NCBI RefSeq assembly: GCF_030376605.1
Contig: NZ_JARRAE010000001.1
Coordinates: forward strand, 124,001-188,000
DNA: 64,000 nt
Reading direction: 5' to 3'
Origin: Pseudochrobactrum sp. sp1633
Lineage (GTDB): Bacteria > Pseudomonadota > Alphaproteobacteria > Rhizobiales > Rhizobiaceae
The notes beneath the pieces are model-generated. The model made no database searches, was not told where the DNA came from, and saw only the letters and a program-made list of their open reading frames with translations. Positions 1 to 64,000 of this stretch are shown here, one piece after another. Position numbers and translations under genes: made by a program. How positions within the stretch are numbered: position 1 is the first letter of the stretch; the number at the start of each line of letters is the position of its first letter.

Positions 1-159
1 CGTGCCGAGGCGGCTAAAGTAACGTGGCCAACCCGGCGTGAGACCGTGATTTCAACTGTTATGGTCGTTATCATGGCTTTTCTGGCGGCGCTCTTTTTCT
101 TTGTTGCGGATCAGCTGATGGCTTATGGCGTTGAATTGCTTCTGGGTCTCGGACGTTAA
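1..159 (+). CDS. secE: SecE, preprotein translocase subunit (3' end only)
   Basis: The window opens inside this gene, leaving 52 codons and the stop. The visible part has the SecE signature: the amphipathic stretch KVTWPTRRET followed by one hydrophobic membrane segment (about residues 18-38 of the fragment) and a short tail. SecE clamps the SecY channel in the inner membrane. It lies 39 bases before nusG, the usual secE-nusG arrangement. The start codon lies outside the window. Confidence 0.93.
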   Translation, partial: RAEAAKVTWPTRRETVISTVMVVIMAFLAALFFFVADQLMAYGVELLLGLGR

Positions 160-198
160 CATAGGTTTGGTTGGCGTGAGCTATACGGGAGAAGCATA

Positions 199-729
199 AT
201 GACTGCGCGTTGGTATATCGTACACGCATATTCGAATTTCGAAAAAAAGGTTGCTGAGGCAATCGAAGAGAAGGCGAAGCAGAAGGGTCTGTTTCATCTT
301 TTTGAAAAAATTCTGGTTCCTACAGAAAAGATCGTGGAAGTGCGCCGCGGCCGTAAGGTTGACGCTGAGCGCAAGTTTTTCCCTGGTTATGTTCTGGTTC
401 GCGCCAATCTGACAGATGATGTCTATCATCTGATTAAGAATACGCCGCGTGTAACAGGTTTCCTTGGTACAGAGTCAAAGCCGGTTCCGATCAGTGATCG
501 TGAAGTTGATCAGATTCTGTCTCAGGTGCAGGACGGTGTTGAGCGTCCGCGTGCTTCAATTTCGTTTGAAGTGGGTGAGTCTGTACGCGTTTCTGATGGT
601 CCGTTTGCTTCCTTCAACGGTATTGTTCAGGAAGTTGATGAGGATCGTTCGCGCCTTAAAGTCGAGGTCTCGATTTTTGGTCGTGCAACGCCTGTTGATC
701 TGGATTTTGGTCAGGTTGAAAAACTCTGA
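199..729 (+). CDS. nusG: Transcription termination/antitermination factor NusG
   Basis: A 176-residue protein, the normal NusG length. The N-terminal NGN domain begins with RWYIVHAYSNFEKKVAEAI, and the RNA-polymerase-binding core FFPGYVLV is at about residues 53-60. The C-terminal KOW domain (about 120-176) contains VSDGPFASFNGIVQEVD. NusG binds elongating RNA polymerase and couples it to Rho or to ribosomal protein S10. The start follows a GGGAGAAG ribosome-binding site. It lies between secE and rplK, the standard order. Confidence 0.98.
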   Translation: MTARWYIVHAYSNFEKKVAEAIEEKAKQKGLFHLFEKILVPTEKIVEVRRGRKVDAERKFFPGYVLVRANLTDDVYHLIKNTPRVTGFLGTESKPVPISDREVDQILSQVQDGVERPRASISFEVGESVRVSDGPFASFNGIVQEVDEDRSRLKVEVSIFGRATPVDLDFGQVEKL

Positions 730-750
730 TCAAGCTGGCCTTCGGGTCAG

Positions 751-770
751 TGTGCCGCTTTAGCGGCGCA
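751..770 (+). promoter_or_regulatory. Hairpin in the nusG-rplK spacer
   Basis: The 178-base spacer holds an 8-bp stem (751-758 with 763-770, one G-U pair) closed by a TTTA loop. No U-tract follows, so it looks like leader structure rather than a terminator. In E. coli, L1 represses the rplKA mRNA by binding its leader; whether this hairpin is that site cannot be told from sequence alone. Confidence 0.3.
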
Positions 771-907
771 AATGGGTGGAAGGGGCGCAGGCTTAGCCGC
801 TCTGTCAACCGCACCACCCGCTGCAACGCTATATTATATAGCGGTTCAATAGTGCCTCTGTGGCATTGTAACTTTACCCTGAGGGGTAAGAATAAAGGCA
901 GATAGTA

Positions 908-1336
908 ATGGCTAAAAAAATTGCTGGCCAGCTGAAACTTCAGGTTTCCGCAGCCTCCGCAACTCCATCGCCGCCAATTGGTCCGGCTCTGGGTCAGCGC
1001 GGTATTAACATCATGGAATTCTGTAAGGCATTTAATGCTGCTACGCAGGAACTGGAAAAAGGTTCGCCTGTTCCAGTCGTGATCACATATTATCAGGATA
1101 AGTCTTTCACCTTCGTGATGAAGACTCCACCTGTAAGCTACTTCCTTAAAAAAGCTGCCAACCTGAAGTCCGGTTCGAAAGAGCCAGGTAAAGTTGTTGC
1201 CGGTACGATTTCACGTGACAAAGTTCGTGAAATTGCTGAAGCGAAGATGAAAGATCTGAACGCGTCAGATATCGAAGCAGCAATGCGCATGGTTGAAGGC
1301 TCCGCCCGCTCGATGGGCCTTAAGGTAGAAGGCTGA
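908..1336 (+). CDS. rplK: 50S ribosomal protein L11
   Basis: 142 residues, full length. The N-terminal domain carries the proline-rich switch region ([20 protein letters not shown]) that contacts release factors and thiostrepton-type antibiotics. The C-terminal rRNA-binding domain includes [14 protein letters not shown]11 forms the GTPase-associated stalk base with 23S rRNA and L10/L12. It is followed after 4 bases by rplA, so the two are co-transcribed and probably translationally coupled. Confidence 0.98.
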
Positions 1337-1340
1337 TACG

Positions 1341-2039
1341 ATGACGAAAATTTCAAAGCGTGTCGCTAAGATCCGTGAAGGCGTAGAGCCTATGAAACTT
1401 TACGACCTGGGCACAGCTCTTGGTCTCGTAAAGGAACGCGCGGTTGCTAAGTTCGATGAAACCATCGAAGTAGCTCTGAATCTTGGTGTTGATCCTCGCC
1501 ATGCGGATCAGATGGTTCGTGGCGTTGTTAATCTGCCAAACGGTACAGGCCGTACTGTTCGCGTTGCTGTATTTGCCCGTGGTGACAAAGCTGAAGAAGC
1601 TAAGAAAGCCGGTGCGGATATCGTTGGTGCGGAAGACCTGTTCGAAACCATCAATGCCGGCAATATCGATTTCGATCGCTGCATTGCTACCCCTGACATG
1701 ATGCCACTCGTTGGTCGTCTGGGTAAGGTTCTCGGTCCTCGCGGCATGATGCCAAACCCTAAAGTTGGTACTGTAACAGTTGACGTAGCTGGTGCCGTTA
1801 AGGCTTCCAAGGGCGGCGCTGTTGAATTCCGCGTTGAAAAAGCCGGTATCATTCATGCAGGTATTGGTAAAGCTTCGTTCGAAGTTAAGGCTCTGGAAGA
1901 AAACATCCGCGCTTTCGCAGATGCAGTTCTCAAAGCCAAGCCAGCTGGTGCAAAGGGTGAATACCTGAAGCGCGTTGCGGTTTCTTCGACAATGGGCGTT
2001 GGCGTTAAAGTCGAGCCTTCAAGCGTTAAAATCGCCTGA
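1341..2039 (+). CDS. rplA: 50S ribosomal protein L1
   Basis: 232 residues, full length, with the L1 signature around [17 protein letters not shown] (about residues 126-142). L1 forms the mobile L1 stalk that handles deacylated tRNA at the E site. In many bacteria it also represses its own rplK-rplA mRNA. It ends in SSVKIA and is followed by the long leader of rplJ. Confidence 0.98.
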
Positions 2040-2409
2040 TTTGCATTTACAGAATAAATCTGTAAAAGCCTGATTTAACGCTGTTCGAGAAATCACAGCA
2101 TTAAATCTTTAAAAAGTTTCCGGGGCCTTTGGGCCCGGATCACCGGAAGTCAAATTCCGGTATCCTGTCCGAGATTGCGGGTGGTTCGCCTTAATTCTTT
2201 TGAACCTGCATGAGACGTGGAATGACCTTATTTTGACAGTGCATACTGTGTTTAGGGTTTGAACCGTAGTTGCCTTGACCGGACCTGCTTTGCAGGGAAG
2301 GGGCAGGGGACAGGAACCTCGTATGTTGGATAGCACTTCTTACACGCTATCCGGCAAAGGCAACCCGGTGAGGATGCTCCTGTGCATTCTTACCAACTGG
2401 AGAGAGACA
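2040..2409 (+). promoter_or_regulatory. rplJL leader region (probable L10 leader)
   Basis: A 370-base spacer upstream of rplJ without a convincing gene. It contains a GC-rich hairpin (2120-2127 with 2131-2138, one mismatch), a perfect 7-bp hairpin (2142-2148 with 2155-2161) and a smaller 5-bp inverted repeat (2236-2240 with 2245-2249). Long structured leaders before rplJ are known to bind the L10-(L12)n complex for autogenous repression. Position and structure fit that role. I did not derive the kink-turn itself, so the assignment is an inference. Confidence 0.5.
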
Positions 2410-2928
2410 GTGGAAAAAGCGGAAAAGCGCGAATTTGTCACTTGGCTGAACGGCACTTTCAAAGAGTCCGGCTCGGTCGTTGTGGCCCACTATAGCGGTC
2501 TCACTGTTGCACAGATGAGCGATCTTCGCTTGAAAGTTAGTGCAGCAGGCGGCGCCGTTAAAGTCGCGAAGAACCGTCTTGCCAAAATCGCTCTTCAGGG
2601 CACGGAGTCAGAAGGTATTTCTAATCTGTTCACTGGACAGACAGTAATTGCCTATGCAGTTGATCCAATTGCAGCTCCGAAAGTAGCGGTAGAATTCGCT
2701 AAAGCGAATGACAAGCTTGTCATTCTCGGCGGTTCTATGGGTTCGACAGTTCTTGATGCAGAAGGCGTGAAAGCTCTTGCTTCCCTGCCATCCCTCGACG
2801 AACTGCGCGCCAAGCTGGTTGGTATGGTTCAGACACCAGCCACCCGTCTCGCTGTGCTCACAAGCGCGCCAGCAGGTCAAATTGCTCGCGTTATTGGCGC
2901 ACATGCCCGGAAGAACGAAGCGGCGTAA
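2410..2928 (+). CDS. rplJ: 50S ribosomal protein L10
   Basis: 172 residues from a GTG start at 2410, giving [20 protein letters not shown], the expected L10 amino terminus. The frame stays open further upstream, but those codons do not resemble L10. The start follows a GGAGAGA ribosome-binding site. L10 anchors the L7/L12 dimers through its C-terminal helix and sits with L11 on 23S rRNA. It is 50 bases from rplL in the usual operon. Confidence 0.97.
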
Positions 2929-2978
2929 GGCCGTTCTCGCTGTTATAACAGTTCAAACCTTAATTAAAGGAATATACC

Positions 2979-3350
2979 ATGGCTGATCTCGCAAAGATCG
3001 TTGACGACCTGTCCGCATTGACTGTTCTGGAAGCTGCAGAGCTGTCCAAGCTTCTCGAAGAAAAGTGGGGCGTATCCGCTGCTGCTCCTGTAGCTGCTGC
3101 TGCTGCTGCTGGTGCTCCAGCTGCTGCTGCTGAAGAAAAGACTGAATTCGACGTTATCCTCGTTGAAGGCGGCGCAAACAAGATCAACGTGATCAAAGAA
3201 GTTCGCGCACTGACAGGTCTCGGCCTGAAAGAAGCTAAGGACCTCGTTGAAGGCGCACCTAAGGCTGTTAAAGAAGCCGCGACTAAAGACGAAGCAGAAA
3301 AAATCAAAGCTCAGCTCGAAGCAGCTGGCGCTAAGGTTGAACTCAAGTAA
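2979..3350 (+). CDS. rplL: 50S ribosomal protein L7/L12
   Basis: 123 residues. The N-terminal dimerisation helices (about 1-35) are followed by a very alanine-rich hinge (about 36-52). The C-terminal domain contains [20 protein letters not shown], which recruits translational GTPases. The ribosome-binding site AAAGGAAT precedes ATG. L12 is needed in several copies per ribosome, which suits the hairpin directly after the gene that may limit read-through into rpoB. Confidence 0.98.
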
Positions 3351-3360
3351 TTTGAGTGAT

Positions 3361-3386
3361 CGGCGGGCTTTGCAGCCCGCCGTTTT
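3361..3386 (+). terminator. Terminator-like attenuator between rplL and rpoB
   Basis: A perfect 9-bp GC-rich stem (3361-3369 with 3374-3382) with a TTGC loop is followed by TTTT. It begins 10 bases after the rplL stop. In E. coli a partial terminator at this place reduces rpoBC transcription relative to rplJL; the same role is inferred here. Confidence 0.7.
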
Positions 3387-3509
3387 CCGCTTTGTAAGCG
3401 GAAGTTTTTTGTAAGCATCTGATTTTAGGTGACAAACAAAAACGGATAGCATAATGGACTGTATATGTCTTTCATGATCATTGGCAGATTTTATAGTTCA
3501 AGCGGTTAC

Positions 3510-3553
3510 AAACCCTTTTCCTGACAGAAGAGCAGCTGTCAGGAAACGGGTTT
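3510..3553 (+). promoter_or_regulatory. Long hairpin upstream of rpoB (possible RNase III site)
   Basis: A 17-bp stem interrupted by one mismatch (3510-3527 with 3536-3553) encloses an 8-base loop. It lies 95 bases before the rpoB start. A double-stranded segment of this length in the rplL-rpoB spacer resembles the position where E. coli has an RNase III processing site. Processing is inferred, not shown. Confidence 0.5.
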
Positions 3554-3648
3554 TGACCCGTTCATAGGACCGTCGCAAGGCGGCAAACAACAGGCCCTGG
3601 TATGTCCACGGGCTCAGAACGCCGTAAGGCACAGAACGAGGAGCGACG

Positions 3649-6600
3649 ATGGCTCAGACCCACTCTTTTAACGGTCGTAAGCGCGTACGCAAATTTTTCG
3701 GCAAGATTCCAGAAGTCGCCCAGATGCCGAACCTCATTGAGGTTCAGAAGGCATCCTATGACCAATTCCTTATGGTCGCTGAACCGAAGGGTGGACGTCC
3801 TGACGAAGGTTTGCAGGCTGTTTTTAAGTCGGTGTTTCCGATCTCGGATTTTTCCGGGGCCTCTATGCTCGAATTTGTCAAGTACGAATTCGACGCGCCA
3901 AAGTTCGATGTGGATGAGTGCCGCCAGCGTGATCTGACCTATTCAGCACCGCTGAAAGTAACGCTGCGTCTTATCGTTTTTGATATTGACGAAGATACAG
4001 GCGCCAAGTCGATCAAAGACATCAAGGAACAGGATGTCTACATGGGCGATATGCCGCTCATGACTGACAACGGTACCTTTATTGTCAATGGTACGGAGCG
4101 TGTTATCGTTTCGCAGATGCACCGTTCACCTGGTGTGTTCTTCGATCACGATAAGGGCAAGACTCATTCATCCGGCAAACTTCTGTTTGCTGCGCGCGTG
4201 ATCCCGTATCGCGGTTCATGGCTCGATATCGAATTCGATGCCAAGGATATCGTATACGCCCGTATCGATCGTCGCCGTAAATTGCCTGCCACATCGCTGT
4301 TGATGGCGCTGGGCATGGATGGCGAAGAAATTCTTTCGACATTCTATAACGCTGTTGCTTATACACGTGACGGCGAAAATTGGCGTATTCCGTTCTCAGT
4401 TGAACGCTTCAAGGGTATGAAGATCATCGGCGATATGCTCGATGCTGATACCGGTGAAGTTGTGGCTGAAAGCGGTCGTAAGCTGACTGCGCGCGCTGCC
4501 AAGCAGATCGCGGAGAAGGGCGTCAAAGCGATCCGCGCGACTAATGATGATCTGCTCGGTTCTTACCTTGCTGAAGATATCGTCAATTACGCAACCGGTG
4601 AGATTTATCTCGAAGCCGGTGATGAAATTGATGAGAAGACTCTCAAGATTCTGCTCGAAACCGGTGGCAACGAGATTCATATTCTTGATATCGACCATGT
4701 GAATGTGGGTGCTTATATCCGCAATACGCTGGCTGCTGACAAGAATCAGTCCCGTCAGGATGCGCTGTTCGATATCTATCGCGTTATGCGCCCGGGTGAG
4801 CCGCCGACAATGGATTCCGCAGAAGCGATGTTTGAATCGCTGCTGTTTGATTCCGAGCGTTATGATCTGTCGGCCGTTGGTCGTGTTAAGATGAATATGC
4901 GTCTTGACCTCGACGCGGAAGATACTGTTCGCGTTCTGCGTAAAGATGATATTCTTGCTGTTATCAAGACGCTCGTAGAGCTTCGTGACGGCAAGGGCGA
5001 AATCGACGATATCGACAATCTCGGCAACCGTCGTGTGCGTTCCGTTGGCGAGCTGATGGAAAATCAGTACCGCGTCGGTCTGCTGCGTATGGAACGTGCG
5101 ATCAAGGAACGTATGTCCTCGATCGAAATCGATACCGTCATGCCGCAGGATCTGATCAATGCGAAGCCGGCAGCTGCCGCTGTTCGTGAATTCTTCGGTT
5201 CTTCGCAGCTGTCACAGTTTATGGATCAGACCAATCCACTGTCTGAAATTACCCATAAACGTCGTCTGTCGGCTCTCGGACCTGGTGGTCTGACCCGTGA
5301 ACGCGCAGGCTTTGAAGTCCGCGACGTTCATCCGACCCATTACGGCCGTATCTGCCCGATTGAAACACCGGAAGGTCCGAATATCGGTCTGATCAACTCG
5401 CTCGCAACCTTTGCGCGTGTCAACAAATATGGTTTCATTGAAAGCCCTTACCGTAAAATTATCGACGGCAAGATCACCAATGAAGTCGTTTATCTTTCCG
5501 CTATGGAAGAAGCCAAGCACTACGTTGCTCAGGCCAATGCTGAAATCGGTGCGAATGGCGAGTTCGTTGAAGAATTCGTAATTTCCCGACATTCGGGTGA
5601 AGTTCTGATGGCGCCGCGTGAAAACGTGGATCTGATGGACGTTTCGCCGAAGCAGCTAGTTTCTGTTGCTGCTGCGCTTATTCCGTTCCTGGAAAACGAC
5701 GACGCCAACCGCGCTCTCATGGGCTCGAACATGCAGCGTCAGGCCGTGCCTCTGGTACGTGCAGAAGCGCCGTTTGTCGGTACCGGTATGGAAGCGATTG
5801 TTGCCCGCGACTCCGGTGCTGCTATCGGTGCACGCCGCGGCGGTATCGTTGATCAGGTGGATGCGACACGTATCGTTATCCGTGCAACTGAAGACCTCGA
5901 TCCGTCGAAGTCCGGTGTTGATATCTATCGCCTGATGAAGTTCCAGCGCTCCAACCAGAGCACCTGCATCAATCAGCGTCCGCTTGTGCGCGTCGGTGAT
6001 AAAGTAGGCAAGGGCGACATCATTGCTGATGGTCCGTCAACTGATCTGGGCGATCTGGCTCTTGGCCGTAACGTGCTTGTCGCGTTCATGCCTTGGAACG
6101 GCTACAACTACGAAGACTCTATCCTGCTGTCTGAAAAGATCGTGTCGGATGACGTGTTCACTTCGATCCATATCGAAGAATTCGAAGTTGCTGCGCGTGA
6201 TACCAAGCTCGGACCTGAGGAAATCACCCGTGATATTCCGAACGTTTCGGAAGAAGCACTGAAGAACCTCGACGAAGCCGGTATTGTTTACATCGGTGCG
6301 GAAGTTCATCCAGGCGATATCCTCGTCGGTAAGATCACACCAAAGGGTGAAAGCCCGATGACGCCGGAAGAAAAGCTTCTGCGCGCTATCTTTGGTGAGA
6401 AGGCTTCTGACGTTCGTGATACCTCAATGCGTATGCCTCCGGGAACATACGGTACAGTTGTTGAAGTTCGTGTATTCAACCGCCACGGCGTTGAAAAAGA
6501 CGAACGCGCAATGGCGATTGAGCGCGAAGAAATCGAACGCCTGGCGAAAGACCGCGACGACGAACAGTCTATCCTTGACCGTAATACCTATGGTCGTCTG

Positions 6601-7785
6601 GCAGATATGCTGGAAGGTAAGATTACTGCTGCTGGTCCTAAGGGCTTCAAGAAGGGCGTTGCTGTTAACCGCGACATCCTGACTGAATATCCGCGTTCCC
6701 AGTGGTGGCAGTTTGCCGTTGAAGACGAAAAGAGCCAGAGCGAACTCGAAGCTCTGCGCAACCAGTACGACGCCTCGAAGAAGCTGCTTGAAACACGCTT
6801 CATGGATAAGGTCGAAAAGGTTCAGCGCGGCGACGAAATGGCTCCGGGCGTCATGAAGATGGTTAAGGTCTTTGTTGCTGTTAAGCGCAAGATCCAGCCA
6901 GGCGACAAGATGGCCGGCCGTCACGGCAACAAGGGTGTGGTTTCCCGCATTCTGCCAGTTGAAGATATGCCGTTCCTTGAAGATGGCACACATGCGGATA
7001 TCGTGCTCAACCCTCTGGGTGTGCCGTCCCGTATGAACGTGGGTCAGATTCTTGAAACACATCTGGGCTGGGCATGTTCCGGCATGGGTAAGAAGATCGG
7101 GGAACTGATCGAGGTCTATAAAGAGACCGCTAATATCCAGCCGCTGCGTGACACTCTGGAGCATATCTATCCGGACAACGACCGTAACGAACCGGTTCGC
7201 TCTTATGATGACGACAGTGTCCTCATGCTTGCTGATCAGGTGAAGCGCGGTGTGTCGATTGCAACGCCGGTCTTTGACGGTGCTGTTGAAGCAGACATCA
7301 ATGCGATGCTTGCTGATGCAGGTCTGGCAACTTCGGGCCAGTCGACGCTCTATGACGGACGTACAGGCGAACCTTTTGATCGTCAGGTGACAATGGGCTA
7401 TATTTACATGCTCAAACTGCACCACCTTGTCGATGATAAGATCCACGCCCGTTCGATCGGACCTTACTCGCTCGTCACACAGCAGCCGCTGGGTGGTAAG
7501 GCGCAGTTCGGTGGTCAGCGCTTTGGTGAAATGGAAGTCTGGGCGCTCGAAGCCTATGGTGCAGCTTACACGCTGCAGGAAATGCTCACCATCAAGTCTG
7601 ATGACGTGGCAGGTCGTACCAAGGTTTATGAAGCGATTGTGCGCGGCGACGACACATTCGAAGCGGGTATTCCTGAGAGCTTTAACGTTCTCGTGAAGGA
7701 AATGCGTTCGCTTGGTCTGAATGTCGAGCTTGACGATACACGCGACCTCGTAGCGCCGACAGAGCTGCCTGACGCAGCAGAGTAA
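3649..7785 (+). CDS. rpoB: DNA-directed RNA polymerase subunit beta
   Basis: 1378 residues, typical for Hyphomicrobiales. The rifampicin pocket is intact and of wild-type appearance: [20 protein letters not shown] continues through [14 protein letters not shown], keeping the Asp, His and Ser positions where resistance substitutions usually arise. The C-terminal part has [12 protein letters not shown] and the [15 protein letters not shown] motif that contacts beta-prime. The start follows GAGCGACG and gives [19 protein letters not shown] hairpin follows the stop before rpoC. Confidence 0.99.
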
Positions 7786-7793
7786 AAACAACA

Positions 7794-7821
7794 GGCGTGA
7801 CGCGGGTTTCCGCGCCACGCC
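7794..7821 (+). promoter_or_regulatory. Hairpin directly after rpoB
   Basis: An 11-bp GC-rich stem with one A-C mismatch (7794-7805 with 7810-7821) and a GTTT loop begins 9 bases after the rpoB stop. No U-tract follows, so termination is unlikely. The rpoB-rpoC spacer is 253 bases, longer than in E. coli. The hairpin may protect or process the rpoB 3' end. Confidence 0.45.
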
Positions 7822-8038
7822 ATTATTGCCATTATTTGGCAGTATGTTTTGAAATTATGGCGGTTAGAGGCGTTTCTGCCTGACCGTTGCGGAAGAGGGC
7901 GGATGCCCCGGAGAGTGTCAGGGTGCCTTGGGCTTTATGCTGCACCACAACACCGCTCTGTTTATAGATTCAAACGCATGATGCTTTTATAGAAAGTAGG
8001 CCAACTTTCTGAAAGTGTTATGCCCGAAGGAGAACGGC

Positions 8039-12241
<4,203 letters not shown>

Positions 12242-12260
12242 TCCGTTCTTTATAAAATTT

Positions 12261-12290
12261 AAAAAAGGCCACCTTCGGGTGGCCTTTTTT
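12261..12290 (+). terminator. rpoBC operon terminator
   Basis: An A-rich, GC-cored hairpin (AAAAAAGGCCACC pairing with GGTGGCCTTTTTT, TTCG-type loop) with a run of six T lies just after rpoC. It is a textbook Rho-independent terminator. Confidence 0.93.
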
Positions 12291-12322
12291 GTAAGCGGGC
12301 AGGGCGACTTGATGTGTCCATA

Positions 12323-12349
12323 AAAAACGCCGCATAAAGCGGCGTTTTT
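12323..12349. terminator. Bidirectional terminator between rpoC and the acidic-protein gene
   Basis: A perfect 11-bp stem (12323-12333 with 12339-12349) has A-tract and T-tract arms, so it can work in both directions. It lies just downstream of the convergent - strand gene ending at 12371. Confidence 0.85.
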
Positions 12350-12370
12350 AATAAATCATGGAAGAGAAGA

Positions 12371-12682
12371 TTATTCTTCGTCTTCATCATCATCTTCGTG
12401 GGAGCCGTCGAATTCAATCATGGCAACCTGACCGGAGAGGGCGGTATTGTAGCCGCTCAAATATGGTTCTTCTTCCGGCTGCTCGGTCAGAGTACCGATT
12501 TCAGTAATTTCGGCTTCAGCAAAACCTTCATTGGCCAGAATTTCAAGCGTTGCCTGAATGACATCTTCTTCCGGTTCTGACTTCAAAAGGATGTGGACAT
12601 TGACGGGATCGCTCTCGCCCTCTTTCCATGCATCAGCAATAATGAGAAACACTTCATTCGAATCGGGATTGGTGTCTGACAC
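12371..12682 (-). CDS. Small acidic protein of unknown function
   Basis: 103 residues with no family I recognise. The sequence is strongly acidic (tail EFDGSHEDDDEDEE) and has no signal peptide or membrane segment, so it is probably cytosolic. The middle (VNVHILLKSEPEEDVIQATL) alternates beta-like and helical stretches. It is convergent with rpoC and divergent from rpsL, with its own terminator on the 3' side. The coding pattern and the terminator support a real gene. Being an isolated - strand gene between the rif and str operons, it could be a conserved local gene of this group. No function can be assigned from sequence. Confidence 0.75.
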   Translation of the reverse strand: MSDTNPDSNEVFLIIADAWKEGESDPVNVHILLKSEPEEDVIQATLEILANEGFAEAEITEIGTLTEQPEEEPYLSGYNTALSGQVAMIEFDGSHEDDDEDEE

Positions 12683-13184
12683 GGGGTATTCCTTAATTTC
12701 CGGTTAAGCTCGCCCTGCATCAGGGCCTGAAACGGCTGAATCAGACTGTCTGCATAAAAGATAATCTGCAAAAAGGACAGTCGGATAAGGATTCTGCCGG
12801 TATTTTATGTGATTAACATTACAACCGGCACCCTTTGAGGCAAATTTACCCGTTTATAAAGGGTAAATTCCCGATTTAACTGTCATAAATCAGAAAACTC
12901 CGCCGTCGGTCTTGACGAACTGCCCTTATCAGCGTATCAGCACATCATCTGAGCCGATGTGAGGCTGGCTATTCCGGAGCGACAAGTTCTGGAGTTTGTC
13001 TCAAACAGGGTTCGTTTTACGATCTAAAATGTAATTGCCGTTCGCATGAAGGTAACTTCCTCTGCTTTTGTTCGGGCATGCCAGCGCTAGCGTTGGCATT
13101 GTGTCCGATTTTGTGCATGCGCATTAAGGTAAAAACGGCCCTTTTGGGCGATTGATACGAGTTAATTTAGTAGAGGAAGGTTCA
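12683..13184. promoter_or_regulatory. Divergent promoter region of the acidic-protein gene and the str operon
   Basis: 502 bases without a supported gene. It contains a perfect 9-bp inverted repeat (12843-12851 with 12861-12869, 9-base loop), placed like an operator or small hairpin. A CTTGAC -35-like element at 12911-12916 has a weak TATCAG -10 about 17 bases on, pointing toward rpsL. Promoter positions are tentative. Confidence 0.4.
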
Positions 13185-13556
13185 ATGCCTACCGTAAACC
13201 AGCTGATCCGCAAACCGCGCCAGGCGCAGGTTAAGCGTAATAAGGTTCCTGCTCTGCAGGCAAACCCTCAGAAGCGCGGTGTATGTACCCGCGTTTATAC
13301 AACGACCCCGAAAAAGCCGAACTCGGCGCTGCGTAAAGTAGCAAAGATTCGTCTGACCAACGGCTTTGAAGTTATTGGTTATATTCCGGGTGAAGGTCAT
13401 AACCTTCAGGAGCACTCCGTTGTTATGATCCGTGGCGGCCGCGTCAAGGATTTGCCGGGTGTTCGCTATCACATCATCCGTGGTGTGCTCGATACCCAGG
13501 GTGTTAAGAACCGTAAACAGCGTCGTTCGCTGTATGGTGCTAAGCGTCCTAAGTAA
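13185..13556 (+). CDS. rpsL: 30S ribosomal protein S12
   Basis: 123 residues from ATG 13185 ([13 protein letters not shown]), preceded by GAGGAAGG. An upstream in-frame ATG at 13152 would add 11 unrelated residues and is rejected. The streptomycin-region lysines are wild type: Lys43 in [12 protein letters not shown] and the lysine of [14 protein letters not shown]12 controls decoding accuracy at the A site. It is the first gene of the str operon. Confidence 0.98.
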
Positions 13557-13625
13557 TAATTTTCCGGGGATACCGGCCGTCTGATCCTCAGGCGAGTTGA
13601 GCCCGATGTAATTAAAGAGACTTAT

Positions 13626-14096
13626 ATGTCCCGTCGTCATAGTGCTGAAAAGCGTGAAATCAATCCGGATCCTAAGTTTGGTGATCTGGTTGTGACAAAA
13701 TTCATGAATGCAATCATGCTTCATGGTAAAAAATCTGTTGCAGAGTCCATCGTATATGGCGCTCTGGACTCTGTTGAGGCGAAAGCCAAGCAGGATGGTC
13801 TGGTAATGTTCCATCAGGCGCTCGACAATGTTGCGCCACACGTGGAAGTGCGCTCACGCCGTGTTGGTGGTGCGACTTATCAGGTTCCTGTTGATGTTCG
13901 CCCTGATCGTCGTCAGGCGTTGGCGATCCGCTGGCTGATCAATGCTGCTCGCAACCGCAATGAAACAACGATGATTGATCGTCTGTCCGGCGAATTGCTT
14001 GATGCTGCAAACAATCGTGGTTCTGCTGTTAAGAAGCGTGAAGATACGCATCGTATGGCTGAAGCCAACCGCGCATTCTCGCATTACCGCTGGTAA
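13626..14096 (+). CDS. rpsG: 30S ribosomal protein S7
   Basis: 156 residues, full length, starting [12 protein letters not shown] with the S7 signature through [12 protein letters not shown]7 nucleates assembly of the 30S head and contacts E-site tRNA. In E. coli it also represses the str mRNA by binding the rpsL-rpsG spacer. Here that spacer is 69 bases and no clear structure was found in it. Confidence 0.98.
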
Positions 14097-14126
14097 TCGT
14101 CGAACTCTATTCAAAGAGCAAATATT

Positions 14127-16211
14127 ATGGCCCGCGAATATAAAATCGAAGACTACCGAAATTTCGGTATTATGGCTCACATCGACGCCGGTAAGACGAC
14201 GATGACTGAACGTATCCTGTTCTATACAGGTAAGAACCATAAAATCGGTGAAACACACGACGGCGCCTCCACAATGGACTGGATGGAGCAGGAGCAGGAA
14301 CGTGGTATTACCATTACCTCTGCTGCGACTACCACATTCTGGCAGGGTCAGGATGGCAAGAAGCGTCGCTTCAACATCATCGATACTCCAGGTCACGTTG
14401 ACTTCACGATTGAAGTTGAGCGTTCCCTGCGCGTTCTCGATGGTGCGATTGCACTTCTCGATGCTAACGCCGGTGTAGAGCCACAGACTGAAACCGTATG
14501 GCGTCAGGCTGAAAAATACCACGTACCGCGTATGGTCTTTGTCAATAAAATGGACAAGATCGGTGCTGACTTCTACCGTTGCGTAGAAATGGTTGCTTCG
14601 CGTCTTGGTGCGCAGGCTCTTTGCGTTCAGCTGCCAATCGGTGCCGAAAACGAATTCCAGGGCGTTGTTGATCTCATCGAGATGAAGGCATACGTCTGGG
14701 ATGGTACAATCGGTGCGGCAGCAGAAGAAAAAGAAATTCCTGCTGATCTTCAGGCTAAAGCTGAAGAATACCGCGAGAAGCTGATTGAGCTTGCTGTTGA
14801 AGCTGACGAAGCTGCAATGGAAGCTTATCTGGAAGGCAAATATCCAAACAATGACGAGCTGCGCGCTCTGATCCGTAAGGGTACAATTGCTGTTCAGTTC
14901 CATCCAGTTCTGTGCGGTACTGCGTTTAAGAACCGTGGTATTCAGCCTCTGCTCGATGCAGTTGTTGCTTATCTGCCGTCTCCTGTTGAAGTGCCTGCGA
15001 TTAAGGGCATCGATGTTAAGACGGAAACAGAAACAACTCGTGAATCTTCAGATGAAGCACCGCTTTCGATGCTTGCATTTAAGATCATGAACGATCCGTT
15101 TGTTGGCTCGCTGACATTCGCCCGTATCTATTCCGGTAAGATGACCAAGGGTATTTCCCTGGAAAACACCGTTAAAGGTAAGCGCGAACGTATCGGCCGT
15201 ATGCTGCAGATGCATTCCAACTCCCGCGAAGATATCGAAGAAGCATTTGCTGGCGATATCGTTGCTTTGGCTGGTCTGAAGGAAACAACGACCGGTGACA
15301 CGCTCTGCGATCCGCTGAAGCCTGTTATTCTGGAACGTATGGAATTCCCTGAGCCGGTTATCGAAATCGCGATTGAACCAAAGACCAAAGCTGACCAGGA
15401 AAAGATGGGTATTGCCCTGAACCGTCTGGCTGCTGAAGATCCTTCATTCCGCGTTAAGTCGGACGAAGAATCCGGTCAGACCATTATTGCCGGTATGGGT
15501 GAACTTCACCTCGACATTCTGGTTGACCGTATGCGTCGTGAATTCAAGGTTGAAGCTAACGTTGGTCAGCCACAGGTTGCCTATCGTGAAAGCATCACCC
15601 GTCAGGCAGAAATCGACTACACACATAAGAAACAGTCCGGTGGTTCTGGTCAGTTCGCTCGTGTTAAGATCGTATTCGAGCCGCATGAAGGCGATGATTT
15701 CATCTTCGAATCCAAGATCGTTGGTGGTGCTGTTCCTAAGGAATACATCCCGGGCGTTCAGAAGGGTATCGAAAGTGTTATGGGTGCAGGTCCTCTGGCC
15801 GGCTTCCCTATGCTCGGTGTCAAGGCGACCCTTATCGATGGTGCATACCACGATGTTGACTCGTCTGTTCTGGCCTTCGAAATTGCTGCCCGTGCAGCAT
15901 TCCGTGAAGGCGCTCAGAAAGCCGGCGCTCAGTTGCTCGAACCGATCATGAAGGTCGAAGTCGTGACACCTGAGGATTATGTCGGTGACGTTATTGGCGA
16001 TCTGAATTCCCGTCGTGGTCAGATTTCCGGTACCGAAGCCCGTGGTATTGCCACCGTCGTCAATGCAAATGTTCCACTCGCCAGCATGTTTGGTTATGTG
16101 AACAACCTGCGTTCGATGTCTCAGGGTCGTGCCCAGTACACCATGCAGTTCGACCATTATGAGCCGGTTCCGGCTGCGGTCGCCGCAGAAATTCAGAAGA
16201 AGTTTGCGTAA
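14127..16211 (+). CDS. fusA: Elongation factor G
   Basis: 694 residues. The GTPase domain shows the P-loop [12 protein letters not shown] (about residues 16-27), the switch-II DTPGH and NKMD. Domains II to V follow, ending in [19 protein letters not shown] drives translocation and, with RRF, ribosome recycling. It lies in the str operon between rpsG and tuf, 63 bases before tuf. Confidence 0.99.
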
Positions 16212-16274
16212 GCCTTTTGGCTTACGCTCGTTAAAATAGAATGCCTGAGCAGGCTAAATTGATGGAGAGCTCAG

Positions 16275-17450
<1,176 letters not shown>

Positions 17451-17525
17451 TAGATTTGTGCAGGGGCGTTTGGCACAGAGATTTATCTCAGTGCTGAACG
17501 TCCCGCGTAACAAGGAACAGATCAA

Positions 17526-17834
17526 ATGAACGGTCAAAACATCCGCATTCGCCTTAAGGCGTTTGATCATCGGATCCTTGACGCTTCGACGCGGGAAATC
17601 GTGTCGACTGCCAAGCGTACCGGTGCCAATGTGCGCGGACCGATCCCTCTGCCAACACGGATCGAAAAGTTCACAGTAAACCGGTCGCCGCATATCGATA
17701 AGAAAAGCCGCGAGCAATTCGAGATGCGCACGCACAAGCGTCTTCTCGATATCGTTGACCCAACCCCACAGACAGTTGATGCGCTTATGAAGCTGGATCT
17801 GTCGGCTGGTGTTGATGTCGAGATCAAGCTGTAA
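17526..17834 (+). CDS. rpsJ: 30S ribosomal protein S10
   Basis: 102 residues, [19 protein letters not shown] to VDVEIKL. S10 is a 30S head protein and, as NusE, the partner of NusB in antitermination. It begins the S10 operon only 75 bases after tuf with no terminator seen between, so read-through from the str operon is likely. Confidence 0.98.
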
Positions 17835-17860
17835 GGCTTGAGGACGGAAGGAACGAACCG

Positions 17861-18589
17861 ATGCGTTCAGGTGTTATTGCACAAAAGCTGGGCATGACCC
17901 GCGTTTATACAGACGCTGGCGAGCATGTACCGGTGACAGTACTCCGCATGGAGAACTGCCACGTTGTAGCTCAGCGCACAGTAGAGAAAAACGGCTATAC
18001 AGCCGTACAGCTTGGCGTAGGATTGGCCAAGGTGAAAAATACGACCAAGGCTCTGCGCGGTCACTTCGCGAAGGCTGAAGTTGAACCGAAGGCGAAAGTA
18101 GCTGAGTTCCGCGTTTCAGAAGATAATCTTCTGGATGTAGGCGTGGAAATCACTGCCGAGCATTTTGTAGCCGGTCAAAAAGTTGACGTTACAGGTACAA
18201 CAATCGGTAAAGGTTTTGCCGGTGTTATGAAACGTCACAACTTCGGCGGCGGCCGCGCAACTCATGGTAACTCGGTATCGCACCGTGCCCATGGTTCGAC
18301 CGGTCAGCGTCAGGATCCGGGTAAAGTATTCAAAGGCAAGAAAATGGCCGGTCACATGGGTCAGACCCGTGTAACCACGCAGAACATCGAAGTCGTTTCT
18401 ACCGACCTCGATCGCGGCCTGATCCTTGTTCGCGGTGCTGTTCCTGGTTCCAAGGGTGCATGGATCTATGTTCGTGATGCTGTAAAAGTATCGCTGCCGG
18501 AAAATGCTCCTAAGCCAGCTGGCCTGCGCCAAGCTAAGGGTGAAGCTGCTGCGGTTGCAGAAACCTCAGCGACTGAGGGAGCCGAATAA
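17861..18589 (+). CDS. rplC: 50S ribosomal protein L3
   Basis: 242 residues with the L3 signature in [18 protein letters not shown]. The C-terminal tail ([15 protein letters not shown]) is an acidic, alanine-rich extension that varies between species. L3 is an early assembly protein near the peptidyl transferase centre. Its TAA overlaps the ATG of rplD by one base (TAATG), indicating translational coupling. Confidence 0.98.
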
Positions 18590-19209
18590 TGGATCTCACA
18601 ATTACAACACTTGAAGGCAAGGATGCCGGTAAAGTGCAGCTTTCCGAAGAAATCTTCGGTCTGGAGCCGCGCGATGACATCCTTCAGCGCGTTGTCCTTT
18701 GGCAGCTCGCTCGCCGTCAGCAGGGTACCCACCAGACCCTGACCCGTGGTGAAGTCTCCCGTACCGGTGCTAAGATGTACAAGCAGAAGGGAACGGGCCG
18801 CGCTCGTCACCATTCCGCTCGCGCACCTCAGTTCCGTGGCGGTGGTAAGGCTCACGGTCCAGTATCGCGCAGCCATGAGCATGATCTTCCTAAGAAGGTT
18901 CGCGCTTTGGCTCTGCGTCACGCCCTTTCGGCTAAGGTTAAAGCCTCTGATCTGATCATCATCGATGATCTGGCAGCTGCAGAAGCCAAGACCAAGCTGC
19001 TGGTAACCCAGTTTGCTAATCTCGGTCTGGAAAACGCACTGCTGATCGGTGGTTCGGAAATCGACGCCAACTTCAAACTTGCTGCATCCAATATTCCAAA
19101 TATTGATGTGCTGCCGGTACAGGGCATCAACGTTTACGACATTCTTCGCCGTGGCAAGCTCGTCCTTTCCAAGGCGGCTGTCGAAGCCCTCGAGGAGCGT
19201 TTCAAATGA
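18589..19209 (+). CDS. rplD: 50S ribosomal protein L4
   Basis: 206 residues. The loop lining the exit tunnel ([20 protein letters not shown]) is clear. In E. coli L4 also autoregulates the S10 operon. It overlaps rplC by one base at its start and rplW by four bases (ATGA) at its end. Confidence 0.98.
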
Positions 19210-19499
19210 CAGATCTTCGTCACTATGATGTGATCGTTAGCCCGGTCATTACCGAAAAGTCGACTATGGTTTCCGAATTTAACCAGATCGTCTTTAACGT
19301 AGCCCGCAAGGCCACGAAACCAGAGATCAAAGCTGCAGTAGAAGCGCTCTTCGGCGTGAAAGTTACAGCTGTGAACACCACTGTGCGTAAAGGCAAAGTG
19401 AAGCGGTTCCGCGGTATTGTTGGGCGCCAGAGCGATGTCAAGAAAGCGATCGTAACTTTGGCTGAAGGCCAGAGCATCGACGTTTCGACTGGTCTCTGA
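19206..19499 (+). CDS. rplW: 50S ribosomal protein L23
   Basis: 97 residues with VITEKSTM near the N terminus and the C-terminal beta hairpin [14 protein letters not shown]23 sits at the tunnel exit and docks trigger factor and SRP. The start overlaps the rplD stop (ATGA), so translation is coupled. Confidence 0.98.
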
Positions 19500-19519
19500 G
19501 AGGCCGTGGAGTAAAGACA

Positions 19520-20353
19520 ATGGCACTCAAGCACTTTAATCCGATCACTCCGAGCCAGCGTCAGCTGGTCATCGTGGATCGTTCGGAGCTCTTCAAAGGC
19601 AAGCCGGTCAAAGCATTGACCCAGGGTTTGACTAAAAAGGGCGGTCGTAACAACACCGGTCGTATCACTGTTCGCTTTCAGGGCGGTGGTCACAAGCGTA
19701 CGTATCGCTTCATTGATTTCAAGCGTACGAAACACGATGTGTCCGCTACTGTTGAGCGTCTTGAATACGATCCAAACCGTACCGCATTCATCGCGCTGAT
19801 CCGCTACGAAGACGGTGAGCTGAGCTACATCATTGCACCACAGCGTCTTGCTGTTGGTGACAAGGTTATCTCCGGCGCACAGGTTGACGTTAAGCCAGGT
19901 AACGCGATGCCACTCGGTGCGATGCCGGTTGGTACCATTATCCACAATGTGGAAATGAAGCCAGGCAAGGGCGGTCAGATCGCTCGTTCTGCCGGTACTT
20001 ATGCGCAGCTCGTAGGCCGCGATCAGGGTATGGCAATTCTTCGCCTGAACTCTGGTGAACAGCGTCTGGTACATTCGGGCTGTCTGGCAACTGTTGGTGC
20101 CGTATCCAATCCGGATCATGGCAACATCAACGACGGTAAAGCCGGTCGTTCCGTATGGCGCGGTAAGCGTCCACACGTACGCGGCGTTGCTATGAACCCG
20201 GTTGATCACCCGCACGGTGGTGGTGAAGGTCGTACTTCGGGTGGTCGTCATCCTGTTACTCCGTGGGGTAAACCTACGAAGGGCAAGAAGACACGCTCGA
20301 ACAAGGCGACAGATAAATTCATCGCTCGCTCGCGTCATCAGCGTAAGAAATAA
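19520..20353 (+). CDS. rplB: 50S ribosomal protein L2
   Basis: 277 residues. The conserved C-terminal block [20 protein letters not shown] holds the histidine important for peptidyl transferase activity, and the tail is basic. A GGAGTAAAGA ribosome-binding site precedes ATG. Standard S10-operon position. Confidence 0.99.
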
Positions 20354-20368
20354 GAGAGGTAGTCTAAA

Positions 20369-20647
20369 GTGGCTCGTTCAGTTTGGAAAGGACCGTTTGT
20401 TGACGGCTATCTTCTCAAGAAGGCTGAGAAGGTACGCTCCGGCGGTCGTAATGAAGTCATCAAGATCTGGAGCCGTCGCTCCACAATCTTGCCGCAGTTT
20501 GTTGGCCTGACCTTTGGTGTATACAACGGTAATAAACACATTCCTGTGTCTATCTCCGAAGAAATGGTCGGACACAAGTTCGGTGAATTCGCTCCAACCC
20601 GTACCTATTACGGTCACGGTGCGGACAAGAAAGCGAAGAGGAAGTAA
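20369..20647 (+). CDS. rpsS: 30S ribosomal protein S19
   Basis: 92 residues from a GTG start ([19 protein letters not shown]) preceded by AGAGAGGTAG. The signature THPV-type region and the basic C terminus ([11 protein letters not shown]) are present. S19 pairs with S13 in the 30S head. GTG starts are used for only rpsS and rplJ among the ribosomal genes here. Confidence 0.98.
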
Positions 20648-20649
20648 GT

Positions 20650-21039
20650 ATGGGCAAGGCCAAGGCTCCGCGCCAGCTTAAGGATAACGAGGCGAAAGCC
20701 GTCGCCCGCACGATTCGCGTTAGCCCGCAGAAACTTAACCTTGTCGCGGCATTGATCCGCGGCAAGAAAGTTAACGCGGCACTTGCTGATCTGTCATTTT
20801 CGCGCAAGCGCATTGCAGAAACAGTTAAGAAGACGCTTGAATCGGCAATCGCCAACGCAGAAAACAATCACGACCTCGATGTTGATGCTTTGATCGTCGC
20901 GGAAGCTTCTGTTGGCAAGTCGATCGTCATGAAGCGCTTTCATGTGCGTGGCCGTGGTAAGGCGAGCCGGATTGAACGTCCGTTCTCTCACCTGACCATC
21001 GTTGTCCGCGAAGTCGCCGAAAAAGGGGAGGCCGCATAA
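20650..21039 (+). CDS. rplV: 50S ribosomal protein L22
   Basis: 129 residues, [19 protein letters not shown] to VAEKGEAA. The long beta hairpin that reaches into the exit tunnel, where macrolide-resistance changes occur, is intact. Its TAA shares one base with the rpsC ATG (TAATG). Confidence 0.98.
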
Positions 21040-21749
21040 TGGGCCAGAAGATTAATCCGATCGGTCTTCGTCTGGGCATTAACCGTACCTGGGATTCGCG
21101 TTGGTACGCGAATACCGGGGAATACGGTAAACTGCTTCATGAAGATCTGAAGATCCGCAAATACCTGACTGAAGAACTCAAGCAGGCTGCGATCTCCAAA
21201 ATCGTGATTGAACGTCCGCACAAGAAGTGCCGTGTGACCATTCACTCGGCTCGTCCGGGCATCATTATCGGTAAAAAGGGTGCAGATATCGAAAAGCTTC
21301 GCAAGAAGCTGTCCGATATGACCAATTCTGACGCAGTTCTCAACATTGTTGAAGTTCGTAAGCCAGAAGTTGATGCTACTCTGATTGCTCAGTCGATCAC
21401 TCAGCAGCTGGAACGCCGTGTGGCATTCCGTCGCGCTATGAAGCGTGCTGTTCAGTCCGCAATGCGTCTCGGCGCAGAAGGCATCCGTATTAATTGTTCG
21501 GGTCGTCTTGGCGGTGCAGAAATTGCACGTATGGAATGGTACCGTGAAGGTCGCGTTCCGCTTCACACTCTGCGTGCTGATATTGACTACGGCACAGCCG
21601 AAGCACAGACCGCTTACGGTATCTGCGGCGTGAAGGTTTGGGTATTCAAGGGCGAAATCCTTGAGCATGACCCAATGGCTTCTGAACGTCGTGCGATTGA
21701 GAGCGACGCTCAGGGTCCGCAGTCAAACCGCCGCCGCGAAAACGCTTAA
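21039..21749 (+). CDS. rpsC: 30S ribosomal protein S3
   Basis: 236 residues, starting [20 protein letters not shown]. The KH domain carries [13 protein letters not shown]. The C-terminal domain has [14 protein letters not shown]-like sequence ([19 protein letters not shown]). S3 forms the mRNA entry channel with S4 and S5. Translation is coupled to rplV. Confidence 0.98.
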
Positions 21750-21788
21750 TTTTAAGCGTTTTCGGTTAGAATATTGGAGTAGAGAACA

Positions 21789-22202
21789 ATGTTGCAGCCT
21801 AAGCGCACAAAGTTCCGTAAGCAGTTCAAGGGCCGTATTCACGGTGAATCCAAGGGCGGTACGGATCTGAACTTCGGTGCTTTCGGTCTGAAGGCAGTCG
21901 AGCCTGAACGCGTTACCGCACGTCAGATCGAAGCCGCTCGCCGCGCCATTACCCGTCACATGAAACGTGCCGGTCGTGTATGGATCCGGATCTTCCCGGA
22001 TCTGCCAGTAACTTCTAAGCCTACCGAAGTCCGTATGGGTAAAGGTAAGGGTTCAGTGGACTACTGGGCATGCCGCGTAGCACCAGGTCGTGTTATGTTT
22101 GAGCTTGACGGCGTACCTGAAGATGTGGCACGTGAAGCGCTCAGACTCGGAGCAGCCAAGCTGCCGATCAAGACGCGTTTCATTCAACGCATCGCTGAAT
22201 AA
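21789..22202 (+). CDS. rplP: 50S ribosomal protein L16
   Basis: 137 residues, [19 protein letters not shown], with the signature around [20 protein letters not shown]16 organises the A-site region of 23S rRNA. In E. coli the arginine of [10 protein letters not shown] is hydroxylated by YcfD; here the equivalent sequence is present. Confidence 0.98.
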
Positions 22203-22213
22203 GAGAGACAGCT

Positions 22214-22414
22214 ATGAAAGCCGCAGACATCCGGGCCAAAAGCCTCGACCAGCTGACTGATCAGTTGGGTGGATTGAAGAAAGAGCAGTTTAACCTGCGC
22301 TTTCAGAAAGCCACCGGTCAGTTAGAAAAAACCGCACGTGTGAAGCAGGTTCGCCGCGACATCGCACGTATTAAGACTATTGCCCGCCAGAAGGCGGCCG
22401 AAAGTAAGGCATAA
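22214..22414 (+). CDS. rpmC: 50S ribosomal protein L29
   Basis: 66 residues, two helices typical of L29, with the signature [19 protein letters not shown]. It lies beside L23 at the tunnel exit. It is 11 bases from rplP and 11 from rpsQ. Confidence 0.97.
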
Positions 22415-22425
22415 GGAATTTAATA

Positions 22426-22656
22426 ATGCCTAAACGCATTCTGCAGGGCGTTGTCGTTAGCGACAAGAACGACAAAACTGTCGTTGTTAAAGTGGAGCGT
22501 CGTTTCGCGCATCCACTGCTTCAGAAGATTATTCGTCAGTCTAAGAAGTACAAAGCTCACGACGCGAACAACCAGTTCAAGGTTGGGGATCAGGTTTCTA
22601 TTCAGGAATCTGCTCCGATTTCGAAAGACAAACGTTGGGTAGTTCTCGCGAACTAA
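22426..22656 (+). CDS. rpsQ: 30S ribosomal protein S17
   Basis: 76 residues of an OB-fold protein, [20 protein letters not shown], with the signature [14 protein letters not shown]. It is the last gene of the S10 operon. The 79-base spacer to rplN contains no clear terminator, so transcription probably runs on into spc. Confidence 0.97.
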
Positions 22657-22735
22657 TTAACGGGCTAACATTAAACACGCAGCTTAGGTAGGGCATGAGC
22701 CCTTAACCAGCTGAGAGATAAGAAGGCGGCCAGTC

Positions 22736-23104
22736 ATGATTCAGATGCAAACAAACCTCGACGTGGCGGATAACTCCGGCGCACGTCGTGTCATGTGCAT
22801 CAAGGTGCTGGGCGGCTCGAAACGGAAATACGCTTCCGTTGGTGACATCATTGTGGTGTCCATCAAGGAAGCGATTCCTCGTGGCCGCGTTAAAAAGGGT
22901 GACGTAATGAAGGCGGTTGTGGTTCGCACAGCCAAGGACATTCGTCGCGCAGATGGTAGCGTTATCCGTTTTGATAACAATGCCGCTGTTTTGATTGATA
23001 ACAAAAAAGAGCCTATCGGCACACGTATCTTCGGACCGGTTCCGCGTGAACTTCGCGCTAAGAGCCACATGAAGATCATCTCGCTGGCTCCAGAAGTTCT
23101 GTAA
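22736..23104 (+). CDS. rplN: 50S ribosomal protein L14
   Basis: 122 residues, [19 protein letters not shown], with the L14 signature around [20 protein letters not shown]14 forms an intersubunit bridge and is the docking site of the silencing factor RsfS. It begins the spc operon. Confidence 0.98.
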
Positions 23105-23117
23105 GGGAAGTTCGACG

Positions 23118-23429
23118 ATGCAAAAGATTCGCAAAGGCGACCGCGTTGTTGTGCTTGCCGGTAAGGACAAGGGCCGTACCGGTGAAGTGATCAAGGTCTC
23201 GCCGAAAGAAGATCAGGCTTTCGTAAGCGGTATCAATATTGTTAAGCGTCATCAGCGCCAGACACAGACACAGGAAGCCGGCATTATTTCGAAAGAAGCC
23301 GCAATCCACTTGTCGAACCTGGCGATTGCTGATCCTAAAGACGGTAAACCAACACGCGTTGGTTTCGTCGAAAAGGACGGCAAGAAGGTACGCGTAGCAA
23401 AACGTTCCGGAGAGTCGATCGATGGCTGA
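23118..23429 (+). CDS. rplX: 50S ribosomal protein L24
   Basis: 103 residues with the KOW motif [21 protein letters not shown]24 is one of two assembly initiators of the 50S subunit. Its last eight bases overlap rplE, so the two are translationally coupled. Confidence 0.98.
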
Positions 23430-23979
23430 AGCAAAGAGTGAACCACGCTTCAAGACGCTTTATAAGGATACAATCCGTAAAGCTCTTCTTGAAGAGTTCA
23501 AATACAGCAACGAAATGCAGATTCCACGCGTTTCCAAAGTTGTAATCAATATGGGTGTTGGCGAAGCAACTGCAGATTCTAAGAAGCCTGCACGCGCTGC
23601 TGAAGACCTGGCGCAGATCGCCGGTCAGAAAGCTGTTGTCACCCGTGCACGTAATTCGATCGCTACCTTCAAACTCCGTGAAGATATGCCGATCGGTACG
23701 AAAGTCACCCTGCGTGGTGAGCGTATGTACGAATTTTTGGATCGTCTGATCACGATTGCGCTTCCGCGCGTTCGCGACTTTCGCGGTCTGAATCCTAAAA
23801 GCTTTGACGGTCGTGGCAACTTCGCCATGGGTATCAAGGAACACATCGTGTTTCCAGAAATCAACTACGATAAAGTTGATCAGATCTGGGGCATGGACAT
23901 CATCGTTTGCACGACTGCACCGACGGATGATGAAGCCCGCGCTCTTCTGCGCGCCTTCAACTTCCCGTTCCGCCAGTAA
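23422..23979 (+). CDS. rplE: 50S ribosomal protein L5
   Basis: 185 residues, with [10 protein letters not shown] near the N terminus and the P-site loop region around [18 protein letters not shown]5 binds 5S rRNA together with L18 and L25. Start ATG 23422 lies inside the end of rplX. Confidence 0.98.
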
Positions 23980-24005
23980 CGACAAGCGTAGCGAGGTAAT
24001 CAAAA

Positions 24006-24311
24006 ATGGCCAAGACTAGCGCAGTCGAAAACAACAAGCGCCGCGAAAAGTTGGTTAAGCGTCATGCTGTTAAGCGTGCACGTTTGAAGGCAATTGTTAT
24101 GGATCAGTCCCTGCCTCTGGATGAGCGTTTTCGCGCTACCATTCAGCTGGCTGAGATGCCACGTAACTCCTCTAAGGTTCGTATTCGCAACCGTTGCGAA
24201 GTATCCGGACGTCCACGCGGTTTCTACCGCAAGCTTCGTATGTCACGTATTGCGTTGCGCCAGCTGGGTTCGCTCGGTCAGGTGCCAGGCATCGTAAAGT
24301 CGAGCTGGTAA
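24006..24311 (+). CDS. rpsN: 30S ribosomal protein S14
   Basis: 101 residues, the long zinc-free form: the CxxC pairs of the short form are absent and only [16 protein letters not shown] is present. S14 is a late-assembling 30S head protein next to S3 and S10. Normal spc position. Confidence 0.98.
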
Positions 24312-24323
24312 GGGAGTTATTAC

Positions 24324-24722
24324 ATGACTATGTCAGATCCTATCGGCGATATGCTGACCCGCATCCGCAACGCGCTTGGTCGTAAAAAGACCAAGCTTTC
24401 CACACCTGCTTCCAAGCTGCGCGCTCGCGTGCTGGATGTATTGCAGGCTGAAGGTTACATCCGCGGATACACACAGACTGACTTCGATAACGGTAAATCC
24501 GAAATCGAAATCGAACTGAAATATTACGAGGGTGCACCTGTCATCCGTGAATTGACCCGTGTTTCAAAGCCGGGCCGTCGCGTTTACGTTTCGGTAAAGT
24601 CGATTCCTCAAGTCGCTAACGGCCTGGGTATCTCCATCCTTTCCACCCCTAAGGGTGTGATGGCAGATCATCAGGCTCGTGAGCAAAACGTTGGTGGTGA
24701 GCTGCTCTGCCGCATCTTCTGA
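24324..24722 (+). CDS. rpsH: 30S ribosomal protein S8
   Basis: 132 residues, [17 protein letters not shown] to [12 protein letters not shown], with the C-terminal signature [19 protein letters not shown]8 binds the 16S central domain and in E. coli represses the spc operon by binding near the rplE start. Confidence 0.98.
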
Positions 24723-24762
24723 TGTGGCTGAGTGGTGAACATAGAAACGGACAGGGTTAACA

Positions 24763-25296
24763 ATGTCTCGTATCGGTAAAAAACCCGTGCCGGTTCCGGC
24801 AGGCGTGACCGCCAGCGTTGATGGTCAGACTGTTATTGCCAAAGGCACTAAAGGCGAACTTCAGTTCGTTGTAAGTCAAGAAGTAAGCGTAAAGATGGAA
24901 GAGGGCGCTATTAGCGTTACTCCTCTGTCGGAGTCGAAAGACGCTCGCGCTAAATGGGGCATGGCCCGTACCATGATCAGCAACATCTTCACCGGTGTTA
25001 AAGATGGCTTCGAAAAGAAGCTTGAAATTACCGGCGTTGGTTATCGTGCGGCTATGCAGGGTAAGAATCTTCAGCTTTCGCTGGGTTTCAGCCATGAAGT
25101 CATCTACGATGTTCCAGCTGGCATCACTGTTGCAACACCAAAGCCAACGGAAATCGTTATCTCTGGTATTGATAAGCAGGTTGTTGGTCAGGTTGCTGCC
25201 GAGATCCGTGAATACCGTTCGCCAGAGCCTTATAAAGGTAAGGGCGTTCGTTATGCCGGTGAAGTTATCGTCCGCAAGGCCGGTAAGAAGAAATAA
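24763..25296 (+). CDS. rplF: 50S ribosomal protein L6
   Basis: 177 residues, [20 protein letters not shown], with the C-terminal signature [17 protein letters not shown]6 lies near the sarcin-ricin loop. It is 12 bases before rplR. Confidence 0.98.
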
Positions 25297-25308
25297 GGAA
25301 CACGTGTT

Positions 25309-25671
25309 ATGGCAACGCCGAAACAAACTATTCAGCGCCGTGCTGCACGCGTTCGTCGTCAGCTCAAAGCTGTTTCGAATGGCCGCCTGCGCTTGAGCGT
25401 ACATCGTACATCAAAGAATATCTATGCACAGATTATCGATGATGTACGTGGTCACACTGTTGCTGCTGCTTCCACTCTTGAAGGCGAGCTGAAAGGCTCC
25501 CTGAAGACTGGCGCAGACACTGCAGCTGCTGCTGCAGTTGGCAAGCTGGTTGCAGAACGAGCCGCAGCTGCTGGCGTAGCAGAAGTTGTCTTCGACCGTG
25601 GTTCATATATTTTCCACGGCCGTGTGAAAGCTCTTGCAGACGCAGCACGCGAAGCTGGTCTCAGCTTCTAA
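25309..25671 (+). CDS. rplR: 50S ribosomal protein L18
   Basis: 120 residues with the signature [18 protein letters not shown] and the C-terminal [21 protein letters not shown]18 binds 5S rRNA. Unusually for spc operons, it is followed by a strong hairpin and a 277-base gap before rpsE. Confidence 0.98.
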
Positions 25672-25677
25672 TAAAAT

Positions 25678-25717
25678 AAAAAATGTCGTCAGGTGCTTGC
25701 ATTTGACGACATTTTTT
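25678..25717. terminator. Strong intrinsic terminator inside the spc operon, after rplR
   Basis: A perfect 14-bp stem (25678-25691 with 25704-25717) encloses a 12-base loop, and its 3' arm ends in six T. The 5' arm begins with an A-tract, so it is symmetrical. It starts 6 bases after the rplR stop. By sequence it should end or sharply reduce transcription between rplR and rpsE. Confidence 0.85.
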
Positions 25718-25948
25718 CTGTATTACAGCCTCGTGAGGCTTAAGTGACTCACACTAGACGCTGTAAGCTAAACTACACATCATAGTCGCAAGAGACGTTT
25801 GTCGTTGATTGCATTGATGGTAAGACGCTCTGGCATCGGTGTCTGATTTATCAGAGACTGAGCTATGGGTGTCTATTTGTGCATTTTCAGACTTAATGTC
25901 TTGTTAATGTTTCAATTGTGCTTCCGGAAAAGAAAAAGGAATTAGGAA

Positions 25949-26509
25949 ATGGCACAGAAAGAACGTAATCGCGATGACCGCGGTCGCGAAGAGCGCGATA
26001 GCGAATTCGTTGATAAGCTGGTTCACATCAACCGCGTTGCTAAAGTTGTTAAGGGCGGTCGTCGCTTCGGCTTTGCTGCTCTGGTTGTTGTTGGTGACCA
26101 GAAGGGCCGCGTTGGCTTTGGACATGGTAAAGCCCGCGAAGTGCCTGAAGCAATTCGTAAGGCCACTGAAGCTGCTAAGCGCGACATGATTTTTGTTCCG
26201 CTGCGCTCAGGCCGCACTTTGCATCACGATGTTCAGGGCCGTCATGGTGCTGGTAAGGTTCTCTTGCGTTCGGCTCCTGCCGGTAAGGGTATCATTGCTG
26301 GTGGTCCAATGCGTGCGGTTTTCGAAACCCTCGGCGTTCATGACGTTGTAGCCAAGTCCCTTGGCTCATCAAATCCATATAACATGGTGCGTGCAACCTT
26401 TGATGCTCTGAAGCATCAGATGCACCCGAAAGATATCGCTGCACAGCGCGGTATCAAGTATTCGACTCTGCAGGCACGTCGTCAGGACGTTGTCGGTGGT
26501 GAAGAGTAA
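25949..26509 (+). CDS. rpsE: 30S ribosomal protein S5
   Basis: 186 residues, [20 protein letters not shown], with the S5 signature starting at [14 protein letters not shown]-like sequence ([20 protein letters not shown]). S5 lies at the mRNA entry channel and affects decoding fidelity. AAAAAGGAATTAGGAA precedes the ATG. Given the terminator upstream, rpsE may have its own promoter in 25720-25930, but I could not name one. Confidence 0.98.
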
Positions 26510-26556
26510 CCATTGGGGAGGGCCGCAAGGCTCGCCAGGACTTAAGGAACAAAGTT

Positions 26557-26754
26557 ATGTCTTCGACTAAAGGCAAAACGGTTACCGTTGAACAGATTGG
26601 TAGCCCAATTCGTCGTCCGAAAGAACAGCGCGCTACGCTCGTTGGTCTCGGTCTTAATAAAATGCGCCGCCGCAGCACACTGGAAGATACACCTTCCGTT
26701 CGTGGTATGATTGCCAAGGTTGCGCACCTCGTCCGCGTTGTGGACGAAGCTTAA
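26557..26754 (+). CDS. rpmD: 50S ribosomal protein L30
   Basis: 65 residues, with [20 protein letters not shown] and [20 protein letters not shown], the usual L30 core. It is 47 bases after rpsE and 21 bases before rplO. Confidence 0.97.
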
Positions 26755-26775
26755 TCATAGCGCAGGAGAATTATC

Positions 26776-27249
26776 ATGAAACTTAATGATCTGCGTGAAA
26801 ACCCAGGTGCAACTAAAGCCCGTAAACGCGTTGGTCGCGGTATCGGTTCCGGCTCCGGCAAGACCGGTGGTCGCGGTGTGAAGGGGCAGAAGTCCCGTTC
26901 CGGCGTGGCTATCAACGGTTTTGAAGGCGGCCAGATGCCAATCTACCGTCGCTTGCCAAAGCGCGGTTTTAACAACATCTTCGCTAAGAAGTTCAATGTT
27001 GTGTCGGTTGGTCGCATTCAGGAAGCTGTTGATGCCGGTAAGCTGGATGCAAAAGCATCTGTTACCGCTGAAACACTGATCGCTGCCGGTATTATCCGTC
27101 GCGCTCTGGATGGTTTCCGCGTTGTTTCCGACGGCGAAATCACAGCTAAGCTGGTGATTGAAGCTGCGGGTGCTTCTAAGGTTGCGATCGAGAAGATCGA
27201 AAAAGCTGGCGGTTCGGTAAAATTACCTGAAGCCGCTTCTGCCGAATAA
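26776..27249 (+). CDS. rplO: 50S ribosomal protein L15
   Basis: 157 residues, with the glycine-rich N-terminal arm [20 protein letters not shown] that penetrates 23S rRNA. It is a normal spc member. A terminator-like hairpin follows before secY. Confidence 0.98.
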
Positions 27250-27270
27250 GACCTCAGAAATATCTTTAAG

Positions 27271-27295
27271 ACGGCGGCCTTAGTGCCGCCGTTTT
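27271..27295 (+). terminator. Terminator-like hairpin between rplO and secY
   Basis: A perfect 8-bp GC-rich stem (27271-27278 with 27285-27292) is followed by a short T-run. It begins 21 bases after the rplO stop and 110 bases before secY. It may lower secY expression relative to ribosomal genes. Confidence 0.65.
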
Positions 27296-27401
27296 CAACT
27301 TTATGCCTATTGATTTCATGTGCCCACTTGCGCCTTGTTGTCTATGGGCATATCTGGGGAGGGGCGTCAGATTCTGACGTGCGACAGACCGGAGTAATCT
27401 C

Positions 27402-28742
27402 ATGGCATCGGCTGCTGAACAGCTTGCATCCAATTTGAATTTTTCAGCCTTCTCGAAGGCGACTGAGCTCAAGAAGCGTATTTGGTTTACGCTCGGGGCT
27501 CTGCTTGTGTATCGTTTCGGTACATATATTCCTTTGCCGGGCATTAATCCTGACGCGCTGGCCCAGTCGTTCCAGCAGCACAGTCAGGGCGTGCTGGGAC
27601 TATTCAACATGTTCGCCGGCGGTGCTGTAGCCCGTATGGCGATTTTTGCGTTGGGTATCATGCCGTATATTTCGGCATCGATTATCGTACAGCTTATGAC
27701 CTCTGTGGTGCCTTCACTTGAAGCGCTGAAGAAAGAGGGCGAAGCCGGGCGTAAAGTTATCAACCAGTATACACGCTACGGTACAGTGCTTCTGGCGCTT
27801 GTGCAGGCCTATGCAATTTCTGTCGGTCTTGAATCCGGTAGTGGCATTGTGACTGATCCGGGCCTGTTCTTCCGCGTTACCTCGGTGATTACACTTGTCG
27901 GCGGTACAATGTTCTTGATGTGGCTTGGTGAGCAGATTACTGCGCGCGGTATCGGTAACGGTATTTCGCTGATCATCTTTGCCGGTATCGTTGCGAACCT
28001 TCCGCAGGCTATCTCCGGTACTCTGGAACTCGGCCGTACAGGTGCATTGTCAACAGCGCTGATCCTTGCTGTGATCCTGCTGGCGATTGCTCTGATTGCG
28101 ATTATCGTATTCGTTGAGCGCGCTCAGCGTCGCCTTCTGATTCAGTATCCGAAGCGTCAGGTGGGTAACCGTATGGCGCAGGGCGAAACTTCGCATCTGC
28201 CGCTGAAGCTTAACACTGCCGGTGTTATTCCTCCGATCTTTGCATCCTCACTGCTTTTGCTGCCTGCAACTGTTGCCGGTTTCGCAAATACAGAAAGCAT
28301 GCCTGCATGGGGAAGCACTTTGCTGGCGGCTCTGGGACATGGTCAGCCGATCTATATGTTCCTGTATGCGGCGTTGATGGCATTCTTCTGCTTCTTCTAT
28401 ACCGCGATCGTCTTTAACCCTAAAGACACTGCAGATCAGCTGAAGAAGCATTCAGGCTTTATTCCGGGCATTCGTCCGGGCGAACGTACCGCTGAATATA
28501 TTGATTATGTACTGACCCGTATCACAGTGGTTGGCGCTATTTATATCGTGATCGTTTGTCTTGTACCTGAGTTCCTGATTTCAGCTGCCGGTGTGCCTTT
28601 CTATCTCGGTGGTACGTCTCTGCTTATTGTTGTCAACGTAACACTGGATACAGTTGCGCAAATTCAGGGTCATCTCATTGCTCATCAATATGAAGGGCTG
28701 ATCAAAAAATCCAAACTTCGTGGGGGAAGACGGGCGAGATGA
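27402..28742 (+). CDS. secY: Protein translocase subunit SecY
   Basis: 446 residues with about ten hydrophobic segments. The first is at [19 protein letters not shown], followed by the plug region, and the C-terminal part includes the basic tail [12 protein letters not shown]. It forms the channel of the inner-membrane SecYEG translocon, with SecE encoded at the left end of this window. The last four bases overlap adk (ATGA). Confidence 0.98.
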
Positions 28743-29323
28743 GACTCATACTTTTAGGGCCTCCGGGCGCAGGCAAGGGAACACAGGCAAAAATTCTCAC
28801 CGAGAAATATGCCATTCCTCAGCTTTCAACCGGTGATATGCTCCGTGCGGCGGTTGCCGCACAGACTGAAATTGGCAAGCGTGCCAAAGCAGTTATGGAT
28901 GCAGGTCAACTGGTCTCGGACGAAATTGTTAATGCGATTGTTTCTGATCGCATTGACCAGCCGGATTGTGCAGGCGGTTTCATTCTTGACGGATATCCGC
29001 GTACTGTACCTCAGGCGCAGGCTCTGACAGGTATGCTGAAAGAAAAGCATGCTGAACTGGATGCTGTTATTGAGCTGAAGGTTGATGAAACGGCTCTGGT
29101 AAAGCGCATGGAAAACCGTGTTGCTGAAACCATTGCTGCCGGCGGTACCGTCCGTTCAGATGATAATCCTGAGGCTTTTGTTAAGCGTCTGGTTGAATAT
29201 CGCGAAAAAACCGCACCGTTGTCTGACTATTATGCAGGCACCGGTGAATTGAAGCTGGTTGACGGCATGGCTCCTATGGCTGACGTAACCGCTGAAATTG
29301 AAAAAATCCTGCTTCCTGCCTGA
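28739..29323 (+). CDS. adk: Adenylate kinase (short form)
   Basis: 194 residues. The P-loop [11 protein letters not shown] is at about residues 7-17, and [13 protein letters not shown] at about 83. The LID is short (around [20 protein letters not shown]), which is typical of alphaproteobacteria. It interconverts AMP, ADP and ATP. The ATG overlaps the secY stop, so it is translationally coupled, and a strong terminator follows. Confidence 0.98.
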
Positions 29324-29448
29324 TCCACGGGAAGTGCTGTTTGGTTGAGCTATCTTAACGGAACAGTAAGCATTTGTAGCTTGGCGGTGTTTGAGGTTGA
29401 CTTTTCCTCACGATTCCGTCAAAGACAGCGACAATTCGCTTAATTCAG

Positions 29449-29485
29449 ATGAGCGGAACCGGTCATGCCGGTTTCGTTCATTTTT
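29449..29485 (+). terminator. Terminator between adk and rpsM
   Basis: A 14-bp stem with G-U pairs (29449-29462 with 29468-29481) and a 5-base loop is followed by five T. It closes the spc-secY-adk unit 126 bases after adk. Confidence 0.8.
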
Positions 29486-29749
29486 ATGCTGTCTGTATCC
29501 GGTGGTTCGGTGCAGGCATAGAGAACAGATCCGGTGCAGTTAAATGGACTGGTGGATCTCTTGGATTTCGGACGTGTTATCAGCCAATGGCCTTGCAGGG
29601 TAACCTGCAGACAGATGCAGATAGCGTTCGGTAGAGCTCATTACAGTTGTAAAGCGGTTTGTGCCGTCGCTGTAATATTTTAAACTACCGTATGATTTAT
29701 AAACGGCCGATGCGGCTCGTTATCATGCGGTTCATACAGGAGAAAGCGC
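29486..29749 (+). promoter_or_regulatory. Structured 5' leader of the alpha operon (rpsM)
   Basis: Between the adk terminator and rpsM lie a perfect 6-bp hairpin with a GTAA loop around 29594-29609 and a perfect 7-bp stem (29640-29646 with 29670-29676) that encloses a smaller one. No gene is supported. In E. coli, S4 represses the alpha operon at a structured leader; here rpsD is not in the operon, so the regulator is unknown. Confidence 0.4.
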
Positions 29750-30118
29750 ATGGCACGTATTGCTGGCGTAAACATTCCAACGAATAAACGTGCAATCATT
29801 GCACTTCAGTATATTCACGGTATTGGCCCTAAATTTGCTGCTGAAATCATGGAAAAGGTCGGCATTGCGCTTGATCGCCGTGTAAACCAGCTGACAGATG
29901 CTGAAGTTCTGCAGATCCGTGAAACCATTGACCGTGATTACCGCGTTGAAGGTGATCTGCGCCGCGAAGTTTCGATGAACATCAAGCGTCTGATGGATCT
30001 GGGCTGCTACCGCGGTCTGCGTCATCGTCGCTCCCTGCCGGTTCGCGGTCAGCGTACCCATACCAATGCTCGTACCCGTAAGGGTCCTGCAAAGGCAATC
30101 GCCGGTAAGAAGAAGTAA
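29750..30118 (+). CDS. rpsM: 30S ribosomal protein S13
   Basis: 122 residues, [20 protein letters not shown] to [17 protein letters not shown]13 forms intersubunit bridges and contacts P-site tRNA with its basic C-terminal tail. A CAGGAGAAA ribosome-binding site precedes the ATG. Confidence 0.98.
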
Positions 30119-30358
30119 TCTGCGGATGCCGGAGCTGTTTGCTAAAACGGCTCCGGTATTTGCTTTTCTCTTTACCGTCTTTCGTAGGCAGGTCAGAGAA
30201 AAGCGCGGATTATGCTCCGTTTTCGGAGCGTCTTAAAAGTTTGGCTCTGAAAAGGGTCAATAAACAGATCCAGACATGGGCAGATCTTAAAAGCCTGTCT
30301 TATGTCGGTGTAGCCGCTGGTACTACGGCGGTGTAGAGATCAATTGGAAGGACTAGTT
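30119..30358 (+). promoter_or_regulatory. Structured rpsM-rpsK spacer
   Basis: A 240-base spacer with three clear inverted repeats. The first is a 12-bp stem with one wobble and a GCTA loop (30129-30140 with 30145-30156), followed by a T-rich tract. The second is a perfect 10-bp stem (30162-30171 with 30195-30204). The third is a perfect 6-bp stem with a TTTT loop (30214-30219 with 30224-30229). No gene is supported. The first may be a partial terminator; the rest may set the rpsK level or mRNA ends. Confidence 0.5.
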
Positions 30359-30748
30359 ATGGCTAAAGAAGCCGGTCGCGTTCGTCGTCGCGAACGTAAA
30401 AATATTTCCTCGGGTGTGGCTCACGTCAACTCGACATTCAACAACACCATGATCACCATCACTGACGCTCAGGGCAATGCAATTGCCTGGTCTTCAGCAG
30501 GTGCACAGGGCTTCAAGGGTTCGCGTAAATCGACTCCTTTTGCTGCTCAGATTGCTGCTGAAGATTGCGCCAAGAAGGCTCAGGAACACGGCATGCGTTC
30601 GCTGGAAGTTGAAGTTTGCGGTCCGGGTTCCGGTCGTGAATCAGCGCTTCGCGCTCTGCAGGCTGCAGGTTTCACCATCACTTCTATCCGTGATGTGACA
30701 CCAATCCCGCACAATGGTTGCCGTCCACGCAAGAAGCGTCGCGTCTAA
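30359..30748 (+). CDS. rpsK: 30S ribosomal protein S11
   Basis: 129 residues from ATG 30359 ([20 protein letters not shown]), preceded by GGAAGGA. An upstream GTG/ATG-type extension of five residues is not conserved-looking and is rejected. The C-terminal signature around [18 protein letters not shown] is present. S11 forms the platform near the E site. Confidence 0.98.
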
Positions 30749-30854
30749 TCAGTCCACCGCCGCAAGGGCCGGAACATTTTGTTCAGGTCTTTCGTGGTTT
30801 CCACTCTCTGTTGCCACGATTGGATAGTGGCAAAGCTAGATTAAAGGAAAGCAC

Positions 30855-31868
30855 ATGATTCAGAAAAACTGGCAGGAACTGATCAAGCCTAATAAGGTTG
30901 ATTTCGTTTCCCAGGGCTCGAAGAACAAGATCACTGTTGTGGCTGAACCGCTTGAACGCGGTTATGGTCTGACATTGGGTAACGCGCTGCGTCGCGTTCT
31001 TCTTTCTTCGTTGCGCGGTGCTGCGGTGACTGCTGTTCAGATTGACGGCGTTCTGCATGAATTCTCGTCGATCAACGGCGTGCGTGAAGACGTAACCGAT
31101 ATCGTACTGAATGTTAAAGAAATCGCTATCCGCATGGAAGGCGATGGACCTAAGCGCATGGTCGTCCGCAAGGAAGGACCAGGCGTCGTAACGGCTGGCG
31201 ATATCCAGACGGTTGGTGATGTTGAAGTCCTTAATCCGGACCACGTCATCTGCACCCTCGATGAGGGCGCTGAAATCCGCATGGAATTCACTGTCAATAC
31301 GGGCAAGGGCTATGTGCCTGCTGACCGTAACCGCGCTGAAGATGCTCCGATCGGACTTATTCCGGTTGATAGCCTCTATTCACCGGTACGTAAAGTTTCC
31401 TACAAAATCGAAAACACCCGTGAGGGACAGGTTCTCGATTATGACAAGCTGATCCTCAATGTTGAGACCAACGGCTCTGTCACTGGTGAAGATGCAGTTG
31501 CTTATGCAGCCCGTATTCTTCAGGACCAGCTTGCGATCTTCGTCAACTTTGACGAGCCGCAGAAGGAAGCTCCGCAGGAACAGGTTGCAGAACTCGCATT
31601 CAATCCGGCTCTGCTTAAGAAAGTGGATGAACTGGAACTGTCTGTTCGTTCGGCAAACTGCCTGAAGAACGATAATATCGTTTACATCGGCGATCTGATC
31701 CAAAAGACAGAAGCCGAAATGCTGCGGACTCCGAATTTCGGCCGCAAGTCGCTGAACGAAATCAAAGAAGTTCTGGCGTCGATGGGACTCCATCTTGGTA
31801 TGGAAATCCCGACCTGGCCGCCGGAAAATATCGAAGATCTCGCTAAGCGCTACGAAGATCAATATTGA
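30855..31868 (+). CDS. rpoA: DNA-directed RNA polymerase subunit alpha
   Basis: 337 residues. The N-terminal domain (about 1-235) holds the dimerisation core [20 protein letters not shown]. The C-terminal domain (about 250-325) includes [14 protein letters not shown], the DNA- and activator-binding surface. AAAGGAAAG precedes the ATG. It lies between rpsK and rplQ as usual. Confidence 0.99.
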
Positions 31869-31910
31869 GACCGGTTGCGACCGGAAGATAGATTTTAAAG
31901 GAGAAGGCTC

Positions 31911-32336
31911 ATGCGCCACGGAAAGACACTCCGTAAGCTGAACCGGACTGCAAGCCACCGTAAGGCAATGTTCGCCAATATGGCCGCATCGCTGATCGAA
32001 CACGAACAGATCGTTACCACTTTGCCTAAGGCAAAGGAAATCCGTCCGATTGTTGAGAAGCTTATCACTCTCGGCAAACGCGGTGATCTGCATGCCCGTC
32101 GTCAGGCCATTTCGGCTATCCGCGACGTGCAGCTGGTACAGAAACTGTTTGACGTTCTGGCAACCCGTTATGCTGATCGTCACGGCGGCTACATCCGTAT
32201 TATGAAGGCAGGCTATCGCTTCGGTGATAATGCTCCTATGGCTGTTGTTGAGTTCGTAGAACGTGACATCACTGCTAAAGGCGCTGCGGATCTCGCACGC
32301 GTTGAAGCAGAAGCTGCTGAAGCAGAAGCTGCATAA
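31911..32336 (+). CDS. rplQ: 50S ribosomal protein L17
   Basis: 141 residues, [20 protein letters not shown], with a C-terminal tail rich in Ala and Glu ([13 protein letters not shown]). L17 lies near the tunnel exit. It ends the alpha operon and is followed by a strong terminator. Confidence 0.98.
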
Positions 32337-32362
32337 TCTGTTTTAAACAGGTTGTATAAATT

Positions 32363-32386
32363 AAGGGGCCTCACGGCCCCTTTTTT
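32363..32386 (+). terminator. Alpha operon terminator
   Basis: An 8-bp stem AAGGGGCC/GGCCCCTT with a TCAC loop is followed by a T-run, 26 bases after rplQ. It marks the end of the ribosomal supercluster. Confidence 0.92.
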
Positions 32387-32561
32387 ATTTTCAGGCAAAA
32401 CTCTGCATTTAAATCGCTTTTAAATCTCGTTGAAAACTCTCTAAGAGATTGTTCTATTACAATAATTTAATTTTAAGTTTGTGAGTTCGCCTCTTTTCCT
32501 GCTTATTTTGCGGCCTATATTCAGCTCAGATAGTCGGTTTCGGGAAAAGTGGGATAAAGAT

Positions 32562-34034
32562 ATGGCTTCACATCAGCAAAATGACCCAAGCAACGCGTCA
32601 GGTCGTCTCGGAAAAATTTACAAGGCTGGTCTGGCGGTTTTGCTCACCGGTGTTATCGCAGCGGGTGCAGTTTCAGTTTTTGCACCTGCAGTCAGCACGC
32701 CTGCGGTAGCTGAAAAACAGGTGCCGCAGTCTCATAGCGATATTCAGCTTTCCTATGCCCCGCTGGTGAAATCAACGTCCGGTGCGGTGGTGAATGTTTA
32801 TGCCGGCCGCAAGGTGCAGCAGCGCTCGCCATTCGCCGGTGATCCGTTTTTTGAGCAGTTTTTCGGTGGCCAGATGCGTCCGAACAAGCCGCGCTTCGAG
32901 CAGTCGCTGGGTTCCGGTGTGATTGTTGATAGTTCCGGCCTGATCGTGACCAATAATCATGTTATTGACGGAGCGGATGATATTAAAGTCGCTTTGGCTG
33001 ATGGTCGTGAGTTCTCCTCAAAACTGCTGCTCAATGATGTGACGACCGATCTGGCTATTCTGAAGATTGATGTCAAAGAGCAGCTGCCGACGGTTAAACT
33101 GGCGGATTCCGACAAGGTAGAAGTAGGCGATCTGGTGCTGGCCATCGGTAATCCTTTCGGTGTCGGACAGACTGTGACCAGCGGTATTGTTTCTGCTCAG
33201 TCGCGTACACAGGTGGGTGTATCGGATTTTGATTTCTTCATTCAGACGGATGCGGCGATTAATCCGGGCAATTCCGGCGGCGCGTTGATTGATATGAACG
33301 GCAATCTGATTGGTATCAATACGGCGATTTATTCGCGCAGTGGCGGTTCTGTCGGTATCGGCTTTGCTATTCCGTCGAATATGGTTTCAGCAGTGGTGAA
33401 ATCGGCTGAAAGCGGCAGCGATAAATTTGAACGCCCGTTTGTTGGTGCAACTTTTCAAGCTATTACACCGGATATTGCTGCCGGTCTTGGCTTGAAACAG
33501 CCTTCTGGTGCGCTGATTACAGATCTGGCTGAAAAAGGCCCTGCGGCAGAAGCCGGTATTAAAGTTGGTGATGTGATTACCGCGATTGACGGCGTGAAGG
33601 TCGATAATCCGGATGCGCTGGCCTATCGCGTATCGACAGCGGGTATTGGCAAAACCGTACAGCTGACTGTTCTGAATGACGGCAAATCCCGTGATGTTGC
33701 GCTCAAACTGGCGCAGCCGCCAAAAGAAGTGCCGGCGCGTGAAGTGACTGGCCGTAATCCGCTGGCAGGCGCTCAGGTGCAGAATATTACACCGGAACTG
33801 GCACGCAAATCCGGTCTTGCCCCGACAACGCGTGGTGTGGTGATCAGTGGTGTGAAAAACAGCACACCTGCACAGGCGATGAATTTGAAGGCTGGTGACA
33901 TTGTGCGCGGTGTGAATGGTACAGCGATTGCCAATGTGGATGATCTGCTGGCTGTTCTTTCTGCCGGACGCAGTGCATTATGGCGTTTGGATATTGAACG
34001 GGATGGTGTAATTTACCGTCAGTTTGTTCGCTGA
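32562..34034 (+). CDS. Periplasmic serine protease of the DegP/HtrA family
   Basis: 490 residues from ATG 32562. An N-terminal membrane anchor or signal segment (about 22-45, AGLAVLLTGVIAAGAVSVF) exports it. The trypsin-like domain carries the triad His133 (NNHVIDG), Asp163 (TTDLAILKID) and Ser238 (NPGNSGGAL). Two PDZ domains follow (about 305-395 and 410-490). It degrades or refolds damaged envelope proteins. An earlier in-frame start at 32481 would add 27 residues unlike the family. The gene stands alone after the rplQ terminator, ahead of rarA. Confidence 0.93.
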   Translation: MASHQQNDPSNASGRLGKIYKAGLAVLLTGVIAAGAVSVFAPAVSTPAVAEKQVPQSHSDIQLSYAPLVKSTSGAVVNVYAGRKVQQRSPFAGDPFFEQFFGGQMRPNKPRFEQSLGSGVIVDSSGLIVTNNHVIDGADDIKVALADGREFSSKLLLNDVTTDLAILKIDVKEQLPTVKLADSDKVEVGDLVLAIGNPFGVGQTVTSGIVSAQSRTQVGVSDFDFFIQTDAAINPGNSGGALIDMNGNLIGINTAIYSRSGGSVGIGFAIPSNMVSAVVKSAESGSDKFERPFVGATFQAITPDIAAGLGLKQPSGALITDLAEKGPAAEAGIKVGDVITAIDGVKVDNPDALAYRVSTAGIGKTVQLTVLNDGKSRDVALKLAQPPKEVPAREVTGRNPLAGAQVQNITPELARKSGLAPTTRGVVISGVKNSTPAQAMNLKAGDIVRGVNGTAIANVDDLLAVLSAGRSALWRLDIERDGVIYRQFVR

Positions 34035-34136
34035 TTTTTATCACAGTCGGGTGAGGGAGAATCTTATTTTTCTGAAACCGCTTGTGCATGATTGAAACGG
34101 GGAGGCCGGTTTGCGAAAGCAATCCGGCCTGTTGCT

Positions 34137-35450
34137 ATGAGTGATTTATTTTCATCTGCGTCTGATCCTTTAGCTGATCGTAATCGTCCGCTCGCCGATC
34201 GCTTACGTCCGCGTGACCTTAGCGAAGTAACAGGGCAGGAGCATCTTACCGGCGAGCAGGGCATTCTCTCACGTATGATTGCTGCGGGTAGTCTTGGCTC
34301 GATGATTTTTTGGGGCCCGCCCGGTACTGGCAAGACGACAATTGCACGTTTGCTGGCTGGGCATACGGAGCTTGCCTTTGAGCAGATATCGGCGATTTTC
34401 TCCGGTGTTGCCGATCTTAAAAAAGTTTTTGAAACTGCGCGGGCGCGGCGTATGTCTGGTCGCCAGACCTTGCTTTTTGTCGACGAGATTCATCGATTCA
34501 ACCGTGCGCAGCAGGATAGCTTTCTGCCTGTGATGGAGGACGGAACAGTTGTGCTGATCGGTGCGACGACCGAAAACCCGTCATTTGAACTTAATGCCGC
34601 TCTTCTGTCCCGTGCGCGGGTGCTGACATTTAAGCCGCATGATGAGAATAGTATCACCACTTTGCTCGCCAGAGCGGAAGAGGTGGAGCAGAAACCGCTT
34701 CCGCTTGATGCGGATGCTCGCGCTAGTCTGGTGCGCATGGCGGATGGTGATGGTCGTGCAGCTCTGACTTTGGCTGAAGAAGTCTGGCGTGCGGCAAGGC
34801 CGCAAGAGATTTTTACCGCCGAGCAATTGCAGGATATCGTGCAACGCCGTGCGCCGGTCTATGACAAAGGGCAGGACGGGCATTACAATCTGATCTCGGC
34901 TTTGCATAAATCCGTGCGCGGCTCTGATCCCGATGCGGCGCTCTATTATCTCAGCCGCATGTTTGATGCAGGTGAAGACCCGCTTTATCTGGGACGGCGG
35001 TTGGTGCGCATGGCGGTTGAAGATATTGGTCTTGCCGATCCGCAGGCTCTGGTGATTTGTAATGCCGCCAAGGATGCCTATGATTATCTAGGCTCGCCGG
35101 AAGGGGAATTGGCACTGGCGCAGGCGTGCGTCTATCTGGCGACCGCACCGAAGTCTAATGGCGTTTATTTGGCTTATAAAGCCGCCAGAAGCGCTGCCAG
35201 AGAAAATGGCTCCTTGCTTCCGCCAAAGCATATTCTCAACGCTCCGACCAAGCTGATGCGTGATGAAGGCTATAATGACGGCTACCGTTATGACCACGAT
35301 GAGCCGGATGCGTTTTCAGGGCAGGATTATTTCCCTGAGAAGATGGGGCGTCAGCAATATTACAATCCGCCGGAGCGTGGATTTGAGCGGGAAATTCGTA
35401 AACGTCTCGATTATTGGGCGAAATTACGAACTGAACGTAATCAGAGATAA
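34137..35450 (+). CDS. rarA: Replication-associated recombination protein RarA (MgsA), AAA+ ATPase
   Basis: 437 residues from ATG 34137 (MSDLFSSASDPLADRNRPLA). Walker A is GPPGTGKTT at residues 60-68 and Walker B has DEIH at 116-119. The sensor-like GATTENPSFELN follows, and the C-terminal tetramerisation part ends in YWAKLRTERNQR. RarA acts with clamp loader and SSB at stalled replication forks. An upstream ATG would add 15 residues and is rejected. It lies 102 bases after the protease and converges on ndvA. Confidence 0.95.
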   Translation: MSDLFSSASDPLADRNRPLADRLRPRDLSEVTGQEHLTGEQGILSRMIAAGSLGSMIFWGPPGTGKTTIARLLAGHTELAFEQISAIFSGVADLKKVFETARARRMSGRQTLLFVDEIHRFNRAQQDSFLPVMEDGTVVLIGATTENPSFELNAALLSRARVLTFKPHDENSITTLLARAEEVEQKPLPLDADARASLVRMADGDGRAALTLAEEVWRAARPQEIFTAEQLQDIVQRRAPVYDKGQDGHYNLISALHKSVRGSDPDAALYYLSRMFDAGEDPLYLGRRLVRMAVEDIGLADPQALVICNAAKDAYDYLGSPEGELALAQACVYLATAPKSNGVYLAYKAARSAARENGSLLPPKHILNAPTKLMRDEGYNDGYRYDHDEPDAFSGQDYFPEKMGRQQYYNPPERGFEREIRKRLDYWAKLRTERNQR

Positions 35451-35464
35451 TCTCTTATAATACA

Positions 35465-35493
35465 ATAAAACCCAGCAGTTAGCTGGGTTTTAT
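35465..35493. terminator. Bidirectional terminator between rarA and ndvA
   Basis: A perfect 12-bp stem (35465-35476 with 35482-35493) with A- and T-rich ends sits between two convergent genes, so it can serve both. Confidence 0.9.
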
Positions 35494-35514
35494 CATTTTT
35501 AGATTCATTGCGCT

Positions 35515-37311
35515 TTATGCGGAGGCCTTTGACGGGAAGCGCGTGACATTGCTGTTTTCATCAATGTCATCTGTCAGATCAGCCTGCTCGGCCATCAGGC
35601 CGCCTGCACGCAGCAGCGAGGCAAAACGACCGCCTTTGGCTGCCAGTTCATTGAAGCTGCCGCTTTCAATGATGTGGCCTTTATCCAGAAACAGCACCAG
35701 ATCAGCATTGCGGACAGTCGAGAGACGGTGCGCGATGATAAAGGTTGTGCGGTCTGAACTCAGGTCATCAATAGCCTGTTTGACCATGCCTTCAGTTTCT
35801 ACGTCGAGCGCAGAGGTTGCCTCATCAAGCACCAGAATTGGTGCATCTTTGAGGATAGCGCGTGCAATCGCCAGACGCTGACGCTCACCACCGGAAAGCT
35901 GCGAACCGCGTTCACCGGCAACAGTGTCATAGCCTTCGCTTTTCGCCAGAATGAATTCATGGGCAGCAGCAGCTTTTGCAGCGGCATGCACTTCTTCATT
36001 GGTCGCATCTTCCGCACCGATACGGATATTATCCTCAATCGAACGGTTGAACATACCGGCATCCTGAAACACAGTCGCCATAGCTTTGCGTAGAGAAGAG
36101 CGGCTGACGCTGCGGGTATCTGTACCGTCAATGGTGATGTGACCTGCAACGGGATCGTAAACGCGCTGCAACAGATTGATCAGCGTGGTTTTACCGGCAC
36201 CTGTCGGGCCGACAATCGCCACGGTCTGACCAGCTTTGGCTGTGAATGAAATATCATAGACGCCCTGACCGGAGTTGCGGAATTCATAGGTCACTTTGTC
36301 GAAGACAACTTCACCCTGCACATTTTTCAGATCATTGGCAGATTGCGGTTCTTCATGCACAGCCACAGCATCTTCCATTGCGAAGAACTCTTCCAGTTTT
36401 GCACGCGAAGAGGCGGTCTGGTTGATGAAGTTGCTAATCTGGTCAAGACGGCCGATCATCAGCTGCGCAAAACCGATAAAGGTAATCACTTCACCCACGC
36501 GCAGCTGGCCTTTGGATACCAGATAGGCACCGATCAGCAGCACAATAACCATTGAGATGGTGGAAGCCATACGGTTAAGACCGCTGGCCAGTGCCCACCA
36601 GTTCAGCACCGGACGCTGGGTTTTTTCCAGTGTCGCAGCATATTCACGCAAAGCAGCGGATTCCGAGCTTATGCGGTTATAGCTCTGTAATACGGAGATA
36701 TTGCCGATTGTATCGCTGATATGTTCAAAAACCTTGTGATGATGGCGCTCAACGGCAGCCTGACCATCTTTGGTTTTCTGAATAACCAACTGTCCGATCA
36801 TCACATAAATTGCACCGAGAACCATCAGTACCAGTGTCAGGCGTGTATCCATGCTCAGCGCAGTCGGGATCAGCACAGCCAGTGCCACAATCGTGGTCAG
36901 GTGGTTGCGCATGAATTCCAGCCACAGTGTGAACAGCGTATCCGTTGCACGGATCAGTGTGTGCAACGCATTGGAAGTGCCGCGCTGCTGGTGCCATGCC
37001 AGCGGCATGGTGATGATGCCTTCATAGGATTTGGTCAGCACGCCGAGACGACGTTTGTGCGCCAGCCGGTCAGCGCCACGGGCGACCAGCACAACAGCAA
37101 TAATGTTGAATACGCCAAGACCTGCCCAGAGTGCGAGGGTCGGAATAATGACGGTCTTTTGTGAAATAGCATCAATGACCCGACCAAACAGGACGGGTTC
37201 GAAAATGGTGATCACACCAAGTGCAATATTTGCCAGCACGATGAGTGCTGTCGCTGTTTTCTCAGCGGAGAGATATTGCAGGGATCTCCAGTAAACGCGC
37301 ACAATAGACAC
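35515..37311 (-). CDS. ndvA: Cyclic beta-1,2-glucan ABC exporter NdvA
   Basis: 598 residues, an ABC half-transporter with fused membrane and ATPase domains. Six membrane segments lie in the first 300 residues, for example TALIVLANIALGVITIFEPV. The ATPase has Walker A GPTGAGKTT (368-376), signature LSGGE (472-476) and Walker B LVLDEA with Glu497. The sequence resembles NdvA/ChvA/Cgt, which export cyclic beta-1,2-glucan to the periplasm for osmoadaptation and host infection. The substrate is inferred from this similarity. It is a single gene on the - strand with a 510-base upstream spacer. Confidence 0.93.
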   Translation of the reverse strand: MSIVRVYWRSLQYLSAEKTATALIVLANIALGVITIFEPVLFGRVIDAISQKTVIIPTLALWAGLGVFNIIAVVLVARGADRLAHKRRLGVLTKSYEGIITMPLAWHQQRGTSNALHTLIRATDTLFTLWLEFMRNHLTTIVALAVLIPTALSMDTRLTLVLMVLGAIYVMIGQLVIQKTKDGQAAVERHHHKVFEHISDTIGNISVLQSYNRISSESAALREYAATLEKTQRPVLNWWALASGLNRMASTISMVIVLLIGAYLVSKGQLRVGEVITFIGFAQLMIGRLDQISNFINQTASSRAKLEEFFAMEDAVAVHEEPQSANDLKNVQGEVVFDKVTYEFRNSGQGVYDISFTAKAGQTVAIVGPTGAGKTTLINLLQRVYDPVAGHITIDGTDTRSVSRSSLRKAMATVFQDAGMFNRSIEDNIRIGAEDATNEEVHAAAKAAAAHEFILAKSEGYDTVAGERGSQLSGGERQRLAIARAILKDAPILVLDEATSALDVETEGMVKQAIDDLSSDRTTFIIAHRLSTVRNADLVLFLDKGHIIESGSFNELAAKGGRFASLLRAGGLMAEQADLTDDIDENSNVTRFPSKASA

Positions 37312-37821
37312 TGGCCACTCCGGTATAAAAGTCTGACTGAATTATACCCGCCGGTCAGATCGCGGTTTGAAAAACAGATGTTTAGCGGCAGCGGGAACAT
37401 GATCCTGATTGCCTGAAACTGCAATGAAAATTGGTGTTCATAAGTGGCAATTTAAGTGCGAAACTGACCATAAATTACAACGGCTTGTAACCTGCTGTGA
37501 TCTTTGTGATTAAGGTATTGAAAGAATACTGTTTTTCATTCTGTTCAGGAAATTTAATGGATTTAAATATTTGGTGAAAAATCAGTGTTTTGTGGCATTT
37601 TCATAAAGAGATTTCGGTCGCTGCGGCCATAAGCGGAAAAAGGTCGCCTTCGAACGGCTTCAGGTGCAGAAAATATAGTCTCATACGCATTGGCGCTATC
37701 TAATGTTTCCCTTTAGCTGCGAAATGCTCTAGGAGCTTATTTCAGAGTATATAGGCTGTACGGCAGGCATTAAAATTTGCCGCCGTGATTGTGCCCCAAA
37801 TTTTAGCGGAATAAATATAAT
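37312..37821. other. 510-base spacer upstream of ndvA and rluC
   Basis: AT-rich, no supported gene. Divergent promoters for ndvA (-) and the pseudouridine synthase (+) must lie here. A perfect 6-bp inverted repeat (37322-37327 with 37343-37348), 11 bases from the ndvA start, could be an operator or an mRNA hairpin. No clear promoter was found. Confidence 0.5.
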
Positions 37822-38808
37822 ATGGCTGGCGTAGAACTTAAAACCGTAGATGCAGACGAAACAGGCATGCGCCTTGATCGCTGGTTCAAAGTGCATTTTC
37901 CGGGGCTTGGCTTCGGCCATTTGCAAAAGCTGCTGCGCTCCGGTCAGATCCGTGTGGATGGTGGTCGGGCGAAAGCTGACAGCCGTTTGCAGGCGGGGCA
38001 GGCTGTGCGTATTCCGCCGCTTGGCCTTGATGAGAAAAATGACAATACACCGCTGACCGGCAAAACGATCCGTAATCAGGATGATGGTGACGTTCTCAAG
38101 AAAATGCTGATTTTTGAGAATGAGAAAGTCTATGTTTTTAACAAGCCGTCCGGTTTGGCAGTGCAGGGTGGTTCCGGTGTGGTGCGCAGTGTCGATTCGA
38201 TGCTTGAAGCATGGCGCAATAAACGTGGTGAGAAACCGCGTCTTGTGCACCGTCTCGACCGTGATACATCCGGTGTTCTGGTGGTTGCGAAAACCCGTAG
38301 TGCCGCACAGGCGCTGACCAAAGCTTTCCGTGAGCGCGATACCAAGAAAACCTATTGGGCACTGGTCAAAGGCGTACCGCGTAAGCGTGAGAACAAAATC
38401 TCCACATGGCTGGTAAAAGACAGCACGCCGGATGGCGATCGTATGCGTGTTTGCCAGCATGGTGAGCCGGATTCCGATCACGCAGTGTCTTTCTACCGCG
38501 TGCTGGAAACAGCAGGACAAAACCTGTCATGGCTGGAATTAGAGCCTTATACTGGTCGTACCCACCAGTTGCGTATCCATATGCTGCATCTGGGGCATCC
38601 GATTATCGGTGATCCGAAATATTTTGATGCTGATATCAATTGGGATTTCCCGGGCGGTGTGCAGAACCGTCTGCATCTTCATGCACGGCGCATCCGCATT
38701 CCTAATCCGGGCGGCGGTGGCATCATTGATGTTTCGGCACCATTGCCACCGCATATGGTGCAGTCGTGGAACCTGCTTGGTTTCGACGCGGATGCAGAAC
38801 AGGACTGA
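37822..38808 (+). CDS. RluC/RluD-family 23S rRNA pseudouridine synthase
   Basis: 328 residues. An N-terminal S4 RNA-binding domain (about 12-70) precedes the catalytic domain. The RluA-type motif HRLDRDTSGVLVVAKT has the catalytic Asp146. The downstream motif GRTHQLRIHMLHLGHPI is also complete. By length and position it is most like RluC, which modifies 23S uridines 955/2504/2580. RluD (1911/1915/1917) cannot be excluded without comparison. The ATG follows a weak GCGGAATAAA site. Confidence 0.9.
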   Translation: MAGVELKTVDADETGMRLDRWFKVHFPGLGFGHLQKLLRSGQIRVDGGRAKADSRLQAGQAVRIPPLGLDEKNDNTPLTGKTIRNQDDGDVLKKMLIFENEKVYVFNKPSGLAVQGGSGVVRSVDSMLEAWRNKRGEKPRLVHRLDRDTSGVLVVAKTRSAAQALTKAFRERDTKKTYWALVKGVPRKRENKISTWLVKDSTPDGDRMRVCQHGEPDSDHAVSFYRVLETAGQNLSWLELEPYTGRTHQLRIHMLHLGHPIIGDPKYFDADINWDFPGGVQNRLHLHARRIRIPNPGGGGIIDVSAPLPPHMVQSWNLLGFDADAEQD

Positions 38809-38877
38809 TGATTGCTGCGTATTCTGAAAGTAAGGCTGATTAATACAGTCCGGAATATGTTTTAAGCGGGGGCTGAA

Positions 38878-39897
38878 ATGAGCAGTACGACAGGGAGCGC
38901 AACGTCAGCAACAGGGCGGCTGGTGACTGGCTATGAGCGTCGCTCAACCATAGATAGTATGGGTGTGGCGTTGATGCTGTTTATCTGCATCAGCTGGGGT
39001 ATGAATCAGGTTGCTATTAAAATCGGCAATCAGGGGGTTAACCCGATGTATATGGCCGCTGCGCGCTCTTTTGTCGGCGGCTTCCTTGTGTTTCTGTGGT
39101 GCCGCCTTCGCGGTATCGCTCTGTTTGAAAAAGACAAAACACTTATCCCCGGACTGGTAATAGGTGTGCTGTTCGGCCTTGAATTCGTGTTGATTTTTGC
39201 GGGGCTGGACTTCACCAGTGCTGGCCGCTCCACGCTGATGATGAATACAATGCCGTTCTGGGTAGCGATCGGCGCGCATTTTCTACTGGGTGAGCGTATG
39301 CGGCCGCTAACCGTGCTGGGCATGGTTGTTGCCTTTAGTGGTGTGGTGCTGGTTCTGTCCGATGAATTGTCGATGCCGGGTGAGAATGCGATTTACGGCG
39401 ATATTCTGTGCCTGATCTCCAGTGTTTTCTGGGCGGCAACAACGCTGGTTATTAAAAAGACCACTTTGAATGATGCCGCGCCGGAAAAAACACTGCTCTA
39501 TCAATTGCTGATTGCCGCTATTGTGCCACTGCCATTTGCACCCATGCTGGGCGATGCAGTGCGCGATCCGACATTGCTGACCTATGCGGCCTTTGTGTTT
39601 CAGTCGGCCTTTATTGTCGCTTTCACCTATCCTTTGTGGTTCTGGATGATCCGCCGTTATCCGGCCTCGGCACTGTCGAATTTCGCGCTGCTGATCCCTG
39701 CTTTCGGGGTGATGCTGAGCGGATTTGTGCTGGGCGAGCCGATGAGCTGGAAATTGTTTGCGGCTCTTGGTCTGATCGCAGGCGGGTTATTTATTGCAAA
39801 TTATGCACAGCGCGTTGCTGTGCGCAAAGCTGCTCTGCAGTTTGATACCCGAAATGCAGAGCTGAGTAAGACGATGCAGGAAAAAGCCACATCATGA
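38878..39897 (+). CDS. EamA/DMT-family inner-membrane transporter
   Basis: 339 residues with ten hydrophobic segments in two EamA repeats. The first repeat begins VALMLFICISWGMNQVAIKI and the second around GDILCLISSVFWAATTLVIK. The N-terminal 20 residues are Ser/Thr-rich and cytosolic. Members move small metabolites or amino acids outward; the substrate here is unknown. A GGGGGCTGAA site precedes ATG. Its last bases overlap the HAD gene (ATGA), suggesting co-translation. Confidence 0.88.
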   Translation: MSSTTGSATSATGRLVTGYERRSTIDSMGVALMLFICISWGMNQVAIKIGNQGVNPMYMAAARSFVGGFLVFLWCRLRGIALFEKDKTLIPGLVIGVLFGLEFVLIFAGLDFTSAGRSTLMMNTMPFWVAIGAHFLLGERMRPLTVLGMVVAFSGVVLVLSDELSMPGENAIYGDILCLISSVFWAATTLVIKKTTLNDAAPEKTLLYQLLIAAIVPLPFAPMLGDAVRDPTLLTYAAFVFQSAFIVAFTYPLWFWMIRRYPASALSNFALLIPAFGVMLSGFVLGEPMSWKLFAALGLIAGGLFIANYAQRVAVRKAALQFDTRNAELSKTMQEKATS

Positions 39898-40547
39898 AAC
39901 TGGTGCTGTTTGATTGTGACGGAACGCTGGTTAATAGTGGCGGCGTTATTCATCGCTGTATAGCAGAAACATTTGCCAATGCAGGTCTGCGTGTGCCGGA
40001 ATTAAGCGAGACACAGGAGATTATCGGCCTGACGCTTAATCTGGCGATTTCGCAGATTTCAGGTATTGCGATGGGTGCCGAGGTTGAGCATCTGACCGAG
40101 CAGTATAAAAAGCAGTTCACGGTCATACGGCAGGAGGCGGGTTTCGACGAGCCGCTTTATGAAGGCATTGCCGGGTTGATTGATGCGCTGGCTGTGCAGG
40201 ATGATATATTGCTAGGCATGGTCACGGGCAAATCCCGCCGTGGTGTGCGTTCTGTCATGGAGCGGCATGGCTTTGAGCCATATTTCCATGTATCACGCTG
40301 CGCAGACGACTGCCCGTCCAAGCCGCATCCGGCAATGGTGCTGGAATGTTGCCACGAGACGGGTTGCGATGTGTCGCAGACCTTTGTAATCGGTGACACA
40401 ACTTACGATATGATGATGGCAGGCAGTGCCGGTGCCACTGCTATCGGTGTGAATTGGGGCTATCACAAGCCCGAAAGATTAAGCGAGGCGGGAGCCGCTG
40501 TGATTTTGCAGTATCCGCTGGATTTGCTGACAAAGCTCGGTTGCTGA
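39894..40547 (+). CDS. HAD-superfamily phosphatase (Gph/PGMB-like)
   Basis: 217 residues. Motif I is FDCDGTLVNSGG with nucleophile Asp7 and Asp9. Motif II is VTGKSRRG, motif III lysine is in CPSKPHPAM, and motif IV is VIGDTTYDMMMA. The helical cap is of the subclass I phosphoglycolate phosphatase type. The likely role is hydrolysis of a small phosphate ester; the substrate is not predictable. It overlaps the transporter gene by four bases. Confidence 0.9.
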   Translation: MKLVLFDCDGTLVNSGGVIHRCIAETFANAGLRVPELSETQEIIGLTLNLAISQISGIAMGAEVEHLTEQYKKQFTVIRQEAGFDEPLYEGIAGLIDALAVQDDILLGMVTGKSRRGVRSVMERHGFEPYFHVSRCADDCPSKPHPAMVLECCHETGCDVSQTFVIGDTTYDMMMAGSAGATAIGVNWGYHKPERLSEAGAAVILQYPLDLLTKLGC

Positions 40548-40590
40548 TCGCAGGGACAGAGGCTTTGAGGCGGAATAATTAGGAAATATT

Positions 40591-41391
40591 ATGCGCAACA
40601 TTCTTGAAGATATTGAACAGGCGCGGCTCGATCACGAGGCGATGTTGTCAGACCCTGATCCGGTTATCCGGGCACAAAAGCAGATGCTGACACCTTTGCC
40701 GAAGCGTTTTTACAAGGACGTGTCTGTCGGTGCTTATGATGGCGGCGGCTTTGCTGTTCTGCTCGATGGCAAGCTGGTGAATACACCCCTGCGCAACAAG
40801 CTGGTGCTGCCAACTGAGGCTGCGGCGCAGATCATTGCAGAAGAATTTGCCCGTCAGACGACCAATATTGATCCGAAAGATATGCCTGCCACCCGTCTGG
40901 TCAATACGGCCATTGATGGTGTTGCTGCGGAAACGCAGGCCGTGCTGGAAGAAATCCTGCGCTTTGCGGGCTCCGATTTGCTTTGCTATCGCGCAGACAG
41001 CCCGAAAGAACTGGTGGAACGTCAGCGTGAAAACTGGGACCCGCTGCTCGACTGGGCGGCAACTCTTGGTGCTTCCTTTGAGGTGACTGAAGGACTGATG
41101 CATGTGGCGCAGCCGCGTGAGGCGCTCGCTGCATTTGGCGCGCATTTGCGACTGGTGTCTGATCCGGTTGCGCTGGCGGCTCTGCATGTAATGACCACGC
41201 TTTGTGGCTCGGCAATCACCGGTCTGGCACTGTTTAAAGGTGCAGTTGACGTGGATACCGCTTGGAAAGCCGCGCACGTTGATGAGGACTGGACGATTGA
41301 GCAGTGGGGCGATGATGAAGAGGCGCAGGCACGCCGCGCATGGCGCGAGAAGGAAATCCGCGCCGCTGATGCGCTGGTTAAAGCGCTGTAA
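40591..41391 (+). CDS. ATP12-type F1-ATPase assembly chaperone
   Basis: 266 residues, full length for the family. Landmarks are KRFYKDVSVGAYDGGGFAVL, the LDGKLVNTPLRNKLVLPTEA segment and LCYRADSPKELVERQRENWD. Atp12 binds F1 alpha before assembly in mitochondria, and alphaproteobacteria keep the gene. It is 43 bases after the HAD gene and may be co-transcribed. A terminator follows. Confidence 0.93.
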   Translation: MRNILEDIEQARLDHEAMLSDPDPVIRAQKQMLTPLPKRFYKDVSVGAYDGGGFAVLLDGKLVNTPLRNKLVLPTEAAAQIIAEEFARQTTNIDPKDMPATRLVNTAIDGVAAETQAVLEEILRFAGSDLLCYRADSPKELVERQRENWDPLLDWAATLGASFEVTEGLMHVAQPREALAAFGAHLRLVSDPVALAALHVMTTLCGSAITGLALFKGAVDVDTAWKAAHVDEDWTIEQWGDDEEAQARRAWREKEIRAADALVKAL

Positions 41392-41414
41392 AACCTCTGA
41401 ACTATTTTGAAATT

Positions 41415-41449
41415 AAAGCCGTATCAGTAATGCTGATGCGGCTTTTTTT
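41415..41449 (+). terminator. Terminator after the ATP12 gene
   Basis: A 13-bp stem with one G-U pair (41415-41427 with 41433-41445) is followed by a T-run, 23 bases after the stop. Confidence 0.85.
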
Positions 41450-41524
41450 ATAATGTTGTTTCTATAAGATTTAATTTTATCAATGGTTTGTGGCGATAAG
41501 CTTCTGTTTAGATTCAGGTAAATA

Positions 41525-41551
41525 AAAAACCCCGCCACTGGCGGGGTTTTT
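41525..41551 (-). terminator. glnBA terminator
   Basis: A 12-bp stem (41525-41536 with 41540-41551) with a 3-base loop and A/T-rich ends lies 15 bases beyond the glnA stop on the - strand. It could work in both directions. Confidence 0.85.
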
Positions 41552-41566
41552 CATCGGGAGAATGTA

Positions 41567-42976
41567 TTAGCAGGAGTAATACATGTCGAACTCAATCGGA
41601 TGCGGAGCCATTTCAAAGCGCATAACTTCCTGCATTTTCAGCTCAATGAAGCTGTCGATCTGGTCATCGCTGAACACGTCGCCAGCTTTGAGGAAGGCGC
41701 GATCTTTGTCGAGGCTCTGGAGCGCTTCACGCAGAGAACCGCAAACGGTTGGGATCTTCTTCAGTTCTTTGGCTGGCAGATCATAAAGATCTTTATCCAT
41801 TGCCTGGCCCGGATGGATCTTGTTCTTGATACCGTCAAGACCAGCCATCAGAATGGCAGCAAAGCAATAGTATGGGTTTGCTGTCGGATCAGGGAAGCGG
41901 ACTTCCAGACGCTTTGATTTTGGCGAGTTGCCAAATGGAATACGGCAGGAGGCCGAGCGGTTGCGGGCGGAATAAGCCAGCAGAACAGGGGCTTCGTAAC
42001 CCGGAACCAGACGCTTATAAGAGTTGGTTGATGGGTTGGTGAAGGCATTCAGTGCTTTGGCATGTTTGATCACGCCGCCGATGAAGAACAGGCAGCTTTC
42101 TGACAGGCCGGCATATTCATTGCCTGCGAAAGTCGGCTTGCCGTCTTTCCAGATCGATACGTGAACATGCATACCCGAACCATTGTCACCAAAGATTGGC
42201 TTTGGCATGAAGGTTGCGGTCTTACCATAGGCATTTGCAGTCTGGTGAACCACATATTTGAAGAGCTGCATCTTGTCGGCATTAGCGACGAGCGTGTCGA
42301 ACTTCACGCCGAGTTCGTGCTGAGCGGCTGCAACTTCATGGTGATGCTTTTCAACGGTTACGCCCATTTCGGACAGAACTGTGAGCATTTCCGAGCGCAT
42401 ATCCTGACAGCTGTCGATTGGCGGTACAGGGAAATAACCGCCTTTAACGCGCGGACGGTGCCCCATATTGCCGGTATCGTAGTCAGTGTCATCATTGGAT
42501 GGCAGCTCGCTGGAATCCAGCTTGAAGCCTGTGTTGTAAGGATCGTTTTTGTATTTTACATCGTCGAAGATGAAGAATTCAGCTTCAGGGCCGATGAATA
42601 CTGTATCGCCGATACCGAGCGACTTCACATAGGCTTCTGCTTTTTTAGCGGTGCCGCGCGGATCGCGGTTGTAGTTTTCGCCGGTAACAGGATCGAGAAT
42701 ATCGCAAAGCAGAACCAGAGTGGACGCTGCAAAGAACGGGTCCATGTGAGCGGAAGCCGGATCCGGCATCAGAACCATGTCGGATTCATTGATGGCTTTC
42801 CAGCCGCCGATGGAGGAGGCGTCGAACATAACGCCGTCAGCAAACATTTCTTCATCAACCATACCCACATCCATAGTCACATGGTGCAGCTTGCCTTTAG
42901 GGTCGGTGAAGCGCAGATCAACGAATTTTACGTCGTTGTCAGAAATCAGTTTCAGAATGTCATGGGCGGTCGTCAT
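41567..42976 (-). CDS. glnA: Glutamine synthetase type I
   Basis: 469 residues, the GSI length. The N-terminal beta-grasp domain (about 1-100) and catalytic domain are complete, including [20 protein letters not shown] and the ATP-region [14 protein letters not shown]. The adenylylation site DLYDLP has Tyr398, so GlnE-type control is expected. GS fixes ammonium into glutamine. It is 68 bases downstream of glnB on the same strand, the classic glnB-glnA pair. Confidence 0.99.
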
Positions 42977-43044
42977 ATGCAGTTTTCCTATTGAACGACG
43001 TTAAGCAGAAAATTCAGACCGGATAACCGGTAAAGCATTTACAG

Positions 43045-43518
<474 letters not shown>

Positions 43519-43683
43519 TTACCGAGCGTGAACTCAGTCACTTGAAATACTTGAGTTATTTCTACAGAAAATAAAAAGACATGTTTTTAAAGACCCTAAA
43601 AATATGCGAAGATTTCGCCTAAGAATGTATCTGTTCTGCGTTTGCACGAAAAATCAGCAGGGATGAAAATGACAGGTAGCTTT

Positions 43684-43708
43684 ATTCTGCCTAAAATTTA
43701 GGCAGAAT
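43684..43708. promoter_or_regulatory. Perfect 12-1-12 palindrome upstream of nnr
   Basis: A 25-base palindrome: 43684-43695 pairs exactly with 43697-43708 around one central A. It ends 53 bases before the nnr ATG, in a 378-base spacer otherwise without a gene (43384-43761). The size and symmetry suit a dimeric repressor or activator site. As RNA it has no usable loop or U-tract, so it is not a terminator. Confidence 0.5.
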
Positions 43709-43761
43709 GCGTATCAAATAAGCATGAGTGAGACGGTGAAGCATTCTCGCAGGAGCCTGAT

Positions 43762-45291
43762 ATGGAATTATTGACGCCGGATGAGATGGGGCAGGCTGAC
43801 CGGATTACTATTGCGGGTGGCATAGATAGCTATGATCTGATGCAGAGTGCCGGTCAGGCGGTGTATAAGGAATGTATGAGGCTTTGGCCTGAAGCATTGC
43901 GAATTGCTGTATTGTGCGGCCACGGCAATAATGGTGGTGACGGATATGTTGTTGCCCGCCTTTACCGGCAATCGGGCAGGCAGACATATTGCTTCTTCGA
44001 TTTGCCGCCTCATGATTATACAGATGCCCGTCAGGCACTGGATGATTATCGTGCAGAGGGCGGTGATACGCTGCCATTGTCGAAGTTTGATCCGCTGGAA
44101 TTTGATCTGATTATTGATGCATTCTACGGGGCAGGATTGGCGCGCGATATTACCGGCGCGATTGCAGATTGTATTGATGCACTTAATCAATCCGGTAAAT
44201 CAGTCTGTGCAATTGATCTGCCAAGCGGTGTATCAGGGCTGACAGGGCAGGTGATGGGCATCGCCGTGCAGGCGGAACATACGGTAACCTTTTTTCGTAA
44301 AAAGCCCGGACATTTATTGCAGCCTGGCCGCGCATTTTGCGGGGACGTTCATGTCTGCGATATCGGTATTGAACCATCGGTGCTTAGAACAATATCTGTG
44401 TGCCTTTATGAAAACAGGCCGGAGCTCTGGCGTGATGTTCTCCCTGTCACACAGACCAATGCCCATAAATTCACACGCGGGCATGTTGCTGTATTTTCTG
44501 GCGGAATGCTCTCAACCGGTGCGGCGCGCCTGAGTGCCGCAGCTGCCGCACGCAGCGGTGCAGGGCTGGTGACGATGATTGCACCACATGATGCTTTGTC
44601 TGTGCATGCCGCACATCTGACGGGCACGATGCTGCATGCTTTGGGTGAGACGGCTGACATATTACGTTTCATCAGAGTGCGAAAAGTCAAAGCGGCAGTT
44701 CTGGGGCCTGCCTTTGGTGATTTGCCAAGGGCGCGAGAACTCATTTGTGCATTGTTGGCAGATGCCAATGATGAAGCTGCATTGAAATATCTGGTCATTG
44801 ATGCGGATGGTATCACAGCATTTAAAGACCAGTCGCAAATGTTATTTTCAGCGGCAGAACAGTCAGATTGTGCGGTTGTTCTGACGCCGCATGAGGGAGA
44901 GTTTCAGCGCTTGTTTGGTGAGCAGGTTGATGGTGCTGCGGGCAAAGTTGAAAAAGCGCGGCAGGCAGCAAAGCTCAGTCATTGCATTGTGATTAATAAA
45001 GGGCCGGATACCGTGATTGCTGCACCGGATGGCCGTGCAGCAATTAATAGCAACGGCACTGCATTACTGGCAACTGCTGGCTCCGGTGATGTGCTGACCG
45101 GTATTATTGCAGGGCTATGTGCACAAGGCATGCCGGCATTTGAGGCTTCCTGTGCTGCTGCGTGGATTCATGCTGAAACGGCCAATTGTTTTGCTGAGAC
45201 AGCGCCAGTTGGAATGATAGCAGAAGATATGCCGGAGCTGATCTTGAAGGTTTGGGCAAAGCTGGAGCAAGATCGGCTGCTTCACAATTAG
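43762..45291 (+). CDS. nnr: Bifunctional NAD(P)HX epimerase/dehydratase
   Basis: 509 residues with two domains. The N-terminal YjeF-type epimerase (about 1-210) has GHGNNGGDGYVVARLY. The C-terminal ribokinase-like dehydratase (about 225-505) has GSGDVLTGIIAGL with catalytic Asp443. Together they repair hydrated NADH and NADPH, with ADP or ATP as cofactor. An AGGAGCC site precedes ATG. The stop codon lies at the very edge of an intergenic repeat. Confidence 0.96.
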   Translation: MELLTPDEMGQADRITIAGGIDSYDLMQSAGQAVYKECMRLWPEALRIAVLCGHGNNGGDGYVVARLYRQSGRQTYCFFDLPPHDYTDARQALDDYRAEGGDTLPLSKFDPLEFDLIIDAFYGAGLARDITGAIADCIDALNQSGKSVCAIDLPSGVSGLTGQVMGIAVQAEHTVTFFRKKPGHLLQPGRAFCGDVHVCDIGIEPSVLRTISVCLYENRPELWRDVLPVTQTNAHKFTRGHVAVFSGGMLSTGAARLSAAAAARSGAGLVTMIAPHDALSVHAAHLTGTMLHALGETADILRFIRVRKVKAAVLGPAFGDLPRARELICALLADANDEAALKYLVIDADGITAFKDQSQMLFSAAEQSDCAVVLTPHEGEFQRLFGEQVDGAAGKVEKARQAAKLSHCIVINKGPDTVIAAPDGRAAINSNGTALLATAGSGDVLTGIIAGLCAQGMPAFEASCAAAWIHAETANCFAETAPVGMIAEDMPELILKVWAKLEQDRLLHN

Positions 45292-45389
45292 AGCATATCC
45301 CGAAAAGCGGGAACCGGTTTTCGGATAAGATACGCCAAAAATAAATAGATAGAGTATTTCCTATAATTCGAGATAAACCGGATATGCTC
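45291..45389. repeat. Intergenic palindromic repeat, RIME-like (copy 1)
   Basis: A 99-base element bounded by a perfect 10-bp inverted repeat GAGCATATCC / GGATATGCTC. Inside, CCGAAAA (45300-45306) faces TTTTCGG (45318-45324) around AACCGG. This matches the style of rhizobial intergenic mosaic elements, common extragenic palindromes in Hyphomicrobiales. The nnr stop overlaps its first base. Confidence 0.7.
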
Positions 45390-45424
45390 CAGACAAGACG
45401 GCTTTTAACGCCTGCACTTATCAA

Positions 45425-45460
45425 TAAAAACGCCGCCTGTTGAAATCAGACGGCGTTTTA
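45425..45460. terminator. Bidirectional terminator between nnr and uvrA
   Basis: A 12-bp stem with one C-A mismatch and a 7-base loop (45427-45439 with 45447-45459), with A- and T-rich ends, lies between convergent genes. uvrA ends at 45463. Confidence 0.85.
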
Positions 45461-45462
45461 TT

Positions 45463-48384
45463 TTATTCGGCTGCGAGTGTCTTATTGTCCGGTCGACGTT
45501 CCAGAAGTTCTTTCAGGAAGTGACCGGTATAAGAGCGTGGCTCAGTAACAATATCTTCCGGACGTCCTGCCGCAACAATCTCACCGCCACCGTCACCACC
45601 TTCAGGACCCAGATCCAGCACCCAATCCGCAGTTTTGATAACTTCGAGATTGTGCTCGATTACGGCAACCGTATTGCCCTGATCGACCAGCTCGTGCAGT
45701 ACTTCCAGCAGTTTGGCAACGTCGTGGAAATGCAAGCCGGTTGTTGGCTCATCAAGAATATAAAGCGTTTTACCGGTTGCGCGGCGTGACAGTTCCTTGG
45801 CGAGCTTGACACGTTGCGCTTCACCACCGGAAAGCGTGGTCGCCTGTTGGCCGATTTTGATATAGCCAAGGCCAACACGATGCAGCGTTTCCATCTTGTC
45901 GCGGATGCTTGGCACCGCAGAGAAGAATTCCACACCTTCTTCAACCGTCATATCAAGAACATCGGCGATGCTCTTGCCTTTAAACAAAACTTCCAATGTT
46001 TCACGGTTGTAGCGTTTGCCGTTACACACATCACAAGTCACGTAAACATCCGGCAGGAAGTGCATCTCAATCTTGATAACACCGTCACCCTGACAGGCCT
46101 CACAGCGACCGCCTTTGACGTTGAAAGAGAAGCGGCCAGGCTGATAACCGCGCGCCTTGGCTTCCGGCAGACCGGCAAACCAGTCGCGGATTGGAGTGAA
46201 TGCGCCGGTATAGGTTGCCGGATTGGAGCGCGGCGTGCGACCGATTGGTGACTGATCAATATCAATCACCTTGTCGAGCAGTTCCAGACCTTCAATCCGG
46301 TCATGCTCTGCCGGATGCTCGCGTGATCCCATGATTTTGCGCGATGCAGCCTTGTAAAGCGTTTCAATCAGGAAGGTGGACTTGCCGCCGCCGGATACAC
46401 CAGTAACAGCTGTGAAAGTACCAAGTGGAATTTCACCGGTTACATTTTTCAGATTGTTGGCGCGCGCGCCGACAACTTTAATTCGCTTTGATTTGGTGAT
46501 TTTACGACGTTCAGCCGGAACCATAACCTGCAAAGCGCCCGACAGATATTTGCCAGTGATCGAATTTGGATTGTTTATCACTTCGGACGGTGTGCCCTTA
46601 GCAATAATCTGACCGCCATGAACACCAGCTGCCGGACCAATATCAACCACATAATCGGCAGTGAGGATTGCATCCTCATCATGCTCAACCACAATCACTG
46701 TATTACCGAGATCGCGCAGGTGGCGCAGCGTATCCAGCAGGCGTGCATTGTCGCGCTGATGCAGACCGATAGAAGGTTCATCAAGCACATAGAGAACGCC
46801 GGTCAGGCCGGAGCCGATCTGCGAGGCCAGACGAATACGCTGGCTCTCACCACCGGAAAGCGTGCCGGAATTACGTGACAGTGACAGATAATCCAGCCCG
46901 ACATCGTTGAGAAAGCGCAGGCGCTCACGGATTTCTTTCAGGATACGTGCGGCAATTTCATTCTGCTTGTCATTGAACTGCTGATCAATCGTGCTGAACC
47001 ACTGGTCAGCATTGCGGATCGACATTTCCGTCAGCTGGCCGATATGCATCATGCCGACTTTTACCGCCAATGCTTCCGGCTTCAGGCGATAGCCTGCGCA
47101 AGACGGGCAAGGCGTGGCCGACATATAGCGTTCAATCTCTTCACGCGACCAGTTGGAATCTGTTTCTTTCCAGCGGCGTTGTAGATTGGGAATGACGCCT
47201 TCAAATGTCTTGGTGGTTTCGTATGAGCGCGAGCCGTCTTTATAGACAAAGGTGATTTCCTTGCCTTTCGTGCCATGAAGCACAGCTTTTTGCGCTTCCT
47301 CGCTCAGATCCTGCCATTTATCTGCCAGCTTGAAGCCATAGGCCTTGCCCAGTGCTTCCAGCGTCTGATTGTAATATGGCGAGGAGGATTTTGCCCAAGG
47401 TGCAATTGCTCCGTCTTTCATGCGCAGGGCTTCATCCGGCACAATCAGGTTCGGGTCAATCGCTTGCTGTGAGCCAAGGCCGTCACAGGTCGGGCAGGCA
47501 CCAAACGGATTGTTGAAGGAGAACAGGCGCGGCTCAATCTCGGCAATAGTAAAGCCGGAGACAGGGCAGGCGAATTTCTCTGAGAACAGCACGCGCTCGT
47601 GGGTGTCGTTCTTGGATTTGTTGACGCTGTCTGCTGCGGTTTCTTCCGGAGGCAGGGGCTTGTCGGCAAATTCTGCAATCGCCAGACCTTCTGCCAGTTG
47701 CAGACAGGTTTCAAGGCTGTCTGCCAAACGTGAGGCCAGATCAGGGCGCACAACAACGCGGTCGACAACCACATCAATGTCGTGTTTGTATTTCTTGTCC
47801 AGTGCAGGTGCATCAGCTATTTCATAGAAAACACCGTCAATCTTGACGCGCTGGAAGCCTTTTTTCTGCAACTCTGCCAGCTCTTTACGATATTCGCCCT
47901 TACGGCCGCGTACAATCGGCGCCATGATATAAAGGCGGGTACCTTCTTCAAAAGCCATGATCCGGTCAACCATCTGGCTGACGGTCTGGCTTTCAATCGG
48001 CAGGCCGGTGGCCGGTGAGTAAGGAATACCAACGCGGGCATAGAGCAGGCGCAAATAGTCGTAAATCTCGGTAACAGTTCCCACAGTCGAACGCGGATTG
48101 CGGCTGGTGGTTTTCTGTTCAATAGAAATCGCCGGTGACAGACCGTCAATCTGGTCAACATCCGGCTTCTGCATCATTTCCAGAAACTGACGCGCATAGG
48201 CTGAAAGGCTTTCTACATAGCGGCGCTGACCTTCAGCATAGATTGTATCAAACGCGAGCGATGATTTACCCGAGCCGGAAAGGCCGGTCATAACAATAAG
48301 CTTGTCCCGGGGCAGGTCGATGTCGACATTTTTAAGATTGTGTTCGCGTGCGCCGCGAATGGAGATAAATTTTTGATCGCTCAT
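45463..48384 (-). CDS. uvrA: Excinuclease ABC subunit A
   Basis: 973 residues from ATG 48384 ([20 protein letters not shown]); an ATG two codons earlier is possible but gives a shorter ribosome-site spacing. The first Walker A is GLSGSGKS at 34-41. Zinc modules include [20 protein letters not shown] and [18 protein letters not shown] with a second CDVC pair. ABC signature [15 protein letters not shown] is present. UvrA recognises helix-distorting lesions with UvrB. An SOS box lies about 210 bases upstream. ssb, which I recall next to uvrA in relatives, is absent. Confidence 0.98.
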
Positions 48385-48594
48385 CAGCATACAGCCTGCG
48401 GTTGGTGCGGAACAGTTTCTATCCGGAAATTGAGAGAAGGGCAGGATTACAAATTGTCAGCCACCGAAACTCTGACAGTTATATAGGTGCGTCCTGCTCA
48501 ATCTCAATATTGACCGGAATTGTACCAGATTTATGGAAATGACTTTCACAACGGCTTGTTCAAAAAATCATCTCACAATTTTGGAGAGTTTATA

Positions 48595-48609
48595 GAACAA
48601 AATATGAAC
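48595..48609 (-). promoter_or_regulatory. LexA-type SOS box (GAAC-N7-GAAC)
   Basis: GAAC at 48595-48598 and GAAC at 48606-48609 are separated by exactly 7 bases, which is the alphaproteobacterial LexA consensus (GTTC-N7-GTTC on the other strand). The adjoining - strand bases TATAAA could be a -10 for uvrA. The site is also about 75 bases before the -10 of the candidate RNA on the + strand. Confidence 0.75.
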
Positions 48610-48681
48610 CTAAGTCCAGTCAGATTTTTGTAGTAAGGACGAAAACAAGTTTTTGGCTAAGTTGGTACAATTGCGATGTAA

Positions 48682-48687
48682 TATAAT
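48682..48687 (+). promoter_or_regulatory. -10 element of the candidate structured RNA
   Basis: A perfect TATAAT that would start transcription at about 48692-48695, exactly where the hairpin array begins. No convincing -35 hexamer lies 16-18 bases upstream (AAGTTG or AGTTGG only), so an activator may be needed, or this may not be the promoter. Confidence 0.4.
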
Positions 48688-48691
48688 GTGA

Positions 48692-48903
48692 AGAGCTGTG
48701 AGTTGACGACAAGCGCTCTCGGGGGCACACTAAACCTATCTTCAGCACCAGCGGAGGAAAGGGTGAAAACCCCGAAAATGCTGAAGACGGGCGCAAGCCC
48801 AGACAGGAACTTATACTGTTCCGCGCGCAAACAGGAGGAATATAAGGATGAGTCCACCTGACTATGCATGACGGTATCACACCGTCGAAAACTAGTGTTT
48901 TTT
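48692..48903 (+). ncRNA. Candidate structured RNA, about 210 nt, family unknown
   Basis: Successive stems are: 48692-48696 with 48715-48719; a perfect 8-bp stem 48740-48747 with 48779-48786 that encloses GGGT-GAAA-ACCC; GGGC-GCAA-GCCC at 48789-48800; a 5-bp stem 48806-48810 with 48818-48822; CAGGAGG facing CCACCTG (48832-48838 with 48854-48860, one A-A mismatch); and a perfect 6-bp stem 48870-48875 with 48881-48886. T6 follows at 48898-48903. The two GNRA loops form only on the + strand, which sets the orientation. I could not match RNase P RNA, tmRNA, SRP RNA or 6S RNA, nor the riboswitches I know. Transcription is inferred. Confidence 0.45.
48848..48871 (+). other. Possible 7-codon leader peptide (MSPPDYA)
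   Basis: ATG-AGT-CCA-CCT-GAC-TAT-GCA-TGA lies 9 bases after a perfect AGGAGG. The peptide contains Pro-Pro-Asp, one of the strongest EF-P-dependent ribosome-stalling motifs. The TGA overlaps the first bases of the terminal hairpin (48870-48886), so a ribosome here would block that hairpin. It could also be chance. No downstream gene of normal length is in reach. Confidence 0.25.
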
Positions 48904-49565
48904 CTGAAGCTACCGGATTTCTATAACGGCTGTCTGCAATGATAGTACGAATAGAATGATCAATGAAAATATCTGCCGGTTTATCCGCTTCGTGCGATAA
49001 ACAACCATGATATTGGATTTGTTGAAAGTGGAATGGTTCTGGAAATTATAGCTGAATGCTATATCTGCGGTTCAGAGCCGACTATCACAAATGAAAGTTG
49101 AAGTGTGGTTTTACTGAAAGAGCAACAATCTATCATTTCTGCAGATACTCTGCCTTTAGGGCAGCCTTCTGATCGCTTGCCGGCGAATGACTACCGGCAA
49201 AATGGGATGAACCCCAATCAAAAGCCCTGCGCGCCAAAATAAGTGAGCGGCAGGGCATTTTTGTATGTTTTTATTTGTTTCATAAAACCTGTTTTTTCGG
49301 CAGATGAGCCGTTACCTATCTCCCCCCGCATTATGATGACGAAATAAACCTGCCGGTAATGGCGGGATGAAAGCGATTGCGCTGACAAAATTGCGATGCT
49401 TATATGCGCGCGGTGGTATCGGGGAGCATTAAAAATATCGCCACGGAGGGTTCTCATGGATCAAAACAAAGGAACAGAGTTTCTTTTGTTAAGCGTAATT
49501 TTGGACGGAGGCGGCTCCTGCTTGTTCTGAAATTGCGCTGATTGCAGAATATGGAAATAGTTTTA
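48904..49565. other. Gene-poor stretch between the candidate RNA and dmpA
   Basis: 662 bases with no supported gene. One + frame is open from 48967 to 49101 with only a late ATG at 49033 (22 codons, MVLEIIAECYICGSEPTITN...). After the TGA at 49099-49101 the same frame stays open to the TAA at 49239-49241. This could be a decayed gene or chance. Four hairpins follow between 49150 and 49256, the last a terminator. No promoter was found for dmpA. Confidence 0.5.
49224..49262 (+). terminator. Orphan terminator upstream of dmpA
   Basis: A perfect 7-bp stem GCCCTGC/GCAGGGC (49224-49230 with 49250-49256) is followed by ATTTTT. Just before it lie a perfect 7-bp stem (49177-49183 with 49194-49200) and a 5-bp stem (49150-49154 with 49160-49164). 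No upstream + strand gene explains it, so it may end a small RNA. Confidence 0.6.
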
Positions 49566-50681
49566 ATGACAAGCACATCGCATAAACCGCGCGCACGCGA
49601 TCTGGGTATTCCTTTCACAGGGAAAACCGGTCCGAATAACGCTATCACCGATGTTGAAGGCGTGACCGTCGGTTACTCGACGATTATTGAGGGTGAGGGT
49701 AAGCTCGAAACCGGTAAAGGGCCTGCGCGCACGGGGGTGACTGCCATTCTGCCGCGCGGAAAGACATTCAATCCGGTCTTTGCCGGCTGGACATCTTTCA
49801 ATGGCAATGGCGAGATGACCGGCACGACATGGATCGAGGAAAGCGGCTTTCTGGAAGGGCCGATTGCCATCACCAACACCCATAGCGTCGGTGTGGTGCG
49901 GGATTCCGTTGTTTCATGGCTGATTGATAATGATCTGACTGGCCCGCATTTCAAAGACCTTTACTGGCTGCTGCCGGTGGTAGCTGAAACATGGGACGGT
50001 ATCCTGAATGATATCAACGGCATGCATGTGAAAAAAGAGCATGTCTATGTCGCGCTGGATAATGCCACAGGCGGTAAAATTGCTGAAGGCAATGTCGGCG
50101 GCGGTACCGGTATGAACCTGTTCCATTTTAAAGGCGGTACGGGCACATCTTCGCGGAAACTGAATGATGAAGAGGGCGGGTATACTGTCGGCGTGCTGGT
50201 GCAGGGCAATTTCGGCAGACGTCAGGATCTGATGATCGCCGGTGTTCCTGTTGGTGCGGAAATCACCGAGTTGATGCAGGATACGTCATGGACGCGTGAG
50301 GAAAGCGGCTCGATTATCGTGGTTGTAGCAACCGATGCACCACTGCTTCCGCATCAGCTTAAGCGGCTGACACGCCGTGTTTCTGTTGGTCTTGGTCGCG
50401 TTGGCGGTTTTGGCGCGAATGGTAGCGGTGATATTTTTATTGCTTTCTCAACGGCTAATCCCGATGCTTTCAGCCGTGAAGAAACCACCAAAATGGAAAT
50501 GGTTTCCAATAATAAAATGGATCCGCTCATTCATGCTACTGCACTGGCAACCGAAGAGGCGATTATCAATGCGATGATTGCTGCGGAAACCATGAAAGGA
50601 CGCGATGATAATATCTCATACGCACTCCCTCATGATCGCCTGATTGAGGTGATGAAGAAGTATAACAGACACTCTGAATGA
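49566..50681 (+). CDS. dmpA: DmpA-family L-aminopeptidase/D-esterase (self-processing)
   Basis: 371 residues from ATG 49566, giving [20 protein letters not shown], which aligns with my memory of Ochrobactrum anthropi DmpA; TTG 49542 and ATG 49551 are less likely starts. The autocleavage site is Gly248-Ser249 in [13 protein letters not shown], where Ser249 becomes the N-terminal nucleophile of the beta subunit. DmpA-type enzymes release N-terminal L-amino acids and act on D-alanine esters and amides. No signal peptide is seen, so it is cytosolic. It stands alone; the substrate in vivo is unknown. Confidence 0.93.
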
Positions 50682-50784
50682 AATTTATGATCGAGAGGCG
50701 GCTGTGAGGCCGCTTCTTGGTTGCGAACAGGGGCAGTTCGCTTTATTCGATGCTCTAACAGCAGTTTTTGCAGCAGAGATATTT

Positions 50785-51756
50785 ATGAATATTCACGACA
50801 CAGCCCTGAACGGTGATGCGGGTTCAGACTTGCAGGACAATGCAGCTAAGCCTGCGCCGGTTTCTGATATCAGTCAGGAACTGGATGATTATGCCTCGAT
50901 GAGTGACGAGGATATGAGCGGTGAGGGTTGTCATCCGCTGTTCCGCAATGTCCCGTCTTCTGTCGGCTTTAACAAGCTTCGTAAACGCTTGCTGCGCCAG
51001 ACCCGTCAGGCGATGGATGATTTCGCAATGGTGCGCCCGGGCGACCGTTGGTTGGTGGCGCTATCTGGGGGTAAAGATTCCTATGGCCTTCTGGCGCTGC
51101 TGCTGGATTTGAAATGGCGCGGTCTCCTGCCGGTGGAATTGCTTGCCTGCAATCTGGATCAGGGGCAGCCGAATTTTCCGAAACATATCCTGCCGGATTA
51201 TCTGATCAAAAATCAGATCGAGCATCGCATTGAATATCAGGATACCTATTCGATCGTGACGGATAAGGTGCCGGAAACTCAAACCTATTGCGCGCTTTGC
51301 TCCCGTCTGCGTCGCGGTAATCTCTACCGTGTTGCGCGTGAAGAGGGCTGCTCGGCGCTGGTTCTCGGTCATCACCGCGAGGATATTCTAGAAACTTTCT
51401 TTATGAACCTCTTTCATGGTGGTCGTCTGGCATCGATGCCGCCGAAACTGCTGAATGATGAAGGTGATCTGCTGGTACTGCGCCCGCTTGCCTATGCGGC
51501 AGAAGATGATCTGGCAAAGTTTGCTTCAGCAATGGAATTCCCGATCATCCCTTGTGATCTGTGCGGCAGTCAGGACGGCCTGCAACGCAATATGATGAAG
51601 GCGATGCTGACCGATATTGAAAAGCGTATGCCGGGTCGTAAAGATACGATGATCCGCGCGCTGGCCAATGTGCGCCCGAGCCATTTGCTGGATCGTAAGA
51701 TTTTTGATTTCGCGTCGCTCGTAGCACCGGAACTATCCTCCTCCTCAGAAGAATAA
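50785..51756 (+). CDS. ttcA: tRNA 2-thiocytidine(32) synthetase TtcA
   Basis: 323 residues from ATG 50785. The frame extends upstream to 50704, but those codons do not look like the family. The PP-loop is SGGKDS (94-99). Two CxxC motifs, Cys169/Cys172 (CALC) and Cys257/Cys260 (CDLC), suit the iron-sulfur cluster of TtcA. It thiolates cytidine 32 of certain tRNAs. The acidic N-terminal 45 residues are longer than in E. coli. It is 12 bases before the next gene, so probably co-transcribed. Confidence 0.94.
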
Positions 51757-51768
51757 CGGAAGCAGACT

Positions 51769-52593
51769 ATGTTCGATCATCATGAGATTAACTGGCTGGC
51801 CGATTTGCTCAGCTCGACCGCTGATACTGAAATTCTGCCGCGTTTTCGCAGACTGGATAGCTGTGATATCCGTCAGAAAACCTCTGCCGCTGATCTGGTG
51901 ACTGAAGCTGATGTGAATTCGGAAAAGGTGATTACAGCGGCTCTGCGTGAGCGCTTTGCCGGTGCGATGATTGTTGGTGAAGAAGCATGCAGTGATAATC
52001 CGGCGCTGTTGGATGGTCTGAATTCTGCTGATTTGGCTTTCACCATTGATCCGGTGGATGGCACATTCAATTTCGCATCCGGTGTGCCACTGTTTGGTGT
52101 CATGCTGTCCGTGAATATCAAGGGCGAGACAGTTGCCGGTATTATTTATGATCCGATGGGGCGTGACTGGCTGATCGGCGTTAAAGGCGCAGGGAGCTAT
52201 ATCCGTCGTGCCGACGGCAGTGAGCACAAAGTGCAAGTTGCTAAAGCACCGGCGCTCAAGGAAATGACCGGCTGTGTGTCTTGGCAATATCTGCCGGAAC
52301 CTGATCGCACGCTGGTTGCCGGTAATCAGGCGAAGTTTCTCTCGCATCTCGGCTATCGCTGTGCAGCGCATGAATATCGCGTGATCGCCACCGGTTCTGC
52401 GCATTTTGCGGTCTATAACAAGCTGATGCCTTGGGATCATCTGCCGGGAAATCTGATCCATCAGGAAGCCGGTGGTTATACTGCGCGGTTTGACGGCAGT
52501 GCCTATATGCCCGGTCATGTTGATGGCGGGTTGATTATCGCACCGGATAAAGACAGCTGGCAGGCGATCAAACAGGCGCTGTGGCAGAAGTAA
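51769..52593 (+). CDS. Inositol-monophosphatase-family phosphatase
   Basis: 274 residues. Metal-binding motifs are GEE (70-72), DPVDGTFNF (94-102) and PWDHLPG with Asp223. The last is usually WDxAAG and here reads WDHLPG. Members include SuhB, CysQ and HisN, and the substrate cannot be told from sequence. It follows ttcA by 12 bases and ends at a terminator. Confidence 0.9.
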   Translation: MFDHHEINWLADLLSSTADTEILPRFRRLDSCDIRQKTSAADLVTEADVNSEKVITAALRERFAGAMIVGEEACSDNPALLDGLNSADLAFTIDPVDGTFNFASGVPLFGVMLSVNIKGETVAGIIYDPMGRDWLIGVKGAGSYIRRADGSEHKVQVAKAPALKEMTGCVSWQYLPEPDRTLVAGNQAKFLSHLGYRCAAHEYRVIATGSAHFAVYNKLMPWDHLPGNLIHQEAGGYTARFDGSAYMPGHVDGGLIIAPDKDSWQAIKQALWQK

Positions 52594-52608
52594 TCAGAGA
52601 TAATAATA

Positions 52609-52635
52609 AAAAAAGGCCGCTAAATGCGGCCTTTT
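52609..52635. terminator. Bidirectional terminator between the IMPase gene and the MFS gene
   Basis: A perfect 10-bp stem (52611-52620 with 52626-52635) with A- and T-tracts lies between convergent genes. Confidence 0.9.
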
Positions 52636-52643
52636 CCTTTGGT

Positions 52644-53933
52644 TTATTTTTCAACCACATGCTGCGGTGAAGGAGATACCGCGCGGAATAGTTTGCCCTG
52701 TTCCGCAATCAGCACAAACACCATCGCGATAGCACCGACAATGAAATAGCCAAGCGCCATTGGCACGGTTGTTCCGTTGAAGGACTGGCCAATCAGCATA
52801 CCAATCGCTGCGCCTGTCAGTGACTGTACGAAGCCGAGAACGGATGAGGCTGTGCCTGCGACTTGCCCCAGTGGCTCCATAGCCAGCGCATTGAAATTAC
52901 CACCGATTGAGCCGAAGCAGAACATGATCAGTGCAAAAATCACGATGTAAATCGGAAACGGCACAGGCCCTTCAAAGAAAACCGACAGCAGGAACAGCAG
53001 CAGGCTGAGGCTGATAAAGGTAATCAGCAGCACTTGTGAAATACGACGCATGCCAAAGCGGCCGACCATCCGTGAATTCAGAAAGGCTGACAGTGCCATG
53101 AAAGCCGCAACAGCGGCAAAAGCCAGCGGAAAGCCTCTGCCTAGGTCATAAATTCCGACATAAATCTGCTGGGCAGAGTTAATGAAGCCGAACAATGAGC
53201 CGAGCATAAAAGATGCGGCCAGCGTGTAGCAGAATGCCACGCGGTTGCCGATGACGATGCCAAAGCCGCTGATAATGGACTTGGCAGTGAAAGGGCGCCG
53301 GTTTTCCGGTGCCAGTGTTTCCGGCATGCGGGAATAAGCCCAGAAGCCGATGACACAGGCAAACAAAGCCATAAAGCCGAAAATCATATGCCATTCGGAG
53401 AAGATCAGAATGACCTCACCGGTTGCCGGTGCAATCACCGGAACGATCATAAAGACCATCATGGCGAGCGACATGATTTCAGCCATAGCGCGGCCGGAAT
53501 AACGGTCACGGACAATGGAGACGGTCATCACACGGGTAGCTGCTGCACCGATGCCTTGCAGGAAGCGCAAGACCAGCAGCATATTAAATTCCGGCACCCA
53601 GACACAGGCCAGAGACGTGACGACATAGATACCAATGCCGATGAGTAAGGGCTTTTTACGGCCGAAACGGTCACTGATCGGGCCATAAAGGAGTTGCGAG
53701 ACTGCAAAACCGAACAAGTAGACCGTGACGACATATTGGTGATGGTTCGGGGTGAGAACCCCGAGCGACGAGCCGATTTCGGAAAGCGCGGGCAGCATCA
53801 CGTCAATCGCCAGCGCGTTGATAGCCATCAGCGCAGCGATCAGGGCAATGAATTCCACTTTCGACAGTTTGAAACCATCAGAAGCTTGGTTGCCGGATGC
53901 AGATGATACACCTGCGGGGAGTTCACTTTTCAT
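52644..53933 (-). CDS. Bcr/CflA-type drug efflux transporter (MFS)
   Basis: 429 residues with twelve hydrophobic segments. The first follows KVEFIALIAALMAINALAID, and DVMLPALSEIG is typical of the DHA1 drug:H+ antiporter group. The loop motif YGPISDRFGRKKPLL (about 82-96) is the MFS motif A. The Bcr/CflA group exports bicyclomycin, chloramphenicol or other small toxic compounds; the actual substrate is unknown. It is a single gene with a 549-base upstream spacer holding inverted repeats, and no regulator is adjacent. Confidence 0.9.
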   Translation of the reverse strand: MKSELPAGVSSASGNQASDGFKLSKVEFIALIAALMAINALAIDVMLPALSEIGSSLGVLTPNHHQYVVTVYLFGFAVSQLLYGPISDRFGRKKPLLIGIGIYVVTSLACVWVPEFNMLLVLRFLQGIGAAATRVMTVSIVRDRYSGRAMAEIMSLAMMVFMIVPVIAPATGEVILIFSEWHMIFGFMALFACVIGFWAYSRMPETLAPENRRPFTAKSIISGFGIVIGNRVAFCYTLAASFMLGSLFGFINSAQQIYVGIYDLGRGFPLAFAAVAAFMALSAFLNSRMVGRFGMRRISQVLLITFISLSLLLFLLSVFFEGPVPFPIYIVIFALIMFCFGSIGGNFNALAMEPLGQVAGTASSVLGFVQSLTGAAIGMLIGQSFNGTTVPMALGYFIVGAIAMVFVLIAEQGKLFRAVSPSPQHVVEK

Positions 53934-54418
53934 TTGTTGTCATGCCTTATCCGGCCAGAAACATTGCCGGAAAAATATATTTGCGGATCAGTGAACAGCA
54001 GGATTGGTCGTAACAATATCTGCTGCCGATATTGTCTTCGGCCGGACACTGAAGCGATGTTCCGGAAGCTGGAATGATTTCGGAACAGGAGCGCAGAAAT
54101 ATTTAAATATCTGCGCATCAATAAGGGGCGAAAGCCGTGCAACCTCAAAGCCGGATACAGGGGCGTTCGCAATCTTGTGCCTGAAACATCAGGGAGACAT
54201 TTACTCGCAGCGGGATTACGCACCTTTGTGAAGGCGGTGCCGCAGATAAATGGTTTTTGAAAATGTTTAAATCGGTAAAATTGATCGCTGTTTAAGCAAG
54301 CTGTTTAGTTCATTTTTCTAACGAAGCAATTTTATTGGCCGACAGTTGCCAACATATAGGGATTTGCGAAGATCGCAATCTGACCTGACGGCTAAATTCT
54401 ATTTAATAGTTTAAAAAA
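53934..54418. promoter_or_regulatory. Upstream region of the efflux gene with inverted repeats
   Basis: No supported gene. Going away from the MFS start there are: a perfect 8-bp inverted repeat ACAATATC-N7-GATATTGT (54013-54035); a palindrome GCGCAG...CTGCGC around ATATTTAAATAT (54091-54116); and TTGCGA-N3-TCGCAA (54364-54378). The first two are about 80 and 160 bases from the start codon, positions that suit operators. No promoter hexamers were clear. Confidence 0.45.
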
Positions 54419-54449
54419 AGAAAAACGGCAGAAACTCTGCCGTTTTTCT
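54419..54449 (-). terminator. Terminator after grxD
   Basis: A perfect 13-bp stem (54419-54431 with 54437-54449) with A/T-tract ends lies 34 bases beyond the grxD stop on the - strand. Confidence 0.88.
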
Positions 54450-54482
54450 GTGATCACGTTTTTGTGTAGTCGCTGATGCGGA

Positions 54483-54815
54483 TCAGGCTGCCTTTGTGGC
54501 AATGCCTTTTTCTGTCATCAGAGCCTGCAATTCACCGGCCTGAAACATTTCGCGCACGATATCACAGCCGCCGATGAACTCGCCCTTAACATAGAGCTGA
54601 GGAATAGTCGGCCAGTTGGAAAATTCCTTGATGCCCTGACGGATTTCATCCGAAGCCAGAACATTGATGCCTTTATAATCGACGCCGATATAATCCAGCA
54701 CCTGCACAACCTGACCGGAGAAACCGCATTGCGGGAAATCCGGTGTGCCTTTCATGAAAAGCACAACATCGTTGCTTTTAACTTCATTCTCGATCAGGGC
54801 GTTGATACCGCTCAT
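54483..54815 (-). CDS. grxD: Monothiol glutaredoxin Grx4 (GrxD)
   Basis: 110 residues with the active site CGFS at 30-33, and [19 protein letters not shown] downstream. Monothiol CGFS glutaredoxins carry iron-sulfur clusters and work with BolA-type proteins. bolA lies 161 bases upstream on the same strand, which fits that partnership. An AGGATCC site precedes ATG. Confidence 0.97.
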
Positions 54816-54976
54816 GGGAGGATCCTTTCATAACCGGCGGGACAAATTCCGCCAGAGTTAGGCTTTAAATTTCGGCTGCTTTTTAAGCGATATGGGAACT
54901 ATCTTCCAGAACGCCTGTTGCCGCAGGTTGTTTTGTGAGCCTGATTGCATGTTTTGCACTCAGGCTCAACGAATTG

Positions 54977-55210
54977 TTATTCCGGTGCGCGGGTCTGCAA
55001 TGCCAATGCGTGCAGAACGCCGCCCATATTGCCGCCGAGGGCGTCATAAACCATCTGATGCTGCTGAACGCGGGTCTTTCCGCGAAAGGCTTCCGCAACG
55101 ACTTCGGCAGCGTAATGATCACCGTCACCGGCAAGGTCGCGGATGCTGACAACAGCGCCGGGAATGCCTGCCTTGATCATGTCTTCAATATCACCAGGTG
55201 CCATAGCCAT
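54977..55210 (-). CDS. bolA: BolA-family protein
   Basis: 77 residues from ATG 55210 (MAMAPGDIEDMIKAGIPGAV), preceded 8 bases upstream by GGAGG. A longer frame to 55231 lacks support. The class II KH-like fold is visible with GDHYAAEVVAEAFRGKTRVQ and QHQMVYDALGGNMGGVLHAL. By length it is nearer the YrbA/IbaG group than stress-type BolA. It probably binds an iron-sulfur cluster with Grx4. Confidence 0.93.
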   Translation of the reverse strand: MAMAPGDIEDMIKAGIPGAVVSIRDLAGDGDHYAAEVVAEAFRGKTRVQQHQMVYDALGGNMGGVLHALALQTRAPE

Positions 55211-55242
55211 ATTAAAATCCTCCGAGAGCATTTTTTCTGATC

Positions 55243-55341
55243 AGAGCGTGCCGCGTCTAAGCTAATCCACTGCGCTCGCTCTAATTCTTTGATTGGGCGT
55301 GTATCTTGTCCAAAAGCCGTTACAGATTTTTTGGGATACAC
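55243..55341. repeat. Intergenic palindromic repeat, RIME-like (copy 2)
   Basis: A two-part element upstream of bolA. AGAGCG (55243-55248) pairs with CGCTCT (55277-55282). Then GTGTATC (55299-55305) pairs with GATACAC (55335-55341) around CCAAAA (55310-55315) and TTTTGG (55329-55334). The GCGCTCGCTCTAATTCTTTG segment resembles a repeat I remember as common in rhizobial genomes. Confidence 0.6.
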
Positions 55342-55351
55342 ATTTAAATTG

Positions 55352-55390
55352 GAGCCTGCGTCTCGGTGTTTCAAGACGCAGGCTCTTTTA
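55352..55390. terminator. Strong hairpin between purL and bolA
   Basis: A perfect 12-bp stem (55352-55363 with 55374-55385) with a 10-base loop. The T-run is better on the + strand (CTTTTATT) than on the - strand used by purL, so its direction is uncertain. It lies 23 bases beyond the purL stop. Confidence 0.7.
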
Positions 55391-55412
55391 TTAACGGGTA
55401 TAAATACCGGTA

Positions 55413-57644
55413 TTAGATTTCCCCGTTCATATAGTCAGGGAACCATGATTCATAGGCCTGATGCAACTGCTCAACCGACACTGCCTTCGCAGAGCCGAGA
55501 ATAACAGCTTTACCGCCGGTGCGACCGATCATTGGTGCGGAAACGCCTGCTTTTTCAGCGCGCGCCTGCACCTGAGCCAAATTGCCCTCTGTCACTGTCA
55601 GCACATAGCGACCCTGATCCTCACCGTAGAAAGTGAGAACAGGATTATGTGCAGCCGGTTCATTGATGGTTGCGCCGATCTCACCTTTGATTGCCATTTC
55701 AGCCACAGCCTGTGCCAGACCGCCCGATGAGCAATCGTGAACGGCAGTCACCAGACCATCTTCAATCAGGCTGCGAACGAAGTCACCGGTCGCTTTTTCA
55801 TGCGCCAGATCAACATGCGGAGCAGGGCCGTCAGTGCGGTTATGCACATCACGCATATAGGCGGATTGGGCAATATGCGTGCCCCAGCCTTCCGGTGCGC
55901 CAGCCAGCAGAATGGCTTCGCCTTCAGCCGCAAAGCGGATGCGTGCCATTTTCGACCAATCTTTGATCAGGCCAACGCCGCCGATGGTTGGTGTCGGCAG
56001 AATGCCCTGACCATTGGTTTCGTTGTAAAGCGATACGTTGCCGGAAACGATCGGGAATTCCAGTACGCGGCAGGCTTCGCCGATACCCTTAATCGCATGA
56101 ACCAGCTGGCTCATGATTTCAGGACGCTCAGGATTGCCGAAATTGAGGTTGTCTGTTGATGCAAGCGGTGTTGCGCCGGTTGCTATCAGGTTGCGCCAGC
56201 ATTCGGCTACAGCCTGCTTGCCGCCTTCAAACGGATCTGCTTCCACATAGCGCGGAGTAACGTCTGACGAGAAAGCCAGAGCTTTGGTTTCATGGCCTTC
56301 AACGCGGATCACACCCGCATCACCGCCCGGCAATTGCAGGGAGTTGCCCTGAATCAGCGTGTCATATTGTTCATAGACCCAGCGGCGGGATGAACCGTTT
56401 GCAGAATTGAGCAGCATGATCAGGCTGTCTGCAATATCGGCAGCCGGTACATCATCGGCAGCGAGTGGTTTTGGCGCAACAGCCGGTGTCCACGGACGAT
56501 CATATTCCGGAGCCTCATCGCCGAGTTCTTTGATCGGCAGATCGGCAACCTGTTCGCCCTGATGGAACACGCGGAAACGCAGATCATCGGTGGTTTTGCC
56601 AACGATAGCAAAATCCAGACCCCATTTTTTGAAGATCGCCTGTGCTTCTGCTTCCTGTTCAGGACGCAGCACCATCAGCATACGTTCCTGACTTTCCGAG
56701 AGCATCATTTCATAGGCAGACATCTGCTCTTCGCGCACCGGTACAGTGTCGAGGTTCAGTTCAATGCCGAGATCGCCCTTGGCGCCCATTTCAACGGCGG
56801 AGCAGGTGAGACCGGCAGCGCCCATATCCTGAATGGCGATAACCGCGCCGGAAGCCATCAGTTCAAGACAGGCTTCAAGCAGGCATTTTTCGGTGAACGG
56901 ATCGCCGACCTGAACAGTAGGGCGCTTTTCATCAATCGATTCGTCAAATTCAGCGGATGCCATTGTTGCACCGCCAACGCCGTCACGACCGGTTTTTGCA
57001 CCGAGATAAACGACCGGCAGGCCAACGCCTTCAGCCTTGGAATAGAAAATCGCATCGGACTTTGCCAGACCGGCAGCAAAAGCATTGACGAGGATGTTGC
57101 CGTTATAACGGGCATCAAATTCGACTTCACCGCCAACAGTAGGCACGCCGAAGGCATTGCCGTAGCCGCCAACGCCTGAAACAACGCCGGATACGAGGTG
57201 GCGGGTTTTCGGATGGTCAGGCTCACCGAAGCGCAGGGCATTCATGGCTGCAACAGGACGGGCACCCATCGTGAATACGTCACGCAAAATGCCGCCAACG
57301 CCGGTGGCTGCGCCCTGATAAGGCTCGATATAAGACGGGTGGTTGTGGCTTTCCATTTTGAAAACTACGCAATCGCCGTCATCAATATCAACAACACCGG
57401 CATTTTCGCCCGGGCCCTGAATAACGCGAGCGCCGGTTGTCGGCAGAGTGCGCAGCCATTTCTTGGATGATTTATACGAGCAATGCTCGTTCCACATCGC
57501 CGAGAAAATACCCAGCTCCGTAAAGCTTGGCTCACGACCGATCAGGTCAAGAATGCGCTGGTATTCGTCGGGCTTGAGGCCGTGTGAGGCAATCAGTTCC
57601 GGTGTGATCGGGTAATCATTACGGATTGACTTTTTGCTGTCCAT
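55413..57644 (-). CDS. purL: Phosphoribosylformylglycinamidine synthase subunit PurL (small form)
   Basis: 743 residues, the small PurL that works with separate PurQ and PurS. The catalytic-site motif [16 protein letters not shown] is near residue 55, and MESHNHPS near residue 97. It converts FGAR to FGAM in purine synthesis with ammonia from PurQ. The gene is separated from purQ by a lipoprotein gene and a GST-like gene on the same strand. Confidence 0.98.
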
Positions 57645-57745
57645 ATCGGTGTCGCTGTCTTCTTTGATCTATGAGCCGGAGCTCGGATATGTGATAGGTT
57701 TGATGCTTAATTCTTATGTGCCGCCAGCTTCGCTGGCTTAGTCGG

Positions 57746-58144
57746 TTAGCAGCTTTTTTGTCCGGAAGCCCAGCGCGCTGTATCGCGCTCAATGCGTTCC
57801 GAAAGCGGGCTTTGCATTAACGGGCCAAAACGCTCCATCCGTCCCGGATTGCCTTCTGCCTGTACAACCAGCAAAGGCCGGTCATTCGGGTTCTTTGCAG
57901 GGACGACCAGAATGCGCGGGCGGCCGGTGTAGGAAACCAGTTCCGGCGCCAGCGTATATTGACGAAACTGAGGGTCACCGGATTTAAACCAGCATTGTCT
58001 GGCACCGAGCGCTACGCGCTCCATAGTTGCCAATGCGGAATGACTGACCGCAACAGCAGCAGGTGATGAAGGCTTTTTTGAAGCCAGACAACCGCTTAAA
58101 ACACCTGCAGACAGTGCCAGTAGAATTACATGCGTCAATTTCAT
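57746..58144 (-). CDS. Small lipoprotein of unknown function
   Basis: 132 residues from ATG 58144 (MKLTHVILLALSAGVLSGC). The signal peptide ends in the lipobox LSGC with Cys19, so it should be acylated; Ala at +3 suggests the outer membrane. The mature part has RVALGARQCWFKSGDPQFRQ and a C-terminal cysteine, allowing an internal disulfide. I do not recognise the family. It lies between the GST-like gene and purL, with no functional link to purines evident. Confidence 0.78.
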   Translation of the reverse strand: MKLTHVILLALSAGVLSGCLASKKPSSPAAVAVSHSALATMERVALGARQCWFKSGDPQFRQYTLAPELVSYTGRPRILVVPAKNPNDRPLLVVQAEGNPGRMERFGPLMQSPLSERIERDTARWASGQKSC

Positions 58145-58192
58145 TAAAGGCAAAGCTCCGCAGGGCAATGATGGTATGGCATTTAAACAATT

Positions 58193-58224
58193 GCAAAGCC
58201 TGACAGTTCCTTGTCAGGCTTTGC
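58193..58224 (-). terminator. Terminator after the GST-like gene
   Basis: A perfect 13-bp stem (58193-58205 with 58212-58224) with a 6-base loop lies 14 bases beyond the stop of the - strand GST-like gene. The T-run is only TTT, so strength is uncertain. Confidence 0.7.
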
Positions 58225-58237
58225 ATATTTCAAGGGT

Positions 58238-58888
58238 TTAGCTGGCTTTCGCCAGTGCTTTTCTGGCATCCTGCATCTCGCCCAATACGGCAGCAATTTC
58301 CGGAATGCCTTCAGCATTGGCTTTGTAGCCTTCGATCTTAGGGCAATCTTCCAGAATAGCCTCGTAGCCGGGGAAGTGGCGCAGGCTTTCCAGCAGGAAG
58401 CGTGTTGGTGCAAGCCATGCATCAGCCAGTGTTACTTCTTCACCCAGCGCATAAGGGCCGGAGGAGATACGCGCCTCAACTGTCTGCAAAGCATGGCGGA
58501 CATGGGTTGAGATTTTAGCCGTCTTTTCCGCAGATTGCAGCGAAGCAGGGCCTGCGAGCAAAACAGGGATGATTGAAGGCAGCACGTCAAGATCAAGCAG
58601 ACGCATAATAATGCGAATCTGAGCCCGGTCTTTAGGGTCTGCAGGCATCATCGGTTTTTCCGGAAAACGCTCTTCCAGATATTCAGCAATGACAGAGGCT
58701 TCAAACAGGGTTTCACCGGAGCCGGTAACCAGAACCGGAATACGGCGCATCGGTGAAATTTCACGGAAGCTTTCCGGCAACGGTGGTCCGGCAGGGGCAT
58801 CGATCAGTTTGAGCGGCAGGTCTTTGACCTCAGCAATAATGCGGATAAAGGCGCAGTAAGGTGATAAAGGCTTATTATAGAGCTTCAT
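58238..58888 (-). CDS. Glutathione S-transferase family protein
   Basis: 216 residues. The N-terminal thioredoxin-like domain (about 1-80) starts MKLYNKPLSPYCAFIRIIAE and keeps IPVLVTGSGETLFEASVIAE with the cis-Pro and the Glu/Ala-Ser glutathione motif. An all-helical C-terminal domain follows. Likely a cytosolic detoxification or redox enzyme; substrate unknown. It sits between purQ and the lipoprotein gene. Confidence 0.9.
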   Translation of the reverse strand: MKLYNKPLSPYCAFIRIIAEVKDLPLKLIDAPAGPPLPESFREISPMRRIPVLVTGSGETLFEASVIAEYLEERFPEKPMMPADPKDRAQIRIIMRLLDLDVLPSIIPVLLAGPASLQSAEKTAKISTHVRHALQTVEARISSGPYALGEEVTLADAWLAPTRFLLESLRHFPGYEAILEDCPKIEGYKANAEGIPEIAAVLGEMQDARKALAKAS

Positions 58889-58972
58889 TAGTACTTCCTC
58901 CCGTTATGCTGATGTCATCAGACCATAGGATTGTTGTTGAGACAAACCTGAGACCTGTCAAAGAAGTAATCA

Positions 58973-59010
58973 AAAAGCGCGCCCGCATAACCGTAAAGCA
59001 CTATGCGGGC
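58973..59010 (-). terminator. purQ terminator
   Basis: A perfect 9-bp stem GCCCGCATA/TATGCGGGC (58981-58989 with 59002-59010) is followed on the - strand by a TTTTT tract. It lies 10 bases beyond purQ and closes purC-purS-purQ. Confidence 0.85.
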
Positions 59011-59019
59011 GGAACTTGA

Positions 59020-59691
59020 TTACGAAGCGAGGCGATCCAGAGCCGACGCAAACAATGCACGGCCGTCTGTGCCGCCATGTGCCTGCTCAATAAGGTTTTC
59101 CGGATGCGGCATCATGCCGAGCACGTTGCCTTGTGCATTGGTGATACCGGCAATGTCATTGATCGAGCCGTTTGGATTGGTGCCTTCCGCATAGCGGAAT
59201 ACGACCTGACCATTATCTTCAATGGACTTCAGAACATCGCTTTCAGCAAAATAATTGCCGTCATGATGTGCTACAGGGCTGCGGATGATCTGGCCTTGTT
59301 CATAACCACGGGTGAACGAAGTCTGATTGTTAGCGACTTCGAGTTTGACTTCGCGGCAAACGAATTTCAGCGATGTGTTGCGCATCAGCGCACCCGGCAG
59401 CAAACCTGCTTCAAGCAGAATCTGGAAGCCGTTGCAGACACCGATGACGCGCACGCCGGCTTCAGCCTTTTTGCGCAGCGCCTGCATCACAGGCATACGC
59501 GCGGCAATCGCACCGCAGCGCAGGTAATCACCGTAGGAAAAGCCGCCCGGAATGACGATCAGGTCAACATCAGGAATTTCTGTATCGGTCTGCCATACAG
59601 TCTGCGGTGCTTTGCCGCCGATTTTGGTCAGCGCCGCGATCATGTCGCGGTCGCGATTCAGGCCGGGAAGAAGGATAACTGCTGATTTCAT
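59020..59691 (-). CDS. purQ: Phosphoribosylformylglycinamidine synthase glutaminase subunit PurQ
   Basis: 223 residues of a class I glutamine amidotransferase. The triad is Cys86 (VIGVCNGFQ) with His196 and Glu198 (MMPHPEN). It supplies ammonia to PurL. It lies 170 bases after purS on the same strand. Confidence 0.98.
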
Positions 59692-59861
59692 AATGCAGAT
59701 TACTCTCTTTTAATCCAACGCAGTTTCAGACAGACGGAGCAGGAAAAAATCAGTCCGGTGAACTGCCGGTGCGCTGATTACCCGTGAGGGTTTCCACTTT
59801 TGCCTTAGCTGCTTTAATTGCTCTTTTAAATATGGCGTTTTATGGCGCCAAAATAAAGAGA

Positions 59862-60104
59862 TCAGGCGATGTCGAAGCTGTAATCTTCAATAACCGTATT
59901 GGCGAGAAGCTTTTCGCACATGGCTTTCAGCTCTGCTTCAGCTTTTGTCTTGTCTGCGGTATCGAGAACAACATCAAAAACCTTGCCCTGACGGACAGAG
60001 TTGACGCCATCAAAGCCGAGGCTGCCAAGAGCGCCGACAATAGCTTTACCCTGTGGGTCGAGAACGCCGTTTTTCAGTGTGACGGTGACGCGTGCCTTAA
60101 TCAC
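59862..60104 (-). CDS. purS: Phosphoribosylformylglycinamidine synthase subunit PurS
   Basis: 80 residues, MIKARVTVTLKNGVLDPQGK, the full PurS core with VLDTADKTKAEAELKAMCEK. PurS dimers bridge PurL and PurQ in the three-part enzyme. It is 104 bases downstream of purC on the same strand. Confidence 0.97.
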   Translation of the reverse strand: MIKARVTVTLKNGVLDPQGKAIVGALGSLGFDGVNSVRQGKVFDVVLDTADKTKAEAELKAMCEKLLANTVIEDYSFDIA

Positions 60105-60208
60105 TTTGTTATCCTGTATTTTTTAAGAGGGAGTGTGCAACATCCGGTTAAGATACTGCCTGAAATACACAACCCGGAAAGCGGCAAACCTCCCGGGTTG
60201 AAATGACG

Positions 60209-60973
60209 TTACTTGACCAGTGTCGGGCCGGTAGGGCGTGGCGGCTCGTTCTCGTTCATAATGCCGAGACGGCGTGCCACTTCCTGATAGGCCTCAACCA
60301 GACCGCCCATATCGCGGCGGAAACGGTCTTTGTCCATTTTCTCATTCGTCGCGACATCCCAGAGGCGGGCTGAATCCGGCGAAATTTCATCTGCCAGAAC
60401 CACACGCATCATGTCGCCTTCGAACAGACGGCCGCATTCGATCTTGAAATCGACCAGCTGAATGCCGACGCCGAGGAACAGACCGGTGAGGAAGTCGTTG
60501 ATACGGATGGCAAGCGCCATAATATCATCAAGCTCCGCAGGGCTGGCCCAGCCGAAAGCTGTGATATGCTCTTCGGAAACCATAGGATCGTCGAGCGCAT
60601 CAGCTTTGTAGTAGAATTCGATGATTGAACGCGGCAGAACGGTGCCTTCTTCAATCCCCAGACGCTTGGCAAGCGAGCCGGCAGCAATATTGCGCACGAC
60701 AACTTCCAGCGGAATGATTTCGACTTCTTTGATCAGCTGCTCGCGCATATTTACACGGCGGATGAAGTGGGTCGGAATACCGATCTTGTTCAGCTGCGTG
60801 AAAATATATTCGGAAATGCGGTTATTCAGCACTCCCTTGCCATCAATCACTTCATGCTTCTTGGCATTGAAAGCGGTTGCGTCATCTTTGAAAAACTGAA
60901 TGAGCGTGCCTGGCTCCGGTCCTTCGTAAAGGATCTTGGCCTTGCCCTCGTAAATACGGCGGCGTCGATTCAT
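60209..60973 (-). CDS. purC: SAICAR synthase
   Basis: 254 residues, [20 protein letters not shown]. The signatures [18 protein letters not shown] and [17 protein letters not shown] are intact. It joins aspartate to CAIR, ahead of PurB in the pathway. It is the first gene of the purC-purS-purQ unit. A Pro-rich tail ([13 protein letters not shown]) ends it. Confidence 0.98.
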
Positions 60974-61308
60974 GGGGTTTAGGAACCTCTGGGGTTTGCT
61001 GAGACCGTTTCGAGACGAATTGTCTTACCTGTTGTTTCAGGCCCGATGTTTCAATAATGCGGCCACTGCAGCCGCAATGTCTGCGTTCCCTAGCGCAAAT
61101 GTCAGGTTTTAACAATCATCCTTTATGCCGCGATGTTGTTTTTCAGTGATTGTTTTATGCTTTTTCTGTGCGCAGCCTCTGGTTGTGTCACAAAGTCAGC
61201 CCTATATGCGGTTTACAGTGCTTCACAACTGCGTGATTTTGCTGGGGACTATGCCGGAATTGTAATCTCAATTATAATCTGAACGACAATTTGATATGTG
61301 AGGGACCT
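60974..61308. other. Divergent spacer between purC and the zeta-subunit gene
   Basis: 335 bases, no supported gene. It must hold promoters in both directions. A TATAAT lies at 61273-61278 on the + strand, 31 bases before the zeta ATG, but without a good -35. No purine-responsive motif was identified. Confidence 0.5.
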
Positions 61309-61629
61309 ATGAGCGGAATGGACGAACGTCGCAATACATTTGAGAAGAAATTTGCCCATGACGAAGACTTGCGGTTCCGCGCTGTTGCTCGCCGCAACAA
61401 GCTGCTTGGCCTTTGGGCGGCAGAAAAACTCGGCAAATCGGGCGAAGATGCGCAGGCCTATGCGGCTGAAGTTGTGCGTGCAGATTTTGAAGAAGCCGGT
61501 GATGAGGATGTTATCCGTAAAGTTACGGCTGATTTTAACGCAGCATCCGTGAATGTGAGTGATGCGGAGTTGCGCGTGCAGTTGCTGGATCTGCTGGAAG
61601 AAGCGGCCAAGCAAATCAGCGCAGAATAA
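61309..61629 (+). CDS. F1-ATPase zeta subunit (ATPase inhibitor, formerly DUF1476)
   Basis: 106 residues from ATG 61309 (MSGMDERRNTFEKKFAHDED), preceded by GAGGG. The family, first characterised in Paracoccus denitrificans, is a four-helix protein whose N-terminal inhibitory region enters F1 to block ATP hydrolysis. The N-terminal block and ARRNKLLGLWAAEKLGKSG are typical. How inhibitory it is varies among alphaproteobacteria. A gene for the F1 assembly factor Atp12 is 20 kb away in the same window. Confidence 0.9.
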   Translation: MSGMDERRNTFEKKFAHDEDLRFRAVARRNKLLGLWAAEKLGKSGEDAQAYAAEVVRADFEEAGDEDVIRKVTADFNAASVNVSDAELRVQLLDLLEEAAKQISAE

Positions 61630-61820
61630 AACTGTAATATGCGCCGTTAGCTGAGTTGGGCTGACATTTGCATTGATACGTTTGATTTTGAGAATCGCCG
61701 TGCGGATTGTTTCGCACGGCGATTTTATTTTCTGTGGCAGGCTGTAGACGCAATTCCTGCTGCGCTCTAAGATCGGGGTTCTTGAGCTATCCGGAATTTA
61801 TGTCATTCACAGGTGCATTC

Positions 61821-62597
61821 ATGACTTCATCCGCTTCTCTGTCCGCCAGACTGCGCTCCGGCGAAACAATCCGTTCCGCATGGAGCACTATCTCCGACCC
61901 GCTGTTGCTGGAGAATATCAGCGCTCTGGGGTTTGATGCGGTGACAATGGATATGCAGCATGGCTCGCATACAGAAAGCAGTATCTGTCAGGGGATTGGC
62001 ACGGTTAAAGCGGCAGGCAAGCCGGTGATTGTGCGTATTCCTGTCGGCCGGTTTGATACGGCCAGCCGTGCGCTCGATTTTGGTGCCAATGCGGTGATTG
62101 CGCCGATGATCAATTCAGCGGAGGAAGCCAGAGCTTTTGCCGCTTCAATGAAATACCCGCCAGTCGGAGAGCGCTCATGGGGACCGCTGCGTAGTGAAAT
62201 CAGCTATGGCCAACCCGGTTCCAATGATTATTTACTGGCTGCCAATCAGGAGACTTTGAGCTTCGCTATGATTGAGACCCGTGCGGCATTTGAGGCGCTG
62301 GATGCTATTCTGGCTGTGCGCGGTATTGATGGTGTATTCGTTGGGCCTGCGGATTTTTCCATCGCATGGAGCAATGGCCGCGAAGCCAATCCGTTTTCTG
62401 AGGCCATTGTTGAGCCGCTGACGCAAATTGCCAAGAAGGCCGCAGCAAGTAACAAACTTGCCGGAATTTATGCGCCGAATTCAGCCTTTGCCAAGCGTTA
62501 TCAGGCTTTGGGGTTCAGTTTTGTAACGCTGGCTTCAGATAGGGGATATCTGGCTGCCGGTGCCTCTGCCATGCTGAACGCGTGGGACGAGGTGTGA
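61821..62597 (+). CDS. HpcH/HpaI-family aldolase
   Basis: 258 residues from ATG 61821 (MTSSASLSARLRSGETIRSA), preceded by AGGTG; ATG 61800 is an alternative. The TIM-barrel motifs are DMQHGSHTESSI, KPVIVRIPVGR, the metal Glu in MIETRAAFEALDA and GVFVGPADFS. Such enzymes cleave 2-keto-3-deoxy acids, for example 4-hydroxy-2-oxoheptanedioate. The substrate is unknown and no catabolic genes are adjacent. Confidence 0.9.
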   Translation: MTSSASLSARLRSGETIRSAWSTISDPLLLENISALGFDAVTMDMQHGSHTESSICQGIGTVKAAGKPVIVRIPVGRFDTASRALDFGANAVIAPMINSAEEARAFAASMKYPPVGERSWGPLRSEISYGQPGSNDYLLAANQETLSFAMIETRAAFEALDAILAVRGIDGVFVGPADFSIAWSNGREANPFSEAIVEPLTQIAKKAAASNKLAGIYAPNSAFAKRYQALGFSFVTLASDRGYLAAGASAMLNAWDEV

Positions 62598-62607
62598 CAC
62601 GAAAATG

Positions 62608-62637
62608 AAAAGCCGCCGGAATTTCCGGCGGCTTTTT
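62608..62637. terminator. Terminator between the aldolase and hydrolase genes
   Basis: A 12-bp stem AAAAGCCGCCGG/CCGGCGGCTTTT with a 5-base loop and T-run lies between convergent genes. Confidence 0.9.
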
Positions 62638-62642
62638 TGTTC

Positions 62643-63191
62643 TCAGAGTTTTGACAAGAACTGAGTGAATACCATTGTACCTTCAGGCCAAGGGCCGTGA
62701 CCGGATTCCGTGTTGATATGACCGGCTTCACCGGCATCAATCAGCAGTGAACCCCAGGCGCCTGCAATATCTTCCGCAGCTTCAAATTTTGAAAACGGGT
62801 CATTGCGGCTGGCAATGGTAATCGCCGGAAACGGCAGGCGTTCACGCGGGTAAGGGCCGAAGGTCATCAGATGTTTCGGGCGGATGGTTTCATCCAGTAC
62901 ATCTGGCGGCGCAACAAAGAAAGCACCTGCCACCTTGTCCTTAATCTGCGGAATAGCATGAACAGCAGTGGGCACACCCAATGAATGGGCAACGAGGACA
63001 ACCGGCTTGGTCGCTTCATCCACATGCCTGATAAGCGAGGCTACCCAGTCTTCACGGACAGGTTTTGACCACTCAGCCTGCTGAACGCGGCGTGCGGTGG
63101 AGAGCTTGTTCTCCCAGCGTGTCTGCCAGTGATCAGGCCCCGAATTGGTGTAGCCGGGGATGATGAGAATATCTGCGTCTTTAACTTTCAT
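62643..63191 (-). CDS. RBBP9/YdeN-type alpha/beta hydrolase
   Basis: 182 residues. The small serine-hydrolase layout is complete: nucleophile Ser70 in VAHSLGV, Asp131 in SRNDPF and His158 in AGHIN. The N-terminal IIPGYTNSGPDHWQ is the family's typical opening. Its biological substrate is unknown. It is a single gene converging on the aldolase gene. Confidence 0.9.
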   Translation of the reverse strand: MKVKDADILIIPGYTNSGPDHWQTRWENKLSTARRVQQAEWSKPVREDWVASLIRHVDEATKPVVLVAHSLGVPTAVHAIPQIKDKVAGAFFVAPPDVLDETIRPKHLMTFGPYPRERLPFPAITIASRNDPFSKFEAAEDIAGAWGSLLIDAGEAGHINTESGHGPWPEGTMVFTQFLSKL

Positions 63192-63444
63192 TTTCAGCTA
63201 TTAATTTCATTCTGTTTGCTACGTCACTTCCCGCACTTGGTTTTATGGTGCAGGTAAAGTTTGTTCGCAGCTTGTTTCGCTAGATGTCTTTGTTGGCTTT
63301 TCTTGTATCGTGTTCAGTCATCTCTGTCGATGTCCGCTCGTATATTACGGCAAGTTCATGCGTTGTCGCCATGTTCCCGCTTTACAGGTTGCGCGTGTTC
63401 CTGAGGGGGCTGGCCTTGCAATGAAATATAGCTTTTGGTCATTT
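63192..63444. other. Spacer upstream of the RBBP9-type gene
   Basis: About 250 bases with no supported gene. An open + frame overlapping this area (from 63310) has no family resemblance and runs through a terminator and the opposite-strand gene, so it is left out. The promoter of the hydrolase gene must lie here, but no hexamers stood out. Confidence 0.5.
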
Positions 63445-63471
63445 AAAAGGCAGCTCAAAGGCTGCCTTTTT
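63445..63471. terminator. Terminator after the small membrane-protein gene
   Basis: A perfect 10-bp stem (63445-63454 with 63461-63470) with A/T ends lies 19 bases beyond the - strand gene ending at 63490. Confidence 0.85.
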
Positions 63472-63489
63472 GTTTTGTTTAGATTGCTA

Positions 63490-63837
63490 TCAAGCATTCG
63501 ATTTTGTCTGATACCAGATATATCCGATACCAATTATGGCTACGAATGGTGCAAAGCCCCATAGCAGCGCATTGATGAAGACTTTCAGGAGCATCAGGAT
63601 CAGTGCATTCATAAAGAATATATTTTGACCCATGATGAGGTTTTTCAGCTCATCCCAGACGAGTTTTGAGAAGGGGAACATGATCGTGCAGACTGCAAAA
63701 TATAGAAGCGGGGCGAACTGAGCACCATTTTTAGCCTGAAGTGCTACCGTTACCATCAGAGCAAAAAAGCAAGCACCAATTAACCAGGCACGGATCAGAT
63801 ATTTACGCTCAACACCATTTAGAATACGCCCTAACAT
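63490..63837 (-). CDS. Small inner-membrane protein of unknown function
   Basis: 115 residues with three hydrophobic segments: about 17-34 (AWLIGACFFALMVTVALQ), about 42-58 and a long one at about 76-106. Short basic ends (ERKYLIR, WYQTKSNA) flank them. No family recognised. A terminator lies just beyond the stop, which supports a real gene. The AT-rich region before the start (63838-64000) probably holds its promoter. Confidence 0.65.
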   Translation of the reverse strand: MLGRILNGVERKYLIRAWLIGACFFALMVTVALQAKNGAQFAPLLYFAVCTIMFPFSKLVWDELKNLIMGQNIFFMNALILMLLKVFINALLWGFAPFVAIIGIGYIWYQTKSNA

Positions 63838-64000
63838 TTTACCTCAATCATATTTTGTTTATCTTGATACGGTGGGGCGTATAACCTTCAGGTATCAAAA
63901 GTGTAAACAAATGAGATAATCAGATATCTTTAAAACTTAACAAAAGTGCTGATTTAAGTGCAAGGCATGACCTCAGCAGAATGTGTTCAGGCTCAGTACA

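Follow-up and report, generated by a model that had tools for sequence, protein, structure and literature searches.

The locus lies between a divergent uvrA gene and dmpA (Peptidase_S58), which in Pseudochrobactrum is found downstream on the same strand, within a window of 64,000 nt (the whole stretch of DNA that was analysed) from a genome of 3.9 Mb. A preliminary description had delimited here a gene-free stretch running as a separate structured RNA of ~210 nt from a TATAAT to a run of six T residues (T6), and the TATAAT, the T6 and the listed stems are all found in the sequence where it had placed them. That stretch, however, makes up only about the first third, from the 5′ end, of a predicted transcript of ~525 nt, as listed in Table 1. 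The promoter shared across the family, TTGACG-N17-CACACT, is located at 48703-48731, downstream of the TATAAT (48682-48687), and places the predicted start near 48738, while the family-wide intrinsic terminator follows ~320 nt beyond the T6. The TATAAT, as part of an invariant block, and the T6 are both kept in 7/7 Pseudochrobactrum genomes, whereas the promoter and terminator signals common to the wider family are located elsewhere. The T6 is separated from its nearest hairpin by 11 nt and is possibly a pause or a partial terminator. Nor is the stretch devoid of reading frames: it contains an open reading frame (ORF) of seven codons preceded by an AGGAGG Shine-Dalgarno (SD) word (48833-48871).

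Table 1. Features of the predicted RNA gene (positions are those of the window).
Feature	Position	Strand	Remarks
-35 element TTGACG of the family promoter	48703..48708	+	position checked in the sequence
-10 element CACACT	48726..48731	+	17 bp from the -35 element; mostly CANANT in relatives
Predicted RNA	48738..49262	+	start inferred from promoter, end from terminator; ~525 nt
5′ hairpin domain, arms TCTTCAGC/GCTGAAGA (48739-48746/48780-48787)	48739..48787	+	encloses GGGT-GAAA-ACCC (48761-48772)
Hairpin GGGC-GCAA-GCCC	48789..48800	+	loop variable in relatives
Hairpin GGAAC..GTTCC	48806..48822	+	from sequence, genus alignment and fold
Shine-Dalgarno AGGAGG	48833..48838	+	9 nt before the ATG
Mini-ORF ATG AGT CCA CCT GAC TAT GCA TGA (MSPPDYA)	48848..48871	+	7 codons
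Hairpin GACGGT/ACCGTC (48870-48875/48881-48886)	48870..48886	+	at the predicted leading edge of a ribosome arrested at codon 4
T6 run	48898..48903	+	kept in 7/7 Pseudochrobactrum genomes
3′ domain	49142..49265	+	covariance model R2: 36.7 bits, E 2.7e-9
3′-domain hairpin GCCGG..CCGGC	49179..49198	+	helix covaries in alignment A3
Hairpin GGG-ATGAA-CCC	49204..49214	+	read in the R2 match
Intrinsic terminator GCCCTGC..GCAGGGC, then ATTTTT	49224..49262	+	R2 match; helix covaries

Several further sequence blocks were observed around the promoter. The segment 48660-48702, immediately upstream of the family promoter, forms a second conserved block and includes the TATAAT (7/7 in the genus). A GATCACATTTT-like box, possibly a regulator site, was observed upstream of the promoter in many loci of relatives (L051, L060, L070 and others), starting ~33-35 nt before TTGAC, and GATCACA is absent near the corresponding place in the window. 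At 48595-48609 the window carries GAACAAAATATGAAC, a LexA-type box of the form seen in alphaproteobacteria (GAAC-N7-GAAC); it is present in 7/7 Pseudochrobactrum genomes, probably serves the divergent uvrA and may also influence the RNA.

Differential levels of conservation were observed for the different parts of the RNA within the genus. By blastn, 7/7 Pseudochrobactrum genomes contain the stretch of the preliminary description, whereas a further 54 relatives gave no match. Compared with the window, the genus shows a mean identity of 0.87 in 48738-48903, 0.78 in 48904-49141 and 0.90 in 49142-49265; outside the RNA the values are lower, at 0.53 in the spacer on the uvrA side (48428-48587) and 0.65 beyond the terminator (49266-49419). 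The middle of the RNA (48904-49141) is supported within the genus only. Part of it, 49040-49119, including GGCTGAATGCTATATCTGCGGTTCAGAGCC, shows genus identities of 0.88-0.95, with no counterpart recognised in other genera, and the segment 49360-49439, between the terminator and dmpA, shows 0.82-0.83. The Pseudochrobactrum form of the RNA also occurs in JAHREI010000002.1 (L216), a record titled Bacillus subtilis SK6B4 that looks mislabelled.

The sequence of the locus folds better than shuffled sequences, with a z score of -3.0 on the plus strand and -2.67 on the minus strand for the originally described stretch, and of -4.9 on the plus strand (0/100 shuffles as good) and -3.9 on the minus strand for 48738-49265. 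Two GNRA loops had been noted in the preliminary description; both are present here, but they are not a conserved feature, since the GAAA loop is unique to this genome and the GCAA loop is replaced by GAAA, GAGA, AUAA or AGAA in relatives. The outer arms of the 5′ hairpin domain are invariant across the seven genus genomes and therefore offer no covariation test. In the fold obtained from the genus alone, the SD and T6 regions are paired with each other. The degree of exposure (unpaired) is high for the start codon, at 0.80, and is 0.46 for the SD region and 0.40 for codons 2-6, against 0.38 for the whole RNA; the SD region and codons 2-6 are thus hardly more open than the RNA average, which counts against the mini-ORF arrest reading developed below. 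A CTTATA/TATAAG pseudoknot was considered and rejected, being broken in L005-L007, and AUAUAAGGAUGAG is presumably a CsrA-like GGA motif.

The distribution of the RNA was followed with three covariance models and one ORF pattern. The first model (R1), made from seven Pseudochrobactrum genomes, was too narrow, matching 9 of 247 genomes of the family at E ≤ 1, of which the four strong ones were Pseudochrobactrum. The wider family was recognised through a partial R1 match of 25 nt upstream of uvrA in another genus (GGAGGTAAAGGAGC-ATGAGTCCACC, E 0.052). Upstream of the divergent uvrA in L014, L016-L018 and L022, the arrangement GGAG..ATG-A(CGA)(TC)-CC(AG)-CC(GT)-GAC was read. The ORF pattern GGAGN{3,11}ATGANYCCNCCNGAC, with its reversed form as control, was found in 71/247 genomes of the family, one each, against 1/247 for the control; in 11/297 genomes of the order, against 3; and in 19/289 genomes of the class, with zero control matches among those listed. 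Most of the class matches are starts of longer genes and were taken as chance; the loci excluded as chance over all the pattern searches comprise L073, L074 (within a gene), L119-L121, L125 and most of L126-L142. Among the first 30 pattern loci, 26 have a divergent uvrA a few hundred bases away, and the remaining four are the chance matches L073 and L074 together with L057 and L059, which look real. Promoter signals were observed at nearly all of the loci collected, with the full TTGAC-N17..19-YANNNT upstream of the ORF in 74/81 loci (0.72 expected from shuffled sequence) and TTGAC within 330 nt upstream in 79/81 (15.4 expected from shuffled sequence); L109 was kept in the promoter count and dropped from the analysis of hairpin position.

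The second model (R2), covering the 3′ domain and trained on 38 relatives, none of them Pseudochrobactrum, has a single match in the window up to E 10, namely that at 49142-49265, whose strand and position in the order of elements agree with those in relatives. In the 247 genomes of the family (f1), R2 matched 121 at E ≤ 0.1 and 69 at E ≤ 1e-6, the other 126 lacking a match at the former threshold. Of the 52 matches weaker than 1e-6, many are probably chance. Twenty further regions were retrieved, eight of which belong to the 69. Among ten weaker matches read, L182, L183 and L186 carry ATG-NNN-CCN-CCN; L184, L185 and L187-L191 (E 4e-6 to 8e-4) have no such ORF and were taken as chance, L190 showing one GTG match that has no SD; L192 and L193 were left out of this reading. 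The third model (R3) has the ORF in its training set and is consequently no independent test of it. At E ≤ 0.01 it matched 25/288 genomes of the order, 19 of them read with M-x-P-P and five without, G472 being left out and L233 being the same locus as L115; in the class it matched 7/240 genomes, of which four look real (G000, G743, G699 and G593) and three do not. L133, L134 and L143 derive from the class pattern search. The RNA gene is widespread: Mesorhizobium-like, Brucella/Ochrobactrum and Pseudochrobactrum genomes have it next to uvrA, and other alphaproteobacterial families have it at different places.

The alignments of relatives reveal a common structure supported by compensatory changes across dozens of genomes. 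Alignment A3 comprises 38 of 81 loci, namely those in which the 3′ seed was recognised and the terminator helix detected, the others being unaligned; none is from Pseudochrobactrum, and the 3′ end of L093 was shortened by hand. In A3, 14 of 21 pairs show two-sided changes (85 cells against 23.1 expected) and 95.0% of cells are paired, the covariation score being reached by 0/500 shuffles and the count of further pair types by 17/500, with shuffles that, as in all covariation tests here, ignore relatedness. The full-length alignment A4 holds 29 of 30 chosen loci, L103 having been dropped as its promoter was missing in the set range, and shows two-sided changes in 23 of 39 pairs (103 cells against 29.2 expected, 0/500 shuffles); when the partners are slid by 1-3 columns, pairing drops from 96.9% to 33-44%. 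A further alignment, A5, consists of 64 loci. The A4 consensus, which has six helices, contains, in its 5′ part, a hairpin with an AGACGC-type loop, an unpaired segment from the SD to codon 5 and a hairpin directly after it; its 3′ part is composed of a stem that encloses a hairpin, of the GCCGG hairpin and of the terminator. In many relatives the ORF is followed by the words CAGAGAC...GTCGGAT, by the hairpin GCCGG..CCGGC and by an intrinsic terminator. The 5′ domain as a whole is variable across relatives. A hairpin with a nearly invariant six-base loop, AGACGC (or AGGCGC), which is a possible protein or RNA contact, was observed there in L051 and many other relatives and was not recognised in Pseudochrobactrum. 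The proposal of a structured functional RNA is therefore strongly supported, while its limits and its mini-ORF had been missed, and it is close to certain that a conserved RNA gene exists here; its predicted extent exceeds that first described.

The mini-ORF is the most constant element among the homologues. All 69 R2 homologues at E ≤ 1e-6 contain, downstream of TTGAC, an SD-like word followed by ATG-NNN-CCN-CCN-NNN. Codon 2 encodes threonine in 56, asparagine in 7, serine in 5 and isoleucine in 1; codon 3 is proline in 69/69 (CCA 59, CCG 10); codon 4 is proline in 69/69 (CCG 48, CCT 19, CCC 2, never CCA); and codon 5 is aspartate in 64 (GAC 59, GAT 5), asparagine in 2, glutamate in 2 and glutamine in 1. 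As the ORF pattern had first led to most of these 69 genomes, of which 36 also trained R2, the independent test consists of the 14 homologues in which the pattern had missed the ORF, and Pro-Pro is retained in 14/14 of these (one of them, G211, had a chance pattern match elsewhere, L109). Farther relatives read MTPPG, MNPPG and MKPPK and include a serine codon TCA instead of AGT; elsewhere in the class MTPPE occurs, as does MTPPD with GAT; and outside the family codon 3 is also seen as CCT. Beyond codon 5 there is little conservation, the product having 5 to 23 residues in 78/81 loci, and in Brucella daejeonensis (L209) and some Brucella/Ochrobactrum it consists of the five residues MSPPD followed by a stop. 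Coding-type conservation of M-x-P-P-x is accordingly close to certain. The preference for CCA at codon 3 occurs although many of these genomes look GC-rich; it exceeds free synonymous drift, indicating that constraints on the RNA also act.

The hairpin after the ORF begins at a nearly fixed distance. With starts searched between ORF nt 16 and 36, it begins at nt 25-27 in 66/80 loci and at nt 22 in 7 (counted by script), against 39/400 starts at nt 25-27 when the sequence after codon 5 was shuffled, and its mean stem score is 13.7 against 6.4 for shuffled sequence. The hairpin covaries, with 65 two-sided cells against 17.4 expected (0/500 shuffles), and 7/7 of its pairs varied, a count reached by 44/500 shuffles; in L133 and L134 a hairpin of at least 5 bp was not found after the ORF. 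When codon 4 occupies the P site, the leading edge of the ribosome lies ~15-16 nt beyond the first base of that codon, which corresponds to ORF nt 25-26 and matches the hairpin start. This coincidence of distance, kept although the stop codon moves freely, is our chief reason for proposing a ribosome halted at Pro4 as the functional state. The identity of codon 5 is also consistent with pausing. According to the portions of PMC4140641 consulted, PPD and PPN occur in E. coli only among the pausing PPX motifs, and PPD, PPN, PPE, PPG, PPQ and PPK all stand in a table of EF-P-dependent pauses, PPQ and PPK being found in both pausing and non-pausing genes; PPX motifs were tested between GFP codons 3 and 4, and pausing without EF-P was strong only at a small PPX subset, with context mattering. 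The codon 5 residues D, N, E, Q, G and K all fall within that pause table.

These observations, read from sequence alone, favour the interpretation, to which we assign a probability of about 0.55, that the locus is an autonomous, strongly promoted RNA gene (~330-530 nt) whose core would be a mini-ORF that arrests the ribosome almost at its start. The strong SD would load a ribosome onto the mini-ORF. After synthesising Met-Ser/Thr-Pro-Pro, this ribosome would stall while Pro4 occupies its P site and the Asp codon its A site, and its leading edge would abut the hairpin that starts ~25 nt into the ORF. EF-P would relieve this slow step, so the RNA would be ribosome-occupied or ribosome-free depending on EF-P activity or translation capacity, and the occupancy state might set the stability, folding or availability of a 3′ domain that would act in trans. 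We infer the transcription, translation, stalling, EF-P dependence and targets of the RNA. The broader proposal of a class-wide alphaproteobacterial ribosome-docking RNA, in which a hairpin-braced Met-x-Pro-Pro arrest within five codons would report EF-P activity or the supply of free ribosomes through a trans-acting 3′ domain, is offered tentatively, as we consider it less probable than not by a clear distance.

Among the other explanations, a cis-acting leader or attenuator of the downstream gene, which is dmpA in the window and ssb in many relatives, seems improbable to us; the ORF would then encode a leader peptide. This explanation would agree with the presence of ssb downstream in 18 of the 26 uvrA-linked loci (flanks up to 1.5 kb) and with the statement, in the portion of PMC5021804 consulted, that EF-P can prevent premature intrinsic termination on polyproline messages. 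Against it stand six relatives, identified from ten loci picked by the author, which instead of ssb have a racemase or the convergent clpP, dioxygenase, amidase, AMP-ligase or TauD, no two of one family and five of the six convergent, together with L016 and L017, where the interval from the RNA to ssb contains a second LexA-type box. In L115-L118, from other families, uvrA is absent from the flank. The promoter and terminator are thus kept while the neighbours change, which is best explained by an independent gene that would act in trans. The ~210-nt unit ending at the T6 is credited with even less: the invariance of the TATAAT block and T6 in the genus speaks for it, and a shorter transcript that stops at the T6 could exist alongside the long one in Pseudochrobactrum, but the promoter and terminator common to other genera are located elsewhere, the T6 stands apart from any adjacent hairpin and conservation extends to 49265, so we hold it to be very improbable.

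A trans-acting base-pairing small RNA (sRNA), in which the C-rich ACUCCACC would be the seed or an anti-Shine-Dalgarno arm and the ORF incidental, deserves more weight, although we still judge it unlikely. The upstream GGAG can pair with CUCC in members reading ACTCC, L133 and L134 read GGAGG...CCTCC, and the codon 3 bias toward CCA also speaks for this reading; yet members with AGTCC, AATCC or TCACC weaken or break it, the ATG is retained in 69/69, the block varies in the manner of codons (Asp GAC/GAT, Thr ACT/ACC/ACG, Ser AGT/TCA) and the segment from the SD to codon 5 is unpaired in the consensus fold of the family. The same SD, ATG and synonymous changes could instead denote a functional micropeptide for which the remaining RNA serves as messenger. 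That only residues 1-5 are conserved while the length changes freely, that the reading frame often merely runs through the hairpin and that the surrounding RNA structure is itself conserved leave this explanation little credit, and we regard it as quite improbable. Under the arrest reading, a natural and selected polyproline arrest site would be at hand if the mini-ORF stalls ribosomes, opening a direct approach to the sensing of EF-P or translation capacity by cells and adding a kind of riboregulator in which a trapped ribosome is a structural part; if the docking proposal holds, the stalled ribosome would be the ligand of the riboregulator.

Comparison with known families returned no counterpart, as the preliminary description had supposed. 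Rfam 15 gave 0 matches in the window at gathering score, a permissive scan of 48400-49550 (E up to 10) gave only three weak unrelated matches, and 31 loci from relatives, among them 25 with a member of the family, likewise gave 0 matches, so that a widespread RNA gene is absent from Rfam. Phage and plasmid records yielded no close copies. The open literature, in the texts covered (including PMC5596092, PMC3927594, PMC9751625, PMC12772402, PMC4845025 and PMC5082802, with supplementary tables outside this scope), gave no report at the locus, and the RNA gene is apparently undescribed; an unnamed candidate at the locus may stand in the sRNA survey lists of Mesorhizobium huakuii or Brucella. The Rhizobiales trans-sRNA families published in PMC3927594 are alike in being trans-encoded sRNA genes of the same bacterial order, and the main text of that paper, as far as it was consulted, does not mention uvrA, ssb or excinuclease.

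Like alpha_tmRNA (RF01849), which occurs in these bacteria too, the RNA is structured and contains a short reading frame, but it differs in having its own start codon and SD, and a tRNA-like part was not found; no tRNA or tmRNA was found in the window, and alpha_tmRNA was rejected for the locus, where neither a tRNA-like part nor an Rfam match is present, the tmRNA of this genome being elsewhere (C53:43273-43637). In arrest leader peptides such as TnaC and ErmCL, a short ORF stalls the ribosome and RNA structure follows. Like these and the EF-P-relieved polyproline pauses described in the consulted portions of PMC4140641, the RNA here has codons that seem selected for stalling, followed by RNA structure. 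Unlike TnaC and ErmCL, it has no constant regulated gene downstream on the same strand, its neighbours varying and several being convergent. SgrS-type dual-function sRNAs are structured and have a small ORF with an SD together with their own promoter and terminator. The RNA here shares the structure, the promoter and terminator signals of its own (full promoter in 74/81 loci; terminator helix covarying) and a short conserved ORF with an SD (69/69 homologues), and differs from the SgrS type in that its conserved product is only M-x-P-P-D, a pause motif, and in that its ORF is embedded in the structured RNA and has a hairpin at a set distance from it.
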